Source of the DNA: Terriglobales bacterium
GTDB lineage: Bacteria > Acidobacteriota > Terriglobia > Terriglobales > Acidobacteriaceae
Direction: 5' to 3'
Assembly (NCBI GenBank): GCA_035573675.1
Contig: DATMAB010000020.1
Span: 1-64,000 of the forward strand
DNA: 64,000 nt
Below are positions 1 to 64,000 of the stretch, piece after piece. The position numbers and the translations under genes were made by a program. The notes under the pieces were generated by a model, which saw nothing but the letters and a program-made list of their open reading frames with translations, made no database searches and was not told where the DNA came from. Every line of letters begins with the position of its first letter. Within the stretch, counting starts at the first letter, position 1.

Positions 1-832
1 CGGTGGTACCCGCCACGCTGCCGCCCACGGCACCGGTGGTGCGAGTCGCGGTATCCACAGTTGCCCCAGCGACGTTGCCAACGGTGTTCGTGGTCGCCCC
101 GAGCGTGCTGCCGACCGTGGAGGTAGCGCCGCCCAGCAACCCGCCGCCCGACGCACGGCCTTGCCCGGAGGCTCCGGCCGTTGTCCTGGCACCGCCTGCT
201 CCCGAGGACATGATGGGTTCATCGGCCATCATCGTGGTCGAGGAGACAGCGCTCTCCGCCGCCGCTACCGCTTGGATCGTGGCATCGAGCGGAATCTCGC
301 GGCCGTCTTTCAGCAGGGCGCGTTCGAAGACGATGCCCAGCTCGGACTGTGAATCGGCTTTTCCCTTCTCACGGACTTGTGCCTTGGTGACTTTGCCGAT
401 CAGCTTCGAACCCCGAGGAATCACAACTTGTCCCTCGGACTTGACGTCCTGCGTGGTCTTGGCCTCAACCCGGTCGCCTTCCTTGTTCTTGCCGGCACTG
501 ATGGACTTCGTCAGAGTGGCATCGATGACCGTACCGCTGGCGAGGGTGGCCGAACCGCGACCTGCTTTCGCCGAGACGGACGCATCCGCGGAACCGCTCG
601 CCGAAGCCTTGGCATCCTTCTTCGGCTTTTCCGGGGACGGCTCCTGGCCGGCTGCAGCCTGCTGCGACGCCGCTGTCGAGGTGCTCGACCCCACTTGCGC
701 CCCGGACTTCCCTGCCGAAGCGGAAGTGTTGCTTGTGCCAGCGGCTGTGCTCTTCGCTTCCGCTTCGGTTTGCGCTGCGGCAACCCCGAGCGAAAGTACC
801 ATTACGAATAGCATCATTGCGAAGCGCTTCAT
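1..832 (-). CDS. Secreted low-complexity protein, 3' end outside window
   Basis: The gene runs leftwards and is cut by the window edge; 277 codons are visible. The ATG at 832 follows a GGGAGGT ribosome site with about 9 nt spacing. Residues 1-20 form a signal peptide (KR, then a Met/Leu/Val-rich core, then AAA-Q). Residues 22-100 are rich in Ala, Ser, Thr and Lys, suggesting an unstructured linker outside the cytoplasm. A more ordered part around residues 105-170 includes VIPRGSKLIGKV, reminiscent of the IPRGS element in TrbI/VirB10-like and related envelope proteins. The visible C-terminus is a Gly/Thr/Val repeat (GATTNTVGNV style). The long plus-strand open frame over the same DNA is its Pro/Ala-rich shadow. 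Function unknown. Confidence 0.6.
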   Translation of the reverse strand, partial: MKRFAMMLFVMVLSLGVAAAQTEAEAKSTAAGTSNTSASAGKSGAQVGSSTSTAASQQAAAGQEPSPEKPKKDAKASASGSADASVSAKAGRGSATLASGTVIDATLTKSISAGKNKEGDRVEAKTTQDVKSEGQVVIPRGSKLIGKVTKAQVREKGKADSQSELGIVFERALLKDGREIPLDATIQAVAAAESAVSSTTMMADEPIMSSGAGGARTTAGASGQGRASGGGLLGGATSTVGSTLGATTNTVGNVAGATVDTATRTTGAVGGSVAGTT

Positions 833-977
833 TACTCTGTGACCTCCCGAGTCTCGTCCCGGGGGATGGGACGGATATCCAGTAGCTGGGAGGTTGAGAT
901 GCAGCCAGGGCCATTGCGGGTTGACCCGCGAGGGGCACAACTCGCTGTGTCAACGACTTAGACAGGCTGGAAGGGGC
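833..977. other. Intergenic spacer upstream of the partial gene
   Basis: The spacer holds the ribosome site of the leftward gene and a short inverted repeat (GTCCC...GGGAC around 857-872). I see no gene in it and no convincing -35/-10 pair. Confidence 0.4.
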
Positions 978-1373
978 TCATTCCAGGGCAGCTTCTTCCC
1001 AACGTCGAAAACGCTGCAGGTCGGTCCGAACGGAATGCAGTACCCAGGCGACGATGGTGGCATCGTCCAGGTAGCCGACGATGGGCAGGGCGTCGGGGAC
1101 GACATCCAGCGGATTCACGAAGTAGACCAGGGCTCCCAGCAGCGCCACGACCGTCCGCCAGGGGACGCTGGTGTAGCGACGGCTACGCCACGAGCGCAGA
1201 AGGCGCAGGGCGGTTGTGAAATCGGACCACAGGCTGCCGAATACGCCGCGACGTCGTTCGGCCTTGCGTTCGGCATCTTCCAGCAGCCGGCGCGCACGCT
1301 CGGGGTCCTGCGCGTACGACTCGGCCGCCTTTGTGGCCCGACGCAGTCCCCGTCCCAATTCTCCTGACACCAT
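978..1373 (-). CDS. YkvA/DUF1232-family small membrane-associated protein
   Basis: A protein of about 131 residues. The C-terminal half carries the DUF1232 (YkvA) signature, a hydrophobic stretch leading into NPLDVVPDALPIVGYLDD and then an Ala/Val-rich helix. The N-terminal half is basic and helical (many Arg, Glu, Ala). Known members are small, widespread, probably membrane-associated proteins of unknown function. The ATG at 1373 is preceded by AAGGAG three bases upstream; a GTG at 1370 is better spaced and equally possible. A longer start at 1400 has no ribosome site. It is divergent from the TPR gene at 1537. The family call is firm; the role is not known. Confidence 0.8.
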   Translation of the reverse strand: MVSGELGRGLRRATKAAESYAQDPERARRLLEDAERKAERRRGVFGSLWSDFTTALRLLRSWRSRRYTSVPWRTVVALLGALVYFVNPLDVVPDALPIVGYLDDATIVAWVLHSVRTDLQRFRRWEEAALE

Positions 1374-1536
1374 CCGCTCCTTGCGGCAGGCTGGCCGCAC
1401 AACTCGTATTATGCACTGCCTCCAGCGCAGGCGCTACGTTGCGGACACCAGGCGGAAATCGCCCAGTTGTGGCGACCGCTAGACGCGTGCCGCACACTTT
1501 TTCGATAATGTCCGCACTCGTTTCCTGGAGGTCAAA

Positions 1537-3159
1537 GTGAGAGCGTGGACTCTTTTTTTCTTGTGCATCCTCTGGTCTTCGCCGGCCCTGCGAGCCGACG
1601 AGGGCCATGACCATGGGCCGGACGGACGGGAAAAAATCGGCCGCGTCACATTCCCGGTCTCCTGTTCGGCAGAAGCCAGGCAGGAATTCGGCCGCGCGGT
1701 GGCTCTCCTGCATTCGTTCTGGTACGAAGAAGCGGAAAAAGCATTCCGCGCTATCGCAGAAAAGGATCCAAAGTGCGCGATGGCGCACTGGGGCGTGGCC
1801 ATGACCAATTTCCGCCCGCTCTGGTATCCCACCGATCGAAGCACGCGCGAGAAGATGCACGAAGAATTGGTAAAGGCCGAGAGCCTGAAGCCGCGTACCG
1901 CGCGTGAGCGTGACTACATCGCAGCCCTACTCACCTACTTCCGTAATCCCGAGCGCACGGACCACCCGGCGCTTATGGTGCAGTACGAGCAGGCGATGGA
2001 GAAACTGCACCAGCGCTATCCGCGCGACAAGGAAGCCGCCATCTTCTACTCCCTGGCGCTACTGGGGACGGCGCAGGCCCAGCCCCCGGACAAGAGCTAT
2101 GCGCGACAGAGAAAGGCCGGCGCCATCCTGGAGCCGCTGTTCGCCGCCCAGCCCGATCATCCCGGCCTGGCCCACTACTTGATTCACTCCTACGACTTTC
2201 CGACGCTGGCGGCGCAGGGACTGAACGCAGCACGGCGCTACGCCCGAATCGCGCCCGCAGTACCGCACGCCCTGCACATGCCCTCGCACATCTTCATCCG
2301 TCTGGGCATCTGGGACGATGCCATCGCTTCCAACCGCGCATCGGCGGAAGCGGCGCGCGTCTACGCGCGCAGCCGCGGCTGGGAGGGCGCCTGGGACCAG
2401 CAACTGCACGCCATGGACTATCTCGCTTACGCGCACTTGCAGAAAGGAGAGCAGGGCGAGGCGGAGCGCGTGCTTGACGAACTGCAGGGCATTCAGACGG
2501 GCATTCCCATGAGCATCACCTCGCACTACGCCTTCGCAGCGATCCCGGTGCGTCTGGCCATGGAGTCGCGCCGGTGGGAACAGACGGCAAACCTTCAGCC
2601 GCGCGCGGACGCCAGCCCCTGGGCGGCGGCGATGGTGCACTGGGCTCGTGCCGTGGGCGCCGCACGGAGCGGCAAGCTGGAGGCGGCTCGCCAGAACCTG
2701 GCCACGCTCACCGCGCTGCGCGACCAGCTTCGCCAATCGAAAGTGCCCTTCTGGACCGATCAGACCGAGGTCTTGCACCTGAGCGCTGCCGCGTGGGTAT
2801 CCCAGGCTGAGGGCAAGGCACAGGAGGCGGAACGGCTCATGCGCGCCGCCGCCGATCTCGAGGATTCGACCGACAAGCATCCGGTCACGCCCGGCGCCAT
2901 CACGCCCGCGCGCGAGATGCTCGGAGACCTTCTGCTGGAGCTGAAACGTCCGAAGGAGGCTCTCGCGGAATACCAGGCGTCGCTCAAGAACGCGCCCAAC
3001 CGCTTCAACGGCCTGTATGGAGCCGCGCGCGCAGCGGAACAGGCGGGCGATACCTCTCTGGCCCGAACCTTCTACAACCGCCTGCTGGAAACGTGCGGGA
3101 AGGAGAATACGGAGCGCAAGGAACTCGACGCCGCGCGGAGTTTCATCGCCATGCGCTAG
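1537..3159 (+). CDS. Exported tetratricopeptide-repeat protein
   Basis: 540 residues starting at GTG 1537, with GGAGG at 1527-1531 giving normal spacing. Residues 1-20 are a signal peptide (FFLCILWSSPALRA) followed by a His/Asp-rich segment (DEGHDHGPDG), which could bind metal. The rest is a string of helical repeats with TPR character, clearest at about 40-80 (EEAEKAFRAIAEKDP), 220-300 and 440-530 (PKEALAEYQASLKNAP, AARAAEQAGDTSLARTFY). No catalytic motif is visible. Proteins of this layout are common in Acidobacteriota and are thought to be periplasmic scaffolds; that role is inference. Its stop codon overlaps the stop of the opposing gene, so the two are tail to tail with no terminator between them. 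Confidence 0.75.
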   Translation: MRAWTLFFLCILWSSPALRADEGHDHGPDGREKIGRVTFPVSCSAEARQEFGRAVALLHSFWYEEAEKAFRAIAEKDPKCAMAHWGVAMTNFRPLWYPTDRSTREKMHEELVKAESLKPRTARERDYIAALLTYFRNPERTDHPALMVQYEQAMEKLHQRYPRDKEAAIFYSLALLGTAQAQPPDKSYARQRKAGAILEPLFAAQPDHPGLAHYLIHSYDFPTLAAQGLNAARRYARIAPAVPHALHMPSHIFIRLGIWDDAIASNRASAEAARVYARSRGWEGAWDQQLHAMDYLAYAHLQKGEQGEAERVLDELQGIQTGIPMSITSHYAFAAIPVRLAMESRRWEQTANLQPRADASPWAAAMVHWARAVGAARSGKLEAARQNLATLTALRDQLRQSKVPFWTDQTEVLHLSAAAWVSQAEGKAQEAERLMRAAADLEDSTDKHPVTPGAITPAREMLGDLLLELKRPKEALAEYQASLKNAPNRFNGLYGAARAAEQAGDTSLARTFYNRLLETCGKENTERKELDAARSFIAMR

Positions 3160-4277
3160 CGGCCCTTGGCGCGGGCGGCGTTGACCTTGGCCAGCAGATC
3201 GCGGGCCGGCTGGCGGAACGGGCTGTTGATTTCTGCGGCCTGCATCAGCGCCTGTCGCGCTTCCGTCAGCCGGTTCAGTTTGGCGTAGGCGAAGCCCAGA
3301 TAGTACAGACATTCGGCATACGCTCCGGCTTCGTTCTTGAGCGCGCTCGAGGCTTTTTGCAACTCGGCGATGGCCGCTGCCGTGTTCCCCTGGTTGAGCA
3401 GCGCCTTCCCCAGCGCGGTGTGCGCGGTACCCGCCAGCAGCGCGCGCTGCGGGTCGGCGGCCGCGTCTTTGTCGGCGAGTGTCACCGCCTTGCGTCCGTA
3501 CTCGACGCCGCGTGCGGCCGTCTTGGGATCGGAACCGAAACTGTCCGCCAGCAGCACCAGCACGGGAACGCTTTCCGGGTTCGCCTGCAGCGTCTTCTCC
3601 GCGTACGCGATCAAGCGGGTGCGGTCGTTCAGTTGCTGCAGCGCGATCATGGCGAACTGGGCCACCTGCTCCTCGAACTTCGATCCCGGAAACGCCGGTG
3701 TGAAGCGTTCGATCAGGGCCATGCGCCTGGCCGGACTCTCTTCATTGGCGATGCCGTTGAAGGCCACGCTTTCCAGATAGTCATAGGACGGCTTGTGCTG
3801 CAGGCGCAACTCCTCGACGCGGTTGCGGAAATGCTCGTCCGTCATGCCTTCCGGTTTGTGCTTCTCCAGATTGTTGTACAGCTCGCCGCCGCGCGCCGCA
3901 TACTCCACGATGCGCGTATTGTCCTTGGTCTGCATGGCGGCCGTCACCTGGGCCATGATCAGGTCGAGATTGTTGGGCATGGCTTCCAGCGCCTTGTCGC
4001 CGTGCGCGAGGGCGGCCTGTGCGTCGCCCCGCGCCAGAGCCAACTCCGCCAACTGTGAGTGTCCGTAGGCCACGGCGGCGGCATTGGACGAGAAGTTCTG
4101 CACAAACTCTTCCAGCATTTGCACTTTTTTCTGCGTGTCCGCTTCCTGATTGATTTGCTGGATGGCGGCATCCTCAGGGGTACCGGCAGGAATGATGATC
4201 TGTCCCAGCTGCGCCGTTGCCGGCGTGGTCGCCACCAGCAGCAGGAGCACGAGGGTCAACCCGCTCAAGGGGCGCAT
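3156..4277 (-). CDS. Exported TPR-like helical repeat protein
   Basis: 373 residues. I start it at ATG 4277, preceded by GGAGG with 6 nt spacing and followed at once by a signal peptide (LTLVLLLLVATTPATAQ). The open frame extends far upstream, but that part lies antisense of codons that encode the Lgt/methyltransferase fusion and is a shadow. The mature protein is a run of TPR-like helices: AALAHGDKALEAMPNN around 90-105, GNTAAAIAELQKASSALK near 310, and LTEARQALMQAAEINSPF near 350. The C-terminal residues are basic (AARAKGR). It shares its stop-codon bases with the gene ending at 3159. No enzyme motif is visible; a periplasmic scaffold is the best guess. Confidence 0.75.
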   Translation of the reverse strand: MRPLSGLTLVLLLLVATTPATAQLGQIIIPAGTPEDAAIQQINQEADTQKKVQMLEEFVQNFSSNAAAVAYGHSQLAELALARGDAQAALAHGDKALEAMPNNLDLIMAQVTAAMQTKDNTRIVEYAARGGELYNNLEKHKPEGMTDEHFRNRVEELRLQHKPSYDYLESVAFNGIANEESPARRMALIERFTPAFPGSKFEEQVAQFAMIALQQLNDRTRLIAYAEKTLQANPESVPVLVLLADSFGSDPKTAARGVEYGRKAVTLADKDAAADPQRALLAGTAHTALGKALLNQGNTAAAIAELQKASSALKNEAGAYAECLYYLGFAYAKLNRLTEARQALMQAAEINSPFRQPARDLLAKVNAARAKGR

Positions 4278-4390
4278 GGGAACCTCCACGAGGTGACGGT
4301 CGACAATCGGCGGGCATGGTAGCGCTGTTTGTCGATCCCGTGCAAGACACTCGGCTGAATCAACGCCAAGCGCGCAACTCTTTTCGACCC

Positions 4391-5764
4391 TTACTTCCGG
4401 CCGGTTCTCTTTTGCGCAACCACCAGCCCGCGCGGCGTGGGCAACAGCACAACGGAGATGAGGCCCTCCTGCTCCATGCGCAGCGCGGCTTCGCGTACTA
4501 CGCGCAGGTGTGAACTCGCGTCGTGCATGAGGATGAGACCGGTGGGATTGATCTGCGGCAGAAAGCGCCGCACTTCCTGCTCGCGGATGGGCGGATCGCT
4601 GTCGCTGAAAAACAAGTCGATCCTCCCGTCGACCTCGAGCTCCAGACTGGCCTGGTTCCGGCAGTCGACCCAGGGCAGCAGCCCCGCAGTTTGCAGTCGT
4701 TCCCGGGCTTTCGCGAACACCACGGGATCGTGCTCGCAGGTGATGACCTTGCCGAAACCGTTCTGCTTCAGCCCTTCGGCGATCCACAAGGTGCTTGCGC
4801 CCATGAAGCTGCCGGTCTCGACCACCAGGCTCGGCTTCACGGTGGTGACCAGGCACTTGAGGAACTCCAGCACTTCGACCTCGGCCGTCATGGAGTCGTA
4901 CATGCGCCAGCGCTCCGGATGCGGACACTCGGGCGTCGCGCGGTGATATTCGGGCTGCATCTTGGTTCCGTGCTCGCCGGCATGCTGCGCGATGCGGTGC
5001 TCCGCCTTGACCGCCTTGAACCGCCGCCGCACCACCGCCAGCAGCGTGATTCCTGCAATCATCGACAGCAGGCTCACGGCCTGCGCGTTGGTCAGGCCAA
5101 AGAACGACCGCGGGTTGATGCGGATGAACTCCACCAGAAAGCGCGCCAGCCCGCTCAGCACGAAGTATTGCGCCGCCACTTCACCTACGGGGCGCGGCTG
5201 CAGCAGCACCTTGGCTCCCACCCGCCACAAGTAGTAGAAGATCACCACGCCTGCGAGGAATTCATAGATGGGCGTCGGGTGCACGCGCTCGGTCGTCGGT
5301 ACCAGGCCGTGGGGAAAACTCATGCCCCAGGGCAGCGAAGTGGGGATGCCGTAGTCGCCGTCGCCCGAGAGCAGGCAGCCGATGCGTCCGACGGCGTATC
5401 CCAGCGCCACGGCGGGCGTGGTCACATCGAGCATCACCGGCAGCGGCATTTTGTAGTGCCGCGCCAGCAGAACTACGGTAATCACCCCTCCGATCGCCGC
5501 TCCATACCAGGCGAATCCGCTGGAGCTGAACAAGCGTCCCACCGGATCAGCGAACAGCTCGGCCGGTGTCTCCAGCACGTGGTAGAGCTTGGAGCCAACC
5601 AGACCCGCGGCCGCCAGCCACAGCGCGATGTTCAAAGCGTCCGCCGAAAGCTTGCGTCGCTTCAAGTCGGCTTCCAGCGCCTTGTAGCCGCACACCAGCC
5701 CCAGCCAAACCATCAGGCCGTAGGTGCCCAGCTTGAGAGGGCCGATTTCGATAAAGGGGATCAG
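4391..5764 (-). CDS. lgt: Prolipoprotein diacylglyceryl transferase fused to a class I SAM methyltransferase
   Basis: One uninterrupted frame codes for two enzymes. The N-terminal ~270 residues are a polytopic Lgt, which moves diacylglycerol from phosphatidylglycerol onto the lipobox Cys of prolipoproteins. Visible marks are YGLMVWLG, GRIGCLLSGDGDYG (the variant form of the Lgt signature) and HPTPIYEF. After a basic linker near MQPEYHRATPECPHPE comes a class I methyltransferase of about 180 residues: VVETGSFMGASTLWIAEG (SAM-binding motif I) and LFFSDSDPPIR. Start: the longest frame opens at GTG 5839 without a ribosome site and overlaps a possible gene remnant. CTG 5764 has GAGGA five bases upstream and sits exactly where Lgt homology begins, so I prefer it. 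Lgt is normally ~260-300 residues, so the fusion is unusual. Confidence 0.8.
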   Translation of the reverse strand: MIPFIEIGPLKLGTYGLMVWLGLVCGYKALEADLKRRKLSADALNIALWLAAAGLVGSKLYHVLETPAELFADPVGRLFSSSGFAWYGAAIGGVITVVLLARHYKMPLPVMLDVTTPAVALGYAVGRIGCLLSGDGDYGIPTSLPWGMSFPHGLVPTTERVHPTPIYEFLAGVVIFYYLWRVGAKVLLQPRPVGEVAAQYFVLSGLARFLVEFIRINPRSFFGLTNAQAVSLLSMIAGITLLAVVRRRFKAVKAEHRIAQHAGEHGTKMQPEYHRATPECPHPERWRMYDSMTAEVEVLEFLKCLVTTVKPSLVVETGSFMGASTLWIAEGLKQNGFGKVITCEHDPVVFAKARERLQTAGLLPWVDCRNQASLELEVDGRIDLFFSDSDPPIREQEVRRFLPQINPTGLILMHDASSHLRVVREAALRMEQEGLISVVLLPTPRGLVVAQKRTGRK

Positions 5765-5819
5765 GTGCGTCCTCGCGACATTATCAGCAGTATAAGGGAC
5801 GGCGTTGTATTGCCCGGCC

Positions 5820-5960
5820 TCAGCTTTCCAGGCGCGCACCGGTCTGAGTGTCGAAGAGATGCAAGGTTAGGTCCATCAGCCAGACGGCGCGAGCGAACTC
5901 CGGCACGCAGATGATGTTCCGGTTGATCGGGTCAATGTCAACGACACCCGGCCGGAAGGT
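5820..5960 (-). pseudogene. Possible C-terminal remnant of a MalK/UgpC-type ABC ATPase
   Basis: Between the start of lgt and the phosphatase gene, a 46-codon minus-strand frame without a start codon ends in LTLHLFDTQTGARL. This resembles the extreme C-terminus of sugar ABC transporter ATPases (VDLxRLHLFDPxTGxxL). No Walker or signature motif is present nearby, so if the match is real it is a leftover tail. It overlaps the 5' extension of the lgt frame, which argues for the shorter lgt start. The similarity is short, so confidence is low. Confidence 0.3.
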
Positions 5961-5968
5961 TCAGGATG

Positions 5969-6802
5969 TCAGGACGACAGCAGCCCGAGCACAGCGCTGT
6001 TCCATCCCTCAGGCCCCGGCGCATCGCCGCGCATGATCTTCGGCAGCCGAGCGAGCACCTGGGCGTCGAACTCTCCTTCCGGGTTCGGCAACAGAAAGGC
6101 CTGGTCGACGGCCGCCAACATCGGCAGGTCATTGGCGCTGTCGCCCAGAGCGACCGACCGCAGACGAACGTGGGATGCGGCGCGATACAGATCCATCAGT
6201 TTGCGCACCGCCTTGCCCTTGTCACTGCCGGCAAACAGATGATGGAAGCGTCCGCCGCGCGCCACCTCAAGCCCATGTTCCCGCGCCAGTTGCAGAAGTT
6301 TTTTCTCTGCCTTCGAATCCGATCCGGCGAAGAAAAACGGTTCGTCGAAGTCCCTGCGTTTGGCCAATGCTGCCTGGCGCAGGTCGAGTCCGGTGTTAGC
6401 GGCGACCTCGCGCGCACTCATCTGGTGGAAGCCGACCACCTCGGCGCCGGCTTCGGCCGCGATTTCCTTTAGTTGCTCGATCATCTGTTCGTACGGCTTT
6501 CCCAGCGCCAGGCAGTGGTAACGGCCCAGCCGGATCTCGCCGGGAACTTTTCGCTTGAAGTATTCCTGGGGGATGAACACGCCGGCGCCGTTCTCGGAAA
6601 TGAAAGGATGCGGATTGCGCAGGCGCCTCCTCAAGTCCTCGATCTCGGCCCGTGTCTTGCTGCTGCAAAAGACCAGCGGAATAGACCGCCGTTCCAGCTC
6701 CTCCAGCGCCGGCTGGGCCGCTGACCACGAATAGGTGTGATGGTCGAGCAGCGTCCCGTCGAGATCGGTGAACACGACGTAGCGCGGCGCCAGCGGGCTC
6801 AC
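5969..6802 (-). CDS. HAD-family mannosyl/glucosyl-3-phosphoglycerate phosphatase
   Basis: 277 residues, starting at GTG 6802 inside the stop of the upstream gene (GTGA overlap), a sign of translational coupling. HAD motif I is FTDLDGTLLD with Asp13 and Asp15 as nucleophile and acid; motif II is FCSSKT; the motif III Lys lies in KGKAVRKL; motif IV is GDSAND near residue 220. The cap and the HLF.GSDKGKA region match the MpgP/GpgP group (COG3769), which dephosphorylates mannosyl- or glucosyl-3-phosphoglycerate to give the free compatible solute. It is the last gene of a four-gene minus-strand operon beginning with a GpgS-like synthase, which supports this role. Whether the natural substrate carries one or two sugars cannot be read from the sequence. 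Confidence 0.8.
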   Translation of the reverse strand: MSPLAPRYVVFTDLDGTLLDHHTYSWSAAQPALEELERRSIPLVFCSSKTRAEIEDLRRRLRNPHPFISENGAGVFIPQEYFKRKVPGEIRLGRYHCLALGKPYEQMIEQLKEIAAEAGAEVVGFHQMSAREVAANTGLDLRQAALAKRRDFDEPFFFAGSDSKAEKKLLQLAREHGLEVARGGRFHHLFAGSDKGKAVRKLMDLYRAASHVRLRSVALGDSANDLPMLAAVDQAFLLPNPEGEFDAQVLARLPKIMRGDAPGPEGWNSAVLGLLSS

Positions 6803-7500
6803 AAGTGCCGGAAGACCTCTTCTTCCTTCTCGCCCGGGCGCATCCTTCCCTCCAGCCACTCGCGAGCCATGTCGCGTCCGGCCAGGCCGAAGGCGATGGC
6901 CAGCGCGATCACGATTCCGGCAAACAGAATAGCGAAGGCGACCAGCAGCGCCGTGCGTCCGATGCGCAACTGCTCCAGCGCAATCACTACCGTCAGGCTC
7001 AGCACCAGCACGCGCACGATGCCGGCCACCAGCCGCGCTCCCCACCACTGCGCGTTCACCGCCGCCAGCAGGGCGCTGCGCGCCAGGAACTTGGCCACCA
7101 GCACTCCCAGCAGCAGCACCAGCAAGGCCGTGATCAGGTCGGGGACGTAGTTGACGAAGCGCACCACCAGGCTGTGGGTCATCTCCGTCTCGGCCGCTTC
7201 CAGCGCGATCAGGATGATCAGCACCCACAGCACGCCCTGCAGCAGGCGCGCGGCGAAATCGCTGGGCGCGCGGAACAGGCCGCTGCGGGCCACGATGCTG
7301 CCCAGTTCGGTTTCCATCATCATGCGGTCGAAGCGCAACAGGTGCAGCAGCCTTTCGGTGATGCGGCGGGCCACGAACGCGAACGCGCCTCCGACCACCA
7401 GCACGACCAGCACGGTTACCAATCCCGGGAGAATGGCGGCGAACTGGTCCGCCAGCCGCTGGAATGGGATCAGGAACGCCTTTTCAATCAGCGATTGCAC
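6799..7500 (-). CDS. Small MscS-like (conserved TM helix) membrane protein
   Basis: 233 residues with about five hydrophobic segments, including the two repeated 'conserved TM helix' blocks typical of short mechanosensitive-channel relatives (FVNYVPDLITALLVLLLGVL, and the earlier PGLVTVLVVLVVGGAFAF). It lacks the long cytoplasmic MscS beta domain. The start is GTG 7500 with a strong GGAGGA site; the first codons overlap the last 17 bases of the glycosyltransferase gene. The longer frame to 7641 is rejected because it runs antiparallel through coding sequence and is Arg-rich nonsense. Placement inside a compatible-solute operon suggests release or sensing during osmotic shifts. This is inference; gating has not been shown for this subfamily. 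Confidence 0.75.
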   Translation of the reverse strand: MQSLIEKAFLIPFQRLADQFAAILPGLVTVLVVLVVGGAFAFVARRITERLLHLLRFDRMMMETELGSIVARSGLFRAPSDFAARLLQGVLWVLIILIALEAAETEMTHSLVVRFVNYVPDLITALLVLLLGVLVAKFLARSALLAAVNAQWWGARLVAGIVRVLVLSLTVVIALEQLRIGRTALLVAFAILFAGIVIALAIAFGLAGRDMAREWLEGRMRPGEKEEEVFRHL

Positions 7501-8812
7501 GTGACTCCTCCTTCTCTGCCTTCTCCACCTTCTCCGTCTTCTCCGGTGGCGGCGTGCCGGACCAGCGCGCCAGCAGATAGGGCTTTTCTTGCTCGAATAT
7601 CCTGCATAACTGTTCGATGCGGTCTTCGACCTGAACCGCATTGCTCTCCCGCACCTCGATCACGAAGGATGCCGTCCGCCCCAGGTATAGCGGCACCAGC
7701 GATTGCATGAGATGGTCGCGATCCATCTTCTTCTGATGGTGCGCCGCCGCGAACTCGTAGATCAGCCGTACCCACAGCACGTCCGGGATGCGGAAGTTCT
7801 CGCCATCGACCCTGGCCCAGGCTGCCAAAGACTCGAGCGTCTCCGGCGAAAGGAACACCTTGTACACCTCCGCCAGGTCGCGCACGCCCTGCGCGTAGGC
7901 GCGGATCATGCGGTTGACGTCGACCGTGATGGGCTCGACGCCCACGTCGAACGGAAAACCGAACATCGGCACCGATTCCCCTGTCTTGGGTTCCTTCCAC
8001 ACCGCCTCGTAGCTTCCCATCAGGGAGAACAACGAGCCCACGACCTGGCGAAACATGGCCGTCAGGTCGGCTCCGGGATCCTTGGCGTCGTGCAGTTTGG
8101 CGCCCAGGTAGGACTGCCCGATGCGGAACCCATCGCCCATCGCCGTGACCGTCATCCAGATGTCGATCCCGAAGCGCGCCACGTCGGTCTCCCACACGTC
8201 CTTGGTCAGATAGTGCGCCGCCAGGCGTCCGGAGAAACCGAAGTCTCCTCCGATGGGCTGCCGCACGCTCTTGCCGAACAGGGTGCGGGTCAGTGGATAG
8301 ATGATGCCGTTGGTGATGGTGCCGTCGTACTTGTGGCGCAGGTAGTAGGGCGCGACGAAGTCGATGTTGCGCTCCAGCACCGGGCGCACCAGCAGGTCCA
8401 CCCAGTGGGGCGTGATGCTGCGCAGATCCGAGTCCACTACCAGGCAGGCCTTGGCGTTCAACTGACGGGCCACTTCGAAGATGGTGCGAAACGCGCTGCC
8501 CTTCCCCGGAATCCCGTGGTAGGGCGTGCTCAGCCGCTGCACCGGACGCACCGGGTGCGCCACCAGCAACAGCGATTCCGTGTCCACCTCCGCCTTCAGC
8601 ACTACCTCCGGCGTGCCGTCCTTGGAGGCGCCGTCGGAATTCACCAGGATGGACCGCCGGTCGGGGAAATACTTCGCCAGTCCCGCGGCTACGGCGCGCA
8701 CCACATGTCCGATGGTGCGGGCGTTGTTGTAGCTGGGAATACCGGCGACGATGTCCGTCTCGCCGATCTCCTTCAGGCGAGTCTCCAGTTCGGCCGGCAG
8801 GAAGGCTTCCAC
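7484..8812 (-). CDS. GT-A glycosyltransferase of the compatible-solute operon (MggA-like candidate)
   Basis: 442 residues. Features of a GT-A fold: IPSYNNARTIG at 25-35, the donor loop PGKGSA at 102-107, and a DSD metal-binding triad at 127-129. The middle part (QPIGGDFGFSG, about 185-195, and FGIDIWMT) is typical of GT2/GT81-type sugar-phosphoglycerate synthases. The C-terminal 20 residues are a Glu/Lys-rich tail whose codons overlap the next gene. It sits directly after the GpgS-like gene, so it may add a second sugar to glucosyl-3-phosphoglycerate, as mannosylglucosyl-3-phosphoglycerate synthase (MggA) does in Petrotoga. The family call is firm; the exact donor and acceptor are inference. 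The gap to the upstream gene is 40 bp. Confidence 0.7.
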   Translation of the reverse strand: MEAFLPAELETRLKEIGETDIVAGIPSYNNARTIGHVVRAVAAGLAKYFPDRRSILVNSDGASKDGTPEVVLKAEVDTESLLLVAHPVRPVQRLSTPYHGIPGKGSAFRTIFEVARQLNAKACLVVDSDLRSITPHWVDLLVRPVLERNIDFVAPYYLRHKYDGTITNGIIYPLTRTLFGKSVRQPIGGDFGFSGRLAAHYLTKDVWETDVARFGIDIWMTVTAMGDGFRIGQSYLGAKLHDAKDPGADLTAMFRQVVGSLFSLMGSYEAVWKEPKTGESVPMFGFPFDVGVEPITVDVNRMIRAYAQGVRDLAEVYKVFLSPETLESLAAWARVDGENFRIPDVLWVRLIYEFAAAHHQKKMDRDHLMQSLVPLYLGRTASFVIEVRESNAVQVEDRIEQLCRIFEQEKPYLLARWSGTPPPEKTEKVEKAEKEESRAIAD

Positions 8813-8852
8813 GCTTCCTCTCCTTCACAGGCTGCGAGCCCGGGGACCGCGG

Positions 8853-10103
8853 CTAAGCCGAAGCCGCCAGCGGCTCGCGCTTGCGGGCCACGAACTCCGG
8901 GTTGTCCGCGTCCACCGCCTCCGACAACGCGCCCAGGAACCCGGGCAGCGCCGAGGTGATGCGGTTCCAGTTGGGGATCAGCGGCGCGCCCAGGGGATCG
9001 GCAAAGTACTCGTCGGCCGCGACCTTCAGCGCCTGGGCGAAAGTCTCAACCGCCGTCTCTTCTTCGTGCCGATCGAATACCAGGTCGTTGATCATGGCGT
9101 CGGCGTGGTAGCGCGTGATGCTGTCCTCCGCCTTGCGCACGTAGCGTACCTGCAGGGTCTGCATGTGTCCCGTGTCAAAGCTCGCTCCCTCCGCCGCCAG
9201 AATGCGGAACAGCGCTTTGGCGATATCCACCGACATCTTCATGAGTCCTCGCGATGGATCGCCCTGCGACAGATCCTGATGCTTATGTTCGTAGTTGTCC
9301 GCGATATCCACCTGGCACACCCGCTTGATCGAGCAGTTACGGTAGATTTCTGCCAGCACTCCTACTTCGAGACCCCAGTCCGAGGGGATGCGGTTCACCC
9401 GCGCCAGGTCCGCCTGCATGGCGAACTCGCCGGCCAGCGGATAGCGGAAGCTGTCCAGGTACACCAGGAACGGCACGTGACCGAAAATGGACTGCAGCGC
9501 GCGCACCAGCGGAGTGACGAACAACCGCGTCACCCGCCCGTGCATGCGGTCGCTCACCCGCGCGTAGAACCCTTTACAGAACTCGAAGTTGATGTTCGGA
9601 TTCACCACCGGGTAGCACAACCGCGCCAGCATACGCCGGTCGTAGTTCACGATGTCGCAGTCGTGCAGCGCGATGCAACCCGCCCGGCGGCTGGCCAGCG
9701 CATACCCGTACGCCATCCAGCAGGACCTCCCCTTGCCGTCCGGTCCCGGCTGCAGCCCGTTCTCCTCCAGTGTTCGGTACAGGCTCTGGACGCGCTCACC
9801 GCTGTTCCACACCACCCGCACCTGTCCCGGCAGAACGTTCAACCGTTCCTTCACTTCGCGGAACTGCGCCGCCGTTGCGCCGGCCAGCGTCACGATGAAC
9901 TGCTCCACATAGCGGACAGAGGAAAGCTCGCCCAGGATGCGCGCCATGGCCGGCTTTTCGAACTCGCTATACAGCGCCGGCAAGACCAGCGCGATGGGCT
10001 GTTGCTGGGCGTAGCGCTGCAACTGGGTTTCCAACACCTCCAGCTTGGCATCGCCCAACCGGTGCAGCGTGGCGATAACACCTGTCTGGTAGAAGTCCGA
10101 CAT
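8853..10103 (-). CDS. gpgS: Glucosyl-3-phosphoglycerate synthase-like glycosyltransferase
   Basis: 416 residues, ATG 10103 with GGGAGG nine bases upstream. It carries the GT-A metal motif HDCD at 147-150, then a conserved acceptor region (PVVNPNINFEFCKGFYARV), and WNSGERV at 99-105. These match the bacterial GpgS/mannosyl-3-phosphoglycerate synthase group, which joins NDP-glucose (or GDP-mannose) to 3-phosphoglycerate as the first committed step of glucosyl- or mannosylglycerate synthesis. It opens the operon that also encodes a second glycosyltransferase, a membrane protein and the phosphatase. Donor specificity cannot be decided by eye; glucose is favoured because the two-Asp DCD context and the operon resemble Persephonella- and Petrotoga-type systems. 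Confidence 0.75.
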   Translation of the reverse strand: MSDFYQTGVIATLHRLGDAKLEVLETQLQRYAQQQPIALVLPALYSEFEKPAMARILGELSSVRYVEQFIVTLAGATAAQFREVKERLNVLPGQVRVVWNSGERVQSLYRTLEENGLQPGPDGKGRSCWMAYGYALASRRAGCIALHDCDIVNYDRRMLARLCYPVVNPNINFEFCKGFYARVSDRMHGRVTRLFVTPLVRALQSIFGHVPFLVYLDSFRYPLAGEFAMQADLARVNRIPSDWGLEVGVLAEIYRNCSIKRVCQVDIADNYEHKHQDLSQGDPSRGLMKMSVDIAKALFRILAAEGASFDTGHMQTLQVRYVRKAEDSITRYHADAMINDLVFDRHEEETAVETFAQALKVAADEYFADPLGAPLIPNWNRITSALPGFLGALSEAVDADNPEFVARKREPLAASA

Positions 10104-10469
10104 GAACTGCCTCCCCGATGAAATAGGTTCTCGTGCGTCCCAGACGACGTGAGCAAGGGCGCCGCAGGATGTGGCGCAGAACGGGCTGATTCACCCGAAA
10201 GAATTGCTTCCGGTTGGATGCTACCAGCCTGAACTGCGATGCCTCAACAAAAATCGGACCGGTCCTTCCCTTTTTTGTCGCCGCACTCGTAAGGAATCTC
10301 TGCCTTCGTCCCCGGGAGCGGGTATGCACAGCACGCGGCCGGTACCAACCTGGGCACTTGGTGTAACCTCGGTGCGCGGCTAGCATCGAACCGGGTGCCG
10401 GGCCCGTTCTCCTGTTCTCACCCCAAGGGCCGGGGACAGCACATTCCGGGCACCGCGGAGAATTTCGAC
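10104..10469. other. Divergent intergenic region between gpgS and the PilZ gene
   Basis: About 370 bp lie between the oppositely oriented gpgS and PilZ genes. It must hold both promoters, but no good -35/-10 pair stands out on either strand. A plus-strand open frame from 10395 continues into the PilZ gene, but its first 25 codons do not look coding. Confidence 0.4.
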
Positions 10470-10820
10470 GTGGCGAAGGAATGGATGCAGTCGGTGATCG
10501 CCCCGCCCGAGCCTCGCGAGGACAAGCGTCGCGCCAAGCGCTTCACCATGCGTCTGCCCATCCACGTGTACTTTGACGACGGCATCGCGCGCGAGGTCAC
10601 CGGCGTCACGCGTGACGTCGGCGCCGGCGGTGTCTACTTTTATCTTGATACGCCCCTCGCCACGGGCCTGGAAATCGAATACGTCGTCACCCTGCCGCGT
10701 GAACTGGTGCTGATGGACCGCGTCCAGGTGCGCTATCGCGGCCGCGTCGTGCGCAGCGAGGCCGTTCCCGGCCAGCAGATCGGCATCGCCGCCGCTAGCA
10801 CGCACTTCGAGTACGTGTAG
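10470..10820 (+). CDS. PilZ-domain protein (cyclic-di-GMP receptor candidate)
   Basis: About 116 residues. The PilZ signature is visible: RRAKRF (RxxxR, residues ~20-25) and DVGAGGVYF, a variant of the (D/N)xSxxG motif where Gly replaces Ser. PilZ domains bind cyclic-di-GMP through these two elements and often control motility or exopolysaccharide. The start is uncertain: GTG 10470 has GGAG nine bases upstream; ATG 10485 has AAGGA four bases upstream; the open frame extends to 10395. The window holds a pilin and pilus motor genes elsewhere, which this protein could regulate, but nothing local proves it. A heptamer array starts four bases after its stop. Confidence 0.75.
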   Translation: MAKEWMQSVIAPPEPREDKRRAKRFTMRLPIHVYFDDGIAREVTGVTRDVGAGGVYFYLDTPLATGLEIEYVVTLPRELVLMDRVQVRYRGRVVRSEAVPGQQIGIAAASTHFEYV

Positions 10821-10824
10821 CCGC

Positions 10825-10852
10825 CAGCTCCTGGCTCCTAGCTCTGGTTCCG
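10825..10852. repeat. Degenerate heptamer array, about 4 units
   Basis: Four consecutive 7-nt units: CAGCTCC, TGGCTCC, TAGCTCT, GGTTCCG. The array begins four bases after the stop of the PilZ gene. It is one of a window-wide set of such arrays whose unit sequence differs from place to place. A further stuttering run, TCTGTG-based with 8-nt spacing, lies at about 10897-10921 just before fabI. Confidence 0.6.
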
Positions 10853-10955
10853 CCATCCACCGCCCCCGGCCATCTCTCCGGCCGCATGGTTTCAATCTTC
10901 AATCTCTGTGCCTCTGTGTCTCTGTGGCAGAATGGTAGGTTTTCAAGGAGCCTTC

Positions 10956-11726
10956 ATGTTTCAACCGCTCGAGGGTCGCAATGCGGTCGTCTTCGGAGTC
11001 GCCAACAAACGCTCCATCGCCTGGGCCATCTCGCAGAGTCTGGCTAATGCCGGCGCCCGCCTGGCCGTTACGTATCAGAACGAGCGACTGGCCGAAGAAG
11101 CTCGCGACCTCATCGCCGACCTTCCCGGCGCGGAGGGCTTCCAGTGTGATGTCTCCAGCGACCAGGAAGTGGATCGCCTGTTCGGCGAGCTGCAGTCCCG
11201 CTACGGCAAGCTGCACGTGCTGGTGCATTCGATCGCGTACGCGCCTGCCGAGGAGTTGAAGGGAGAGTTCCTGAACACCACGCGTGAAGGCTTCCGTATC
11301 GCGCACGATGTCAGCGTGTATTCGCTCATCGCGCTGGCGCGCGCCGCCGCGCCGCTGATGACCGAAGGCGGCAGCATCATCACCCTCACCTATCACGGCT
11401 CCGAGCGCGTCGTGCCGCACTACAACGTCATGGGTGTGGCCAAGGCCGCGCTCGAAGCTACCGTCCGCTACCTTGCCCACGACCTCGGCAAGCGCAAGAT
11501 CCGCGTCAACGCCATCTCCGCCGGACCCATCAAGACCCTGGCCGCGCGCGGCATCGCCGGCCTGGGCGACATGCTCAAGTCCCACGCCGAGCGCGCCCCG
11601 CTGGCCCGAAACGTGGACGTTGCCGAAGTGGGTTCCACGGCTCTCTTCCTGGCCTCCGACGCCTCCAGCGCCATCACCGGCGAGGTCATCTACGTGGATT
11701 GCGGCTACAACATCATGGGATTCTGA
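10956..11726 (+). CDS. fabI: Enoyl-[acyl-carrier-protein] reductase (NADH)
   Basis: 256 residues, ATG 10956 with AAGGAG five bases upstream. A short-chain dehydrogenase fold with the FabI-type cofactor motif GVANKRSIAW (14-23) and the catalytic pair Tyr156 and Lys163 with Tyr146 (TYHGSE...HYNVMGVAK). FabI carries out the last reduction of each fatty acid elongation cycle, turning trans-2-enoyl-ACP into acyl-ACP in the cytoplasm. The C-terminal GEVIYVDCGYNIMGF is also typical. Length is standard. It is convergent with tsaE, and the gap between them is filled by two inverted octamer arrays. Confidence 0.95.
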   Translation: MFQPLEGRNAVVFGVANKRSIAWAISQSLANAGARLAVTYQNERLAEEARDLIADLPGAEGFQCDVSSDQEVDRLFGELQSRYGKLHVLVHSIAYAPAEELKGEFLNTTREGFRIAHDVSVYSLIALARAAAPLMTEGGSIITLTYHGSERVVPHYNVMGVAKAALEATVRYLAHDLGKRKIRVNAISAGPIKTLAARGIAGLGDMLKSHAERAPLARNVDVAEVGSTALFLASDASSAITGEVIYVDCGYNIMGF

Positions 11727-11842
11727 GAATTGTCGGATTTCGGAATTGTCGAATTGAAGAATCGTGTCTGAGTCTGGAAGCAATTGACAGGCGTCGCTCG
11801 CCCGCAACTCAATTCGTAAATTCGTCAATTCGACAATTCAAT
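11727..11842. repeat. Inverted pair of octamer arrays between fabI and tsaE
   Basis: Directly after the fabI stop come four 8-nt units (GAATTGTC, GGATTTCG, GAATTGTC, GAATTGAA; 11727-11758). A second set follows at 11811-11842 (AATTCGTA, AATTCGTC, AATTCGAC, AATTCAAT), in inverse orientation to the first. The halves could pair into a long hairpin between two convergent genes, so a bidirectional terminator role is plausible. The right-hand array runs into tsaE and supplies its last codons and stop. It is AT-rich compared with its surroundings. Confidence 0.65.
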
Positions 11843-12265
11843 CCGCCGCTGGTTTTCTCCTGTCCGCGCAATCTTGATTTCAACGTCGCGGTCTCTTCGA
11901 AAACGTTCAAATTTCTCTCCCCACTCGATCAGCAGCAGGCTGCGCTCTCCCATCAGGTCATCCAGGCCCAGCGTCTCCAGTTCGCGCGGCGTGTCCACGC
12001 GATACAGATCGATGTGATACACATCAGCTTCCGGCCCGCGGAATTCGTGCACCAGCGTGAAGGTCGGGCTGGTCACGTCTTCTACCTTCGCCGCCTTGAA
12101 GCCCTCGACGATGCCTTTGATGAGTGTGGTCTTCCCTGCTCCCAGCTCGCCGGTCACCACCACGAGTTTCGGCGGACGTAGTTCGGCGGCAAGCTTCCGC
12201 CCAAGAGCCGTTGTTTCCTCCGCCGAGCCAGTCAGGATTTCCTTCGATCTCACTTGAACTCTCAT
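11825..12265 (-). CDS. tsaE: tRNA threonylcarbamoyladenosine biosynthesis ATPase TsaE
   Basis: 146 residues. Walker A is GELGAGKTT at 39-47, followed by SPTFTLV and HIDLYRV, all standard for TsaE/YjeE. TsaE works with TsaB and TsaD to place threonylcarbamoyl on A37 of ANN-reading tRNAs. The last residues (RIELSN) and the stop codon are encoded by units of an octamer repeat array, so the C-terminus appears to have been set by repeat DNA. The upstream spacer to nnr is about 290 bp and holds hairpins, so it may have its own promoter. Confidence 0.9.
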   Translation of the reverse strand: MRVQVRSKEILTGSAEETTALGRKLAAELRPPKLVVVTGELGAGKTTLIKGIVEGFKAAKVEDVTSPTFTLVHEFRGPEADVYHIDLYRVDTPRELETLGLDDLMGERSLLLIEWGEKFERFRRDRDVEIKIARTGENQRRIELSN

Positions 12266-12446
12266 TCAGCCATCATCCTGAGCGAGGCAAGCCTTCCGCG
12301 CGCAGTCTCCGGTGCGGGAAACCCGAGCGAAGGACCCCGGTGTTGCGATGGTCCGACCTCTTCAGGAAAGGCGCTTCCTTGAAGCGTTGCACCGCCAGCC
12401 CTCCCAACGCCCCAGCCCGCCCATGGCGGGCAGCATTAGAGTTAGC

Positions 12447-12464
12447 CCCGGGCGTAAGCCCGGG
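12447..12464. repeat. Short perfect palindrome (CCCGGGC-GTAA-GCCCGGG)
   Basis: A 7-bp perfect stem with a GTAA tetraloop. It belongs to the same style as the gggctttcaagccc-type palindromes near 63789-63862, so probably a small dispersed intergenic palindrome rather than a gene-specific site. Confidence 0.55.
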
Positions 12465-12485
12465 TAAGCTGCCTGAGTTCTGACA

Positions 12486-12545
12486 GCGCGCCCGATGGGC
12501 GTCGCCGAGCGAGCTCGCGAGCGAGGCAGCGACAATCGGGCGCGC
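12486..12545. repeat. 60-bp cruciform-capable inverted repeat downstream of nnr
   Basis: Perfect 11-nt outer arms (GCGCGCCCGAT at 12486-12496, ATCGGGCGCGC at 12535-12545) enclose an inner GTCGC/GCGAC pair and a central GCGAGCTCGC palindrome. It lies 10 bp past the nnr stop on the minus strand. It has no T-run, so it is not a classic intrinsic terminator, although it could stabilise a 3' end. Confidence 0.6.
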
Positions 12546-12555
12546 CGCAACCACC

Positions 12556-14136
12556 TTATCCGCTCACTCGCACGAACTTGTCCCGCGCCCGCTCGCGCGC
12601 CACGCGAAACGCCGCTGGAAGGCACCGCAGCAGGTCGGTCGCGGTCATGACGTGCTCCTCTAACTCGTCCCGGGCCAAATCGCCGGCCAGACCGTGCAAA
12701 TAGACGGCGGCAATTGAAGCCCTCTCTTTCTCCGACAGATGTTGCCCCATCAAGCCGGCGACCAGCCCGGTGAGGATGTCGCCGGTTCCTCCGCTTGCCA
12801 TGCCGGGATTGCCCGTCGGGTTCACCCAGACCATACCTTCGGGCAGCGCGATCAAAGTTCTCCAGCCCTTGAGCACGACAACGCATTTGTGCTCGCGGGC
12901 AAAGTTTCGCGCCACCCCGACGCGGTCCTTCTGGATGTCCCTGGCTGAGGAGTTCGTGAGCCGCGCCATCTCTCCCGGATGCGGCGTCACTACCAGCAGT
13001 CGCTTGCTTCCATCGAGCTTCGACGCGCACCCTTCGAAAGCATTCAGCCCATCGGCATCGAGCACCACCGGCAGGTCGCACTCGGCGACCAACGTCCGCA
13101 CGAACTCCGCCGACTCGGGATGCCGCGAGATACCCGGACCGATGGCCACCACGCTCTTCCCTTCCATCAGCTTGTCCATCCGCCCGTACTCTAGTGCGCG
13201 CATGGAAATTGTTCCGACTTCGGTTTCCTCCAGCGCCTCGGTCATCAACTCCGGCATGAATCCTGCCACGGTGGGCTGGATCGAGCGCGGGACCGCCACG
13301 GTCACCAGGCCGGCGCCGGCGCGCAATGCGGCCATACCGGCCATGGCTGGTGCCCCAGCCTTGCCCACCGAGCCGCCCACGATCAGGACGTGGCCAAAGT
13401 CGCCCTTATGGGCATCCGGCTCTCTCGGCAATAGAACCGTTCCGATATCGTCGGGGGTGATGACTTCCATAGCCAGCTTGGAGGTCACCGCTTCGCGCGG
13501 AGTCCCGATCTGCGCTACGACAGTTTTGAGGCATGCGAATCGATTGAACAGATGAACTGGCTTCGGTGCGGTGAAGGTTACAATTCCGCCACACTTCGCC
13601 ACTAATTCTGGGTTCGGCTCGAAAGGTTCGTCCGCGCTTGCTCCGGAAGGAATATCGACCGCACACACCGCTCTTGCCGGAAGCGCATTGAGCGCTCGAA
13701 TGGCAGCCGCCTGGATCCCATTCACCGGCGGCTTGAACCCGGTCCCCAGGATCGCGTCTACCAGCACCTCCGCCGCGAACACCTCTCTTGCGGATTCGCT
13801 GTTCAGTTCCTCCTCGTTCCGGGCGATTACGGCCGTAAGCGGCAGCTTCTTGTACATCTCCGCCGCATCGCCCTTCAGGTCTCCCGGGTCAGCCAGCAGC
13901 AGTACCTTCACCTGTTTCCCGGCTTCGTGCAGCTTGCGTGCGGCCACAAAGCCGTCGCCGCCGTTGTTGCCTTTGCCGCAGATGACGCCGAAGCACTGTG
14001 CCTGCGGATATTCGCGCAGAAGGAACTCCGCCACTGCTGCGCCGGCGTTTTCCATCAAGGTGAGCGAAGGCACGCCGTAGCGCTGGCTGGTGATGCGATC
14101 GATCTCGCGCATCTCGGCGGCGGTGACGATCTTCAT
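12556..14136 (-). CDS. nnr: Bifunctional NAD(P)H-hydrate repair enzyme (epimerase and dehydratase)
   Basis: 526 residues. The N-terminal half is the YjeF-N epimerase with GKGNNGGDGF at 54-63; the C-terminal half is the ADP-dependent dehydratase with VTPHPGEMARL and GMASGGTGD at 445-453. Together they repair hydrated NADH and NADPH: the epimerase equilibrates R and S forms and the dehydratase removes water from the S form. Length and domain order are normal for the fused bacterial form. It starts 10 bp downstream of the stop of the K+ channel gene on the same strand, so the two are probably cotranscribed. Confidence 0.93.
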   Translation of the reverse strand: MKIVTAAEMREIDRITSQRYGVPSLTLMENAGAAVAEFLLREYPQAQCFGVICGKGNNGGDGFVAARKLHEAGKQVKVLLLADPGDLKGDAAEMYKKLPLTAVIARNEEELNSESAREVFAAEVLVDAILGTGFKPPVNGIQAAAIRALNALPARAVCAVDIPSGASADEPFEPNPELVAKCGGIVTFTAPKPVHLFNRFACLKTVVAQIGTPREAVTSKLAMEVITPDDIGTVLLPREPDAHKGDFGHVLIVGGSVGKAGAPAMAGMAALRAGAGLVTVAVPRSIQPTVAGFMPELMTEALEETEVGTISMRALEYGRMDKLMEGKSVVAIGPGISRHPESAEFVRTLVAECDLPVVLDADGLNAFEGCASKLDGSKRLLVVTPHPGEMARLTNSSARDIQKDRVGVARNFAREHKCVVVLKGWRTLIALPEGMVWVNPTGNPGMASGGTGDILTGLVAGLMGQHLSEKERASIAAVYLHGLAGDLARDELEEHVMTATDLLRCLPAAFRVARERARDKFVRVSG

Positions 14137-14146
14137 CGGCAGGAGA

Positions 14147-15178
14147 TCAATGGGTTACGCTGCGGCTCGGGGTCAGGGCGAGCTGCTCCAGTCGCTTCAG
14201 GTTCTCGGTCTCGCCCACCACAATCAGCGAGTCCCCGCCCAGGATGATATCGGTGGCGCTGGGGTTCACCCGCATGGCCTCGCCCGGCCGCTTGATGGCC
14301 AGGATGATGACCCCCATCTTCTGATGGATCCGCGACTCTCCGATGGTGGTGCCGGCCAGGGAGGACCCGGCAGTCACACTGAGCTCTTCAATCTCCACCT
14401 GCAGCTTGGTTTCGTCCCGGCCAACGGCGATATCCAGGAAGTCCAGCACACCCGGGCGCAGGAAGGTCTGCGCGATGCGGTGTCCGGCGAAAACGTAGGG
14501 CGAGATCACTGAGTCCGCGCCCGCCGTGAGCAGATGCTTCTCCGACCCTTCCTCGCTGGCCCGCGCAATGATTTTCAGCTTGGGATTGAGGCTGCGCGCA
14601 GTCAGGACAATGTAGATGTTGGTCGCGTCGGTGGTGGTGGCCGCCACCAGCCCGCGCGCATGCTCGATGCGCGCTTCCCGCAGCACTTCTTCTTTGGTCG
14701 CGTCGCCCACCAGCGTGGGCCAGTCCTCGGCGCAGCGCTCCGCTTTCGACTCGCTGCTCTCCACCACCACGAACGGCGCCGGCTGCGCCGCCAGTTCGCG
14801 CGCCACGCTGCGGCCGACCCGTCCAGCGCCGCAAATGATGTAGTGCCCGGAAAGCCGTCCGATCTCGCGCTCCATGCGCCGCCTTCCCAGAAAGCGTCCC
14901 AGTTCGAATTCTAGCAAAGCGGTGCTGAGCGTCCCGATGGCCGCAAACGCCAGCCCCACTCCGGAAGCGATCAAAAAGATGTTGAAGATGCGCCCCGCGT
15001 CGGAGAGCTCATGGACTTCCCGGTAGCCCACCGTGGCCAGCGTGGTCACCACCATGTACACGCTGTCCAGCCAGGACCAGCCTTCGATCAGGCGGAAACC
15101 GAGCACCCCGACGACGAACAACGCCGCCAGCGCCAAACTCAGAGTCCTCAGGATGCGAAACGGTTTCAACCGCAGCAA
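14147..15178 (-). CDS. Two-TM potassium channel with RCK (TrkA-N/TrkA-C) domains
   Basis: 343 residues. Two transmembrane helices (about 12-30 and 65-90) flank a pore loop with the selectivity filter TTLATVGY (45-52). After them comes an RCK domain with the nucleotide-binding GAGRVGRS (about 116-123) and a TrkA-C domain ending in a regulatory ligand pocket (ILGGDSLIVVG). This is the MthK/GsuK type of ligand-gated K+ channel in the inner membrane. It precedes nnr by 10 bp. Potassium homeostasis fits with the nearby osmolyte operon, but they are not in one transcript. Confidence 0.88.
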   Translation of the reverse strand: MLRLKPFRILRTLSLALAALFVVGVLGFRLIEGWSWLDSVYMVVTTLATVGYREVHELSDAGRIFNIFLIASGVGLAFAAIGTLSTALLEFELGRFLGRRRMEREIGRLSGHYIICGAGRVGRSVARELAAQPAPFVVVESSESKAERCAEDWPTLVGDATKEEVLREARIEHARGLVAATTTDATNIYIVLTARSLNPKLKIIARASEEGSEKHLLTAGADSVISPYVFAGHRIAQTFLRPGVLDFLDIAVGRDETKLQVEIEELSVTAGSSLAGTTIGESRIHQKMGVIILAIKRPGEAMRVNPSATDIILGGDSLIVVGETENLKRLEQLALTPSRSVTH

Positions 15179-15258
15179 TCTTCAGCCTCTACCACGCCCC
15201 GCGGCATCATACCGCCGGCCCCTCGCCCAGGCCAGTTACTTTCCCATGCCGAAGGTGC

Positions 15259-15295
15259 CCCGCGTTCGCGCCCCGCGGTTGGGCGCTAACGTGGG
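15259..15295. repeat. 37-nt hairpin family, copy A
   Basis: A 14-nt left arm (CCCGCGTTCGCGCC), a 9-nt loop and a 14-nt right arm (GGCGCTAACGTGGG). One G-T wobble and one mismatch at stem position 10. Flanked by GGTGC on the left and ACC on the right. Copies with the same geometry occur at 15395, 15477, 29206 and 29714. Confidence 0.75.
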
Positions 15296-15394
15296 ACCAG
15301 CAACGACCTTCGAATGCACAGCGCGCAAAGCGCGCGGCCGAGATTAGCCCGGCCCGCCCCAATCTTGAGGATGTCAAAGGGAACCTCACGGTGC

Positions 15395-15431
15395 CCCATG
15401 TCTACGCGATGCTTTTGCGCGGAGACATGGG
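15395..15431. repeat. 37-nt hairpin family, copy B (covarying arms)
   Basis: Left arm CCCATGTCTACGCG, 9-nt loop, right arm CGCGGAGACATGGG. Thirteen of 14 pairs form and the single mismatch is again at stem position 10. The arm sequence differs from copies A, C and D in both halves so that pairing is kept. Confidence 0.75.
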
Positions 15432-15476
15432 AAAAACGAACGACAGAAACTCACCCGCGGAACTCTCGCAAGGTGC

Positions 15477-15513
15477 CCCACGTTCGCGCCCCGCAGTTGG
15501 GCGCTAACGTGGG
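15477..15513. repeat. 37-nt hairpin family, copy C
   Basis: Left arm CCCACGTTCGCGCC, 9-nt loop, right arm GGCGCTAACGTGGG; 13 of 14 pairs, mismatch at position 10. It is nearly identical to copy A, 200 bp away, and shares the surrounding AAGGTGCC and ACC. Confidence 0.75.
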
Positions 15514-15526
15514 ACCGGAACGCCGC

Positions 15527-15618
15527 CTACACCAGTCGCTTCTCCATCCGCAGCCCGTCCACGCTCCCCTGGTAATAGCGCGGCAGCGGGTGGAGCACGG
15601 AATTGCCCGTTCCGTTTT
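15527..15618 (-). pseudogene. Duplicated 3'-end fragment of the rimI-like acetyltransferase gene
   Basis: About 90 bp match the end of the intact acetyltransferase gene at 17941-18032 in the same orientation. The first 60 bases differ at only two positions; the rest is more diverged. Read on the minus strand it encodes LPRYYQGSVDGLRMEKRLV and a stop, like the intact gene. With the intact copy it forms a direct repeat around the DNA that carries three secreted-protein genes. The upstream part of the acetyltransferase is missing here. Confidence 0.8.
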
Positions 15619-15721
15619 GGGCCGCATCCAAGAACGGCACCATCAGGACGAATCGTTACTTTCGTTACTTGCGCGAGGCGAAACTGCCTGAGAGACTGCT
15701 CAACGACTACGGGAGAAAAGA

Positions 15722-16189
15722 ATGCGCTCTATCGCCTTGACCCTCCTGCTCCTGCCGGTTTGCCTCTTCTTGGCGCGCCCGGCGGAAGCTCAGTCCTCGG
15801 TACAGTTGCCAACACTCTTTTTCTGCGACGGGGAATTCAAGACCGTGACCACGACCTTCACGCTGGACAGGAACACCATCACGGGGACGGAAGCTGTTAC
15901 CGGCACCTGGCAAAACGACTTCTTCCAGGTCTGCTCGAACTTTCCGGCGAACACTGTTCTATCAGAATCGGTTTGTGCCGTTCCTAGCGCAGTGGTTCAT
16001 TGGTACGTCCTCGACGACTCTCTGGGTCCGCGCGACGGCGGAGTCGGCTTTTGCAATCCCATCTATCTTTACTATCCAAAGACTCAGGCTACGTTTCAGA
16101 TTCGCGCTGCCGAGGGTCTGGCCCAGCCCATCGATGTCAACATTTACACCAGCACCAGCTTAAGCACATTGATAGGCACTATCCGGTAA
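15722..16189 (+). CDS. Secreted protein of unknown function
   Basis: 155 residues with a clear signal peptide (LTLLLLPVCLFLARPAEAQ, residues 5-23). The mature part is short, beta-rich in appearance and contains four Cys residues (around 35, 70, 83 and 112), so disulphides are possible after export. The start is ATG 15722 behind GGGAGAAAAG. I do not recognise a family. The stop at 16187 lies within the next frame (4-nt region), and the next gene lacks its own signal peptide. The two may once have been one secreted protein. Base composition here is less GC-rich than in the flanking housekeeping genes. Confidence 0.6.
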   Translation: MRSIALTLLLLPVCLFLARPAEAQSSVQLPTLFFCDGEFKTVTTTFTLDRNTITGTEAVTGTWQNDFFQVCSNFPANTVLSESVCAVPSAVVHWYVLDDSLGPRDGGVGFCNPIYLYYPKTQATFQIRAAEGLAQPIDVNIYTSTSLSTLIGTIR

Positions 16190-16965
16190 CACCCATACTT
16201 GGACCCAAATTGCTTGTATACAAGATGTTCCCTAGCCTGAGGAACTACGGCGGTATAGCTCCATATCCCATCCAGGAGCAACAGCTCAACTTTCTCGTGG
16301 CATGCGAGAACACCCAAACCGCTGAGGTCGTGCCAAATTGCGAAGTTCAGATTATCCACACAGTGGTTCCCAATTCCGGCGGACACGACCATGACGATCC
16401 GAGCCGTCCCAAAGGCGAATTCAGTATGTTGGCGGGCAACACTGGCCCAGGTGGCTTCTTGAGTATCACCTACACGGCACCCGAACTCTCGAGTAACGTC
16501 AACGTGAACGTTTCGGGCCTTGCGAATGGGCTCCCAGCGACTCCCGAAGTCTTCGCCATTGAGGTGGGACTTGGTGGGTTGGTCGAGCTGTCTCCCAGCG
16601 ACCAATACGAGCTGATTGGGAGCTTTGGGGAGCCGGGTGTCGGTTCCAGACACGTTCGCAATCACTTCGGCATGCCAGAATTCAATTTCGCCCTGAGTCG
16701 TCTAGCTGACTTGTACGTTGCAGCCTATCCCGGGGAGCGTCTGCGGTACAACGACATGAGCCTCGAGACCGGAGGCGTGTTCGACATCGGCAACAACTGG
16801 CAGCCACCACACGGCGAGCATCGCTTCGGCGTGAACGTGGACCTCGATACAGCATTCGTCAACCCAGAACAGCGACGCGAGCTACCGAGGCTCATGCGCC
16901 TTGCTGGCTTGCGAGGACCACTCGACGAGGGTGATCATTGGCACCTCACCCTGAGAGGATTCTAA
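16187..16965 (+). CDS. M15/MepA-like zinc metallopeptidase domain protein, N-terminus unclear
   Basis: The coding character starts right after the previous stop and continues to 16965. The first ATG in frame is 16225, with no ribosome site. Residues 30-130 look like beta-sandwich domains. The C-terminal ~90 residues carry RYNDMSLETGGVFDI, then PPHGEHRFGVNVDLD and finally GDHWHLTL. The His-x6-Asp spacing (HRFGVNVD) plus a late HWH is the zinc-binding pattern of M15/VanX- and MepA-type peptidoglycan peptidases. Such enzymes act outside the cytoplasm, yet this frame has no signal peptide. It could be translated by coupling or by a frameshift from the gene ending at 16189. Family assignment rests on the metal motif only. 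Confidence 0.55.
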
Positions 16966-17927
16966 TGTTGACTACCAGAAGCTATTTAACCCTATGCGCA
17001 GCGATGTTGCTGACCGTGAGTTCGCTTGTGCAGCCCATGCAACTAGCGGCACAGGTGCGTGTACCGTACATTCCGGCCGATCGCGTATCCGTTACGGTCG
17101 ATACCAACGTGACCTACGACGCCGCTACCGCGCTCTACACTTACGCCTACACGCTCAGCAGTGCTCCGACGAGCGAGCAGGAAGCGTGGTACTTCGCCTT
17201 GGAACTAGCGGGTGATGTGATGCCAGAGATCAAGCAGCCCACCTCGCCTGCAGGCTGGAGGTTCGGCATTCATCAAGACCAGCCTGTCGTCAGTTGGGCG
17301 GCAACCGAGGGACCTCCACCACCCGATTGGGTTGACGAAGGCCAGAACGTACCACCCAGTCCGTTCCAGCTAAAGCCGGGACAGACCCTCGCTGGCTTTT
17401 CCTTCAAGAGCCCAGACCCCCCCGCGTCCGTAAAGTTCTTCGCTCAAGGCTTCACGCCGATCCCTTCCGTCACAAGTGATGCCAGTGAACTCGGCGAAGA
17501 AATCCCCGATTGGACCGAGGACAGCTTTACCGGCATAGCTTCCGGGCCCAAGGGTCTGGTCTTGGACCAGCCATTCCTCGGCGGCCGCCGGCCTTCCGTG
17601 GACGGTTTCCTTGCCTTTCTCAATATCCACAATGACGAAACTTTGACGTCCCTCCCGGTAGCCGTCGCGGTGAAATTCTCCGTCAGTGGTGAAACCGTGG
17701 ATCGCACGACCTTCCATGCCGAACTCAACGGAATGGATGTGACCAGGACCTTTCAGGAGACTGGAGGCGCAGCCGACTTGGTGGCGATCTTTGATCTTGG
17801 GTCCCCGCCACTCAAGCGAGGCCGCAACGTTCTCATCACCTCGGTAAGAGGTTTTGTGCCCGATACCAGCCGAACGGCGGACGATACAGACCGGATCACC
17901 TTCTTCGTGCCTGATTCCGTACCGTAA
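16965..17927 (+). CDS. Secreted protein of unknown function
   Basis: 320 residues beginning at ATG 16965, which overlaps the previous stop (TAATG) and has GAGAGGA six bases upstream. Residues 1-35 are a signal peptide (LTLCAAMLLTVSSLV, cleavage near LAAQ). The mature protein is rich in Pro, Asp, Thr and Val, with Ig-like or beta-sandwich appearance (VSVTVDTNVTYDA; VAVKFSVSG near 235). No catalytic motif and few Cys. It may be an extracellular partner of the upstream peptidase-like protein, since the two are translationally coupled. Also possible is an unrelated surface protein. Confidence 0.65.
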   Translation: MLTTRSYLTLCAAMLLTVSSLVQPMQLAAQVRVPYIPADRVSVTVDTNVTYDAATALYTYAYTLSSAPTSEQEAWYFALELAGDVMPEIKQPTSPAGWRFGIHQDQPVVSWAATEGPPPPDWVDEGQNVPPSPFQLKPGQTLAGFSFKSPDPPASVKFFAQGFTPIPSVTSDASELGEEIPDWTEDSFTGIASGPKGLVLDQPFLGGRRPSVDGFLAFLNIHNDETLTSLPVAVAVKFSVSGETVDRTTFHAELNGMDVTRTFQETGGAADLVAIFDLGSPPLKRGRNVLITSVRGFVPDTSRTADDTDRITFFVPDSVP

Positions 17928-17940
17928 GAACGTAACCTCG

Positions 17941-18447
17941 CTACACCAGCCGCTTCTCCATCCGCAGCCCGTCCACGCTTCCCTGGTAATAGCGCGGCAG
18001 TGTTCGCAGCACGGAATAGCCGTGCCGCTTGTAGAAAGTAAGCGCGGCCAGGTTGTCCACCGCCGTCTCCAGGAAGACCATGTGGCACCCCGCCGAGCAC
18101 AATCGTTCCTCCGCCGCCCGCATCAGCCGCGAGCCCAGCCCCGCGCGCCGGGCCGCCTCGCGGACGTCGAGCGTGATGATGTGCCCCGCGCCCCGACGCA
18201 GAACTTCACCCACTACGAAGCCCGCAATCACGCCGCCTTGCTCGGCTACCAAGGCAAACGCGTTCTTCTGCCCCAGGTAATACGCCAGCTCTTCGCGCGG
18301 ATAGGCAATGCCCGGCGGAAAGCACTCCTGATCGATCCGCCACAGGGTTTCGAAGTCCGCCGGGCACTGGTCTCGCAAAACGAAAGTAGCGGTTTCAGCG
18401 TCGCGTTTCACAAGGCGTTTAGCAGTGGGCACATGGCATTTAGCCAC
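17941..18447 (-). CDS. GNAT-family N-acetyltransferase (RimI-like)
   Basis: 168 residues. The GNAT core is visible: ITLDVREAARRAGLGSRLM (acetyl-CoA binding motif A, R-x-x-G-x-G/A form RRAGLGSR, about 108-115) and VDNLAALTFYKRHGY in motif B. This matches ribosomal protein alanine N-acetyltransferase RimI, which acetylates the N-terminus of S18, but RimI-like proteins have varied substrates, so I give no symbol. The last 90 bp are duplicated at 15527-15618. It lies 60 bp after rlmN on the same strand. Confidence 0.8.
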   Translation of the reverse strand: MAKCHVPTAKRLVKRDAETATFVLRDQCPADFETLWRIDQECFPPGIAYPREELAYYLGQKNAFALVAEQGGVIAGFVVGEVLRRGAGHIITLDVREAARRAGLGSRLMRAAEERLCSAGCHMVFLETAVDNLAALTFYKRHGYSVLRTLPRYYQGSVDGLRMEKRLV

Positions 18448-18493
18448 GAACAGAAGTGGTCCAACCGATCAGATGCAACGCTCGCAGGCTCAA

Positions 18494-18521
18494 TGCTAAT
18501 CGCTAACTGCTAATTGCTGCC
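18494..18521. repeat. Heptamer array overlapping the rlmN stop codon
   Basis: Four units: TGCTAAT, CGCTAAC, TGCTAAT, TGCTGCC. The array covers the rlmN stop (18510-18512) and encodes its last residues GSN. Confidence 0.65.
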
Positions 18522-19631
18522 TTTCAACTGTCCGCATGCCGCGAAGATTTCCCGGCCGCGCGGCCGCCGGATGAAGGTCGGCAGCCCGGCATCGATTAAC
18601 ACCCGCTGGAATCCCTGCACGCGCTCGTCAGCGGGGGTAGCGAACGCGATGCCGGGCCCCGGGTTCAGCGCGATCAGGTTCACTTTGGCCCGCAATCCCC
18701 GCAACCGCTCCGCCAGTGCCCGGGCATGCTGGGGTTGGTCGTTCACGTCGTCCAGCAACACGTACTCGAAGGTCAACCGTTCCCGCGGCCGCAACGGGAA
18801 CTCGTGCGCCGCCGCCAGCAGCGTTTGCAGGTTCCACTTGCGATTGATGGGCATCAGCCGCGTGCGCAGTTCGTCGTCGGGCGCATTGATGGAGATAGCC
18901 AGCTTCGGCCGCACCGGCTCCCTGCCCAGGTCATGGATGCGCGGCGCCACTCCGGCCGTAGAAACCGTCATGCGCGACTCAGCGATTCCCGCTCCCTCCG
19001 CCAGCAGCCGTACCGCCTTGATGAAGTTCTCGTAATTGAGGAAAGGCTCGCCCATCCCCATGAACACCAGGTTGATGCGCTCGCGCTTCCGCGCCACCCC
19101 CTGGTCGTCCAGCACCACCAACACCTGTCCCACAATCTCACCGGCCGTCAGATTGCGCCGCATTCCCAATTGAGCAGTCAGGCAAAACTGACAATCCACG
19201 GCGCAGCCCACCTGGCTCGAGACGCAGATCGTGGCCCGCCGCCGGCGCCGCTCTTCCGTGGTTGATTCCTTCTCAACTTCGTCTCCGGCTTCGCTGCCAT
19301 CTCCGGCCTCGCCTCCGTCGCCCTCCGGCATCCACACCGTCTCGACGCTTTGGCCGTCTCCGAACGCCATCAGGTAGCGCACGGTACCGTCCTGCGCCGT
19401 GAACCTCTTCTCGATCCGCGGCTGTCCCACCTCGACCGCCTGCTCTTGAAGTCGCCGGCGCACCGCTTGCGGCAGCGTGGTCACTTCTTCCAGCCTTCCC
19501 AGCCGCTGGCCGTACAACGCCTCGTAGAGCTGGCGGCCGCGGTAGCCGGGTTCCCCGGCCTCCTCCATTAGGCCGGTAAGCTCTTGAAGATCAAGGCCTA
19601 ACAGTTCGAGTTTCTTTTCCCTGGTCGGCAT
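18510..19631 (-). CDS. rlmN: Dual-specificity 23S rRNA/tRNA adenine-C2 methyltransferase
   Basis: 373 residues, radical SAM enzyme with the cluster motif CAVDCQFC (C143, C147, C150) and a C-terminal Cys at 366 (FAACGQL) that takes part in catalysis. RlmN methylates C2 of A2503 in 23S rRNA and of A37 in some tRNAs. GMGEPFLNYENF and STAGVAPRI are further family marks. Residues 103-132 form an acidic, repetitive insertion (GDGGEAGDGSEAGDEVEKE) before the radical SAM domain, longer than in E. coli. The end of the gene lies in a heptamer repeat. Confidence 0.93.
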   Translation of the reverse strand: MPTREKKLELLGLDLQELTGLMEEAGEPGYRGRQLYEALYGQRLGRLEEVTTLPQAVRRRLQEQAVEVGQPRIEKRFTAQDGTVRYLMAFGDGQSVETVWMPEGDGGEAGDGSEAGDEVEKESTTEERRRRRATICVSSQVGCAVDCQFCLTAQLGMRRNLTAGEIVGQVLVVLDDQGVARKRERINLVFMGMGEPFLNYENFIKAVRLLAEGAGIAESRMTVSTAGVAPRIHDLGREPVRPKLAISINAPDDELRTRLMPINRKWNLQTLLAAAHEFPLRPRERLTFEYVLLDDVNDQPQHARALAERLRGLRAKVNLIALNPGPGIAFATPADERVQGFQRVLIDAGLPTFIRRPRGREIFAACGQLKGSN

Positions 19632-19781
19632 CTAAGTGTAGGAGGACAGGCTTGGCATCTGCTCCCCCAGATTGTACGCCCTAACCCCGGAACGGCTCGC
19701 GGCGATTCCATATAAGCTATTGATAAGGGAAGACTTAGACATCATGACGTCTCCAACGGCATATGCCACAATAAGAAGGAG

Positions 19782-21059
19782 ATGACAGCCGAAGAAAAGC
19801 GCAATATACGCCGGCAGGCGCTGCCCAATGGACTGCTGGTCCTGACCGAGCAGATGCCACACATCCGCTCGGTATCCATCGGCATCTGGCTCAAGACGGG
19901 CTCACGCCACGAAGAATTGGCCGCCAACGGCATCTCCCATTTCCTCGAACACATGGTCTTCAAGGGTACACGCACGCGCAGCGCCGAGGACATCGCCCGT
20001 CAGATCGATGCCCTTGGCGGCCACATGGACGCCTTCACCGCCAAGGAGTGCACCTGCTTCAACGCCAAGGTGCTCGATGAGCATCTTCCCGTCGCCCTCG
20101 ACGTCCTGAGCGACCTGGTGTTGAACCCCGTCTTTAACGAGCAGGATATTGCCCGCGAGCGCGGCGTCATCCTGGAAGAGATCAAGCTCGACGAAGACAG
20201 CCCCGACTACCTCGTCCACGAGATTTTCACCCAGAACTTCTGGAAGGGACATTCCCTCGGCCTGCCCATCCTGGGCACTCGCCAGACCGTACGCCGTTTC
20301 GACCGCAGCCTGGTGCTCGATGCCTACGCCCGCAATTTCCTGCCCGGCAATCTGATTGTGAGCGCAGCCGGCAACCTCGAGCACGACCATTTTGTCGACC
20401 TGGTGGCGCAGAAATTCCAGCATCTCCCCGCGGGCAGCAATGGATTCCACGACTCGGTCCCGGCCGTTTCCACAGCCATCACGCTCAGCCAGAAAAAGCT
20501 CGAGCAGGTGCAGATCTGTGTCGGTGTGCCCGCCCATCCCATTGCCCATCCCCGGCGATACGCGACCTATCTGCTCAACGTGATTCTGGGCGGCGGCATG
20601 AGTTCCCGGCTCTTCCAGAACATCCGTGAGCGCCAGGGCCTGGCCTACTCCATCTATTCCGACCTCGACTTGTACCGCGACACGGGATGTCTCTCCGTCT
20701 ACGCCGGCACGTCGCCGGAAACCGCCTTGCGCGTGGTCGACGGCATCATGGACGAGTTCCGGGCGCTGAAGAACAAGCCCATCACCGAGGAGGAGTTGCA
20801 GCGTGCCAAGGGACAACTGAAGGGAAGCCTGATGCTGAGCCTGGAATCCAGCAACGCGCGCATGTCCAATCTGGCTCGCCAGGAAATGTATTTCGATCAC
20901 TTCTTCGGCCTGGACGAGATCACGGCGCTCATCGAAGCCGTTACGGTCCGCGACCTGGCCGAGCTGGCCAACGAATACTTCCAGACCGGGCGCGTCTCCG
21001 CCACCGTGCTTGGCGACCTGAACGGACTTTCGCTCTCTCCCGAGCGCCTTGCCTGCTAG
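19782..21059 (+). CDS. M16-family zinc metallopeptidase
   Basis: 425 residues. The inverted zinc motif HFLEH (53-57) and the downstream Glu in RGVILEEIKLDED (about 127-139) define an active M16B peptidase (PqqL/processing-peptidase type). The C-terminal half is the inactive M16-C partner domain with RQGLAYSIYS. No signal peptide, so probably cytoplasmic; some relatives sit in the periplasm. ATG 19782 follows AAGGAG with almost no spacer, which is unusually tight; an inefficient start or a different start is possible. The gene is divergent from rlmN, with about 150 bp between. Confidence 0.88.
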   Translation: MTAEEKRNIRRQALPNGLLVLTEQMPHIRSVSIGIWLKTGSRHEELAANGISHFLEHMVFKGTRTRSAEDIARQIDALGGHMDAFTAKECTCFNAKVLDEHLPVALDVLSDLVLNPVFNEQDIARERGVILEEIKLDEDSPDYLVHEIFTQNFWKGHSLGLPILGTRQTVRRFDRSLVLDAYARNFLPGNLIVSAAGNLEHDHFVDLVAQKFQHLPAGSNGFHDSVPAVSTAITLSQKKLEQVQICVGVPAHPIAHPRRYATYLLNVILGGGMSSRLFQNIRERQGLAYSIYSDLDLYRDTGCLSVYAGTSPETALRVVDGIMDEFRALKNKPITEEELQRAKGQLKGSLMLSLESSNARMSNLARQEMYFDHFFGLDEITALIEAVTVRDLAELANEYFQTGRVSATVLGDLNGLSLSPERLAC

Positions 21060-21131
21060 GCGGTATCCTGGCTGGGCCCCATCTTTATCCCATCTGCCCC
21101 AGCCCAAACTGACACTTTTTGATTTCCCGGG

Positions 21132-21146
21132 TGACACATTTTGTCA
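21132..21146. promoter_or_regulatory. Candidate upstream activator site (TGACA-N5-TGTCA)
   Basis: A perfect inverted repeat, TGACA-CATTT-TGTCA, about 130 bp upstream of the sigma-54-like element. That distance suits an NtrC/PilR-type enhancer site. The left half is also repeated as TGACACTTTTT just upstream (about 21110). The factor is unknown. Confidence 0.4.
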
Positions 21147-21274
21147 TTCGAAGCCCACCCACAAGCGATTACCAACACCGCAAAAGGCCCCATTACTCAC
21201 GGATTACTCGGCTATCTTGCTGATTACAAAAGAACTTTTGCCTATCGCCTGAAGGCTGTGGAAATCCAGTCGGC

Positions 21275-21290
21275 TGGAACCTGGCTTGCC
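21275..21290 (+). promoter_or_regulatory. Candidate sigma-54 (-24/-12) promoter for the pilin gene
   Basis: TGGAACCTGGCTTGCC has the invariant GG and GC separated by 10 nt and matches TGGCACG-N4-TTGCW at most positions. It ends 94 bp before the pilin ATG. Pilin genes are often controlled by RpoN and PilR. Confidence 0.6.
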
Positions 21291-21384
21291 AATACAGAGG
21301 AACAGCGAGCCTACCGGCTCGGCAAGAAATCTTCGCAAGCACGACAGCTAGACAAGCTAACACCTGGAGAAAAGAGGGAAACAA

Positions 21385-21867
21385 ATGCGCAAACAGAAAG
21401 GATTCTCGCTGATCGAGTTGCTGATCGTCGTGGCGATCATTCTGATCATCGCGGCCATCGCCATCCCGAACCTGCTCCGTTCGCGAATCTCGGCGAACGA
21501 GTCTTCGGCGGTGGGCTCGATCCGCACCCTGAACACAGCGGAAGTCACTTACTCGACGACCTATCCTAACGTCGGGTTCACCTGCACCCTGGGCAACCTG
21601 GGCCCGCCGGCTCCCGGCGCCAATCCGACCTCCACGACCGCTGGCCTGATCGACAACGTGCTGGCCTCCGGTCAGAAGAGCGGCTATGGATTTGCTCTGG
21701 GTGGCTGCTCCGGCACGCCCGTGGTGACCTACAACTCGCAGGGCACGCCGGTGAGCATCGGCCAGACCGGGCAGCGCGCCTTCTGCTCCGACCAGTCGGG
21801 CGTGATTCGCTTCGCGGCTGACGGCTCGGGCACGACCTGCCTGGCGGGCACGACCGCCCTGCAGTAA
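21385..21867 (+). CDS. pilA: Type IV pilin (major pilin candidate)
   Basis: 160 residues. The prepilin leader is short (RKQKG) with cleavage after Gly6 before FSLIELLIVVAI, including the conserved Glu5 of the mature protein. The rest of the N-terminal helix and the small Gly/Thr/Ser-rich globular domain with four Cys residues (likely two disulphides) fit a major pilin. It is monocistronic: a sigma-54-like promoter lies upstream and a strong hairpin terminator follows. The processing and motor genes (pilC, pilB/gspE, pilMNO) lie 12-18 kb downstream. Its Ser/Thr-rich surface and three adjacent TMTC-like genes make glycosylation possible. A role as a pseudopilin cannot be excluded. Confidence 0.88.
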   Translation: MRKQKGFSLIELLIVVAIILIIAAIAIPNLLRSRISANESSAVGSIRTLNTAEVTYSTTYPNVGFTCTLGNLGPPAPGANPTSTTAGLIDNVLASGQKSGYGFALGGCSGTPVVTYNSQGTPVSIGQTGQRAFCSDQSGVIRFAADGSGTTCLAGTTALQ

Positions 21868-21934
21868 CGCTTCACGGCAGGCCCCCTCGTCCTGCCACAA
21901 GTTGGCGAAGTACCTGGGGGAGGGTACAAGCCAA

Positions 21935-21971
21935 GGGGAGCTCAGGCCTCACGCCTGGCTCCCCATTTTTA
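21935..21971 (+). terminator. Rho-independent terminator of pilA
   Basis: GGGGAGC (21935-21941) pairs with GCTCCCC (21958-21964), with an inner CAGGC/GCCTG pair, followed by ATTTTTAT. It sits about 65 bp after the pilA stop, and the T-run is on the plus strand. Confidence 0.85.
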
Positions 21972-21987
21972 TTCCCGCCGTGGCTGC

Positions 21988-23751
21988 TCAGCGCTCGCGT
22001 CCTGTTCCAGCTTCGAGCCGCCGAATCGCTTCCCGCGCTTGCGTCGCTTGCGTGGATCCCGGGTAACGCCGAATCTCCTCTCCAAATGCCGCCAATGCCT
22101 CTTCTGTCCTTCCCTGATTGGCGTACGCCACTCCCAGCAGAAAGTGGTATCCGGGAGCCTTGGGGCTGATTTCCAATGCCTTCTGGAGCAACCTTTGCGC
22201 TTCTTCCGCTCCGTTCTGAGCCAGCCGGATCACCGCCAGCCGGGCGTAGGTTTCGGAGACAGCCGGAGCAAACGTGATAGCCCGCCTCATTTGTTCTTCC
22301 GCCCGGACAAAATCGCCCGATTCGTAGTAGCAGATTCCCAGGTTGAAGGCAGAAAGCCATCCGGGCCGCAGCTCATCGGCCGCCTGGAAATGACGGATCG
22401 CTTCCGCCAGTTTCCCTTGATCCTTGTACGTGACCGCCAGGCTGAGCTGCGCCTTGAAGCTTCGCGGCGCTATCTCTACCGCCCGCGTGAACAACGTCAG
22501 ATCGTCTTTCCAATGCAGACTTTGTTGGGCGCTCGCGAGCGCCATTGCTGCTCCCGCCAGGATTGCCAGGCCCGGCGCCAGCCACTGTGTCCTCGGCCGC
22601 AACCGAGCGTCGAGCCAGCGCCACCCCAGCCCCGCCAGCAACGCGAACCCCACGGAGGCGAGGTAGAGATAGCGGTCATGCACCAATTCGTCTTCGTTGA
22701 CCAGGCGCGCGTTGAGCGCCGGCGCCAGTGCCAGCAAACCCCACAGGGCGGCGAACGCCACTCGCCAGTCACGCGACCGGCTCCACCACCAGCCGACCGC
22801 TGCGGCGCACACCGCCACCATGGCCAGCGGAATCAGTAACGCAATTCCCGGCTGCCGCACATAATCCAAGTCGTAGTAAGGGCTGAGTTCCGTCGGCCAC
22901 ACCAGCAGCCGAACGTAGAACGCCAGCATCTGCGGAGCCGTCAGCAACGCGGTACCGGTCGAGATCGAGGTCAGTGCTACCCAGCCCCCCAGCGCCTTCG
23001 CCCGTATCCCTACAAACGCCAGCGCGAGCACCAGGTACGGCAGCATCGACTTCGCGCCCGCGGCCATCCTGCGTGCCTGGCGAGGAAACTCTGCTGTGAA
23101 GTAGGCATGCAGGAACACCAGTGCTGCCAGGACCACGGCGACTTCCTTCGCGGCGAGCGCTCCGGCGAACAACAGCAGGGCCGCTGCCGTCCAGGCTGCC
23201 CGCTTCCCTGCAGCCTGGCGCGACTTTAGGTAACACAGGAAGGCGCCCACGAAGCCTACCGTCAGCAGCGGATCGCACACGCCGGAGATCCAGGCCACGC
23301 TCTCCACGTGGAGAGGATGCAGCGCGAATACCATCGCTCCCACCAACGCCGCCCGCCGGTCTTCCAGCAAACGCACTCCCAACCCATACACCAGCACAGT
23401 GGCCAGCAGATGAACCAGGACCGTCGTGGCATGGAACCCGCTCGCATCCAGCCCGAACAGGCTTCGGTTGGCAATAAACCACAGCAGCAGCAGCGGCCGG
23501 TAGAAGCGCGCCGGAACGCCGGGGAGGTGGCTCCAGAAGTGCTCGCTGAAAAATCGCGGCACGTTCCGCCAGGAGGTGAGGAGCGGGTTTTGCTCGATGC
23601 TCTGGTGGTCGTCGTAAACGAATCCGAAGCCGAGTGTGACCGCATAGCTCAGCGCCGTCACCAGCAGCAACACCACCAGCCAGCGGCGTTCCCTTCCGCC
23701 GGCCGGCTCGTTTCCGTCGTGTTCACGCTCTCCTGCAGCTTGGCGGATCAT
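21988..23751 (-). CDS. TMTC-like polytopic membrane protein with C-terminal TPRs (paralogue 1)
   Basis: About 587 residues. Residues 25-400 hold around ten transmembrane helices. The first loop has FVYDDHQSI, an acidic pair typical of GT-C glycosyltransferases, and further on ALHPLHVESVAWISG, the hallmark of TMTC/DUF1736 proteins. From about 420 to the end there are four TPR units (KLAEAIRHFQAADELRPG, FVRAEEQMRRAITFAP and so on). In animals TMTC proteins transfer mannose to protein Ser/Thr; bacterial members are uncharacterised. It lies just past the pilA terminator, reading towards it. The frame may start at TTG 23757; I use ATG 23751. No ribosome site is obvious. Confidence 0.72.
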   Translation of the reverse strand: MIRQAAGEREHDGNEPAGGRERRWLVVLLLVTALSYAVTLGFGFVYDDHQSIEQNPLLTSWRNVPRFFSEHFWSHLPGVPARFYRPLLLLWFIANRSLFGLDASGFHATTVLVHLLATVLVYGLGVRLLEDRRAALVGAMVFALHPLHVESVAWISGVCDPLLTVGFVGAFLCYLKSRQAAGKRAAWTAAALLLFAGALAAKEVAVVLAALVFLHAYFTAEFPRQARRMAAGAKSMLPYLVLALAFVGIRAKALGGWVALTSISTGTALLTAPQMLAFYVRLLVWPTELSPYYDLDYVRQPGIALLIPLAMVAVCAAAVGWWWSRSRDWRVAFAALWGLLALAPALNARLVNEDELVHDRYLYLASVGFALLAGLGWRWLDARLRPRTQWLAPGLAILAGAAMALASAQQSLHWKDDLTLFTRAVEIAPRSFKAQLSLAVTYKDQGKLAEAIRHFQAADELRPGWLSAFNLGICYYESGDFVRAEEQMRRAITFAPAVSETYARLAVIRLAQNGAEEAQRLLQKALEISPKAPGYHFLLGVAYANQGRTEEALAAFGEEIRRYPGSTQATQAREAIRRLEAGTGRER

Positions 23752-23823
23752 AGTCAATCGAACAGCAGCTCTGTGCCCAGACGGGCTTGGGCGACCTCCC
23801 CAGCCCGTGCTTCGCTGCCCAGT

Positions 23824-25572
23824 CTAGCGGGGGACTGAAACCCGGCGTTTCATTTCCTCGAGTTCCTGGCGCGCGGGTGAGGCCGGGTTCAACTGCAAGG
23901 CGGTTTCCCACTCGCGGCGCGCTTCGTCCTCTTGGCCCAGCCGGCTCAGCACCGTTCCCAGCGCATGGTGGAAGCCGGCCTCTCGCGGCCAGATCTCGAT
24001 CGCCTTGCGCAGCGGCGTTTCCGCCTCCGGCCAGCGCCCGCTGTTCATCCGCGCCAGCCCCTGAAAGTAGTACTGGTTGGCATTCAGCGGGCGCAACTGG
24101 ATGGCGCGGCTCAGTGCCTGGTCTGCCTCCTCGAAACGGCCCGATTCGAAATACGTCACGCCCATCGCGAAGTGCGTGGTCCAGTGCTGCGGGTCCAGCG
24201 CCGCCGACTCCTTGTAGAGCTGGATAGCCAGATCGGTGCGTCCGCGCTTGTGCAGCTCGTTCGCCAGATTGTCGCGCGCCAGAACGTTTCCGGGCGCGAT
24301 TTCCACGCCCCGCGTGTAGAGCAGCAGGTTGCTGGCCCAGTACCCGCTTTGCGCCGCAGTCGCCGCGGCCAGGAACAGCACCAGGGCGCCGAAGGCTACG
24401 GCCTGGCCCGCGGGCAATCCGAAAACCTCAGAGCGTCCCCAGCGGATCTTCCGCAGACCCAGGGCTACCAGCATCGCGAAGCCAGCCACCGGCAGATACA
24501 GATAGCGGTCGTGTACCAGATCATGCGGATCGAAGACTGCCACACCGGCCAGGGCGGGCAGCAGCGGCAAAATCAGCCAGGCCAGGCCGCTCATCACTTT
24601 CGGACGCCGCCTCGCCCACCACCCCAGAGTGCCCGCACCTGCAATCACTCCGGCTAGTGGCAACCAGAACCCCCGGAATTCCGGGCGGGTCACCATTCCC
24701 AGATCGTAAAAGACGCCGAGCTTCACCGGCCACAGCAGGTGCTGCAGATAGAACATCGCCACCGACGGCAGCGTAAGCAGGAAATTGGCCAGTTCCGCCC
24801 ATTCTGGCTGTCCTCCTCCGCGCAGCACATGCGCGCGCATGGCCAGGTAAGCCGCCGCCACCGGCAGGAATGCCGCCAGCGCGGAAAGAGCGCCTGTCAC
24901 CGCTTTCCTCCGCCCAGGCTCGTGTGGGAACGCCAGCGCGTGCACCGCCGCCAGGCCCGCCACCGCCATCCCCGTTTCCTTCATCATCATGGAAAACAGA
25001 AATAGAATCAGGGAACCAGCCAGCCACAACCCTCGGCGGGGAGCATGCTCATACCAGTCCATCCAGCACAGGAAGGATGCCACTGCCAGCACCGCCATCA
25101 GCGGCTCGGTTGCGCCCGAGACCCACGCCACCCCCTCCAGGTGGACGGGATGAACGCCGAAGATCAGCGCGGTGAATCCGGCGGCGTAGCCATCGCGCAA
25201 CAGGCGCTCCGCCAGCCGGTACACCAGCGCCGTGCACGCCAGCTGCGCCAGCAGTGACATCACATGCCATCCCAGCGGTTCCAGTCCGAACAGCGAGCGA
25301 TTGATCAGCAGCCACACCAGGAACACCGGCCGGTAGTAGTTGCCCGGCTGGTCCGGCCAGATGTGCGCCCACACGTGCTGGCTGAAGTATTGCGGCAGGA
25401 AGCTCCATGACTGAAGAAAGGGATTGCGCACGATCTGCGTCACATCGTCGTAGACGAACTGACCCCGCAGCGTCCCGGAATACGACACCGCCGTCAGCAG
25501 CAGCGCGACGGCCAGGAAGATCCGCCCCCTGCGTTCCGAGTCCGGTCCGATCTCCGCCTCTGTTCCTGGCAT
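23824..25572 (-). CDS. TMTC-like polytopic membrane protein with TPRs (paralogue 2)
   Basis: 582 residues with the same plan as its neighbours: an N-terminal helix, FVYDDVTQI with the acidic pair, the FYRP-type motif (NYYRPVFLVWLLINRSLFG), GVHPVHLEGVAWVSG, further helices to about residue 400, then TPRs (RTDLAIQLYKESAALDP, RFEEADQALSRAIQLRP). It is upstream of paralogue 1 on the same strand (73-bp gap) and divergent from paralogue 3. Protein O-glycosylation is a family-based inference. The three genes are alike in layout but clearly diverged, so the duplication is not recent. Confidence 0.72.
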   Translation of the reverse strand: MPGTEAEIGPDSERRGRIFLAVALLLTAVSYSGTLRGQFVYDDVTQIVRNPFLQSWSFLPQYFSQHVWAHIWPDQPGNYYRPVFLVWLLINRSLFGLEPLGWHVMSLLAQLACTALVYRLAERLLRDGYAAGFTALIFGVHPVHLEGVAWVSGATEPLMAVLAVASFLCWMDWYEHAPRRGLWLAGSLILFLFSMMMKETGMAVAGLAAVHALAFPHEPGRRKAVTGALSALAAFLPVAAAYLAMRAHVLRGGGQPEWAELANFLLTLPSVAMFYLQHLLWPVKLGVFYDLGMVTRPEFRGFWLPLAGVIAGAGTLGWWARRRPKVMSGLAWLILPLLPALAGVAVFDPHDLVHDRYLYLPVAGFAMLVALGLRKIRWGRSEVFGLPAGQAVAFGALVLFLAAATAAQSGYWASNLLLYTRGVEIAPGNVLARDNLANELHKRGRTDLAIQLYKESAALDPQHWTTHFAMGVTYFESGRFEEADQALSRAIQLRPLNANQYYFQGLARMNSGRWPEAETPLRKAIEIWPREAGFHHALGTVLSRLGQEDEARREWETALQLNPASPARQELEEMKRRVSVPR

Positions 25573-25607
25573 GCTCTTGCTCGTCCCACCGTCTCGCGCA
25601 CGATATC

Positions 25608-27428
25608 ATGGCCTTCCTCCCGGACACGGCACATATGGTGACCGCAGAACCATCCGACCGTCTTCCTGGCTCGGCTTCGTGCTTCGTGCCGCGTCCTGGT
25701 TTCCTCCTGGGACTGGCTCTGCTGCTCACCGCCCTCGCCTACCTCGACACGCTGCGCTTCCAGTTCGTTTACGACGACATTCCGCAGATCGTGCTCAACC
25801 CGCGCCTCGAATCCTGGAGTTTCGTGCCTGCGTTCTTTCGGGAACACGTTTGGGCCCACATGCAGGGTCCGAACGAAGGCAACTACTACCGGCCGGTGTT
25901 TCTGCTCTGGCTGCTCGTCAATCGGACGTTGTTCGGGCTGAACCCTCTCGGCTGGCATGCGACCGCGCTCGCGCTGCACCTGGCGGTGACCTTCCTGGTG
26001 GGACGCCTCGCGTTCTCCGTCAGCCAGGACGCCTGGATGGCGGCGCTTGCCGCCCTGATCTTCGGACTGCACCCCATTCACGTCGAGGCGGTCGCCTGGC
26101 TGTCGAGTGCCAACGATCCCCTGGCTGCCCTGTTCGCCATCTCCTGCTCCCTCTTTTGGTTGCGAAGCCGCCGCGATCCCCGGCCATCGCGCTGGCTGGC
26201 TCTTTCGCTGCTTTGCTATTCGTTGGCGCTGCTGACCAAAGAGAGCGTCATAGTCCTGCCGCTCATGGTCGCGCTGTTGGCGTGGATGACCGATTCCTCG
26301 TCCGGAGCGCTGGGGCGCGCTCTCCGGCAATCAGGTCCGTACTGGTTGCTCACTCTTTTCCTCTATCTTCCACTTCGTTATGCCGTCTTCGGCCGGCTGG
26401 GCAGCCTCGCCACTCCCATCACGTGGGATACGCTGCTCTGGACTTTGCCTTCAGTGGCCTGGTTCTACTCCGGCAAACTCCTGCTCCCGATAGGTCTCAG
26501 CGCCTTTTACGATTTCTCCTTCGTCAATTCGCCGGACTTTGCCAACTTCGCGCTCCCGCTGCTGGGCTTGCTCGCCCTTGCTGCTGGGCTGTGGTTCATC
26601 GGGCGCAGATGGCCGTCTCCTGCGTTGGTTGCCGGCCTGGTCTGGCTCCTTCCCATCCTGCCGGTTTTGGCCCTGCCGGCGTTCCCCGCGACGCAGATCG
26701 TGGGCGACCGTTACCTCTACTTGCCCTCCATCGGCTTCGTGACCCTGGTCGCGCTGGCGCTGCGCCGCATCCGCCTGGGCAGCACTTTGCGCTTCGGGCT
26801 CCCCACCGGCCAATTCACGGCGGCGCTGGTGCTGGCTGCACTCCTGGGGGCAGGTACCGTCGCCCAGGCTCGTCATTGGGCCACCAACCTCTCGCTGTAC
26901 ACGCGCGCGGTCGAAATGGCGCCGCGCAACTTGGACGCGCTCACCTTCCTGGCCAATGAGCTCACCAACCGCGGCCAGATGGACCTGGCCATTCGTCTCT
27001 ACCACGAGGCTCTGGCTATCGATCCCAACTACTGGTGGGGCAACCTCAGCCTGGGAATCACGTACTATCGCGCAGGAGATCTTGCCCAGGCGGAGATGTT
27101 CCTCAGCCGCGCCATCACAGCCAACCCGAACAACAGCCTGCAATTCCTGCACCTGGGGCTGGTGCGCCGTGCGCAGGGCGACCTGCCGCAGGCGCAGGCC
27201 GCCCTGGAACATGCCATTCGCCTGGAACCTACGGCCTCCGGATACCGTACGATTCTGGCGGAGGTGGAGGAGCAGCGCGGCGATCTCGAAGCCGCCCTCC
27301 GCCACTACCGCGAAGAGGCCGCACTGGTTCCCAACCATGCCGTGCTCGCCGAACGCATTCGCCGGGTCGAGCAACGCCTGCGCGAGCGCCCGGCTGATTC
27401 CCAACCGACTTTGGAGAGGAAGCCATGA
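25608..27428 (+). CDS. TMTC-like polytopic membrane protein with TPRs (paralogue 3)
   Basis: About 606 residues. Start candidates are ATG 25608 and ATG 25635; the frame opens at 25407 but that part is antisense of paralogue 2. Marks: FVYDDIPQI, NYYRPVFLLWLLVNRTLFG, GLHPIHVEAVAWLSS, about ten transmembrane helices, then TPRs from about 430 (QMDLAIRLYHEALAIDP, LAQAEMFLSRAITANP). Its stop overlaps the start of sppA (ATGA), so the two are translationally coupled. It shares its 5' region with paralogue 2, facing the other way; only about 35-60 bp separate the starts, so their promoters must overlap. Confidence 0.72.
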   Translation: MAFLPDTAHMVTAEPSDRLPGSASCFVPRPGFLLGLALLLTALAYLDTLRFQFVYDDIPQIVLNPRLESWSFVPAFFREHVWAHMQGPNEGNYYRPVFLLWLLVNRTLFGLNPLGWHATALALHLAVTFLVGRLAFSVSQDAWMAALAALIFGLHPIHVEAVAWLSSANDPLAALFAISCSLFWLRSRRDPRPSRWLALSLLCYSLALLTKESVIVLPLMVALLAWMTDSSSGALGRALRQSGPYWLLTLFLYLPLRYAVFGRLGSLATPITWDTLLWTLPSVAWFYSGKLLLPIGLSAFYDFSFVNSPDFANFALPLLGLLALAAGLWFIGRRWPSPALVAGLVWLLPILPVLALPAFPATQIVGDRYLYLPSIGFVTLVALALRRIRLGSTLRFGLPTGQFTAALVLAALLGAGTVAQARHWATNLSLYTRAVEMAPRNLDALTFLANELTNRGQMDLAIRLYHEALAIDPNYWWGNLSLGITYYRAGDLAQAEMFLSRAITANPNNSLQFLHLGLVRRAQGDLPQAQAALEHAIRLEPTASGYRTILAEVEEQRGDLEAALRHYREEAALVPNHAVLAERIRRVEQRLRERPADSQPTLERKP

Positions 27429-29181
27429 AACAGCGTCTGCAGCGTCTTGCCACCGTCGTCGGCACCCTGGTGCTGGTGTATCTCGTGGTCGTGATCACCA
27501 TCCTGGGCTACCGCAAGTATCAGGAGCGGGTTCCCCCGCGCGTCGTGCTGGAGGTCCGCCTGGATGAGCCGATGGTGGAATACGTTCCCGATGATCCCGT
27601 TGCCCGCGCTATGCTGCGCGACCGCGCCGTGGTGCGCGACGTCGTGGACGCCCTCGACCGCGCCGCCGGCGACGATCGCGTCGTCGGCCTGGTCGCCTGG
27701 ATCGAAGCCTTCCCGCTGCCCATGGCCCAGGCCCAGGAACTTCGCGACGCCGTCGAGCGCTTCCGCGCAAAAAAGAAGTTCGCCATCGCCTATTCGGAAA
27801 CCTTCGGCGAGTTCGGCCCTGGCAACCAGGCCTACTATCTCTCCACCGCCTTTGACGAAATCTGGCTCCAGCCTTCCGGCGACCTCGGACTCACCGGCTT
27901 CATGGCTGAGCCCATGTTCCTCGCCGGCGCCTTTGAGAAACTCGGCGCCCGCTTTCGAGGCGACCAGCGCTACGAATACAAGAACGCGCTCAACACCTAC
28001 ACCCAGAAGAAGTTCACGCCTGCCCATCGCGAATCTCTCGGCAAGGTGGTCGAATCCTGGTTCAACCAACTCGTGCGCGGCATCGCCCAGGGACGCCGCC
28101 TCAGCGAGCCCGAGGTCCGTTCCCTCATCGACCGCGGCCCGTTCCTCGGCAAGGAAGCCGTGGACGCCAAACTCGTCGACGGCCTCGCCTACCGCGACGA
28201 AGTCATCGCCAAGGTGAAGCAGCGCGCCGGCGAAAACGCCCCGTTCCTCTTTTTGGACAAGTACCTGGAGCGCGCCGGCCGCCCGCACCAGGAAGGCCAG
28301 ACCATCGCGCTCATCTACGGCGTGGGTGAGGTCCAGCGCGGCGAGAACGGCTACGACCCTATCTTCGGCAATATCAAGATGGGGTCAGACACCGTGGCTG
28401 CCGCCTTCCGCTCTGCCGTTGCCGATAAGGACGTCAAGGCCATCCTTTTCCGCGTCGATAGCCCCGGCGGCTCGTACGTCGCCAGCGACACCATCTGGCG
28501 GGAAGTCGTCCGCGCCCGCCAGGCGGGCAAGCCGGTCATCGTCAGCATGGGCTTCCTCGCCGGCTCCGGCGGCTACTTTGTCGCCATGCCCGCAGACAAG
28601 ATCGTCGCCCAGCCCGGCACCGTCACCGCTTCCATCGGCGTCCTCGGCGGCAAGTTGCTTACCTCCGGCTTCTGGGAGAAGACCGGTATCTCATGGGATG
28701 AATTGCACTTCGGACAGAACGCCACCATGTGGACCGGCACCCACGACTACTCGCCCACCGAGTGGGCGCGTTTTCAGGCCGGGCTTGACCGCATCTACCA
28801 GGACTTCACTTCCAAGGTTGCCGATGGTCGCAAGATGCCCAAGAGGAGGTGCTGAAGATCGCCCGCGGGCGTATCTGGTCGGGTGAAGATGCAAAGGCCC
28901 TTGGCCTGGTGGACGAACTCGGCGGTTTCCCCAAGGCTCTCGAACTGGCCAAGAAGGCCGCCAACATCCCCGAGAGCGAGGACGTCAAGCTCAAGCTCTT
29001 CCCGGAGAGGAAACCCTTCTTGCAGCGACTGCTTGAAAAGCAGCCGGACTCGAGCGAACGCACTGCCGTCCAGGTGCTCCAAACGCTGCAGCCCGTCCTG
29101 CGCCAGCTCCGCGCCCTCACCGGCGCAAGTCAGGGCGTGCTCGCCATGCCCGATTACGCCAATGATTCAATGACTAAATGA
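27425..29181 (+). pseudogene. sppA: Signal peptide peptidase SppA, long form, interrupted by a 1-nt frameshift
   Basis: The first frame (27425-28855) has an N-terminal membrane helix, the first S49 domain with the catalytic Lys in EYKNALN (about 185) and the second S49 domain with the catalytic Ser in GSGGYFVAMP (about 381). It ends abruptly at [12 protein letters not shown]. The next frame (to 29181) continues as [27 protein letters not shown], the normal SppA continuation. At the joint the DNA reads AAGAGGAGGTG; one added G would restore [11 protein letters not shown]. So either a base was lost (pseudogene or assembly error) or there is recoding. SppA degrades cleaved signal peptides in the membrane. 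Both catalytic residues precede the break. It is coupled to the upstream TMTC gene. Confidence 0.8.
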
Positions 29182-29205
29182 GTTCAATGATCCAACCGCT
29201 TCGTG

Positions 29206-29242
29206 CCCACGTTCGCGCCGCGCTGTTCGGCGCTAACGTGGG
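29206..29242. repeat. 37-nt hairpin family, copy D
   Basis: CCCACGTTCGCGCC, 9-nt loop, GGCGCTAACGTGGG, with 13 of 14 pairs. It lies between sppA and the convergent SnoaL-like gene; the right arm overlaps the last codons of that gene. It could stop transcription from both sides. Confidence 0.75.
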
Positions 29243-29613
29243 ACGATGCGCGAAAGATGCGTCACCACGCACTTCCACTGCCCTTCCTGCCTCACAAACA
29301 CGCAGGTCACGCGCTCGCCTTCGCGGAACGGCTGTCCCTGGTACTTCCCCCCGGAAACGCCACGCGCAATCACCACGGCGCAATCCCCGTAAACGCGCAC
29401 GTCCATGTCGTGCGATTCCATCACGTCGTGGCTCAACACTCCCGACCGCACCAGCCCCAGAAATGTCTTCTTGTCGCACAGGTTTCCGTCGGACCCGATG
29501 ATCGTCCACTCCTCGGCCATGTAGCGCCCGATCTTGTCCGCGTCGTTCGCCACCATCGCCCGGTCCCATTCGTGCGAGAGGGCGATCAGCTCTCTTCTGG
29601 CTTCTTCGTCCAT
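29233..29613 (-). CDS. SnoaL-like/DUF4440 family protein
   Basis: 126 residues with the cone-shaped NTF2 fold typical of DUF4440/SnoaL-like proteins: an N-terminal helix (ALSHEWDRAMVANDADKIGRYM), then EEWTIIGSDGNLCDKKTFLGLV, and a C-terminal beta part ending in VFVRQEGQWKCVVTHLS. Members include ketosteroid isomerase-like enzymes and small-molecule binding proteins; here there is no way to name a substrate. The last residues (SRIVPR) and stop come from copy D of the 37-nt hairpin. It is divergent from the ABC transporter genes. Confidence 0.75.
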   Translation of the reverse strand: MDEEARRELIALSHEWDRAMVANDADKIGRYMAEEWTIIGSDGNLCDKKTFLGLVRSGVLSHDVMESHDMDVRVYGDCAVVIARGVSGGKYQGQPFREGERVTCVFVRQEGQWKCVVTHLSRIVPR

Positions 29614-29713
29614 GGCTCACCCCGTGCCCATCTTACGTCCGCCGCCTATCCCAGCTCTTGCCCCCTTTTCGTAAAATATTCCCGTAGGACTACACTCGCT
29701 TGACGCTTGGTGC

Positions 29714-29750
29714 CCGGTGTCTGCGCCCTGCCTTTCGGCGCAGACGTGGG
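29714..29750. repeat. 37-nt hairpin family, copy E, in an mRNA leader
   Basis: Left arm CCGGTGTCTGCGCC, 9-nt loop, right arm GGCGCAGACGTGGG: a perfect 9-bp inner stem (GTCTGCGCC/GGCGCAGAC), then two G-T wobbles, one mismatch and two G-C pairs. It ends 10 bases before the ATG of the ABC ATPase gene, so it should fold next to the ribosome site. Confidence 0.75.
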
Positions 29751-29760
29751 AAAACCATCC

Positions 29761-30698
<938 letters not shown>

Positions 30699-30702
<4 letters not shown>

Positions 30703-31475
30703 CCTCGCGCATCGCCACCATCGCCTTTGCCACCTTCCGCGAGGCCGTGCGCGACCGCGTCCTCTACAACCTCATCCTTTTCGCCCTTCTCCTCACCGCC
30801 GCCTCCGTGCTCGTCGGCCAGGTCTCCATCGATATCGGCCGCCAGGTGGTCATCAATCTCGGTCTCACGTCGGTGTCGCTGTTCGGCATCCTCATCGCCA
30901 TCTTCATCGGCATCGGCCTGGTCTGGAAGGAAATGGAGAGGCGCACCCTCTACACCCTGCTGGCGCGCCCCGTGCGCCGGTGGGAGTTCGTCCTGGGCAA
31001 GTTCGCCGGACTGGTCGGCACGCTGGTGGTCAACGCTTCCATCATGGCCGTGGGAGTCTTTGCCGCTCTCTACTACGTGGCCGGCAAGTTCGAGCCCGGC
31101 GACAAATGGATCTTCGTCGCGCTTTACTTCATCGTCCTCCAGTTCATCGTCATCACGGCGCTGGCGCTCCTGTTCTCCACCTTCTCCTCGCCGCTGCTTT
31201 CGGCCGTGATGGCCTTTGCGTTGTTCGTCATCGGGACCTTCGCCGAGGACCTGCGCGCCTTCGCCCAGATGAGCGAAGGCGTTTCGCGCTGGGCTACCAC
31301 CGCCGCCGCGTACCTGGTCCCTAACTTCGCCTCCATGAACGTCATCGCCGGCGTCGCCCACCAGCAACCCGTCGCCGGCGATCTCATCCTGCACAACACC
31401 CTGTACGCATTGCTCTATGCCGCCGGGGCGCTGAGCGCCGCCGTCCTCATCTTCGAGCACCGCAACCTGAAATGA
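30699..31475 (+). CDS. ABC-2 type transporter permease
   Basis: 258 residues, ATG 30699 overlapping the ATPase stop. About six transmembrane helices: the first at FRE..LYNLILFALLLTAAS, then GLTSVSLFGILIAIFIGIGL, and the last near YALLYAAGALSAAVLIF. The FxxxxRDRVLYN start and the KEMERRTLYTLLARPVRRWE loop are typical of the ABC-2 (NosY/DrrB) group. It forms the membrane part of the exporter with the preceding ATPase. The third gene overlaps its stop by four bases (ATGA), so three proteins are made from one coupled message. Confidence 0.88.
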
Positions 31476-32422
31476 CCGAGCGCCGCCGCATCACCCGCAT
31501 CTTCGCCGTCCTGCTGGTCGGCTGCGCCGTCGGCTGGTCGCTCGAACTCCGCACCCTCGACTCCCTCCGCACCGGCGCCACTTTGGAGGAGGTTCTCTAC
31601 ATCTCATCTCCCGCCGTGCTCCGCCGCATGAGCCTCGGCTACACCGGCCTCATGGCCGATCTTTATTGGACAAGGACGGTGCAGTACTTCGGGAGGAAGC
31701 ATGTGGAGCGGGCGAAGCGTTATGACCTCCTGCCCAAGCTGTTGGAGATCACGACGTCACTCGACCCGCATCTGGTGGTGGCGTACAAGTACGGCTCCAT
31801 CTTCCTGGCACAGCGGCCGCCGGAAGGCGCGGGCATGCCGGACTACGCGGTGAAGTTCGTCGAGGAGGGCATCCGCAACAATCCCACCGACTGGCAGCTT
31901 TATTACCACCTGGGCTTTATCCACTACATCGAGCGCAACGATTACGTGGCGGCCAGCCAGGCGTTCCTGCGCGGCGCCGAGGTGCCGGGCGCGCATCCCT
32001 GGATGCGCATTATCGGCGCGGCCATGGCGCAGCACGGGGGCGAGCTCGAGACTGCCCGCCGCATGTGGCAGTACATTTACGAGAGCAGCGAGGACAAGTA
32101 CATCCGCGCCAACGCCGTCAAGCGCCTGCGCGCGCTGGAGGTGGACGAAGTCGTGCCCCGGTTGGAAGCCGCCATCCAGCAATACCGGCAGCGCACCGGC
32201 CAACTGCCCTCCGGCTGGCAGGAGATGATCGCCGCCGGCTACCTGCGCGGGATTCCGCGCGATCCCACCGGCGCCCCCTACAGGCTCATGCCCGACGGGC
32301 GCGTCGAAGTCATGCGTCCCGACGACCTGCCCTTCATCCGCCGTGGCCTGCCCAAGGGCAAGGAGTCCGAATTCATTCAGATCGTGAAGGACGAGAAGGA
32401 GCCAAATGAGCAGAAGAAGTGA
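31472..32422 (+). CDS. Membrane-anchored TPR protein with a pseudopilin-like C-terminus
   Basis: 316 residues, coupled to the permease gene by ATGA. One N-terminal hydrophobic helix (IFAVLLVGCAVGWSL) would anchor it. Residues 60-210 are TPR-like helices (LGYTGLMADLYWTRTVQYFG, DWQLYYHLGFIHYIE). Residues ~225-280 read RTGQLPSGWQEMIAAGYL and then IPRDPTGAPYRLMPDGRVEV, a layout of the C-terminal region of GspG-type pseudopilins (Pro, 'AGYL', DP-x-G-x-PY). So the tail looks like a pilin globular domain without its N-terminal helix. It may connect the exporter with an envelope machine, or it may be an unrelated use of the same motif. Function unknown. Confidence 0.6.
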   Translation: MTERRRITRIFAVLLVGCAVGWSLELRTLDSLRTGATLEEVLYISSPAVLRRMSLGYTGLMADLYWTRTVQYFGRKHVERAKRYDLLPKLLEITTSLDPHLVVAYKYGSIFLAQRPPEGAGMPDYAVKFVEEGIRNNPTDWQLYYHLGFIHYIERNDYVAASQAFLRGAEVPGAHPWMRIIGAAMAQHGGELETARRMWQYIYESSEDKYIRANAVKRLRALEVDEVVPRLEAAIQQYRQRTGQLPSGWQEMIAAGYLRGIPRDPTGAPYRLMPDGRVEVMRPDDLPFIRRGLPKGKESEFIQIVKDEKEPNEQKK

Positions 32423-32432
32423 GCGCCAATTG

Positions 32433-32488
32433 TGAACTATGCACTGCGAACTACGAACCTAGTTCAAAGTTCACAGTTTACAGTTCAT
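32433..32488. repeat. Heptamer array, 8 units in two inverted halves
   Basis: Eight consecutive 7-nt units: TGAACTA, TGCACTG, CGAACTA, CGAACCT, then AGTTCAA, AGTTCAC, AGTTTAC, AGTTCAT. The second half is the reverse complement style of the first, so the whole can fold back. It fills the gap between the previous stop and lolA and starts about 10 bases after that stop. Confidence 0.75.
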
Positions 32489-32497
32489 ACTTGTCCC

Positions 32498-33148
32498 ATG
32501 CGCTTTGCTGCCCTCCTGCTGCTCACCGTCTCCCTCCCCCTCGCCGCGCAGCCGGACGTCACGAGCCTCGCCCGATCCGTGGACGCGCGCTACAACCGCC
32601 TGCAATCGCTCTCGGCGGAGTTCACCGAGATCTACCGCGGCCAGGGGATGGCGCGCACCGAGAGCGGCACCATGTGGCTGAAGCGGCCCGGCAAGATGCG
32701 CTGGGAGTACCGCCAGCCGCGCGAGAAGCTGTTCGTGACCGACGGCAAGACCGCCTACTTCTATCTGCCGGAGGAGCGCCAGGTGCGCCGCGCCCCGGTC
32801 AAGAAGCTCGACGACCTGCGCTCGCCGCTGCGCTATCTGCTGGGCCAGTCGCGACTGCTGAAGGAATTTCCTGACCTTGCGCCGGCGCCGGACCTGAAGC
32901 CGCTCGAGCCCGCGAACACCGTGCTGCGTGGCGCGCCCGAGCATATGGCCGGACGGGTCGAGCAGGTGTGGCTGGAGGTCGCTCCCGACTCGCGCATCAC
33001 CCGCATCGTCATCGAGGAAGTGGACGGCTCGACCACCGAGTTCCGCTTTCGTTACCTCACGGAGAACCAGCTCCGCGACGACGCCAGGTTCCGCTTCACG
33101 CCACCGGCCGGGACGGAGGTGATTGAGACGGAAGCCTTCGAACCTTAG
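32498..33148 (+). CDS. lolA: Outer membrane lipoprotein carrier protein LolA-like
   Basis: 216 residues from ATG 32498, with a signal peptide (AALLLLTVSLPLAAQ). The LolA fold is evident: SLSAEFTEIYRG near 40, SGTMWLKRPGKMRWEYRQP near 58-76, FVTDGKTAYFYLPEERQV near 82-99, and LRYLLGQ near 112. LolA shuttles lipoproteins through the periplasm from LolCDE to LolB. The longer frame to 32432 reads through the heptamer array and lacks a signal peptide, so it is rejected. It is followed by a 250-bp repeat-bearing spacer and then pilus genes. Confidence 0.88.
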   Translation: MRFAALLLLTVSLPLAAQPDVTSLARSVDARYNRLQSLSAEFTEIYRGQGMARTESGTMWLKRPGKMRWEYRQPREKLFVTDGKTAYFYLPEERQVRRAPVKKLDDLRSPLRYLLGQSRLLKEFPDLAPAPDLKPLEPANTVLRGAPEHMAGRVEQVWLEVAPDSRITRIVIEEVDGSTTEFRFRYLTENQLRDDARFRFTPPAGTEVIETEAFEP

Positions 33149-33399
33149 CTGCCTTAACCACTGAGGACACAGAGCTACACGGAGAACAGTTCTTGCCACA
33201 GGATCACCCGGATGACCACGGACTAATTGTGAATTGCAGCCTGAGGAATCCGCGTTCATCGGCGCAAATCGGGGCGGAATGTCTTTCGCCTTGGGCTCTT
33301 GGTTGTCGGCTAGAAGCTAGCAGCCAACGGCTAGAAGCCAAAAGCCAAGAACCAACAGCCAAGAGCCTGTCCGGGCGGTGATAGACTGGCGCTCGAAGC
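33149..33399. other. Repeat-filled spacer between lolA and pilC
   Basis: About 250 bp, no credible gene. It has a CACTGAGGACACAGAG-type stretch of the kind seen between genes in many environmental genomes (33160-33185), a 9-nt stutter (33196-33223) and the heptamer array at 33307-33369. A possible -10 (TAGACT, 33382) without a good -35 precedes pilC. Confidence 0.5.
33307..33369. repeat. Heptamer array, 9 units
   Basis: Nine in-phase 7-nt units: CGGCTAG, AAGCTAG, CAGCCAA, CGGCTAG, AAGCCAA, AAGCCAA, GAACCAA, CAGCCAA, GAGCCTG. To the left lie inverse-looking pieces (CTTGGGC, TCTTGGT; 33290-33303). It ends about 30 bases before the pilC ATG. Confidence 0.75.
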
Positions 33400-34617
33400 A
33401 TGGCCGAATTTCTCATCAAGATGGCCGACGAGCACGGCCGCCTGCTGGAGCAGGTGGAGGATGCGCAGTCGGAAGCCGAAGCGCGGGAGCGCTTCTCCCG
33501 GCAGGGCTTCCTGGTCTACTCGGTGCGGCCGCGCCGCATCCTGGCCGGGGGCGAGGTGCATCTGCCGCGGCGGCGGCGGGTGAAGCTCGATGAATTCGTC
33601 ATCTTCAACCAGCAGTTCGTCACCCTGATCCGCGCCGGGCTTCCCATCCTGACCGCGCTCGACCTGCTGAAGGCGCGGCAGCGCAACGCCTACTTCCGCG
33701 GCCTGCTGGAGGACGTTCGCGACCGGGTGCGCAGCGGCGAGCTGCTTTCGGAAGCCTTCGCCGCGCAAAAGGCCTTCCCCAGGCTCTACACCACCACGCT
33801 ATTGGCGGGCGAGAAGAGCGGCAACCTGGAAGAGGTGATGAACCGCTACATCGTCTTCCAGCGCACGGCCAGCTCGGTGCGCAAGAAACTGCTGGCGTCC
33901 CTGGTGTATCCGGCGCTACTGGTGACGCTGGTGGTCGCCATGCTGATCTTCCTGGTGACTTACGTGGTGCCGGAGTTCGCCAAGCTGTTCGAGTCGCTGA
34001 AGGCGCAGTTGCCGCCCCTGACGCTGTTCATGCTGCGCATCGGGGTGACCTTGCGCGAACACATCCTGCTGGTGGCCGGGGGCGTGCTGGCGGTGGGGCT
34101 GCTGGTGCGACGCTGGCAGCGCAGCCCGGCGGGCGCCGAGCGCCTGGATCGTCTGCGGCTGGCGACGCCGGTGCTGGGCGACATCTGGCTGAAGTACCAG
34201 ATCGCCATTTTCGCGCGGATGATGTCCACGCTGCTGGCGGGCGGATTGCCGCTCGTGCCGGCGCTGGAGACGGCCGGGGCGTCGCTCGAAAGCAAGTACC
34301 TTTCGCGGGGCGTGATCCAGGCTGCGCACCGCGTACGCGAGGGCCAGCCGCTCTCCAAGAGCCTGGAAGAAACGGGTTCGTTTCCCGAACTTTCGGTGGA
34401 GATGATCGAGGTGGGCGAATCCACCGGCGCGCTGCCCGCGATGCTGAACTCGGTGGCCGAGTTCTACGAAGAAGACGTGCAGACGGCGCTGGCGGCGCTG
34501 ATGTCACTGATCGAGCCCGCCATCCTCATTTTCATGGGCCTGGTGGTGGCTTTCGTGCTGCTGTCGCTTTACCTGCCCATCTTTACCCTGGGAGCGGGAG
34601 GGGTGGCGGCAAGGTGA
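33400..34617 (+). CDS. pilC: Type IV pilus/type II secretion inner-membrane protein PilC (GspF family)
   Basis: 405 residues with the duplicated GspF domain: one copy around 70-195 (FNQQFVTLIRAGLPILTALD) and one around 270-395 (FARMMSTLLAGGLPLVPALE), plus three transmembrane segments near 165-190, 220-235 and 370-395. PilC is the platform protein that couples the motor ATPase to pilin assembly. It begins the block pilC, pilB/gspE, pilM, pilN, pilO, pilP-like, pseudopilin. No clear ribosome site precedes ATG 33400. Distinguishing type IV pilus from type II secretion by this gene alone is not possible; the pilMNO set favours pili. Confidence 0.9.
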   Translation: MAEFLIKMADEHGRLLEQVEDAQSEAEARERFSRQGFLVYSVRPRRILAGGEVHLPRRRRVKLDEFVIFNQQFVTLIRAGLPILTALDLLKARQRNAYFRGLLEDVRDRVRSGELLSEAFAAQKAFPRLYTTTLLAGEKSGNLEEVMNRYIVFQRTASSVRKKLLASLVYPALLVTLVVAMLIFLVTYVVPEFAKLFESLKAQLPPLTLFMLRIGVTLREHILLVAGGVLAVGLLVRRWQRSPAGAERLDRLRLATPVLGDIWLKYQIAIFARMMSTLLAGGLPLVPALETAGASLESKYLSRGVIQAAHRVREGQPLSKSLEETGSFPELSVEMIEVGESTGALPAMLNSVAEFYEEDVQTALAALMSLIEPAILIFMGLVVAFVLLSLYLPIFTLGAGGVAAR

Positions 34618-34798
34618 GACCATATGGTCATGTAGTCGTGTGGTCATCTGGTGATTGTAATTGGGTAATTTGGTAATTGCTTGATTCGACGATTGATGAT
34701 TGCAGCTTGGTGATTGATGATTTAGCTGAGTGCTGACTGCTGATTGCTGAATGCTGGTTTTCGCGTGCTGATTGAGAGTTTGAGTTAACCTGAAAGAT
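34618..34798. repeat. Repeat-filled spacer between pilC and pilB/gspE
   Basis: About 180 AT-rich bp made almost wholly of stuttering units. Near 34660-34680 it shows 8-nt steps (TAATTGGG, TAATTTGG, TAATTGCT). At 34725-34759 it has five clean heptamers: GCTGAGT, GCTGACT, GCTGATT, GCTGAAT, GCTGGTT. No gene. Confidence 0.7.
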
Positions 34799-36484
34799 AT
34801 GGCCAACGAGACCAATCCGGCCGGGGGGCGGCGTACGCCGCTGTTCGCCAACGGCGGCAACGGGGGGCGCGCCCCGGTGGCGACCCCGGTGGATGAAGAA
34901 GCGCGGGCGCACGACCTGGCCGGCCGCTACCGCTGCGAGTACGTGGACCTGAAGCACTTCCGCATCCAGCACGAACTGTTCCGCTCCATTCCTGTGGACC
35001 TGATGTTTCGCTACAACTTCGTGCCGCTGGAAGTGACCGAAGACGGGCGGCTGGCCATCGCCATCGACGATCCCAGCAAGCTGATGATGATCGACGAGAT
35101 CGGGCTGCTGCTGGGCAAGCGCATCCTCACCAAGGTGGCGACGCTTTCGCAGATCAGCGACCTGCTGAAGAAGACCGAGCAGTCGCAGCGCGTACTGGAG
35201 GAGGCCAGCGAGGGCTTCACCCTGGACGTGATCCGCGAAGACGAGCTGGCGGATGAGACCATCTCCATCGAGAAGCTGACCGCCGAGGGCGACATCAGCC
35301 CCATCATCCGCCTGGTGGACACGACCATCTTCACCGCGCTGCAGCGGCGGGCTTCGGACATCCACATCGAAACGCGCGACGACTCGGTGGCCATCAAGTA
35401 CCGCATCGACGGGGTGCTGCAGCCGGCCATGTCGCCCATCGCGCGCGACCATCACTCGACCATCATCAGCCGCATCAAGGTGATGAGCGAGCTGGATATC
35501 GCGGAGCGCCGCGTGCCCCAGGACGGCCGCTTCCGTGTGCGCTACAACAACCGCTCCATCGACTTCCGCGTCTCCATCATGCCCTCCATCCACGGCGAGG
35601 ACGCGGTGCTGCGCGTGCTGGACAAGGAGTCGATGAGCGAGAAGTTCCGCAAGCTCACGCTGGACGTGGTGGGCTTCAGCGACGAAGACCTGAAGAAGTT
35701 CCGCCGCTACATCTCGGAGCCCTACGGCATGGTTTTAGTAACGGGGCCCACGGGGTCCGGCAAGACGACCACGCTCTACGCCGCGCTGAATGAGATCAAG
35801 ACCGATGAAGACAAGATCGTGACCATTGAAGACCCGGTGGAGTACCAAATCCGCGGGGTGACGCAGATCCCGGTAAACGAGAAGAAAGGGCTGACGTTCG
35901 CGCGCGGGCTGCGCTCCATCCTGCGGCACGACCCGGACAAGATCATGGTGGGCGAGATCCGCGACACAGAGACGGCGCAGATCGCCATCCAGTCGGCGCT
36001 GACCGGGCACTTGGTGTTCACCACCGTACACGCCAACAACGTGGTGGATGTGATCGGGCGGTTCCTGAACATGGGGGTGGAGCCGTACAACTTCGTCTCC
36101 TCGCTGAACTGCATCCTGGCGCAGCGGCTGGTGCGAGTGATCTGCGACAACTGCAAACGGCAGGTGGAGTACGACAGCGAGACCCTGGAAGCCAGCGGCC
36201 TGGACCCGGCGGAATGGGGCCGGCAGCCGTTCTACGAGGGCGCGGGATGCATCGAGTGCGCAGGCACGGGGTTCCGCGGACGCACCGCCATCCACGAGCT
36301 GCTGGAGCTGAGCGACAACATCCGCGAAATGATCCTGGCCAAGAAGCCGACGTCGGAGATCCGCCGCGAAGCCAAGAAAGAAGGCATGCACTTCCTGCGC
36401 GAGTCGGCGCTGGCGAAAGTGCAGGCGGGTACGACCACGCTGAGGGAGATCAATAAGGTCACGTTTATTGAGACGACGCGGTAG
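34799..36484 (+). CDS. pilB: Type IV pilus assembly/type II secretion ATPase (PilB/GspE family)
   Basis: 561 residues. An N-terminal GspE-N domain (about 40-130) is followed by the ATPase core: Walker A GPTGSGKTT (about 316-324), the Asp box VTIEDPVEYQI, Walker B-like IMVGEIRDTETA and the His box FTTVHANN. A C4 zinc element, CDNC and CIEC (about 448 and 483), lies near the end and is typical of PilB/GspE. This is the extension motor; no retraction PilT gene is in the window. It lies between pilC and pilM, on either side of repeat-filled gaps. No clear ribosome site precedes ATG 34799. It could equally be called gspE. Confidence 0.92.
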   Translation: MANETNPAGGRRTPLFANGGNGGRAPVATPVDEEARAHDLAGRYRCEYVDLKHFRIQHELFRSIPVDLMFRYNFVPLEVTEDGRLAIAIDDPSKLMMIDEIGLLLGKRILTKVATLSQISDLLKKTEQSQRVLEEASEGFTLDVIREDELADETISIEKLTAEGDISPIIRLVDTTIFTALQRRASDIHIETRDDSVAIKYRIDGVLQPAMSPIARDHHSTIISRIKVMSELDIAERRVPQDGRFRVRYNNRSIDFRVSIMPSIHGEDAVLRVLDKESMSEKFRKLTLDVVGFSDEDLKKFRRYISEPYGMVLVTGPTGSGKTTTLYAALNEIKTDEDKIVTIEDPVEYQIRGVTQIPVNEKKGLTFARGLRSILRHDPDKIMVGEIRDTETAQIAIQSALTGHLVFTTVHANNVVDVIGRFLNMGVEPYNFVSSLNCILAQRLVRVICDNCKRQVEYDSETLEASGLDPAEWGRQPFYEGAGCIECAGTGFRGRTAIHELLELSDNIREMILAKKPTSEIRREAKKEGMHFLRESALAKVQAGTTTLREINKVTFIETTR

Positions 36485-36711
36485 GGGCGCTCTCCGCTCT
36501 CCGCTGTCCGCTCTCCGCTTTCCGGTGAAGGAGTAGGGGAACAGGTCGCAGGTAGCAGCCGCGGGTCGCAGGTCTCAGGTCGTAGATGTCAGGTCTCAGG
36601 TGCAGGTTGCAGGTCGCAGAGCCTGGATGCCTGGGCTTCCAGTCCCTCCTATTCCAGGTTTCGGATACAATCGGCGCTGAATAACCGCTTTGGTCGCAGC
36701 GGCGAAACTTC
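36485..36711. repeat. Heptamer-array spacer between pilB and pilM
   Basis: About 225 bp. It starts 4 bases after the pilB stop with five 7-nt units (GCTCTCC, GCTCTCC, GCTGTCC, GCTCTCC, GCTTTCC; 36489-36523). At 36542-36617 there are about eleven more (CAGGTCG, CAGGTAG, CAGCCGC, GGGTCGC, AGGTCTC, AGGTCGT and so on), all 7 nt except one of 6. A possible -10 (TACAAT, 36665-36670) precedes pilM. No gene. Confidence 0.75.
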
Positions 36712-37629
36712 ATGAGCAGCGAGGGCAAGGCGAGGGCGCGTCCCCGGCTGGCGTGTGAAATCGCCGCCAACCGGGTGATTGCGGCGCGCGCGGCGCAACT
36801 GGGGCGGGGCCTCGACCTGTGCACGTGCCGGGCGATCGGTGTGGGCACAGTGCATCCCGGGCTGACGGCGGGCAACGTGGGCGACGCCGCGGAGTTGCGT
36901 CAGGCCATCGCCAACGCGCTGGGCCCGGTGGCAGGGCGGTCGCGCGACGTGATCGCCATCCTGCCCGATGCGGCGGTGCGGGTTTCCCTGCTGGAATTTG
37001 AGAATTTCCCGCAACATGCGGACGACGCCACGTCCCTGGTGCGCTTCCGGCTGCGCAAGACGCTGCCGTTCGACGTCGAACACGCCGCCATCTCCTACCA
37101 CGTACAGAGACCGGAAGGGACGTTCGCCGCGCAGGCCGGGCCTATCACGGTGGTGGTGGCGGTGGCTCCGCGGGCGGTAGTCGAAGAATACGAAACGGCG
37201 TTCCGCGACGCGGGCTACAACCCGGGCGTGGTGATGCCCTCGATGCTGGCGGCGCTGGGCGCAGTGGACGCGCTGACGCCGGCCATGATCGTGAAGACCG
37301 ACGTGGTGACGACCACCGTGGCCATCGTGGACCGGAACGAGTTGCGGCTGTATCGCGCCCTGGAGAACCAGCCGGGAACTGGCGATGATGCCCGGCTGGC
37401 CGACGAGATCTACCCCTCGGTGGTGTTTTTCAAGGACACCTACGGCTCTGGCGTGGACCGCGTGCTGCTGGCGGGACAGTTGGAAGCCGAGGGACTGGGC
37501 GCGGCGCTGGAATCGCAGATCGGAGTACGGGCCGAGCCACTGGTGGGGCGCGAGCAATTGGAGCATATGCTGACGCGCGACCATGTACCGGTCTCGGCGC
37601 TGGCCGGCGTGCTGGGAGCGCTGGCGTGA
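36712..37629 (+). CDS. pilM: Type IV pilus protein PilM-like (actin-like ATPase fold)
   Basis: 305 residues. PilM has an actin-like fold and holds the cytoplasmic tail of PilN. Here the N-terminal part (LACEIAANRVIAARAAQLG), the middle DVIAILPDAAVRVSLLEFENFP and RLRKTLPFDVEHAAISYHVQ match PilM/GspL-cytoplasmic proteins. The phosphate loops are weak, so nucleotide binding is uncertain, as in divergent PilMs. Order pilM-pilN-pilO is conserved. The next gene starts 50 bp later, and the gap is a heptamer array. ATG 36712 lacks a clear ribosome site. Confidence 0.8.
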   Translation: MSSEGKARARPRLACEIAANRVIAARAAQLGRGLDLCTCRAIGVGTVHPGLTAGNVGDAAELRQAIANALGPVAGRSRDVIAILPDAAVRVSLLEFENFPQHADDATSLVRFRLRKTLPFDVEHAAISYHVQRPEGTFAAQAGPITVVVAVAPRAVVEEYETAFRDAGYNPGVVMPSMLAALGAVDALTPAMIVKTDVVTTTVAIVDRNELRLYRALENQPGTGDDARLADEIYPSVVFFKDTYGSGVDRVLLAGQLEAEGLGAALESQIGVRAEPLVGREQLEHMLTRDHVPVSALAGVLGALA

Positions 37630-37633
37630 AAAA

Positions 37634-37661
37634 CAGTTTCGAGGTTCGAGTTTCCAGTTTC
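37634..37661. repeat. Heptamer array, 4 units, between pilM and pilN
   Basis: CAGTTTC, GAGGTTC, GAGTTTC, CAGTTTC, starting four bases after the pilM stop. It interrupts what is otherwise a tightly packed pilus operon. Confidence 0.7.
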
Positions 37662-37678
37662 CTGCAAAGGCACTCAGG

Positions 37679-38266
37679 ATGAAGCTGGACATCAATCTGG
37701 CGAGCCAGCCGTACGAGGACATACGGCAGTTCCTTTTGCAGTGGGGCACAGCGGTGGCGCTGGTGGCACTGGTGACGCTGGGCCTGGTGAGCTACGCGGT
37801 GCGCACCTGGACGGACGCGCGGGAGGCGCGCAGGGAGATCACGCAGCTACGGGAAGACCTGGCCCGTCTGGACCGCGAGCAGCAGGAGGCGGTGGCCGTT
37901 CTGAGCCGTCCGGAATACGCCGATCTGCGGCGGCGCGCCGCGTTCACCAATGGGCTGATCGCGCGGCGCACCTTTTCCTGGACGCAGGTGTTCGCGGCCC
38001 TGGAAAAAGTGATGCCGGCGCAGGTGCACGTGATCTCGCTCGAGCCCGAAGTGGTGGAGGGCAACCAGATCGAGCTGCACATGCGCGTGGCGGGGCGGTC
38101 GCGTGACCAGGCGCTGGAGCTGGTGCGGCGCATGGAGACATCCGAACGCTTCCGACTGCCGGAACTGCGCAGCGAGCGGACGCAGGCCGATGAGGAGGTC
38201 CCCATCGAGTTCGACATCGTGGCGCTGTATGTTCCGGAGGTGGCCGGAGCGGGAGGCGCACCATGA
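37679..38266 (+). CDS. pilN: Type IV pilus inner-membrane protein PilN
   Basis: 195 residues from ATG 37679. The start MKLDINLASQPYED contains the INLxP-like motif that binds PilM (here INLASQP). A transmembrane helix follows at about 22-44 (WGTAVALVALVTLGLVSYAV), then a coiled coil (ITQLREDLARLDREQQ) and a periplasmic ferredoxin-like domain (QVFAALEKVMPAQVHVISLEPE). The stop overlaps the pilO start (ATGA). PilN and PilO form the alignment complex linking the platform to the outer-membrane secretin. Confidence 0.88.
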   Translation: MKLDINLASQPYEDIRQFLLQWGTAVALVALVTLGLVSYAVRTWTDAREARREITQLREDLARLDREQQEAVAVLSRPEYADLRRRAAFTNGLIARRTFSWTQVFAALEKVMPAQVHVISLEPEVVEGNQIELHMRVAGRSRDQALELVRRMETSERFRLPELRSERTQADEEVPIEFDIVALYVPEVAGAGGAP

Positions 38267-38805
38267 TCTCGAACCTGCGCGAGCTGCGGAAACGCCTGCT
38301 GTGGCTGCTGGGGTTCCTTCTGGTGGTCGATGTAGCGACGGGCGCCTTCCTGCTCTCGCCGCTGGCCCGCTCCCGTGAAGAGCTGATGATGGAGAAGCAG
38401 AGCCTGGAAGCGCGCCGCGGGCTGCGCGAGCGGGAGGTAGCGCCGCTGCGCCAAATCGACCGGAAACTGAAACAGGCAGCGACGGACCTGGACAAGTTCT
38501 ACGCTGAGCGCGTGCCTACGGAGGCGTCGGCGCTGGCAGACCGGTTGGGCAAGCTGGCCGCCAAGAATGACGTGCAAATCTCCCAGGTGAAGTACACCAC
38601 CGGCGAGAGCGAACTGAACGGGCTGCGCCAGGTGACCATCAAGGCCGACCTCAGCGCCGACTACCTGGACCTGACGAAGTTCCTCAACGCGCTGGAGCGC
38701 GACCCCATGTTCTTCGTCATCCAGCGCATCACACTGAACGAAGGCGAGGAGGGCCAGGTGCGGTTGAACCTGGAACTGGAAACGTACCTGAAGCAGGAGA
38801 GCTAG
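38263..38805 (+). CDS. pilO: Type IV pilus inner-membrane protein PilO
   Basis: 180 residues, coupled to pilN by ATGA. It has a transmembrane helix (about 12-33, LLWLLGFLLVVDVATGAFLL), a coiled coil (about 40-75) and a periplasmic domain with LADRLGKLAAKNDVQISQVK and DLTKFLNALERDPMFFVIQR, typical of PilO. It dimerises with PilN. The next gene begins one base after the stop, at a TTG. Confidence 0.87.
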   Translation: MISNLRELRKRLLWLLGFLLVVDVATGAFLLSPLARSREELMMEKQSLEARRGLREREVAPLRQIDRKLKQAATDLDKFYAERVPTEASALADRLGKLAAKNDVQISQVKYTTGESELNGLRQVTIKADLSADYLDLTKFLNALERDPMFFVIQRITLNEGEEGQVRLNLELETYLKQES

Positions 38806-38806
38806 T

Positions 38807-39394
38807 TTGAAACTGGGGCTGGAAAACCGGCGCATGGTGGCGCTGCTGGCGCTGACGGTGGCCGCAGGACTCTATACCGTGCCGCGCATGTTCCGCAGCC
38901 TGGAGCCGCAGCCGGTGGCTTCGGCCGGTGTGGCCGCGGTCTCCGCGCCGAGCCCGCGGCAGCGGAACGCGCCGAGGCGGGCGCGTCGCATGCCGCCCGC
39001 GGCCTCTCTCGATCCGACCCTTCGCCTGGACCTGCTGCGCGCCAGCCAGGAAACCGAGTACCGGGGCACGGGAAGGAACATTTTCGAGAGCCAGGCGGAG
39101 GCGCCTAAACCCGTCGTGCCCGTGGCGCGGCCGGGGGGAACGCCGGTGGCGTACAGCGGCCGTCCACCGGGTCCGCCGCCCCCGCCGCCCATCAACCTGA
39201 AGTTCTTCGGCTTCGCCAGCCAGCCCGGCGAACCCAAGCGGGTCTTCCTGTCGCAGGGAGAGGACGTGTTCATCGGCGGCGAGGGCGACATCATCAACCG
39301 CCGCTACAAAATCGTGCGCATCGGCGCGAGCGCCGTGGAGGTGGAGGACCTGCAGTACAACCACCGGCAGACGCTGCCGTTGACGCAATCGTAG
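38807..39394 (+). CDS. Small membrane-anchored protein, PilP/GspC-like position
   Basis: 195 residues, start TTG 38807 with CAGGAGA seven bases upstream. One N-terminal transmembrane helix (ALLALTVAAGLYTVPRMF), a basic Pro/Arg-rich linker, and a C-terminal small beta domain: LKFFGFASQPGEPKRVFLSQ, GEDVFIGGEGDIINRRYKIV. The last segment resembles the homology region of PilP/GspC proteins (a beta motif with 'V...G..I...Y.v..I'). In pilus operons, PilP follows PilO and binds the secretin, which matches this position. Classic PilP is a lipoprotein; here I see a helix and no lipobox. So I call it PilP-like by position and partial pattern. Confidence 0.65.
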   Translation: MKLGLENRRMVALLALTVAAGLYTVPRMFRSLEPQPVASAGVAAVSAPSPRQRNAPRRARRMPPAASLDPTLRLDLLRASQETEYRGTGRNIFESQAEAPKPVVPVARPGGTPVAYSGRPPGPPPPPPINLKFFGFASQPGEPKRVFLSQGEDVFIGGEGDIINRRYKIVRIGASAVEVEDLQYNHRQTLPLTQS

Positions 39395-39418
39395 GCGGCA
39401 GCAGAGCCGCCGACTACA

Positions 39419-39492
39419 GCGATTAGCAATAAGCAGTAAGCGATAAGAAACAAGTCCTCTTTGCTTATGGCTTATTGCTTATCGCTTATTGC
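39419..39492. repeat. Mirror heptamer arrays forming a long hairpin
   Basis: Left arm 39419-39447 is four 7-nt units (GCGATTA, GCAATAA, GCAGTAA, GCGATAA) plus G. Right arm 39464-39492 is four units in the opposite sense (CTTATGG, CTTATTG, CTTATCG, CTTATTG) plus C. The arms are complementary at 24 of 29 positions, with a 16-nt loop. It lies 24 bases after the previous stop and runs up to the start of the pseudopilin gene, where it also creates a false TTG start at 39475. Confidence 0.8.
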
Positions 39493-39504
39493 CGTTTGCG
39501 AGAA

Positions 39505-40221
39505 GTGGAACCTCTATCCAAAGCGCGCCGCAAGAGCCGCAGGAGCGAGCGCGGCTACGCCCTGCTGGCCATCCTGCTGGCGTTGATGCTGATGCTGCTG
39601 GCCATGACGGTATCAGCGCCGGTGATCGCGCACCAGATCCAGCGCGAGCGCGAGGAGGAGATGATCCGGCGCGGGCGGCAGTACGTGCGCGCCATCCAGC
39701 GATACTACCGCAAGTTCGGCCGCTATCCCGCCAAGCTGGAAGACCTGGAAAACACCAACAATCTGCGTTTCCTGCGGCGCCGCTACAAGGATCCCATGAC
39801 GGAGAGCGGCGAATGGCGCATCATCCATTTCGGCGAAGCCCGTCCGCGTGCCGGCCAGGCTGCGAGTGGGGCTCAGCCGGTGCTGCCCGGAGCGCAGCCG
39901 GCGGGCGGGACAAGCAGCCGACAAAGCGGTGCAGATTCGCGAGCGCCGGGCCGCCCGGCGGGAGATTCGCTCTCCGGGCAGCGCTTCGGCGGCGGGCCGA
40001 TCGTGGGCGTCGCCAGCCAGAGCGAAGAAGAATCCATCCGCGAACTCGAAGGCCGGACCCACTACAACGAGTGGGAGTTCGTCTACGACGTGTCGCAGGA
40101 TCCCGGAGCGCGTCCGCCGGTGCTGCCCGGACAGCCGGGTCAACCGGGAAGGCCGGGTCAGCCAACGCCCTCAACGCAGCCGCAACCGCAGCCTTCGCCC
40201 GGCCAGCGACCGAACCTGTAA
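39505..40221 (+). CDS. Type II secretion/type IV pilus pseudopilin, GspG-like with a Pro-rich tail
   Basis: About 238 residues. The leader is long and basic (ARRKSRRSERG), cleaved before YALLAILLALMLMLLAMT. The mature residue 5 is Ala, not the usual Glu, so self-assembly may differ from a major pilin. Residues 45-110 hold REREEEMIRRGRQYVRAIQRY and FGRYPAKLEDLENTNNLRFL, typical of GspG-like pseudopilins. The C-terminal 130 residues are Gly/Pro/Gln-rich (PGQPGQPGRPGQP) and look disordered. I use GTG 39505 because the longer TTG 39475 lies in the repeat. A short palindrome (AAGGCGCG/CGCGCCTT, 40220-40237) follows the stop. Confidence 0.75.
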   Translation: MEPLSKARRKSRRSERGYALLAILLALMLMLLAMTVSAPVIAHQIQREREEEMIRRGRQYVRAIQRYYRKFGRYPAKLEDLENTNNLRFLRRRYKDPMTESGEWRIIHFGEARPRAGQAASGAQPVLPGAQPAGGTSSRQSGADSRAPGRPAGDSLSGQRFGGGPIVGVASQSEEESIRELEGRTHYNEWEFVYDVSQDPGARPPVLPGQPGQPGRPGQPTPSTQPQPQPSPGQRPNL

Positions 40222-40246
40222 GGCGCGGGCGCGCCTTCAATAATCC

Positions 40247-40410
40247 CTATTTGTCCACTCCAATATCGAAGTGATGTACGTCTTTCCGCGTGCCGAGAGA
40301 TTCGTACAGTCGTGTGGCGGGCATATCCCCTGAGTCTGCTTGCACAAAGATTACGTACGCGTCCTTCTCGCTGGCAATGCGCTTGAGTTCGGTGATGAGC
40401 AGCGCCTGGA
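40247..40410 (-). pseudogene. C-terminal fragment of an AAC(3)-I-like GNAT acetyltransferase
   Basis: About 54 codons on the minus strand read LLITELKRIASEKDAYVIFV, QADSGDMPATRLYESLGT and RKDVHHFDI. This is the end of AAC(3)-I-type acetyltransferases (GAYVIFVQAD...ALYxKLG...HFDI). The acetyl-CoA motif and the first ~100 residues are missing; the frame continues upstream into unrelated sequence. It is a relic and gives no resistance. It lies between a pseudopilin and the erpA terminator. Confidence 0.65.
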
Positions 40411-40448
40411 TGTGAATCTGGCGGTGACAAGGGAGGCACAAACACAAA

Positions 40449-40471
40449 GGCCCCGCCATGCAGGCGGGGCC
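40449..40471 (-). terminator. Rho-independent terminator of erpA
   Basis: A perfect 9-bp stem (GGCCCCGCC/GGCGGGGCC) with a 5-nt loop, followed on the minus strand by TTTGTGTTTG. It sits 13 bp past the erpA stop. Confidence 0.85.
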
Positions 40472-40484
40472 GGCCATCGAAGAT

Positions 40485-40856
40485 TTAGACGTTGAAGGAA
40501 GAGCCGCAACCGCAGGTGGTCTTGACGTTGGGGTTGTCGAACTTGAAGCCGGCGCCTTCCAGGGTTTCCACGTAATCCACGACGCAGCCATCCAGGTACA
40601 TGAGCGAGGTGGCGTCGATGAAGACCTTCAATCCATCGAAGTCGAAGCTCTTGTCCATCATGCCGGCGGAGTTCTCAAAGGCCATGGAGTAGGAAAAGCC
40701 GGAGCAGCCGCCGCCGACCACGCCGACCCGCAGGCCAGCCGGGACAGGGTCCTGCTGCGCCATGATCTCCTTCACCTTGGCGATGGCGGTGGGAGTCAGG
40801 GTGACGGGCGGAGCCTTCGGGGTGGTTCCTACGTTGGGTGTCGTGGTTGTGGACAT
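40485..40856 (-). CDS. erpA: Iron-sulfur cluster insertion protein (A-type carrier)
   Basis: 123 residues. Three cluster-binding cysteines are present: Cys51 (GGGCSGFSY) and the CGC pair Cys115/Cys117 (TTCGCGSSF). A-type carriers take [4Fe-4S] clusters from the assembly scaffold to target enzymes. The N-terminal 15 residues are Thr/Pro-rich and not part of the family. The start follows AAGGAGAG at good spacing, and a TATAAT box lies upstream. Within A-type proteins, ErpA, IscA and SufA are hard to separate by sequence, so the symbol is the most likely one. Confidence 0.88.
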   Translation of the reverse strand: MSTTTTPNVGTTPKAPPVTLTPTAIAKVKEIMAQQDPVPAGLRVGVVGGGCSGFSYSMAFENSAGMMDKSFDFDGLKVFIDATSLMYLDGCVVDYVETLEGAGFKFDNPNVKTTCGCGSSFNV

Positions 40857-40876
40857 TTCTCTCTCCTTCGGGACTG

Positions 40877-40882
40877 ATTATA
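40877..40882 (-). promoter_or_regulatory. -10 box (TATAAT) of erpA
   Basis: A perfect TATAAT on the minus strand about 20 bases before the ATG. No good -35 is visible; a three-unit heptamer array (GGCTCTT, GGCTTTT, GGCTGTT; 40897-40917) lies where the -35 should be. Confidence 0.5.
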
Positions 40883-41035
40883 GCACGGGCGCGTGAGGCT
40901 CTTGGCTTTTGGCTGTTAGCAGCTCTCAATCAATATAGATGCTGTGGCGACGGAGGGGATGCGGGTTCGCAGAAGCCCTCGTGCTCCTCGCACTTCCGCA
41001 GACTCCGGTCACGGCTGGCAGCTACAATAGGGCGC

Positions 41036-41212
41036 ATGGGCCGGTCGGACCGCGATCCGCTCTTCTTCCCGCCGTCGAAGTACAGCGACGAGGCGGAGCC
41101 GGAAGAGTATTCGGCGGAAGTGGACGTGGAAGAGCAGCAGGAGGGACTGAAGGCGGTGCTGTTCTTCGGCCTCCTGCTGCTGCTGGTGGGGGTGCTGTTC
41201 CGGTACTGCTAG
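41036..41212 (+). CDS. Small single-helix membrane protein
   Basis: 58 residues from ATG 41036. The N-terminal 35 residues are acidic and Ser/Pro-rich (KYSDEAEPEEYSAEVDVEEQQ); one transmembrane helix follows (VLFFGLLLLLVGVLF), and the C-terminus is RYC. A TACAAT box ends seven bases before the ATG, so the message may be leaderless. I do not recognise a family. The overlapping longer frames have no coding look. It is real or not on codon pattern alone, hence modest confidence. Confidence 0.5.
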   Translation: MGRSDRDPLFFPPSKYSDEAEPEEYSAEVDVEEQQEGLKAVLFFGLLLLLVGVLFRYC

Positions 41213-41238
41213 GGGCGGGAGGGCTGGGCCTGCGAAAC

Positions 41239-41269
41239 TTGCTTTTGCGCTTGGCAGCGGGACTATAAT
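41239..41269 (+). promoter_or_regulatory. Sigma-70-type promoter upstream of 41374
   Basis: A perfect TATAAT at 41264-41269 with TTGCTT 19 bp upstream (long spacer). The next gene starts about 100 bp downstream, leaving a GC-rich leader with no gene. Confidence 0.5.
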
Positions 41270-41373
41270 CTGCGTGAGGGCCCCCTATCGGCTGGCGCGA
41301 CCCGGCTGGGTGCAGTGCGGCCGGGCCCTGGGCGCCGACGATCCCGGGCTGATCGCTTCGAGCGAGGTGGCGT

Positions 41374-41646
41374 ATGCCGACCCTTACCATGCTGTTGATC
41401 GTCTGGGGTGCGATCACCGCAGTGCTCGTCGTCCTGCTGATCTATCGCAGCACGCTGACCATCCACGAGGACGACCAGCTGTTCATCGACGAGTCGGAAT
41501 CCCACATGGCGCAGGAGCAGCAGGAGCTGGTGCAGAAGATCGACAAGCTCACGCCGCTGGTGCGCATGTTCGGCGCCGCCTCGGGAGTGCTGGCGGTGGT
41601 GATTTTCGGCATGTGGCTCTACCAGGGCTTCATGCAGAACTACTGA
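41374..41646 (+). CDS. Small two-helix membrane protein
   Basis: 90 residues from ATG 41374 with helices at about 4-25 (MLLIVWGAITAVLVVLLIY) and 68-85 (AASGVLAVVIFGMWLYQGF). The loop between them is acidic and Gln-rich (HEDDQLFIDESE, AQEQQELVQKIDKL), with coiled-coil character. I do not recognise the family. The gene has a good upstream promoter and stands alone. Confidence 0.6.
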   Translation: MPTLTMLLIVWGAITAVLVVLLIYRSTLTIHEDDQLFIDESESHMAQEQQELVQKIDKLTPLVRMFGAASGVLAVVIFGMWLYQGFMQNY

Positions 41647-41828
41647 CCGCCCGCGCTCGAGCGCGCCGCGACGCTGGCGGGCGCGCACGGTTGGTTGTCG
41701 ACGGAAATCAGGACGCCTTCCGGCCCAGCCGGAAGGCGTCGGTGTCTTGGGCGGGCCGCGCCTGAAGAGGTTCCGCCCGCGGTTCCTCCCGCCTCGCTGC
41801 CGGGCGGCGAGGGCATACAATGAGAACA

Positions 41829-41913
41829 GCCAGGATGGCGGAACTGGCAGACGCGCACGCCTTAGGAGCGTGTGCCATACGGCGTGTGGGTTCGAATCCC
41901 ACTCCTGGCACCA
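41829..41913 (+). tRNA. tRNA-Leu (anticodon UAG)
   Basis: 85 nt including an encoded CCA. The acceptor stem GCCAGGA/TCCTGGC is perfect. The anticodon loop CTTAGGA gives anticodon TAG (41863-41865), and the long variable arm (TGCCATACGGCGT region) fits a class II tRNA. The T-loop is GGTTCGAATCC. A TACAAT box ends seven bases before the 5' end. It is not tightly linked to another gene. Confidence 0.95.
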
Positions 41914-41918
41914 GAAAA

Positions 41919-41970
41919 GCAGCCGTCAGCATTCAGCCGTCAGCCATCAGCAAAGGCTGATCGGCTAATC
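41919..41970. repeat. Heptamer array directly after tRNA-Leu
   Basis: GCAGCCG, TCAGCAT, TCAGCCG, TCAGCCA, TCAGCAA (41919-41953), then two units in inverse sense (GGCTGAT, CGGCTAA). The array begins 6 nt after the tRNA CCA, so it could act in 3'-end formation of the tRNA transcript. Confidence 0.7.
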
Positions 41971-41989
41971 GCTCCCCATCGAGGCCATC

Positions 41990-42286
41990 ATGTCGAATCC
42001 GGCGCAGCCCAACATCAAGCTTCTCCAGAGCGGCGACTACCGCGAGAACTACGCCAACAGCGTGCAGGTGCGGGTAAGCGTCTGGGACTTCTTCCTGGTT
42101 TTCGGCACCCTGCGGCAGCAGACGCCCACCGAGGTCGAGGTGCAGAACTTCCAGGGCATCTACCTCAGCCCGCAACAGGCCAAAGCGCTCATGGCCATCC
42201 TGGAGCAAAACGTTATGAACTACGAAAAGGCCTTCGGGGAGATCAAGCTGGACCCGCAGATGGCGCCGGTGGGACCGATCAACTAG
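41990..42286 (+). CDS. DUF3467 family protein
   Basis: 98 residues. The DUF3467 pattern is clear: YANSVQVRVSVWDFFLVFG near the start, VQNFQGIYLSPQQAKALMAI in the middle, and LEQNVMNYEKAFGEI at the end. Members are short, widespread proteins of unknown function, predicted to be cytoplasmic. Its stop codon is the first part of a heptamer array. Confidence 0.8.
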   Translation: MSNPAQPNIKLLQSGDYRENYANSVQVRVSVWDFFLVFGTLRQQTPTEVEVQNFQGIYLSPQQAKALMAILEQNVMNYEKAFGEIKLDPQMAPVGPIN

Positions 42287-42332
42287 TGGCCAGTGGCCGG
42301 TGGCGAGTGGTCAGTTCCCGGTTCTCAGTTCT
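42284..42332. repeat. Heptamer array, 7 units, including a stop codon
   Basis: TAGTGGC, CAGTGGC, CGGTGGC, GAGTGGT, CAGTTCC, CGGTTCT, CAGTTCT. The first three bases are the stop of the DUF3467 gene. Confidence 0.75.
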
Positions 42333-42352
42333 CATCTCGGTGGAAGCGTGAA

Positions 42353-43939
42353 GTGAGCCAGACCGCTGAGACAGCCAGAGCGTGGCGTCTCCACCACAAG
42401 GCACGCGCATTCGCGCTCATCTTTACCACGCTCTTCCTGCTGCACGCGCCGCTGCTGCGCCTGCCCTACTTCTGGGATGAAGCGGGATACTTCATCCCTG
42501 CGGCGCGCGATCTGCTGCTAAGCGGCGATCCGATTCCCCAGGCCACGCTTTCCAACGCCCACCCGCCGCTGGTGATGGCGTACCTGGCGCTGTGGTGGAA
42601 GCTTTCCGGGTTCATGCCGGCGGTGACCCGGACGGCGATGCTGCTGGTGGCGGCGCTGGCGCTGGCGGGAGTCCACCGGCTGGCGCGGCAGGTGGCCAAC
42701 GCCGAGGTGGCGGTGGGGGCTACCGCGTTGACCGCACTGTATCCCGTTTTCTTCATGCAGAGCGTGATGGCGCACCTGGACCTGGCCGCTGCGGCGTGCA
42801 CGCTCTGGGCGCTGGCATACTACCTGGAACGAAGGATGGCCGTGGCCACGCTGCTGTTCGCGGTGGCCGCGCTGGCCAAGGAAACAGCCATCGTCGCACC
42901 AATGGCGCTGGTGATATGGCGGTTCCTGCGCCGAGCGAAAGCGCCACACGACCCGGAAGAGTCCCGGCACGGCCCGCAGTATTTGCTGCTGCTCTCGGCC
43001 GCGCTTCCGCTGGCCCTGTGGTTTGAATACCACCGCGAACGCACGGGTTACATCTTCGGAAATCCGGAGTACGTCGAGTACAACCTGTTGGCGACGCTTG
43101 ATCCGCTGCGCATCGGGCTGGCGGCGCTGCGGCGGCTGTGGCAGGCGTTCGGCCACCAGGGCCTGTGGGCTTTGACGCTGGCGGCACTGGTCGCTCTGCT
43201 GCGACGCCCTCTGCGCGACGCCGACCAGGAGCGTCCGCGGATCGCTGTGGCCACACAGATGACGTTCGCGGTTGTGATTGCGGCGTACGTGGCGGCATTC
43301 TCGGTCACGGGTGGGGCCATGCTGGCGCGCTACCTGCTCCCGGTGGTCCCGCTGGTGGTGATCGTGTGGGTCTCGACGTTGTGGCGGCGCCTGCGGTTGT
43401 GGAAGCTCGTGGGGGGAGCGGTCGCAGCCATCTTCGTGGCGGCTATGTTTCTTCAGCCGCCGGTGCCGCTCTCGCCCGAGGACAGCCTGGCGTGGCGCGA
43501 CTTCGTGCTCATGCACAAGCGTGCGACGGATTTCCTGAGCGCGCGCTACTCCCGGGCACGCGTGCTCACGGCCTGGCCGGCCACGGACGAGCTGACGCGC
43601 CCCTACCTGGGTTACGCACAGACGCCGTTGCGGGTGATCGCGCTGCGCGATTTTTCACCGCCGCAAATGGCGGTGGCGGCGCGCAACAACGCGCTGTACG
43701 ACGTGGCGCTGGTGTTCTCTACCAAGCCCGATCCGCCGCAAAACCTGCTGCGCCGTTTTCCCCGATGGGAACGATGGGAGACGCGCTTTTTCGACTATCA
43801 CCGCGACCTGGAGCCGGAGTCGGCTGCCGCGCTGCTGGGCGGACGAATCGTCTTCCTGGAGCGGCAGGGAGGACTGTGGGTGGCGGTGATAGCGATCGGA
43901 AGAGTGGAGAATGCCGGACTGAGGAAATTGATTCATTGA
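42353..43939 (+). CDS. GT39-like/ArnT-like polytopic glycosyltransferase
   Basis: About 528 residues. An N-terminal helix is followed by the first loop with YFWDEAGYF (about 37-45), the Asp-Glu pair that marks PMT/ArnT-type GT-C enzymes, and AHPPLVMAYLALWW. Some nine more helices follow to about 400, then a soluble C-terminal domain. Such enzymes move a sugar from a polyprenyl phosphate carrier to lipid or protein on the outer face of the inner membrane. I start at GTG 42353, after the array; the ORF is open to 42293. The last codons (LIH) and stop lie inside an octamer array. Confidence 0.75.
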   Translation: MSQTAETARAWRLHHKARAFALIFTTLFLLHAPLLRLPYFWDEAGYFIPAARDLLLSGDPIPQATLSNAHPPLVMAYLALWWKLSGFMPAVTRTAMLLVAALALAGVHRLARQVANAEVAVGATALTALYPVFFMQSVMAHLDLAAAACTLWALAYYLERRMAVATLLFAVAALAKETAIVAPMALVIWRFLRRAKAPHDPEESRHGPQYLLLLSAALPLALWFEYHRERTGYIFGNPEYVEYNLLATLDPLRIGLAALRRLWQAFGHQGLWALTLAALVALLRRPLRDADQERPRIAVATQMTFAVVIAAYVAAFSVTGGAMLARYLLPVVPLVVIVWVSTLWRRLRLWKLVGGAVAAIFVAAMFLQPPVPLSPEDSLAWRDFVLMHKRATDFLSARYSRARVLTAWPATDELTRPYLGYAQTPLRVIALRDFSPPQMAVAARNNALYDVALVFSTKPDPPQNLLRRFPRWERWETRFFDYHRDLEPESAAALLGGRIVFLERQGGLWVAVIAIGRVENAGLRKLIH

Positions 43940-43966
43940 ATCATTGAGTCAGTGAATCATTGGAAA
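43927..43966. repeat. Octamer array overlapping a stop codon
   Basis: ATTGATTC, ATTGAATC, ATTGAGTC, AGTGAATC, ATTGGAAA. The stop of the GT39-like gene (43937-43939) lies within it. Confidence 0.7.
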
Positions 43967-44002
43967 AGCAAGTCACTCTTCAATTCGAGAATCCAACCCT
44001 CG

Positions 44003-44701
44003 TCAATTCTTCCTCTCGGCCAGTCGCCTGGCGATTTGGAAGATCCTCAGGAACATTGCACGCGTCAGCTTGCCTGTCTGCGTGTTCTGCATGGAGGGAT
44101 GGTAGGAGGCAAGAAGGGCCTTGCCATCCGGCAGCGCGTAACGCGCCCCGTGGCGGAAGGCAAAACCGCGCGCGGTGTCGATGAGGCCGGTGCGCTTCAG
44201 GTAGCGCAAATAGGCCTCGAAGGCGACGCGGCCCAGGGCCACCACCACGCGCACGTTGCTCAGACCGGCGAGCTCGCGGTCGAGGAAGGCCGAGCAGTTA
44301 GCCAGCTCAGCCGGAGTAGGCTTGTTGTCCGGAGGTGCACAGCGCACCGCGGCGGTAATGTAGAGATCGCGCAGGCGCAAGCCGTCGCGGCGGTCGGTAG
44401 CCGTGGGCTGGGAAGCGAAGCCTGCCCGATGGAGCACCGGGTACAAGAAATCGCCGGAGCCATCGCCGGTGAACATGCGCCCGGTGCGATTGGAACCGTG
44501 GGCGCCCGGCGCTAAGCCCAGCACCAGGACACGCGCCCGCGGGTCGCCGAAGCCGGGTACAGGCCTGCCCCAGTACTCCCAGTCCCGATAGGCGCGGCGC
44601 TTTTCTCGCGCGACTTTCTCCCGGTGGGCCACCAGGCGTGGACACAGGCGGCAGGAAACGATATCAGCGTTCAGCGTGTTCAGCCAGCGGGGAGGAGACA
44701 T
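44003..44701 (-). CDS. Family 5 uracil-DNA glycosylase (iron-sulfur)
   Basis: 232 residues. Motif A is GLAPGAHGSNRTGRMFTGD (62-80), motif B is SYHPSMQNT near 199, and four cysteines (17, 20, 121, 136) hold a [4Fe-4S] cluster. Family 5 (UdgB) enzymes remove uracil and related lesions and lack the Asn/Asp activating residue of family 1. The stop lies in AT-rich repeat-like DNA (AAGAATTGACG); the gene start abuts an octamer array. It follows the monooxygenase-like gene on the same strand with an 18-bp gap. Confidence 0.9.
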   Translation of the reverse strand: MSPPRWLNTLNADIVSCRLCPRLVAHREKVAREKRRAYRDWEYWGRPVPGFGDPRARVLVLGLAPGAHGSNRTGRMFTGDGSGDFLYPVLHRAGFASQPTATDRRDGLRLRDLYITAAVRCAPPDNKPTPAELANCSAFLDRELAGLSNVRVVVALGRVAFEAYLRYLKRTGLIDTARGFAFRHGARYALPDGKALLASYHPSMQNTQTGKLTRAMFLRIFQIARRLAERKN

Positions 44702-44732
44702 TTGGCGATTTGGTGATTGTCAGGTCGATTCG
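44701..44732. repeat. Octamer array between two minus-strand genes
   Basis: TTTGGCGA, TTTGGTGA, TTGTCAGG, TCGATTCG: four 8-nt steps covering the start of the glycosylase gene and the stop of the gene upstream of it. Confidence 0.5.
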
Positions 44733-45037
44733 AAGATCCCCACGCTTCGCTCCTCGGTAGTGAGTTTCTCGAACGACCGGTCGAGCCGCGCGTACTCGTC
44801 GTGATGCTTCTGCTTGAAGGCGTCGTGGGCGGCGAGTGAGTCCCAGTCATCTATCGTCAGGTACCGGCCGGCATCCTTACTGTCGCGCAGGAGCGTGGTG
44901 CCGCGGTAGGACGGGTCGCGCCGGAAGAACTCTGCCCAGGTTCCGTCGCGGTTGTAATGACGCTCGAACTCGGCACGCTGCTCCGGCGGCACTCGGAACT
45001 CCCAGACGATGTGAACCACGATCCGCCCTCGATTCAT
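44720..45037 (-). CDS. Antibiotic biosynthesis monooxygenase-like (dimeric alpha-beta barrel) protein
   Basis: About 105 residues from ATG 45037; GTG 45019, with GAGGG upstream, is an equally good start. The sequence HIVWEFRVPPEQRAEFERHY, then TTLLRDSKDAGRYLTIDDWD and SLAAHDAFKQKHHDEYARLD, fits the ABM/dimeric alpha-beta barrel fold. Such proteins include small monooxygenases and heme-degrading enzymes; no cofactor residue decides the substrate. It is upstream of the glycosylase on the same strand. Confidence 0.7.
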   Translation of the reverse strand: MNRGRIVVHIVWEFRVPPEQRAEFERHYNRDGTWAEFFRRDPSYRGTTLLRDSKDAGRYLTIDDWDSLAAHDAFKQKHHDEYARLDRSFEKLTTEERSVGIFEST

Positions 45038-45052
45038 TCTACGAGAGCCCAT

Positions 45053-45092
45053 GCGATTGCCGCATTGCCGAATCTCAGGATTGACGAATCGA
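45053..45092. repeat. Octamer stutter upstream of the tig promoter
   Basis: GCGATTGC, CGCATTGC, CGAATCTC, AGGATTGA, CGAATCGA. It ends about 15 bp before the -35 of tig. Confidence 0.5.
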
Positions 45093-45106
45093 AGGCCGGC
45101 CAGCGT

Positions 45107-45135
45107 TTGACCGCGCTTTCGTTCCTCCCTATAGT
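45107..45135 (+). promoter_or_regulatory. Sigma-70 promoter of tig
   Basis: TTGACC (45107-45112), 17-bp spacer, TATAGT (45130-45135). The start codon is about 41 bp downstream. The flank GCGTTTGACCGCG recurs at the promoter of the kinase gene at 60529. Confidence 0.85.
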
Positions 45136-45176
45136 GGAAACAGGTCCGCATCCGCGGGTCGAAATCCGATTCAGGG

Positions 45177-46457
45177 ATGCCGTTGAGCCCAGACACCAAA
45201 GAGAGCTGTGTGCGTGAGGTCGAGGTCGAAATCCCGGCCGACGTGGTGGTGCGGGAGACCGAGGCAATCGTGGAGAAGTTCCGCGCGGCGGCGCGCCTGC
45301 CGGGCTTCCGCAAGGGCAAGGTGCCGGGCAGCATCATCCGCAACCGCTTCGCCGACGAAGTAAGAAACGAAGTGGTGGACGCGCTGGTGCCGCGGTATTT
45401 CCGCGAAGAAGTGAAGAAGCGGGGGTTGGAGCCGGTGTCATCGCCGCGGGTGACAGACCTCAGCGTGAACGACGGCGAGCCGTTGCGCTTCAAGGCCAGT
45501 TTCGAGGTACTGCCGGAGATCGAGCTGGGGGCTTACCAGGAACTGCGCGCCGACAACCCGGATGTTGCAGTTTCCGACCAGGACGTGGAGCAGGCGCTTG
45601 AGCACTTGCGCGAGCAGCACGCTACCTATTCACCAATCGAGGGCCGCGGGCTCGCGGATGGCGATTGGGCACAGGTGAGCTTCCGCGGCGCTCCCAAGGA
45701 CGGGTCCTCGCCGGAGGCGAAACCCGTCTCGGTGGATGAAGTGATGGTCGAGATCGGCGGCGCGAACTCCGTGCCCGAATTCAATGAGAATCTGCGCGGC
45801 GCCCAAGAAGGCGAAGAACGCAGCTTCGACGTGGCCTATCCGGCGGAGTTCTCCGACCCGCGGCTGGCCGGCCAGACCTTCCACTACACGGTGCAGGTAC
45901 GCGGCATCAAGAAGAAGGAGTTGCCGGAGCTCGACGACGCCTTCGCGCGGACGTTGGGCGAATTTCCCACGCTCGACGACCTGCGCAAGAAGATCCGCGA
46001 GCAACTGGAAGCCGAGCGGCGCCACGAAGCCGAGCACGAAGCCAAAGAGAAGCTCATCGACGAACTGATCCGCCGGCACCACTTCCCGGTGCCCGAAGCG
46101 CTGGTGGAACGTCAGGTGGAGCTGCGGCTGGAGCGAGGGCTGCGGGCGCTGGCGGCGCAGGGCATGCGCACCGAGGACATGCGCCGCATGGACTTTGATC
46201 GTCTGCGCGCCGGCCAGCGGGAAAGCGCCGTACGCGAAGTGAAGGCTTCGTTGCTGCTGGACCGGATCGCGGAGCGCGAGAACGTGGAGGTGACGGAGCA
46301 AGAGGTGGATGCGGAGGTGGAAGCGCTGGCGCGGCAGATGCGCCAGACGCCGGAGGCCATTCGCGCCCGTTTGACACGCGAAGGGGCGCTGGATAGAATC
46401 CGAAACAGAATCCGGCACGAGAAGACACTCGATCTTCTGTACCGCCGATCCGCTTAA
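45177..46457 (+). CDS. tig: Trigger factor
   Basis: 426 residues, ATG 45177. The ribosome-binding N-terminal domain has LPGFRKGKVP at 41-50. A PPIase-like middle domain follows (about 155-240, DGDWAQVSFRG; FPTLDDLRKKIREQLEAER marks the next part), then the helical C-terminal arms. Trigger factor waits at the ribosome exit and holds nascent chains. It has its own promoter and heads the run clpP, clpX, lon, a conserved order that links folding with degradation. Length is normal. Confidence 0.95.
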   Translation: MPLSPDTKESCVREVEVEIPADVVVRETEAIVEKFRAAARLPGFRKGKVPGSIIRNRFADEVRNEVVDALVPRYFREEVKKRGLEPVSSPRVTDLSVNDGEPLRFKASFEVLPEIELGAYQELRADNPDVAVSDQDVEQALEHLREQHATYSPIEGRGLADGDWAQVSFRGAPKDGSSPEAKPVSVDEVMVEIGGANSVPEFNENLRGAQEGEERSFDVAYPAEFSDPRLAGQTFHYTVQVRGIKKKELPELDDAFARTLGEFPTLDDLRKKIREQLEAERRHEAEHEAKEKLIDELIRRHHFPVPEALVERQVELRLERGLRALAAQGMRTEDMRRMDFDRLRAGQRESAVREVKASLLLDRIAERENVEVTEQEVDAEVEALARQMRQTPEAIRARLTREGALDRIRNRIRHEKTLDLLYRRSA

Positions 46458-46541
46458 TCGGTATTTATCTGGGATACTCCGCTCCCCTCCCCGGCCCGCC
46501 AGTCGAGGCCGGAGTGTAGGCGCAGGAAAGGAACGCAGGAC

Positions 46542-47129
46542 ATGCTGGTGCCCATGGTAGTGGAGCAGACCGGCCGCGGCGAGCGCGCCTATGACATCTA
46601 TTCGCGCCTCCTGCGTGACAACATCATCTTCATCGGCAGCTCGATCGACGACAATGTCGCCAACCTGGTGACCGCGCAACTCCTGTTCCTGGCGGCCGAG
46701 GACCCGGAGAAAGACATCCAGCTCTACATCAACTCGCCGGGCGGCGTGATCACCGCGGGCATGGCCATTTACGACACCATGCAGTTCGTGCGCCCCAACG
46801 TGACCACCATCTGCATCGGGCAGGCGGCCTCGATGGCGGCAGTGTTGCTGGCGGCAGGCACGCCGGGCAAGCGCTTTGCCCTGCCCAACGCCCGCATTCT
46901 CATCCACCAGCCCTCGATGGGCGGCCTTTCCGGCCAGGCTTCGGACATCGACATTCACGCCCGGGAAATTCTGCGCATGCGGGAGGTGCTTAACCAAGTA
47001 CTCTCCAAGCACACCGGACAAAAGCTTGATAAAGTAGAACGGGACGTGGAGCGCGACTTCATCATGAGCGCGACCCAGGCCAAGGAGTACGGGATCGTAG
47101 ATGACATCATCTACAAACACCCCAAGTGA
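46542..47129 (+). CDS. clpP: ATP-dependent Clp protease proteolytic subunit
   Basis: 195 residues. The catalytic Ser97 (GQAASMAA) and His122 (IHQPSMGG) are present, and the Asp follows in the helix near 171. ClpP forms a tetradecamer that degrades proteins fed by ClpX or ClpA. The start is ATG 46542 after AGGAAAGGAACGCAGG. The 84-bp gap from tig has no terminator with a T-run, so read-through is likely. It is followed 48 bp later by clpX. Confidence 0.95.
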
Positions 47130-47177
47130 AACCGGTTCTTCCGGCCCCAGCCACCGGCAGACGGAAGGAGCGGCAGC

Positions 47178-48457
47178 ATGAAGTCGCGATCGGGTACGGA
47201 CGACATCCTGCGCTGTTCGTTCTGCCACAAGTCGCAGGATGCGGTAGCCAAGCTGATCTCTTCTCCCAGCGACTACCCGCGGGCGTACATCTGCGACGAG
47301 TGCGTCGCGGTGTGCAACTCCATTTTGGAGGACGACCGCACGGAATCGCCCGCAGCCACGGTCCCCACCGACTTGCCCAAGCCGCACGAGGTGAAGACCT
47401 TCCTGGACGAATACGTGATCGGGCAGGAGCAGACCAAGAAGAAGCTGGCGGTGGCGGTCTACAACCATTACAAGCGCATCCACATGAACCGGCAGCGCAG
47501 CGATGTGGAGCTGACGAAGTCCAACATCCTGCTGATCGGACCCACGGGGACCGGCAAGACGCTGCTGGCGCAGACCCTGGCCAAGATGCTGGATGTGCCG
47601 TTCGCCATCGTGGACGCCACCACACTGACCGAAGCCGGGTACGTGGGCGAGGACGTGGAGAACATCATTCTGAAGCTGCTGCAGTCGGCCGACGGCGACG
47701 TGGGCCGGGCGCAGACCGGCATCATCTATATCGACGAAGTGGACAAGATCGGGCGCAAGGACGAGAACCCCTCCATCACCCGCGATGTCTCCGGCGAAGG
47801 AGTGCAGCAGGCGCTGCTCAAGATCCTGGAGGGCACCATCGCCAACGTGCCTCCGCAGGGCGGGCGCAAGCATCCTCACCAGGAGTTCACGCCCGTCGAT
47901 ACCACGAACATTCTGTTCATTTGCGGGGGAGCGTTCGTGGGGCTGGAGAAGATCGTGGGACGGCGGATGGGCAAGAAGGCCATGGGCTTCCGCGCCGAGT
48001 CCGAGGCGCAAAACCAGCCGGAGGCCGAGATCCCCGTCGCCGGGAAGCGCGACATCGAGCTGCTGCGCCAGACGCAGCCCTCCGACCTGATCCGCTTCGG
48101 GCTGATTCCGGAATTCGTCGGGCGGCTGCCGGTGATCGGCGTGCTCGAGGACCTGGACGAGGATGCGCTGATCGAGATCCTGCAGCGGCCCAAGAACGCC
48201 ATCATCAAGCAGTACCAGCGGCTGTTCGAGTTCGAAAACGTGAAGATGAAGTTCAGCGAGGACGCGCTGCGGGCCATCGCCCGCGAGGCCATGGTGCGCA
48301 AAGTGGGCGCGCGCGGCCTGCGCATGATCCTGGAAGAGCTGATGCTCGACGTGATGTACCATCTGCCCAGCCAGAAGAAGGTCAAGGAATTCGAAGTGAC
48401 GCGCGAAATGGTGGAAAAACGCGACGTGTCCATCTCGCTGATGGAGAAAGCAGGCTA

Positions 48458-48458
<1 letters not shown>
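47178..48458 (+). CDS. clpX: ATP-dependent Clp protease ATP-binding subunit
   Basis: 426 residues. The N-terminal zinc domain has CSFC (13-16) and CDEC (39-42). Walker A is GPTGTGKT (about 121-128), Walker B is [11 protein letters not shown], and the pore and sensor regions ([17 protein letters not shown]) are typical. ClpX unfolds substrates and feeds them to ClpP. The stop overlaps the lon start (TAGTG). A large minus-strand open frame over tig, clpP and clpX is a shadow. Confidence 0.95.
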
Positions 48459-50860
<2,402 letters not shown>

Positions 50861-51053
50861 GTGTAGACTAGGTTTACCGGCCGAGCGCGTGGGTGTAGCC
50901 GCCCGGCGCCACGAGGGTCGCATCCCGGGGCACGAACAACGTCAGTCAGCAACGTACGCCTGAACAAGTTTCCCGGCAGACGCACGCGCGGCCAACCGCC
51001 GCATCGGAGCCAGATTTCCCCGACCATCCTGGTCATTCCACCCGAGGTGCATC
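50861..51053. other. Spacer between lon and rho
   Basis: About 190 bp with no gene and no clear promoter or terminator. Confidence 0.4.
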
Positions 51054-52361
51054 ATGGACGCAACCGAAGAACGCAAAGGCGCAAGGACCAAGACCGCGGA
51101 AGGTCCCACGCTGAACATTGCCGACCTGAAGGAGAAGAGCGCCGCCGAACTCATGCGCCTGGCCAAGGAGCTGGGCGTACAGGGCGCGGGCGGACTGCGC
51201 AAGCAGGAACTTATCTTCAAGATCCTGCAGGCGCAGACCGAGGCCAGCGGGCTCATCTTCTCCGAGGGTGTGCTGGAGTGCCTGCCCGATGGCTACGGCT
51301 TTCTGCGCTCGCCCGATTACAACTACCTGCCGGGCCCGGACGACATCTACGTCTCGCCCTCGCAGATCCGGCGCTTCGACCTGCGCACCGGCGACACCAT
51401 CAGCGGGCAGGTGCGCCCGCCCAAGGAGGGCGAGCGCTACTTCGCGCTGGTCAAGGTGGAGGCGGTCAACTCCGACTCGCCCGAGGAAGCCCGCAACAAG
51501 ATCCTGTTCGACAACCTGACGCCGCTCTATCCCAACGAGCGCATCAAGCTGGAAACGACGCGTGAGAACATTTCGGCGCGCGTCATGGATCTGTTCACGC
51601 CTATCGGCAAAGGGCAGCGCGGGCTTATCGTCTCCCCGCCGCGCGCCGGAAAGACCATGCTGCTGCAGAACGTCGCCAACTCCATCACGACGAATCATGA
51701 GGAAGTAAAACTCATCGTGCTGCTCATCGACGAGCGGCCTGAGGAAGTCACCGACATGCAGCGCTCGGTCAAGGGCGAAGTCATCTCGTCCACGTTCGAC
51801 GAACCGGCGGCCCGCCACGTGCAGGTGGCTGAGATGGTCATCGAAAAAGCTAAGCGGCTGGTCGAGCACAAGAAAGACGTGGTGATCCTGCTCGATTCCA
51901 TCACCCGTCTGGCGCGGGCCTACAACACGGTGGTGCCGCCATCGGGGAAGATCCTGTCTGGCGGCGTGGACTCGAATGCTCTGCAGCGCCCCAAGCGCTT
52001 CTTCGGCTCCGCCCGCAACATCGAAGAGGGCGGATCACTGACCATCATCGCCACCGCGCTCATCGACACGGGCTCGCGCATGGACGACGTGATCTTCGAG
52101 GAGTTCAAGGGCACGGGCAACATGGAGATCATCCTGGAGCGCAAGCTGGTGGACAAGCGCGTCTTCCCGGCCATCGACATCAACCGCTCCGGCACCCGCA
52201 AGGAAGAGCTCCTTCTGCCGCGCGACGAGCTGAATCGCATCTGGGTGCTGCGCAAGGTGCTGAACCCGCTCTCACCGGTGGAGGCCATGGAACTGCTCAT
52301 CGACAAGCTGAGCAAAACGAAAAGCAACTCGGAGTTTCTGGCTTCGATGTCGGGCGGATAG
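51054..52361 (+). CDS. rho: Transcription termination factor Rho
   Basis: 435 residues from ATG 51054. An N-terminal extension of ~25 polar residues precedes the Rho-N helices ([18 protein letters not shown]), then the cold-shock-like RNA-binding domain ([20 protein letters not shown]). The ATPase core has Walker [10 protein letters not shown] (about 196-204), Walker [12 protein letters not shown] and the R/Q loops ([16 protein letters not shown]). Rho ends transcription at unstructured C-rich sites. It stands apart from lon by ~190 bp. Confidence 0.95.
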
Positions 52362-52375
52362 AATCGTCCGTCGCG

Positions 52376-52404
52376 TTGACTCCCCTCCCCGCGCGACCTA
52401 ACAT
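52376..52404 (+). promoter_or_regulatory. Sigma-70 promoter of the kinase gene at 52422
   Basis: TTGACT (52376-52381), 17-bp spacer, TAACAT (52399-52404). The start codon is 17 bp downstream, so the leader is about 10 nt, just after the rho stop. Confidence 0.8.
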
Positions 52405-52421
52405 CCCGCTGGGGGCGTGGC

Positions 52422-54794
52422 ATGCTCGGCCAGACGCTGGGCCACTATCGTGTCCTGGAGCAGATCGGAGCGGGCGGGATGGGCGTCGTGTACCGCGCTC
52501 ATGACGAACGGCTAGACCGCGACGTTGCTCTGAAGGTCCTGCCTGCCAGCACGCTTGTTGACGAAGCCGCCCGCAAGCGCTTCCGTCAAGAAGCTCTCAC
52601 ACTCTCAAAACTGAATCATCCCAATATCGAAACGGTCTTCGACTTCGACACCCAGGATGGGGTGGACTTCCTGGTGATGGAGCTGATTCCGGGAGTCACG
52701 CTCGACCAGAAGCTGGTCTCAGGAGCTCTACCGGAGAAGGACCTGCTGCGACTGGGACAGCAGCTTGCGGAAGGGCTGGCGGCGGCGCATGAGCAGGGCA
52801 TCATCCACCGAGACCTGAAGCCGGGAAACCTGCGCGTGACACCGGACGGACGGCTGAAGATCCTGGATTTCGGACTGGCCAAGCTGCTGCAACCGGTTAC
52901 TCACGCCGATGTCACTCAAAGTGTGACCGAAACGCAGAGCGTTACGGGAACTCTCCCCTACATGGCGCCGGAGCAGCTGCGCGGCGAGACGGCAGACGCG
53001 CGCTCGGACATATGGGCGGCGGGAGCAGTGCTGTACGAAATGGCGACTGGGCGGCGTCCGTTTGACGCCAAGCTCTCTACCGCCCTGGCGGGAGACATCC
53101 AGCACACTCCGCCACCTTCCCCGCGGCAACTCAAGTTCGAACTTTCGCCCAAACTCGAAGACATCATCCTGAAGTGCCTGGAAAAGGAACCGGACAATCG
53201 TTACCAGTCGGCTCGAGAGCTGGCAGTAGACCTGCGGCGGCTCGCAGCCCCAGCAGCGACCGCAGTGGTGGCAGTCGGCCTGCCCGCAAAGAAGCGCTGG
53301 AAAACCTTCGCAGCCGTGTCGGTCGCGGGCCTGGTCGTGCTCATTGCCGCTGTTTCCATTGCGAACCTTGGCGGCGTGCGCGACCGTCTGCTGGGCAAGG
53401 CCGCGGCACCGCAGATCAAGTCCATCGCTGTGCTGCCTCTGGCCAACCTTTCCGGAGATCCCGAGCAGGAATACTTTGCCGACGGCATGACCGAAGCCCT
53501 CATCACCGACCTGGCGCAGATCAGCGCGCTGCGGGTCATCTCCAGGACTTCCGTCATGGAGTACAAGGGAGCGAAGAAGCCCTTGCCGCAGATCGCCAGG
53601 GAATTGAACGTGGATGCAGTCGTCGAAGGTTCGGTGCAGCGCTCCGGTGGGCGGGTGCGAATCAGCGCGCAGTTGATCGAGGCCCAGACAGACCGCCACC
53701 TCTGGGCGCGGAGCTACGAGCGCCAGTTGAGCGACGTTCTTACCTTGCAGGAGGAATTGGCCCGCAGCATTGCCGGCGAAATCCGGGTGAAGCTCACGCC
53801 GCAGGAACAGGCGCGACTGGCTAGCGCCCGAGCCGTGAACCCTGACGCCCATGAGGCCTATCTCCTCGGCCGATTCCATCTTGAGAAGGGCGACCCTGCT
53901 GGGCTGGAGAAGGCTTTGGCGTACTTTCAGCAGGCCGTGCAGAAGGATCCGCAGTACGCGCCCGCCTACACAGGTCTGGCCGACTACTACGGCATTCTTC
54001 CCTTTTACACCCGCTCGTCTCCCAGCGAGGTTTTTCCCAAGGCCCAAGCGGCTGCGCTGCGTGCCTTGGAGATCGACAGCAACCTGGCGGAAGCGCACGC
54101 CTCGCTCGCCTACACGCTTGCCTACTACGACTGGGACTGGGCGGGCGCAGAAAGGGAGTTCCAGCGCGCGCTCGCACTCAACCCCAACTACAGCGCTGCG
54201 CACGCACGTTACAGCAGGTTGCTGGGCATGCTGGGCCGGCTCGACGAGGCTCGGGCACAAATGCAGCGTGTGCAGGAGCTCGAACCGCTGTCGCTCTCGC
54301 CTCGAGGCAACCTGGCGATGCTGGCGTACTTCGCCGGTCAATACGATGTGGCGATCGTCCAACTGCAGGAAATTTTGGAAATGGATCCCAAATTCCCGAC
54401 CGGCTACTGGGGCCTGGGCCTGGCCTATGAACAGAAAGGACAGTACAAGCAGGCCATCGCCGCCTTCGAGAGGGCTCAGTCGTTGGCTCCGGGCAGCTTG
54501 AACATCAAGGCCTCGCTGGGCCACGCCTACGCGGTTCAGGGAGACGTCGGCAAGGCGAAGCAAATCATCGCCGAACTCAAGGACCAATCCAGGCAGAAGT
54601 ATGTTTCTTCCTACCAGGTGGCGTTGGTCTTTGCCGGACTCGGGCAGAAAAAAGAGGCGCTGGACTGGCTCGAAAGGGCCTACAACGAGCGGTCCACTCC
54701 GGTGGCCTATGCGAGGATGGACCCGCGGCTTGCCTCGCTGCGCTCCGACGCGCGCTTCCAGGACCTATTGCGCCGGATGAAATTCCCCCCGTAG
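52422..54794 (+). CDS. Receptor-like Ser/Thr protein kinase with TolB-like and TPR domains
   Basis: 790 residues. Kinase domain about 8-270: glycine loop GAGGMGVVY, Lys in ALKVL, HRDLKPGN near 130, DFG in LDFGLAKL near 147, and MAPEQLRGE. A transmembrane helix (VSVAGLVVLIAAVSIA, about 300-316) puts the rest outside. Then a TolB-N/FlgO-like module (SIAVLPLANLSGDPEQEYFA; GSVQRSGGRVRISAQLIEA), followed by about six TPRs (485-785). This layout is common in Acidobacteriota, and the output is unknown. It has its own promoter and is convergent with the M1 peptidase gene (7-bp gap). Confidence 0.92.
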   Translation: MLGQTLGHYRVLEQIGAGGMGVVYRAHDERLDRDVALKVLPASTLVDEAARKRFRQEALTLSKLNHPNIETVFDFDTQDGVDFLVMELIPGVTLDQKLVSGALPEKDLLRLGQQLAEGLAAAHEQGIIHRDLKPGNLRVTPDGRLKILDFGLAKLLQPVTHADVTQSVTETQSVTGTLPYMAPEQLRGETADARSDIWAAGAVLYEMATGRRPFDAKLSTALAGDIQHTPPPSPRQLKFELSPKLEDIILKCLEKEPDNRYQSARELAVDLRRLAAPAATAVVAVGLPAKKRWKTFAAVSVAGLVVLIAAVSIANLGGVRDRLLGKAAAPQIKSIAVLPLANLSGDPEQEYFADGMTEALITDLAQISALRVISRTSVMEYKGAKKPLPQIARELNVDAVVEGSVQRSGGRVRISAQLIEAQTDRHLWARSYERQLSDVLTLQEELARSIAGEIRVKLTPQEQARLASARAVNPDAHEAYLLGRFHLEKGDPAGLEKALAYFQQAVQKDPQYAPAYTGLADYYGILPFYTRSSPSEVFPKAQAAALRALEIDSNLAEAHASLAYTLAYYDWDWAGAEREFQRALALNPNYSAAHARYSRLLGMLGRLDEARAQMQRVQELEPLSLSPRGNLAMLAYFAGQYDVAIVQLQEILEMDPKFPTGYWGLGLAYEQKGQYKQAIAAFERAQSLAPGSLNIKASLGHAYAVQGDVGKAKQIIAELKDQSRQKYVSSYQVALVFAGLGQKKEALDWLERAYNERSTPVAYARMDPRLASLRSDARFQDLLRRMKFPP

Positions 54795-54801
54795 TTAGAG
54801 C

Positions 54802-57414
54802 CTATCTTCCCGCTCCCTCGGCCCGCCCCGCCAGCCACGCCGCCAGGCTCTGCTGCTGGGTCGCGCGCAGATCGATGCAGTTGCTAGCGGTCTCCAGCGC
54901 CTGGCGCATGGTGCGCTCGGCCGCCGGCACGGGATGGGCGGCGAAGAAGGCCCTGGCATCTGCAATCGCCGGGGCTTCGCAGAACGTGCTCACGGCCCGC
55001 ACCACATCGCGCGCATTTCCGATGGTGAGCGCCGCCTCCACCCGCGGCCAGTTGGCCTTCACGAAGTCCCACGCCACGGCCTGCGTTTCCCGGTGCTCGA
55101 GGATCTCCTCGATGAAGCCGGGTGAGTCCTGGTTGCGCATCTTTTCGGAGACGGCATACTCCAGCGACCGCCGTACCAGCGCCGGGTCGGTGAAGTACGT
55201 CAGCGCATCCAGATAGCGTTCGCGCTCTTCCGGCGCCAGGTCACTTTCCATCTTCACCAGATACTTATCGTAGAGTGCGGCATCGCCATCCAGCGCGGCC
55301 AGGCTGAGCACGGTTTCGGCCAGCGTCGCGTCCACTGACTTCGGGTCAGCCAGGTACTGCTCGGCGAGCTCGCGCGCCTGCGCCCGAACTTCCGGGTCGC
55401 CTCCAGTGCGGCCCATCGTCATAAGCACATAAGCCCGCAGGCTGCGGACTTCGTCGCTTTCGCTGGCTCGCGGCTGCCATCCCAACTTCTGTGCCGTGGG
55501 GCGCAGCAGGTGCTGCACCCAGGCCTGGTATTTCGGCCGCGTGGCATCGTTCAGCAGATAATCGCCGATGTAATCCAGCCGCCCGGTCAGCGTGAACATC
55601 ACCACCCGTGTGCGCTCGTCGCGGAAGCCCTCGGCAAAACTCAGATAATCGCCGATCTGCTGCTCGCCCACACGCACCAGCGCCCACTGGTCGTTCAGCA
55701 GGGAAAGCCGCTCGCCGGGGCTCAGTTCGGCCTGCATCGCGTGCGCCAGGCTGCGCAGCGACTCGCTGTCGTAGGCCACGCGGTAGTAGCCGGTGCCGGC
55801 GGGATTGGCCAGCATCCACGGCCGGCAGCTCTCCTCGATGAACGTCAGCTTGCGCTGCGTCATGACTTCGCACCGCGGAGCCGCATCGCCCGGCCCGCGC
55901 AGGCACAAGGGTACCTGCCACAGCGAATCGCTTCCCTTTTCGAACGCCTGGCGATCGAAAAAGAAGCGCTGTTGCTGGGCCTCGATCATTCCGCCGTGCT
56001 TCTCGCAGGTAACGCGCACACGGATGAGGGGCGTGCCCGGCTGGTCCACGAAGCTGCGCATGATGGCATCCACCGGTTTGCCGGACTCCTGCGCCAGGGT
56101 GTTCCAGAAGTCTTCTGCGGTGGCGTTGGCATAGGAGTGCTTTTTCAGATAGGCCTGCACACCGCGCCGGAACGTCTCTTCGCCCAAGTAGTTCTCCACC
56201 ATGCGCAGGACCGCGGCCGTCTTCGAGTAAGCGATGCCGTCGAACAGTTCGTTGATCTCTTCGCGCGTCTCCGCCTGCCGGCGAATGGGCCGCGTGTTGG
56301 CCAGGGAATCGAGCGACAGCGCGGTTCCCGAGGAGTACACGTCCTGCACTTCACGCTGCCATTCCGGCTTCCACGCCTTCAGCGGTTTGCTGGTTGCCCA
56401 GGTGGCGAAGCCTTCGTTAAGCCAGATGTCATCCCACCATTTCATGGTCACCAGGTCGCCGAACCACATGTGCGCGATCTCATGCGCCAGGATGCCTGCG
56501 ATGCCGCGCTTGGTTGCTGCCGAGGCCGTAGATTCATCGGCGAGCAGCGAACTCTCGCGATAGAAGATGGCGCCGGCGTTTTCCATGGCGCCGGCTTCGA
56601 AATCCGGAACCGCCAGCACGTCCAGCTTCTCGAACGGATAGCGGATGCCGAAGTACTGATTGAAGTACGCCACCTGTTGCTCGGCCGCAGCCAGCGCATA
56701 CTTCGTCAGGTGAGCATTCTCGGGCGTTGCGCAGATGCGGATGGGAATGCCGTCGGCCGCTCCCTCCGAGCACTTCCAGTCGCCCACTGCCATGGCAACG
56801 AGATACGTGGATATCTTCGGCGTGGTGGAGAACCGCAGGGTGTGCTTCCCGGCCGCCGGTCCCGGCGTATCCGACACGATGCGGCCATTCGAAATCGCGG
56901 TATCACCCTGGTCCACCACCAGGGTGATGGCGAACGTCGCCTTGAACGCCGGCTCGTCGAAGGATGGGAACGCGCGCCGCGCGTCCGTGGGCTCCATCTG
57001 CGTGGTGGCGTAGTTGCGCCCTTTGCCCTTGCTCAGGTAGAAGCCGCGCAACTGGCCATTCAAAATGCCCGCGTAACGGACGTGAATCTCCGCCGGGCCG
57101 GGCTGGAGCGCCTTGCCGACGGCGAACGTTGCCGTCTCGGCCTTGGGATCGAGAGCGACTTCGGCCTTCTGCTTCTTGCCTGCCTGCGCGATCGTGACCT
57201 CGTGAAACTCGATCTCCAGCGCATGCAGTGTCACGGTCGAAGTGGGCCGCGCCACGTTGACGCGGATGGTCTCCTCACCGGCGAACTTCGCCGCCTTCAA
57301 GTCGGGCTTGAAGGTTAGCTCGTAATGTTCTGGAACTACGTTGCCTGGAAGGCGCCTGGCAAATGCGGGCGACAGCAGGACAAAGCACAGACAAAAGACT
57401 GCGGTCGTTCTCAT
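54802..57414 (-). CDS. Exported M1-family aminopeptidase
   Basis: 870 residues from ATG 57414 (GGAG six bases upstream). A signal peptide (AVFCLCFVLLSPAFA) sends it to the periplasm. The M1 marks are GAMENAG (about 275-281) and the zinc site HEIAHMWFG (about 311-319) with the third ligand Glu in LNEGFATW (about 333). The C-terminal half is the ERAP1-like helical domain (YYRVAYDSESLRSLAHAM). It cleaves N-terminal residues from peptides. The open frame continues upstream to 57657, but that part is a shadow of hutI. Confidence 0.93.
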   Translation of the reverse strand: MRTTAVFCLCFVLLSPAFARRLPGNVVPEHYELTFKPDLKAAKFAGEETIRVNVARPTSTVTLHALEIEFHEVTIAQAGKKQKAEVALDPKAETATFAVGKALQPGPAEIHVRYAGILNGQLRGFYLSKGKGRNYATTQMEPTDARRAFPSFDEPAFKATFAITLVVDQGDTAISNGRIVSDTPGPAAGKHTLRFSTTPKISTYLVAMAVGDWKCSEGAADGIPIRICATPENAHLTKYALAAAEQQVAYFNQYFGIRYPFEKLDVLAVPDFEAGAMENAGAIFYRESSLLADESTASAATKRGIAGILAHEIAHMWFGDLVTMKWWDDIWLNEGFATWATSKPLKAWKPEWQREVQDVYSSGTALSLDSLANTRPIRRQAETREEINELFDGIAYSKTAAVLRMVENYLGEETFRRGVQAYLKKHSYANATAEDFWNTLAQESGKPVDAIMRSFVDQPGTPLIRVRVTCEKHGGMIEAQQQRFFFDRQAFEKGSDSLWQVPLCLRGPGDAAPRCEVMTQRKLTFIEESCRPWMLANPAGTGYYRVAYDSESLRSLAHAMQAELSPGERLSLLNDQWALVRVGEQQIGDYLSFAEGFRDERTRVVMFTLTGRLDYIGDYLLNDATRPKYQAWVQHLLRPTAQKLGWQPRASESDEVRSLRAYVLMTMGRTGGDPEVRAQARELAEQYLADPKSVDATLAETVLSLAALDGDAALYDKYLVKMESDLAPEERERYLDALTYFTDPALVRRSLEYAVSEKMRNQDSPGFIEEILEHRETQAVAWDFVKANWPRVEAALTIGNARDVVRAVSTFCEAPAIADARAFFAAHPVPAAERTMRQALETASNCIDLRATQQQSLAAWLAGRAEGAGR

Positions 57415-57475
57415 CGGAACTCCAGCCGGGGATTCAAAAGCGGCTCTTTCATTAGAAGCGACAGCCGAAAAATCG

Positions 57476-58756
57476 TCAAACGCAGAGCTGGCCGCCGAAC
57501 ACGGTCGCCCGGCAACGATTCTCCGCGATCCAGTACGGAATCTCGCGATAGTCAGCGACGTCGAACAGGGCGAAATCGGCGTCCTTGCCGGGTTCAATCG
57601 AGCCTGTGCGGTGCGCCAGCCGCAGCGCATGCGCACCGTTGATCGTCGCCGACGCAATCGCCTCCGCTGGCGTCATCTTCATCTGCGTGCAGGCCAGCGA
57701 AAGCACGAAGGGCATGCTGCGCGTGGGTGCGGTGCCGGGGTTGTAGTCGGTGGCCAGGGCCACCGCCACGCCCGCGTCGATCATCCGCCGCGCCGGCGGA
57801 TACGTCCCCAGACCCAGGAAATAGTTCGACGCCGGCACCAGCGTGACGATGGTGCCGTGTCGCTCCAGTTGCGGCAGGTCCTCCTCGATGACGTTGTCCA
57901 TGTGATCGAGCGACGCGGGATGGAACCGCAGCAGCGGCCACACCGAGTTGGCGGTGAACTGGCAGATGTGTACCCGCACACCCAGTCCGTGCCCAGTGGC
58001 TGCTTCGAAGATTTGCTCGGCATCGGCGAGCGAGAATGCACCGTGGTCGACGAAAACATCCACGAACGCCGCCAGTTTGCGCCTCGCCGCCTGCGGGATC
58101 ATCTTCTTTGTGACCTCGCGCACATACTGTTGCGGCTTGCCGAGGAATTCTTTCGGGACGACGTGCGCGCCCAGAAGCGTCGGCACCACCGTGCCCGGCC
58201 AGCGCTGCGCCGCCTGTGCGATGGCCTCCAGCGACTTCAGTTCCGCCTGGGTGCTCAGCCCGTAGCCTGACTTCGCTTCCACCGTGGTAGTGCCCTGCGC
58301 GCCCATGTGTTCGAGCGCGGCGAGCACTCGTTCCGCAAGCTCTTTCACCGTCGCCTTGCGCACCGATTCGACACTGGACCGGATTCCGCCACCCTTCTCC
58401 GCGATCTGCTCATAGCTCGCGCCCGCTACGCGCTGCTCGAAATCCACCAGCCGCGGCGCCACGAACGCCGGATGCGTGTGCGCATCCACGAAGCCGGGTA
58501 GCACTACGCCGCCGCCGCAGTCATATTCGCGGACTCTTCCCTTCCCTTTCGACTTCAGCAATGGATGCCGCCCCACCTCGCGCCGCTTGCCAGCCGCGGC
58601 AATCTTCCCCTCGGCGCACAGCACAGCCGCGTCTTCGATCAACCCGACGTCGTTCAGTTCCGCCCCGCGGCGCGGCCCTGTGGATTTGGGATTCGGCGAG
58701 CGTACGGTGAGCAGTTGGCGGATGTTGGTGAGGAGGAGCGGGGAGGCCTTGGCCAT
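57476..58756 (-). CDS. hutI: Imidazolonepropionase
   Basis: 426 residues. Amidohydrolase fold with the zinc pair in DAHTHPAF (His93, His95), EAKSGYGL, FVDHGAFS and the late ALATDYNPGTAP. It opens the ring of 4-imidazolone-5-propionate to N-formimino-glutamate, the third step of histidine breakdown. Its start shares one base with the hutU stop (TAATG), so the two are translationally coupled. hutH and the last-step genes are not in the window. Confidence 0.95.
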   Translation of the reverse strand: MAKASPLLLTNIRQLLTVRSPNPKSTGPRRGAELNDVGLIEDAAVLCAEGKIAAAGKRREVGRHPLLKSKGKGRVREYDCGGGVVLPGFVDAHTHPAFVAPRLVDFEQRVAGASYEQIAEKGGGIRSSVESVRKATVKELAERVLAALEHMGAQGTTTVEAKSGYGLSTQAELKSLEAIAQAAQRWPGTVVPTLLGAHVVPKEFLGKPQQYVREVTKKMIPQAARRKLAAFVDVFVDHGAFSLADAEQIFEAATGHGLGVRVHICQFTANSVWPLLRFHPASLDHMDNVIEEDLPQLERHGTIVTLVPASNYFLGLGTYPPARRMIDAGVAVALATDYNPGTAPTRSMPFVLSLACTQMKMTPAEAIASATINGAHALRLAHRTGSIEPGKDADFALFDVADYREIPYWIAENRCRATVFGGQLCV

Positions 58757-60438
58757 TACTCTTTTCGCCGCATCGGTATGTTCACGCCCCTCTTTTCCGC
58801 GAACCCGATCGCCTCTTCGTACCCTGCGTCGGCGTGCCGCGCGATACCGATGCCGGGGTCGTTGGTCAGAACACGCTCGATCCTCCGCGCCATGGCCTCG
58901 CTGCCATCGGCCACGGTGACCTGCCCGGCGTGCAGCGAGTACCCGATGCCCACGCCGCCTCCGTTGTGAATGGAGACCCAGCTCGCGCCGCTCGCCGTGT
59001 TCAGCAGCGCGTTAAGCAGAGGCCAGTCGGCCACGGCGTCTGAGCCATCTTTCATGGCTTCAGTCTCGCGGTACGGAGACGCCACCGAGCCGGTATCGAG
59101 ATGGTCGCGCCCCATGACCACCGGCGCCTTGAGCCTGCCCTTCCTGACCAGGTCGTTGATGGCCAGGCCGAACTGCGCGCGCTCGCCATACCCCAGCCAG
59201 CAGATGCGCGCCGGCAGTCCCTGGAACTTGATGCGCTTGCGCGCCAGCTTGATCCAGCGGTCGAGAATGGGGTTCGCCGGGAACATCGACAGGACTAGGT
59301 CATCAGTCACGGCGATGTCGGCGGGATCGCCCGACAGCGCCACCCAGCGGAACGGCCCGCGCCCCTCGCAGAACAGCGGCCGGATGTATGCCGGCACGAA
59401 TCCGGGGAAGGCATAGGCGTCTTTCACGCCACGCTGGAACGCGAAGGTTCGGATGTTGTTGCCGTAGTCGAAGGTCACCGCGCCCATGCGCATCAGCTTC
59501 AGCATGCCCTCGACGTGCCGCGCAATCGAATCGAGCGACCGTTCGAGGTAGCCCTTGGGATCGCGCCGGCGCAATTCCGCTGCCTGCTCAACTGTCAGCC
59601 CCTGCGGGATGTATCCGTTCAGCGGGTCGTGGGCCGAGGTCTGGTCGGTGAGCAGGTCGGGCACCACGCCGCGCTCCGCCAGTTCCGGGATCACGTCGGC
59701 GCAGTTCCCCACCAGCCCCACGGAGACGGCCTCTTTCTTGCGCACTGCGTTCTTCAGGATGCGCAGCGCCTCGTCCAGCGAGTTGACCATGAAGTCGCAG
59801 TAGCCGGTCTTCAGGCGCTTCTTGATGCGCTCCGGATCCACCTCCACACCCAGGAACGCCGCGCCCGCCATGGTGGCGGCCAGCGGCTGCGCGCCGCCCA
59901 TCCCACCCATGCCGCCCGAGACCACCAGCTTCCCTTCCAGCGTACCGAAATGCTTTTCGCCCGCGGCGGCGAACGTCTCGAACGTCCCCTGCACGATGCC
60001 CTGTGATCCGATATAGATCCACGAGCCTGCCGTCATCTGCCCGTACATCATCAGGCCCGCGCGCTCGAGTTCGTTGAACTTCTCCCAGTTCGACCAGTGG
60101 CCGACCAGGTTGGAATTCGCGATCAATACGCGAGGCGCGTAGTCGTGGGTTTTGAAGACGCCCACCGGCTTGCCCGATTGCACCAGCAGCGTCTCGTCGT
60201 TCTCCAGCGCCCTTAGCGCGGCGACGATGGCGTGGTAGCACTCCCAGTTGCGCGCCGCTTTCCCCGTACCGCCGTATACCACCAGGTCGCGCGGACGCTC
60301 GCCGACCTCTTCGTCGAGGTTGTTCATGAGCATGCGCATGGCCGCTTCCTGCGCCCATCCTTTGCAGGAAATGGCCGTGCCCCGCGGGGCCTTGACGGGC
60401 GCGTAGACAGACTTGCTGGTCTCCGTCTCCACCGGCAT
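58756..60438 (-). CDS. hutU: Urocanate hydratase
   Basis: 560 residues from ATG 60438. The NAD-binding [11 protein letters not shown] and the catalytic region [13 protein letters not shown] with Cys near 412 identify urocanase, which adds water to urocanate to give imidazolone propionate. Length is standard. The long upstream extension (to 61566) is antisense of the kinase gene and is rejected. A -10 box ends seven bases before the ATG and no ribosome site is present, so the mRNA is probably leaderless. Confidence 0.95.
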
Positions 60439-60445
60439 GGCTGAG

Positions 60446-60474
60446 ATGTTAGTGGTTTCCCGGAGAGCATTCAA
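60446..60474 (-). promoter_or_regulatory. Sigma-70 promoter of hutU
   Basis: On the minus strand, TTGAAT (60469-60474), 17-bp spacer, TAACAT (60446-60451). Seven bases remain to the ATG, which places the transcript start at or next to the A of the start codon. Confidence 0.8.
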
Positions 60475-60489
60475 CGGGCCAGGGAGCGT

Positions 60490-60518
60490 TTGACCGCGGC
60501 GCGATCTGTCCGTAAGAT
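60490..60518 (+). promoter_or_regulatory. Sigma-70 promoter of the kinase gene at 60529
   Basis: TTGACC (60490-60495), 17-bp spacer, TAAGAT (60513-60518). It lies back to back with the hutU promoter, 15 bp apart. It shows that the TTG at 60490 and the ATG at 60517 are promoter bases, not start codons. Confidence 0.75.
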
Positions 60519-60528
60519 GCCCCCACGC

Positions 60529-63135
60529 GTGAGCGCCACCGGCAACAGGCCCGTCGTCGCAGCGGGACAGACGCTGGGCAACTATCAGATCGTCTCGCTC
60601 ATTGGCGCCGGCGGCATGGGCGAGGTCTATCGCGCCCGGGACCGCCGCCTGGAGCGGGACGTCGCCATCAAGGTCCTGCCGGCCCGCTTCGCTGAGGACG
60701 CCGATCGCCTGCGCCGCTTCGAGCAGGAGGCCCGCGCCGCCGCCGCCCTCAACCACACCAACATCCTGGCGGTCTACGAGCTGGGCGTGCACGAAGGCGC
60801 GCCCTACGTGGTCACCGAGCTGCTGGAAGGCGAGACGCTGCGCGACGCACTCCGCGCCGGTCCCCTTCCCGCGCGCAAGGCCCTGGACTACGCCATGCAG
60901 ATCGCGCGCGGCCTGGCCGCGGCCCACGACAAGGGCATTGTCCATCGCGACCTGAAGCCGGAGAACCTTTTTCTCCCGCGCGATGGCGGCATCAAGATCC
61001 TCGACTTCGGCCTCGCCAAGCTCACCCATGCGGAGACGGCGGGCGCTGCCACCAGCGCTCCTACCATGCCCAGCCAGACCGATCCGGGCACGGTGATGGG
61101 CACCATGGGCTACATGTCGCCCGAGCAGGTCCGCGGCCTGCCCACCGACCATCGCACCGACATCTTCACCCTGGGCGCGATTCTCTACGAGATGCTCAGC
61201 GGACGCCGCGCTTTCCGCGGCGAGACGCCCGCAGACACGGCCAGCGCCATTCTGCGCGAGGATCCGCCCGAAATCTCCGACACCGTTCGCAATCTGCCTC
61301 CGGGCGCCGAGCACATCGTGCGCCACTGTATGGAGAAGAACCCGGCCGAGCGCTTCCAGTCCGCGCGTGATCTTGCTTTCGATCTGGAACGTCTCTCCGG
61401 CATCTCCGGTGCGACCTCGGCCGTGCGCGCCGCCGAAGAAGCCCAAGCCCGCGCGCGCTGGAGGCCCCTGCTGACGGCGGCCGCCCTGCTGGCTCTGGTC
61501 GCAGCCGCTTTCGTGGCGGGAAGGAATCTTGCGACCGGCCCGGCCCCCACCCAGAGCGGTTCCCATCGGTTGACGTTTCGTCGCGGCTTTGTATGGACAG
61601 CTCGCTTCGCACCCGACGGCCGGACCATCGTGTACGGCGCCACCTGGGACGGAAAACCCATGGAGGTATTCTCCACCCGGCCCGAAAGCCCGGAATCGCG
61701 CTCCCTAGGATTCGCGGGCGCCGACCTGCTGGCCATTTCTTCCACCGGGGAGTTGGCCATTCTCCTAAATCACAGGTTCGCCCAGACCTTCGCCTCACGG
61801 GGCACGCTGGCCCGTGTGCCGTTGGCAGGCGGCGCACCCCGCGAGGTGCTGGAGGACGTCGCCGAAGCCGACTGGTCTCCGGACGGCTCCTCCCTCGCTG
61901 TCGTCCGCTACCTGCCCCAGGGAGGGCAGCAGCTTGAGTATCCCATCGGCAAGGCCCTTTACAGCACTCGTGATGGCTTCATCGGCAACATCCGTATTTC
62001 CCCCAAGGGCGATCTCATCGCTTTCCTCGATCATCCCGGTGCAGGGGACGATCAGGGCTTCGTGGCGGTCGTCGATCGGGACGGGAAAGTCACGCGACTG
62101 GTGGAGAACTGGTCGGAACGGGGGCTGGCCTGGTCTCCGACCGGGGACGAGATTTGGTACACCGCCGCCCACGATGCCAGCGAAGCGGGGCGCTCGGTTT
62201 ACGCGATTTCTTTCAGCGGCAAGGTCCGTGTGGTCCACCGGGATGTCGGAGTCCTGACGCTCGCCGATGTCAGCCGCGACGGCCGCATGCTGCTCGCTCA
62301 CGAGTCCGAGCGCCGCGGCATCATCGCCCTGTCTCCCGAGGATGCCACGGGGCGCGACTGGTCCTGGTTCGACCGCTCCTTTGCCCGGGATCTTTCCGCC
62401 GACGGCAAGACCATCCTATTCGATGAGACTGGCGAGGGCGGCGGGCCAGAACATGCCGTTTTCCTGCGCCGCTTGGATGGCTCTCCTCCGGTGCGCCTGG
62501 GAGGCGGGTTCGGCCTCTCCCTGTCTCCGGATACCAAGTGGGCGATGGTTCGCGACCTCGACGGCAAGGCTTCGATTCTTCCCACGGGCGCCGGTGAGGC
62601 CAAGCCGGTTCCGGTCCAAAACATCTGGTTCTTCGGAACCGGCTGGTTCCCTGACGGCAAGCGCTTGTTTCTGGTCGCCGCGCCACCGACCGGCGAGCGC
62701 AAGCTCTACCTCATGGACTTCCCCGGCGGCGAGGTCAAGGAGGTTCCCAGTGAGGCGGTGCCAGGCGGGCCGCGCGGCATCTTCGCCATGCCGGACGGCG
62801 AGCACATCGCCGTAGCCACGGTTGCTTCCTCTCAGTGCAGCCTCTTGCCGATCAGGGGCGGAGCTGCACGGCCAATCCCGTGTCCATCCGGACCGGTTGC
62901 AGGCCTTTCCGCCGACGGTAAGGCCTGGTACGTGCGCGAGGGCGGCGTGCCGGCCAGCCTTTACCGCACCGACGTCCTCACCGGACGCAAGGAATTCTGG
63001 AAGGAGGTCGCGCCGCCCGATCCTGCCGGCACGTATCGCATGGACAACTTCCTGGTCACTCCCGACGGCAAGACCATCGTCTATACCTACCGCCGCATCC
63101 TGTCGGACCTCTACCTTGTGGAGGGGATGAAGTAG
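60529..63135 (+). CDS. Receptor-like Ser/Thr protein kinase with a beta-propeller sensor domain
   Basis: 868 residues from GTG 60529 (open frame to 60490). Kinase domain about 15-280: GAGGMGEVY, Lys in [17 protein letters not shown] in LDFGLAKL and [10 protein letters not shown] transmembrane helix at about 312-331 ([18 protein letters not shown]) is followed by an outer domain of WD40/TolB-like blades ([43 protein letters not shown]). The layout is like the kinase at 52422, but the sensor differs. I chose GTG because the region upstream is the promoter. It is divergent from hutU. Confidence 0.9.
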
Positions 63136-63139
63136 CGCC

Positions 63140-63343
63140 TCAATTCACCCTTGTCGTCCGGCGCTTGGCGCCTTTCCGCCTGCATCGCCGGCATTTCTCG
63201 TTCAGGTTCTCCTCGGCGAAACAGTGGTAGCACGACTCCTGGCCCGGCGGCACGTAGAAGTTGGCGCACCTCGGGCACGGCACGTTGCCCTTGGCCTTGG
63301 TCTCATGGTCCATCGCGAACTGGAACTGGCACATCTCGCACAT
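63140..63343 (-). CDS. Small zinc-ribbon protein with four CxxC pairs
   Basis: 67 residues from ATG 63343 (GTG 63355 possible). Four CxxC motifs: CEMC (2-5), CPRC (23-26), CYHC (38-41), CRRC (51-54). That is enough for two zinc sites. The tail is basic (RRKGAKRRTTRV), so nucleic-acid or protein binding is likely. Its start overlaps or nearly touches the stop of the pseudopilin gene, suggesting coupling. I do not recognise a family. It is convergent with the kinase gene (4-bp gap). Confidence 0.7.
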   Translation of the reverse strand: MCEMCQFQFAMDHETKAKGNVPCPRCANFYVPPGQESCYHCFAEENLNEKCRRCRRKGAKRRTTRVN

Positions 63344-63348
63344 CGTGC

Positions 63349-63750
63349 TCACCACTCGCTGTACGGGGTGCCTTCCGAACTCACCAGTTCACTCCCGCTG
63401 TGCACGTCCACGATTCCCGGCTCTGTCTGGTCCACGCTCAACAGCGTGTCCTCCTGCACTTCCACCCAGGTCTCGCGTGAGCGCGTGATGGGGTCCATGG
63501 GGATCTCGCGCAGGTATCCCGCGGATACCAGATCCTGCAGCGACTGCGGCGCGCGCTGCTTGTCCAGCGTGTACTGTTGGATCAGTTCCCGCATAGTCTG
63601 CAGGTCCTGCTTCAACACCGCCTCCCGTGAGCGCAGCACCGTCTGCTGGTAGATGGGGACAGCGATGGAGATCAGGATCAGGATGATGCTGATCACCACC
63701 ATCAGCTCCACCAGGGTGAACCCGCGTTGTCCGATAGCACCCCGTTTCAC
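63349..63750 (-). CDS. Type II secretion/type IV pilus pseudopilin (GspG-like)
   Basis: 133 residues from GTG 63750, with GAGGA upstream. Prepilin cleavage lies after Gly10 (AIGQRG, then FTLVELMVVISIILILISIA), with Glu5 of the mature form. The globular part has LQDLVSAGYLREIPMDPITR, as in GspG-like proteins, and ends in GSELVSSEGTPYSEW. The frame extends to 63801, but that stretch is a palindromic repeat, so the later start is right. It lies downstream of another pseudopilin gene at the window edge. Confidence 0.85.
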   Translation of the reverse strand: MKRGAIGQRGFTLVELMVVISIILILISIAVPIYQQTVLRSREAVLKQDLQTMRELIQQYTLDKQRAPQSLQDLVSAGYLREIPMDPITRSRETWVEVQEDTLLSVDQTEPGIVDVHSGSELVSSEGTPYSEW

Positions 63751-63788
63751 CAACCCGTCCTCATCTTTCGGAGGGCACGGCTCGGCAG

Positions 63789-63808
63789 GTCGGGCTTTCA
63801 AGCCCGAC
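63789..63808. repeat. Short palindrome (GTCGGGCTT-TC-AAGCCCGAC)
   Basis: Perfect 9-bp arms. A second palindrome of the same style lies at 63845-63862 and another at 12447-12464, all between genes. Confidence 0.6.
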
Positions 63809-63844
63809 TCGCGCAGCGACCATGCCGTAACCGTCTCTAAGCGA

Positions 63845-63862
63845 CAGGGGCTTTAGCCCCTG
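63845..63862. repeat. Short palindrome (CAGGGGCT-TT-AGCCCCTG)
   Basis: Perfect 8-bp arms with a TT loop, between two pseudopilin genes. GGGGCTTTAGCCCC-type elements are common between genes in this phylum as far as I know. Confidence 0.6.
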
Positions 63863-63880
63863 AGGGAAAAGAAACGTGTC

Positions 63881-64000
63881 TTACCACTCCTGGTACTTGG
63901 TCCCGTCCAGGGCCTCGCCCTCTGACTTGGTGTAGACGTCGAAGACGTTCTCTCCGCCCCACGAGCGCGAGTCAGGATCGTCCTGCATCGAGCGCAGGCC
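63881..64000 (-). CDS. Pseudopilin (GspG-like), C-terminal end only
   Basis: The last 39 codons are in the window; the start is beyond the edge. The reading RSMQDDPDSRSWGGENVFDV, then YTKSEGEALDGTKYQEW, is like the C-terminus of GspG-type major pseudopilins (gly-rich, ending in an aromatic/acidic tail). It ends at TAA 63881. The next pseudopilin follows 131 bp downstream on the same strand, with a palindrome in between, so the window edge lies in a small pseudopilin cluster. Confidence 0.65.
   Translation of the reverse strand, partial: GLRSMQDDPDSRSWGGENVFDVYTKSEGEALDGTKYQEW

Follow-up and report, generated by a model that had tools for sequence, protein, structure and literature searches.

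Introduction

Scattered bacteria have been known for decades to carry heptamer repeats, on the origin of which there is no agreement. In Xanthomonas, arrays of the heptamer GGGAATC are dispersed, mostly intergenic and rarer between divergent genes, and about 70 sites per genome consist of two arrays that converge, one on each strand; the single or inverted-pair type of a site is usually kept between species, with variable length (PLoS One 2015, PMC4692102). The Beggiatoaceae feature TAACTGA as intergenic 7-nt direct repeats, present in many copies per genome, patchy among lineages and mostly situated just upstream of start codons; the genome has only one indirect (inverted) repeat (MacGregor, 2015, PMC4679880). 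A predominance of period 7 has been noted for long simple sequence repeats, for which slippage tied to the polymerase footprint was proposed (PMC4679880, PMC4692102). The STRR/long SSRs of cyanobacteria and others are described as direct arrays, inverted pairs being reported as few in Nostoc. REPs are single palindromes of 20-40 nt with a tag, whose arms are not arrays of tandem units, and the Foldback elements of Drosophila, which are eukaryotic and of kilobase scale, carry inverted arms of short tandem subrepeats around a variable middle. No report of heptamer-type mirrored arrays in Acidobacteriota was found in the open-access literature searched.

The hairpin treated here lies in bases 1-64000 of contig C20 (the window, i.e., the whole stretch of 64,000 nucleotides that was analyzed) of a 3.16 Mb soil-type Acidobacteriota genome (G000, the host genome). 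Among sequenced genomes, Acidobacteriales/"Sulfotelmatobacter"-type MAGs are closest to it. The closest known system is the inverted pair of GGGAATC arrays in Xanthomonas, with which the host shares two nearby convergent arrays of one word (42 mirrored arrays; polarity 101:3). Nevertheless, Xanthomonas uses one G-rich, quadruplex-capable word, whereas many AT-richer degenerate words with periods of 7, 8, and 10 occur in the host, and those found (GCRRTAA, CAGCNNT, GGTAATTN, TGAATCAT, CACAGAGG, and others) are neither GGGAATC nor equipped with quadruplex G-tracts. Also unlike in Xanthomonas, words are replaced between relatives, arrays abut stop codons and a polarity is demonstrated for single arrays as well. 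The Beggiatoaceae repeats resemble the host arrays as intergenic 7-nt repeats of high copy number in patchy lineages, but they consist of one fixed word, and related heptamers are rarely repeated. Heptamer arrays of the STRR/long SSR kind share the period, the intergenic position and the lineage-patchy occurrence, and tandem units of ~7 nt were indeed found above chance and mainly between genes in the host; the difference lies in their description as direct arrays. REP/BIME sequences with RAYT are hairpins dispersed in intergenic DNA as well, close to the 3' ends of genes, and RAYT-like genes exist in the host genome; yet the arms of the host elements are made of tandem units, and their abundance does not go with the Y1_Tnp count. 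With the Drosophila Foldback elements there is a likeness in build only, and homology is not claimed. In the host genome, many words at three periods occur together under one strict rule: starting from the edge of the gene, the word is directed into the gap, whether the array is paired or single.

Structure and gene context of the hairpin

Four GCRRTAA-type units are opposed by four reverse-complement units at positions 39416-39495 (Table 1), which bears out the four-versus-four heptamer hairpin proposed in a first-pass annotation of this DNA. The arms given there (39419-39447 and 39464-39492) match at 24 of 29 positions around a 16-nt loop, exactly as counted, and the best ungapped arms are paired at 28 of 35 positions around a loop of 10 nt. 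Folding in both strand senses, suggested together with the hairpin as a check, gave strong structures compared with shuffled sequences: -40.8 kcal/mol (z -3.9) for RNA of the + strand and -39.4 kcal/mol (z -4.6) for the - strand, with 0 of 200 shuffles as good in either case.

Table 1. Features of the hairpin locus and further arrays in the window
Feature	Position	Strand	Remark
Mirrored 8-mer array, GTCGAATT type	11727..11839		Convergent gap
Weaker mirrored array, GTGAACT / AGTTCAC units	32427..32493		Score 12, cut-off 13
Upstream gene, 195 aa, matched in 38/41 genomes searched	38807..39394	+	Last before hairpin in T2SS/type IV pilus-like run
5' arm, degenerate units of word W (GCRRTAA): GCGATTA GCAATAA GCAGTAA GCGATAA	39416..39450	+	
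Loop/core	39451..39460		10 nt between longest arms; 16 nt (39448-39463) with the arms of the first-pass annotation
3' arm, reverse complement of W: TTGCTTATGGCTTATTGCTTATCGCTTATTGCCGT	39461..39495	+	
Downstream gene, prepilin-like protein	39505..40221	+	Start GTG 39505 inferred from same-genus ortholog
Direct array CAGCNNT, inverted half only degenerate	41920..41951	+	Just 3' of tRNA-Leu

The 5' arm starts 21 nt past the upstream gene's stop codon. The neighboring run is T2SS/type IV pilus-like (T2SSF, T2SSE, PilN-like, T2SSM_b); for the 195-aa upstream protein itself, a Pfam match was not found. Since both orthologs of the prepilin-like gene have 18 residues up to RGY, its true start is placed at GTG 39505, and the hairpin is therefore intercistronic. 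The longest mechanical ORF of this gene (39475-40221) opens at a TTG at 39475, inside the 3' arm, and an automatic annotation would be likely to misplace the gene start. Comparison of Rfam covariance models with the window returned tRNA-Leu as the sole match and none for the hairpin; a known RNA family was rejected on this basis.

Mirrored arrays as a genome-wide class

The survey covered 1.63 Mb of the host genome, including 195 kb of intergenic DNA, with gene boundaries drawn by a simple home-made gene finder, which is a caveat. In the intergenic part, 173 arrays of period 7, 46 of period 8 and 17 of period 10 were counted, compared with 0.4, 0.8, and <1, respectively, in dinucleotide shuffles. 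The remaining periods that are not multiples of three stayed at about chance level, multiples of 7 and 8 excepted. Arrays with units of ~7 nt were mainly noncoding in 189 cases and mainly coding in 27, although coding DNA is 7 times larger. With a score cut-off of 13, the hairpin search found 77 strong hairpins in 1.63 Mb, as opposed to 0, 1, and 2 in three shuffles, and 42 of the 77 are mirrored arrays with periods of 7-10 (44 if the period range is widened). The superposition of unit structure and palindrome pointed out earlier for the single locus is supported, and so is the recurrence of the same build.

The words of the mirrored and intergenic arrays comprise GCRRTAA, CAGCNNT, GCTTTCC, GTTTCTC, TGAATCAT, GGTAATTN, GTCGAATT, CACAGAGG, CACGGATTNA, and others, which can be condensed to loose superwords, i.e., G[CT]NN[TC][AC]A for 7-mers, TTGRRTMA for 8-mers and a 10-mer with CAC[GA][GA]A. 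The arms have a GC content of 44% compared with 64% in the genome. No mutual similarity was found among the cores of the genome's mirrored arrays, nor was any target-site duplication longer than 6 nt found at the elements. Inverted matches were in 2-3-fold excess within the same gap (8.4%) over other gaps (3.1%), with a similar excess of direct matches, a comparison which is less informative than the hairpin search and the polarity tests.

The first-pass annotation had named three further arrays of like build in the window. This is clear for the one at 11727-11842, the best arms of which (11743-11762 and 11820-11839) are 95% complementary, and weaker for 32433-32488, which scored just below the cut-off. 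At 41919-41970, the direct CAGCNNT array is clear, but the inverted half was missed by both hairpin searches; GGCTGATCGGCTAATCGC can be recognized by eye as an inverted copy, though a degenerate one.

Polarity

Among mirrored arrays with similar words in all genomes, the word of the 5' arm had the same polarity in 101 cases and the opposite one in 3; restricted to the host genome at a score of >=14, the ratio was 50 to 0. Arrays without an inverted partner, oriented by their superword, obey the same rule: 115 point inward from the nearer gene and 42 outward (P 5e-9), with 69:23 at 3' edges and 46:19 at 5' edges. With both arms of any mirrored arrays included, inward and outward arrays numbered 33:14 in the congener G001 (P 0.008), 15:4 at loci of family relatives (P 0.02) and 11:6 at more distant loci, a bias of like direction that is not significant. 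An ascertainment artefact caused by stop codons could favor W at 3' edges for words containing TAA or TGA, but it should not yield an equal bias at 5' edges. Selection near gene ends could partly be reflected in the polarity of the single arrays. A search of 297 genomes for the strict mirrored GCNNTAA pattern returned 5 loci in the host and 1 each in two other genomes, compared with 0 in the host and 1 elsewhere for the pattern of reverse polarity.

A LacPavin Acidobacteria contig of 10.9 kb (L069) contains at least 5 mirrored arrays of several words within one 10-kb region. Its word GCGGATT, opposite in polarity to GCTCTCC of the host, is among the few exceptions.

Comparison with relatives

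The orthologous pilus gap of the same-genus genome G001 measures ~30 nt and lacks the hairpin; many other relatives likewise have a short gap. Mirrored arrays of other words occupy it at six loci (L038, L073, L053, L047, L039, L069), and one more was recognized by eye (L007). A conservation of the hairpin specific to this gap was rejected: the strict detector found a mirrored array in the pilus gap of 6 of 77 relatives, which is not clearly above the background of 5% in tandem gaps overall (22/415). In 148 orthologous gaps of >=20 nt, arrays were shared by host and G001 in 23 cases, restricted to the host in 18 and to G001 in 9, and several of the shared array gaps hold different words.

Matches to the word GCNNTAA amounted to 91 in the host, 10 in G001 and 8 in G002; most members of the family had 0. 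Array matches to CAGTNNY numbered 147 in the host, 54 in G001, and 119 in G025, with 0 in G030, a congener of the latter. On these counts, word abundance is best read as the outcome of a burst-like, lineage-specific spread.

The pair G025 and G030, with 119 and 0 matches in one genus, offers a natural starting point to seek a gene associated with the spread. Control patterns written backwards gave up to ~200 matches per strand in G278 and ~100 in G310, so that sizeable array families with other words are probably present in these two genomes.

Pairing of the two arms

The coupling of the arms was tested by permuting whole units inside one arm and recomputing the best pairing score. For 7-mers, the observed score was 17.4 compared with 16.9 after permutation (median P 0.72), and for 8-mers 17.7 compared with 16.3 (median P 0.44); none of the hairpins had a P below 0.1. 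Mismatches between the arms mostly fall on the free positions of the word. Accordingly, the arms pair because both are built of one degenerate word. At C20:146591, which is a GTTTCTC element, the unit content of one arm differs from that of the G001 ortholog, and the other arm is unchanged save one inserted base. The idea that the gain of a unit on one side is matched on the other is not supported, given the neutral permutation and this change of units in one arm only. Arms drifting apart with loss of pairing, named at the time as evidence to the contrary, were not observed either, as shared elements still pair at word level. At the 10-mer element C20:89662, by contrast, CACAAAGG of the host corresponds to CACAGAGG in G001 in both arms (AAAGG to AGAGG), and the core is related between the two genomes (loop similarity P 0.004). 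The word change in both arms means that homogenization across arms does occur.

A proposed dispersed two-armed element

There appears to be an even chance that the hairpin belongs to the copies of a two-armed ("foldback-like") element which is dispersed between genes and which would be related, with its many words, to the paired GGGAATC repeats of Xanthomonas. Such an element would comprise an array of W, an unrelated core and the reverse-complement array, i.e., two inward-facing tandem arrays. Elements would enter or regrow in gaps directly after stop codons, their arrays would lengthen and shorten by slippage inside each arm, and they would spread through the genome in word-specific bursts, with copies presumably moving as two-armed units and single arrays representing half-elements that lack one arm. 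The long hairpin would then be a by-product of one degenerate word in opposite orientations rather than a product of units copied one by one or of selection that acts on the pairing of single bases. The fixed polarity would follow, because a palindromic two-armed element keeps its W-rcW polarity when copied either way; if single arrays were inverted independently, a ratio of ~1:1 would be expected, and the polarity would not be explained. New insertions are predicted to arrive two-armed and with the same inward polarity.

Dispersal is favored by the excess of arrays and of mirrored arrays, the polarity of paired (101:3) and of single arrays, the strict pattern (5:0), the empty gap of the congener, the word bursts, the neutral permutation and the one-armed change. 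The absence from the congener and the word bursts bear only indirectly on a putative movement to new sites. Against dispersal stand the cores, which unlike those of ordinary MITEs are not shared, the lack of target-site duplications of more than 6 nt, the lack of a candidate enzyme and the paired change at C20:89662. It is doubtful whether a new class of bacterial foldback elements is represented. Such a class would consist of intergenic two-armed arrays of degenerate words of 7, 8, or 10 nt, polar at gene boundaries, and its word-specific bursts would involve no known kind of transposase or reverse transcriptase.

Several known identities were rejected. A MITE does not agree with the dissimilar cores and the missing target-site duplications over 6 nt. 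REP/RAYT-driven spread was dismissed since Y1_Tnp counts do not track array abundance; the array-rich genome G025, with its 119 CAGTNNY matches, has no Y1_Tnp match. No RVT_1 (reverse transcriptase) gene was found in the host genome, which dismisses a reverse-transcriptase/telomerase-like or DGR-like origin. A virus-borne origin was rejected with only 2 viral-contig matches.

Alternative explanations

A function at the RNA level is possible, though rather unlikely. The hairpin would be a stem-loop under selection, at a 3' end or between cistrons (terminator, RNase barrier or attenuator), in which the word is free to change while the stem persists. The location of the elements speaks for it, as they start at a median of 4 nt past the stop codon in tandem gaps (<=12 nt in 83%) and 5.5 nt in convergent gaps, and their density per kb is ~8 times higher in convergent than in divergent gaps. 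Strong folding on both strands, the pair-preserving changes in both arms of C20:89662 and the stems of different words in the same pilus gap of different relatives are consistent with it as well. Still, the variable arm positions are unmatched beyond the shared word, and single arrays, which are unable to fold in this manner, show the same polarity. In addition, the hairpin is missing in the congener, and mirrored arrays are not clearly more frequent in the pilus gap (6/77) than in other tandem gaps (22/415). Minus the element, 66% of the occupied tandem gaps would be <=35 nt long, compared with 36% among all tandem pairs, so that a strong terminator would break operons. A T-rich tail (>=6 T within 10 nt) accompanies 4 of 49 elements only, and no T-tract is visible 3' of 39495. 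An intrinsic (Rho-independent) terminator was rejected on the basis of this count and of the low GC content of the arms (44% compared with 64% in the genome). A transcript-end role of the hairpin is not favored, because it lies inside a pilus/secretion-type run without a T-tract and the elements mostly occupy tight operon-like junctions. A strong hairpin between cistrons of such a genome is not necessarily a terminator.

A mere mutational by-product is distinctly improbable. Slippage would make arrays of 7-8-nt units in unconstrained gaps, and template switching or local inversion would mirror some of them, with neither an element nor a function involved. Unit number does differ between congeners, and period 7 predominates, as in long simple sequence repeats elsewhere (PMC4679880, PMC4692102). 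Nevertheless, one degenerate word occupies dozens of loci, with zero for the control pattern, and slippage leaves both the fixed polarity and the word-specific bursts between congeners unexplained; the polarity rule and the single-word bursts thus argue against plain local slippage.

An addition of arrays to DNA ends at breaks, in a telomere-like extension of both ends which are then joined through filler, is hardly credible: it would yield W-core-rcW by construction and explain the fixed polarity, the unrelated cores and the one-sided arrays in one step, but the host genome is without a reverse transcriptase, the flanking gene order is unbroken, and a template-independent enzyme that adds a degenerate 7-mer is not known.

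Other palindromes of the host genome

A separate dispersed hairpin family, REP-like in appearance, occurs at 29206-29242 of the window and at C26:89929-89967, C10:44954-44990, and C10:302116-302152 of the host genome, with the sequences CCCCATGTCTGCGCC..GGCGCAGACATGGGG and the variant CCCACGTTCGCGCCG..CGGCGCTAACGTGGG. The genome carries seven Y1_Tnp (RAYT-like) genes. An inverted repeat, CCAGCAATTACGTGCT..AGCACGTAAGTGCTGG, at C7:25332-25409 (near L261) is located ~70 nt upstream of the Y1_Tnp match C7:25481, which is likely a RAYT with its own palindromes. A further dispersed family of GTAGAGACGTTGCAAGCAACGTCTCTAC-type palindromes was observed at C27:13201-13270, C27:378060-378118, and C26:37340-37371.
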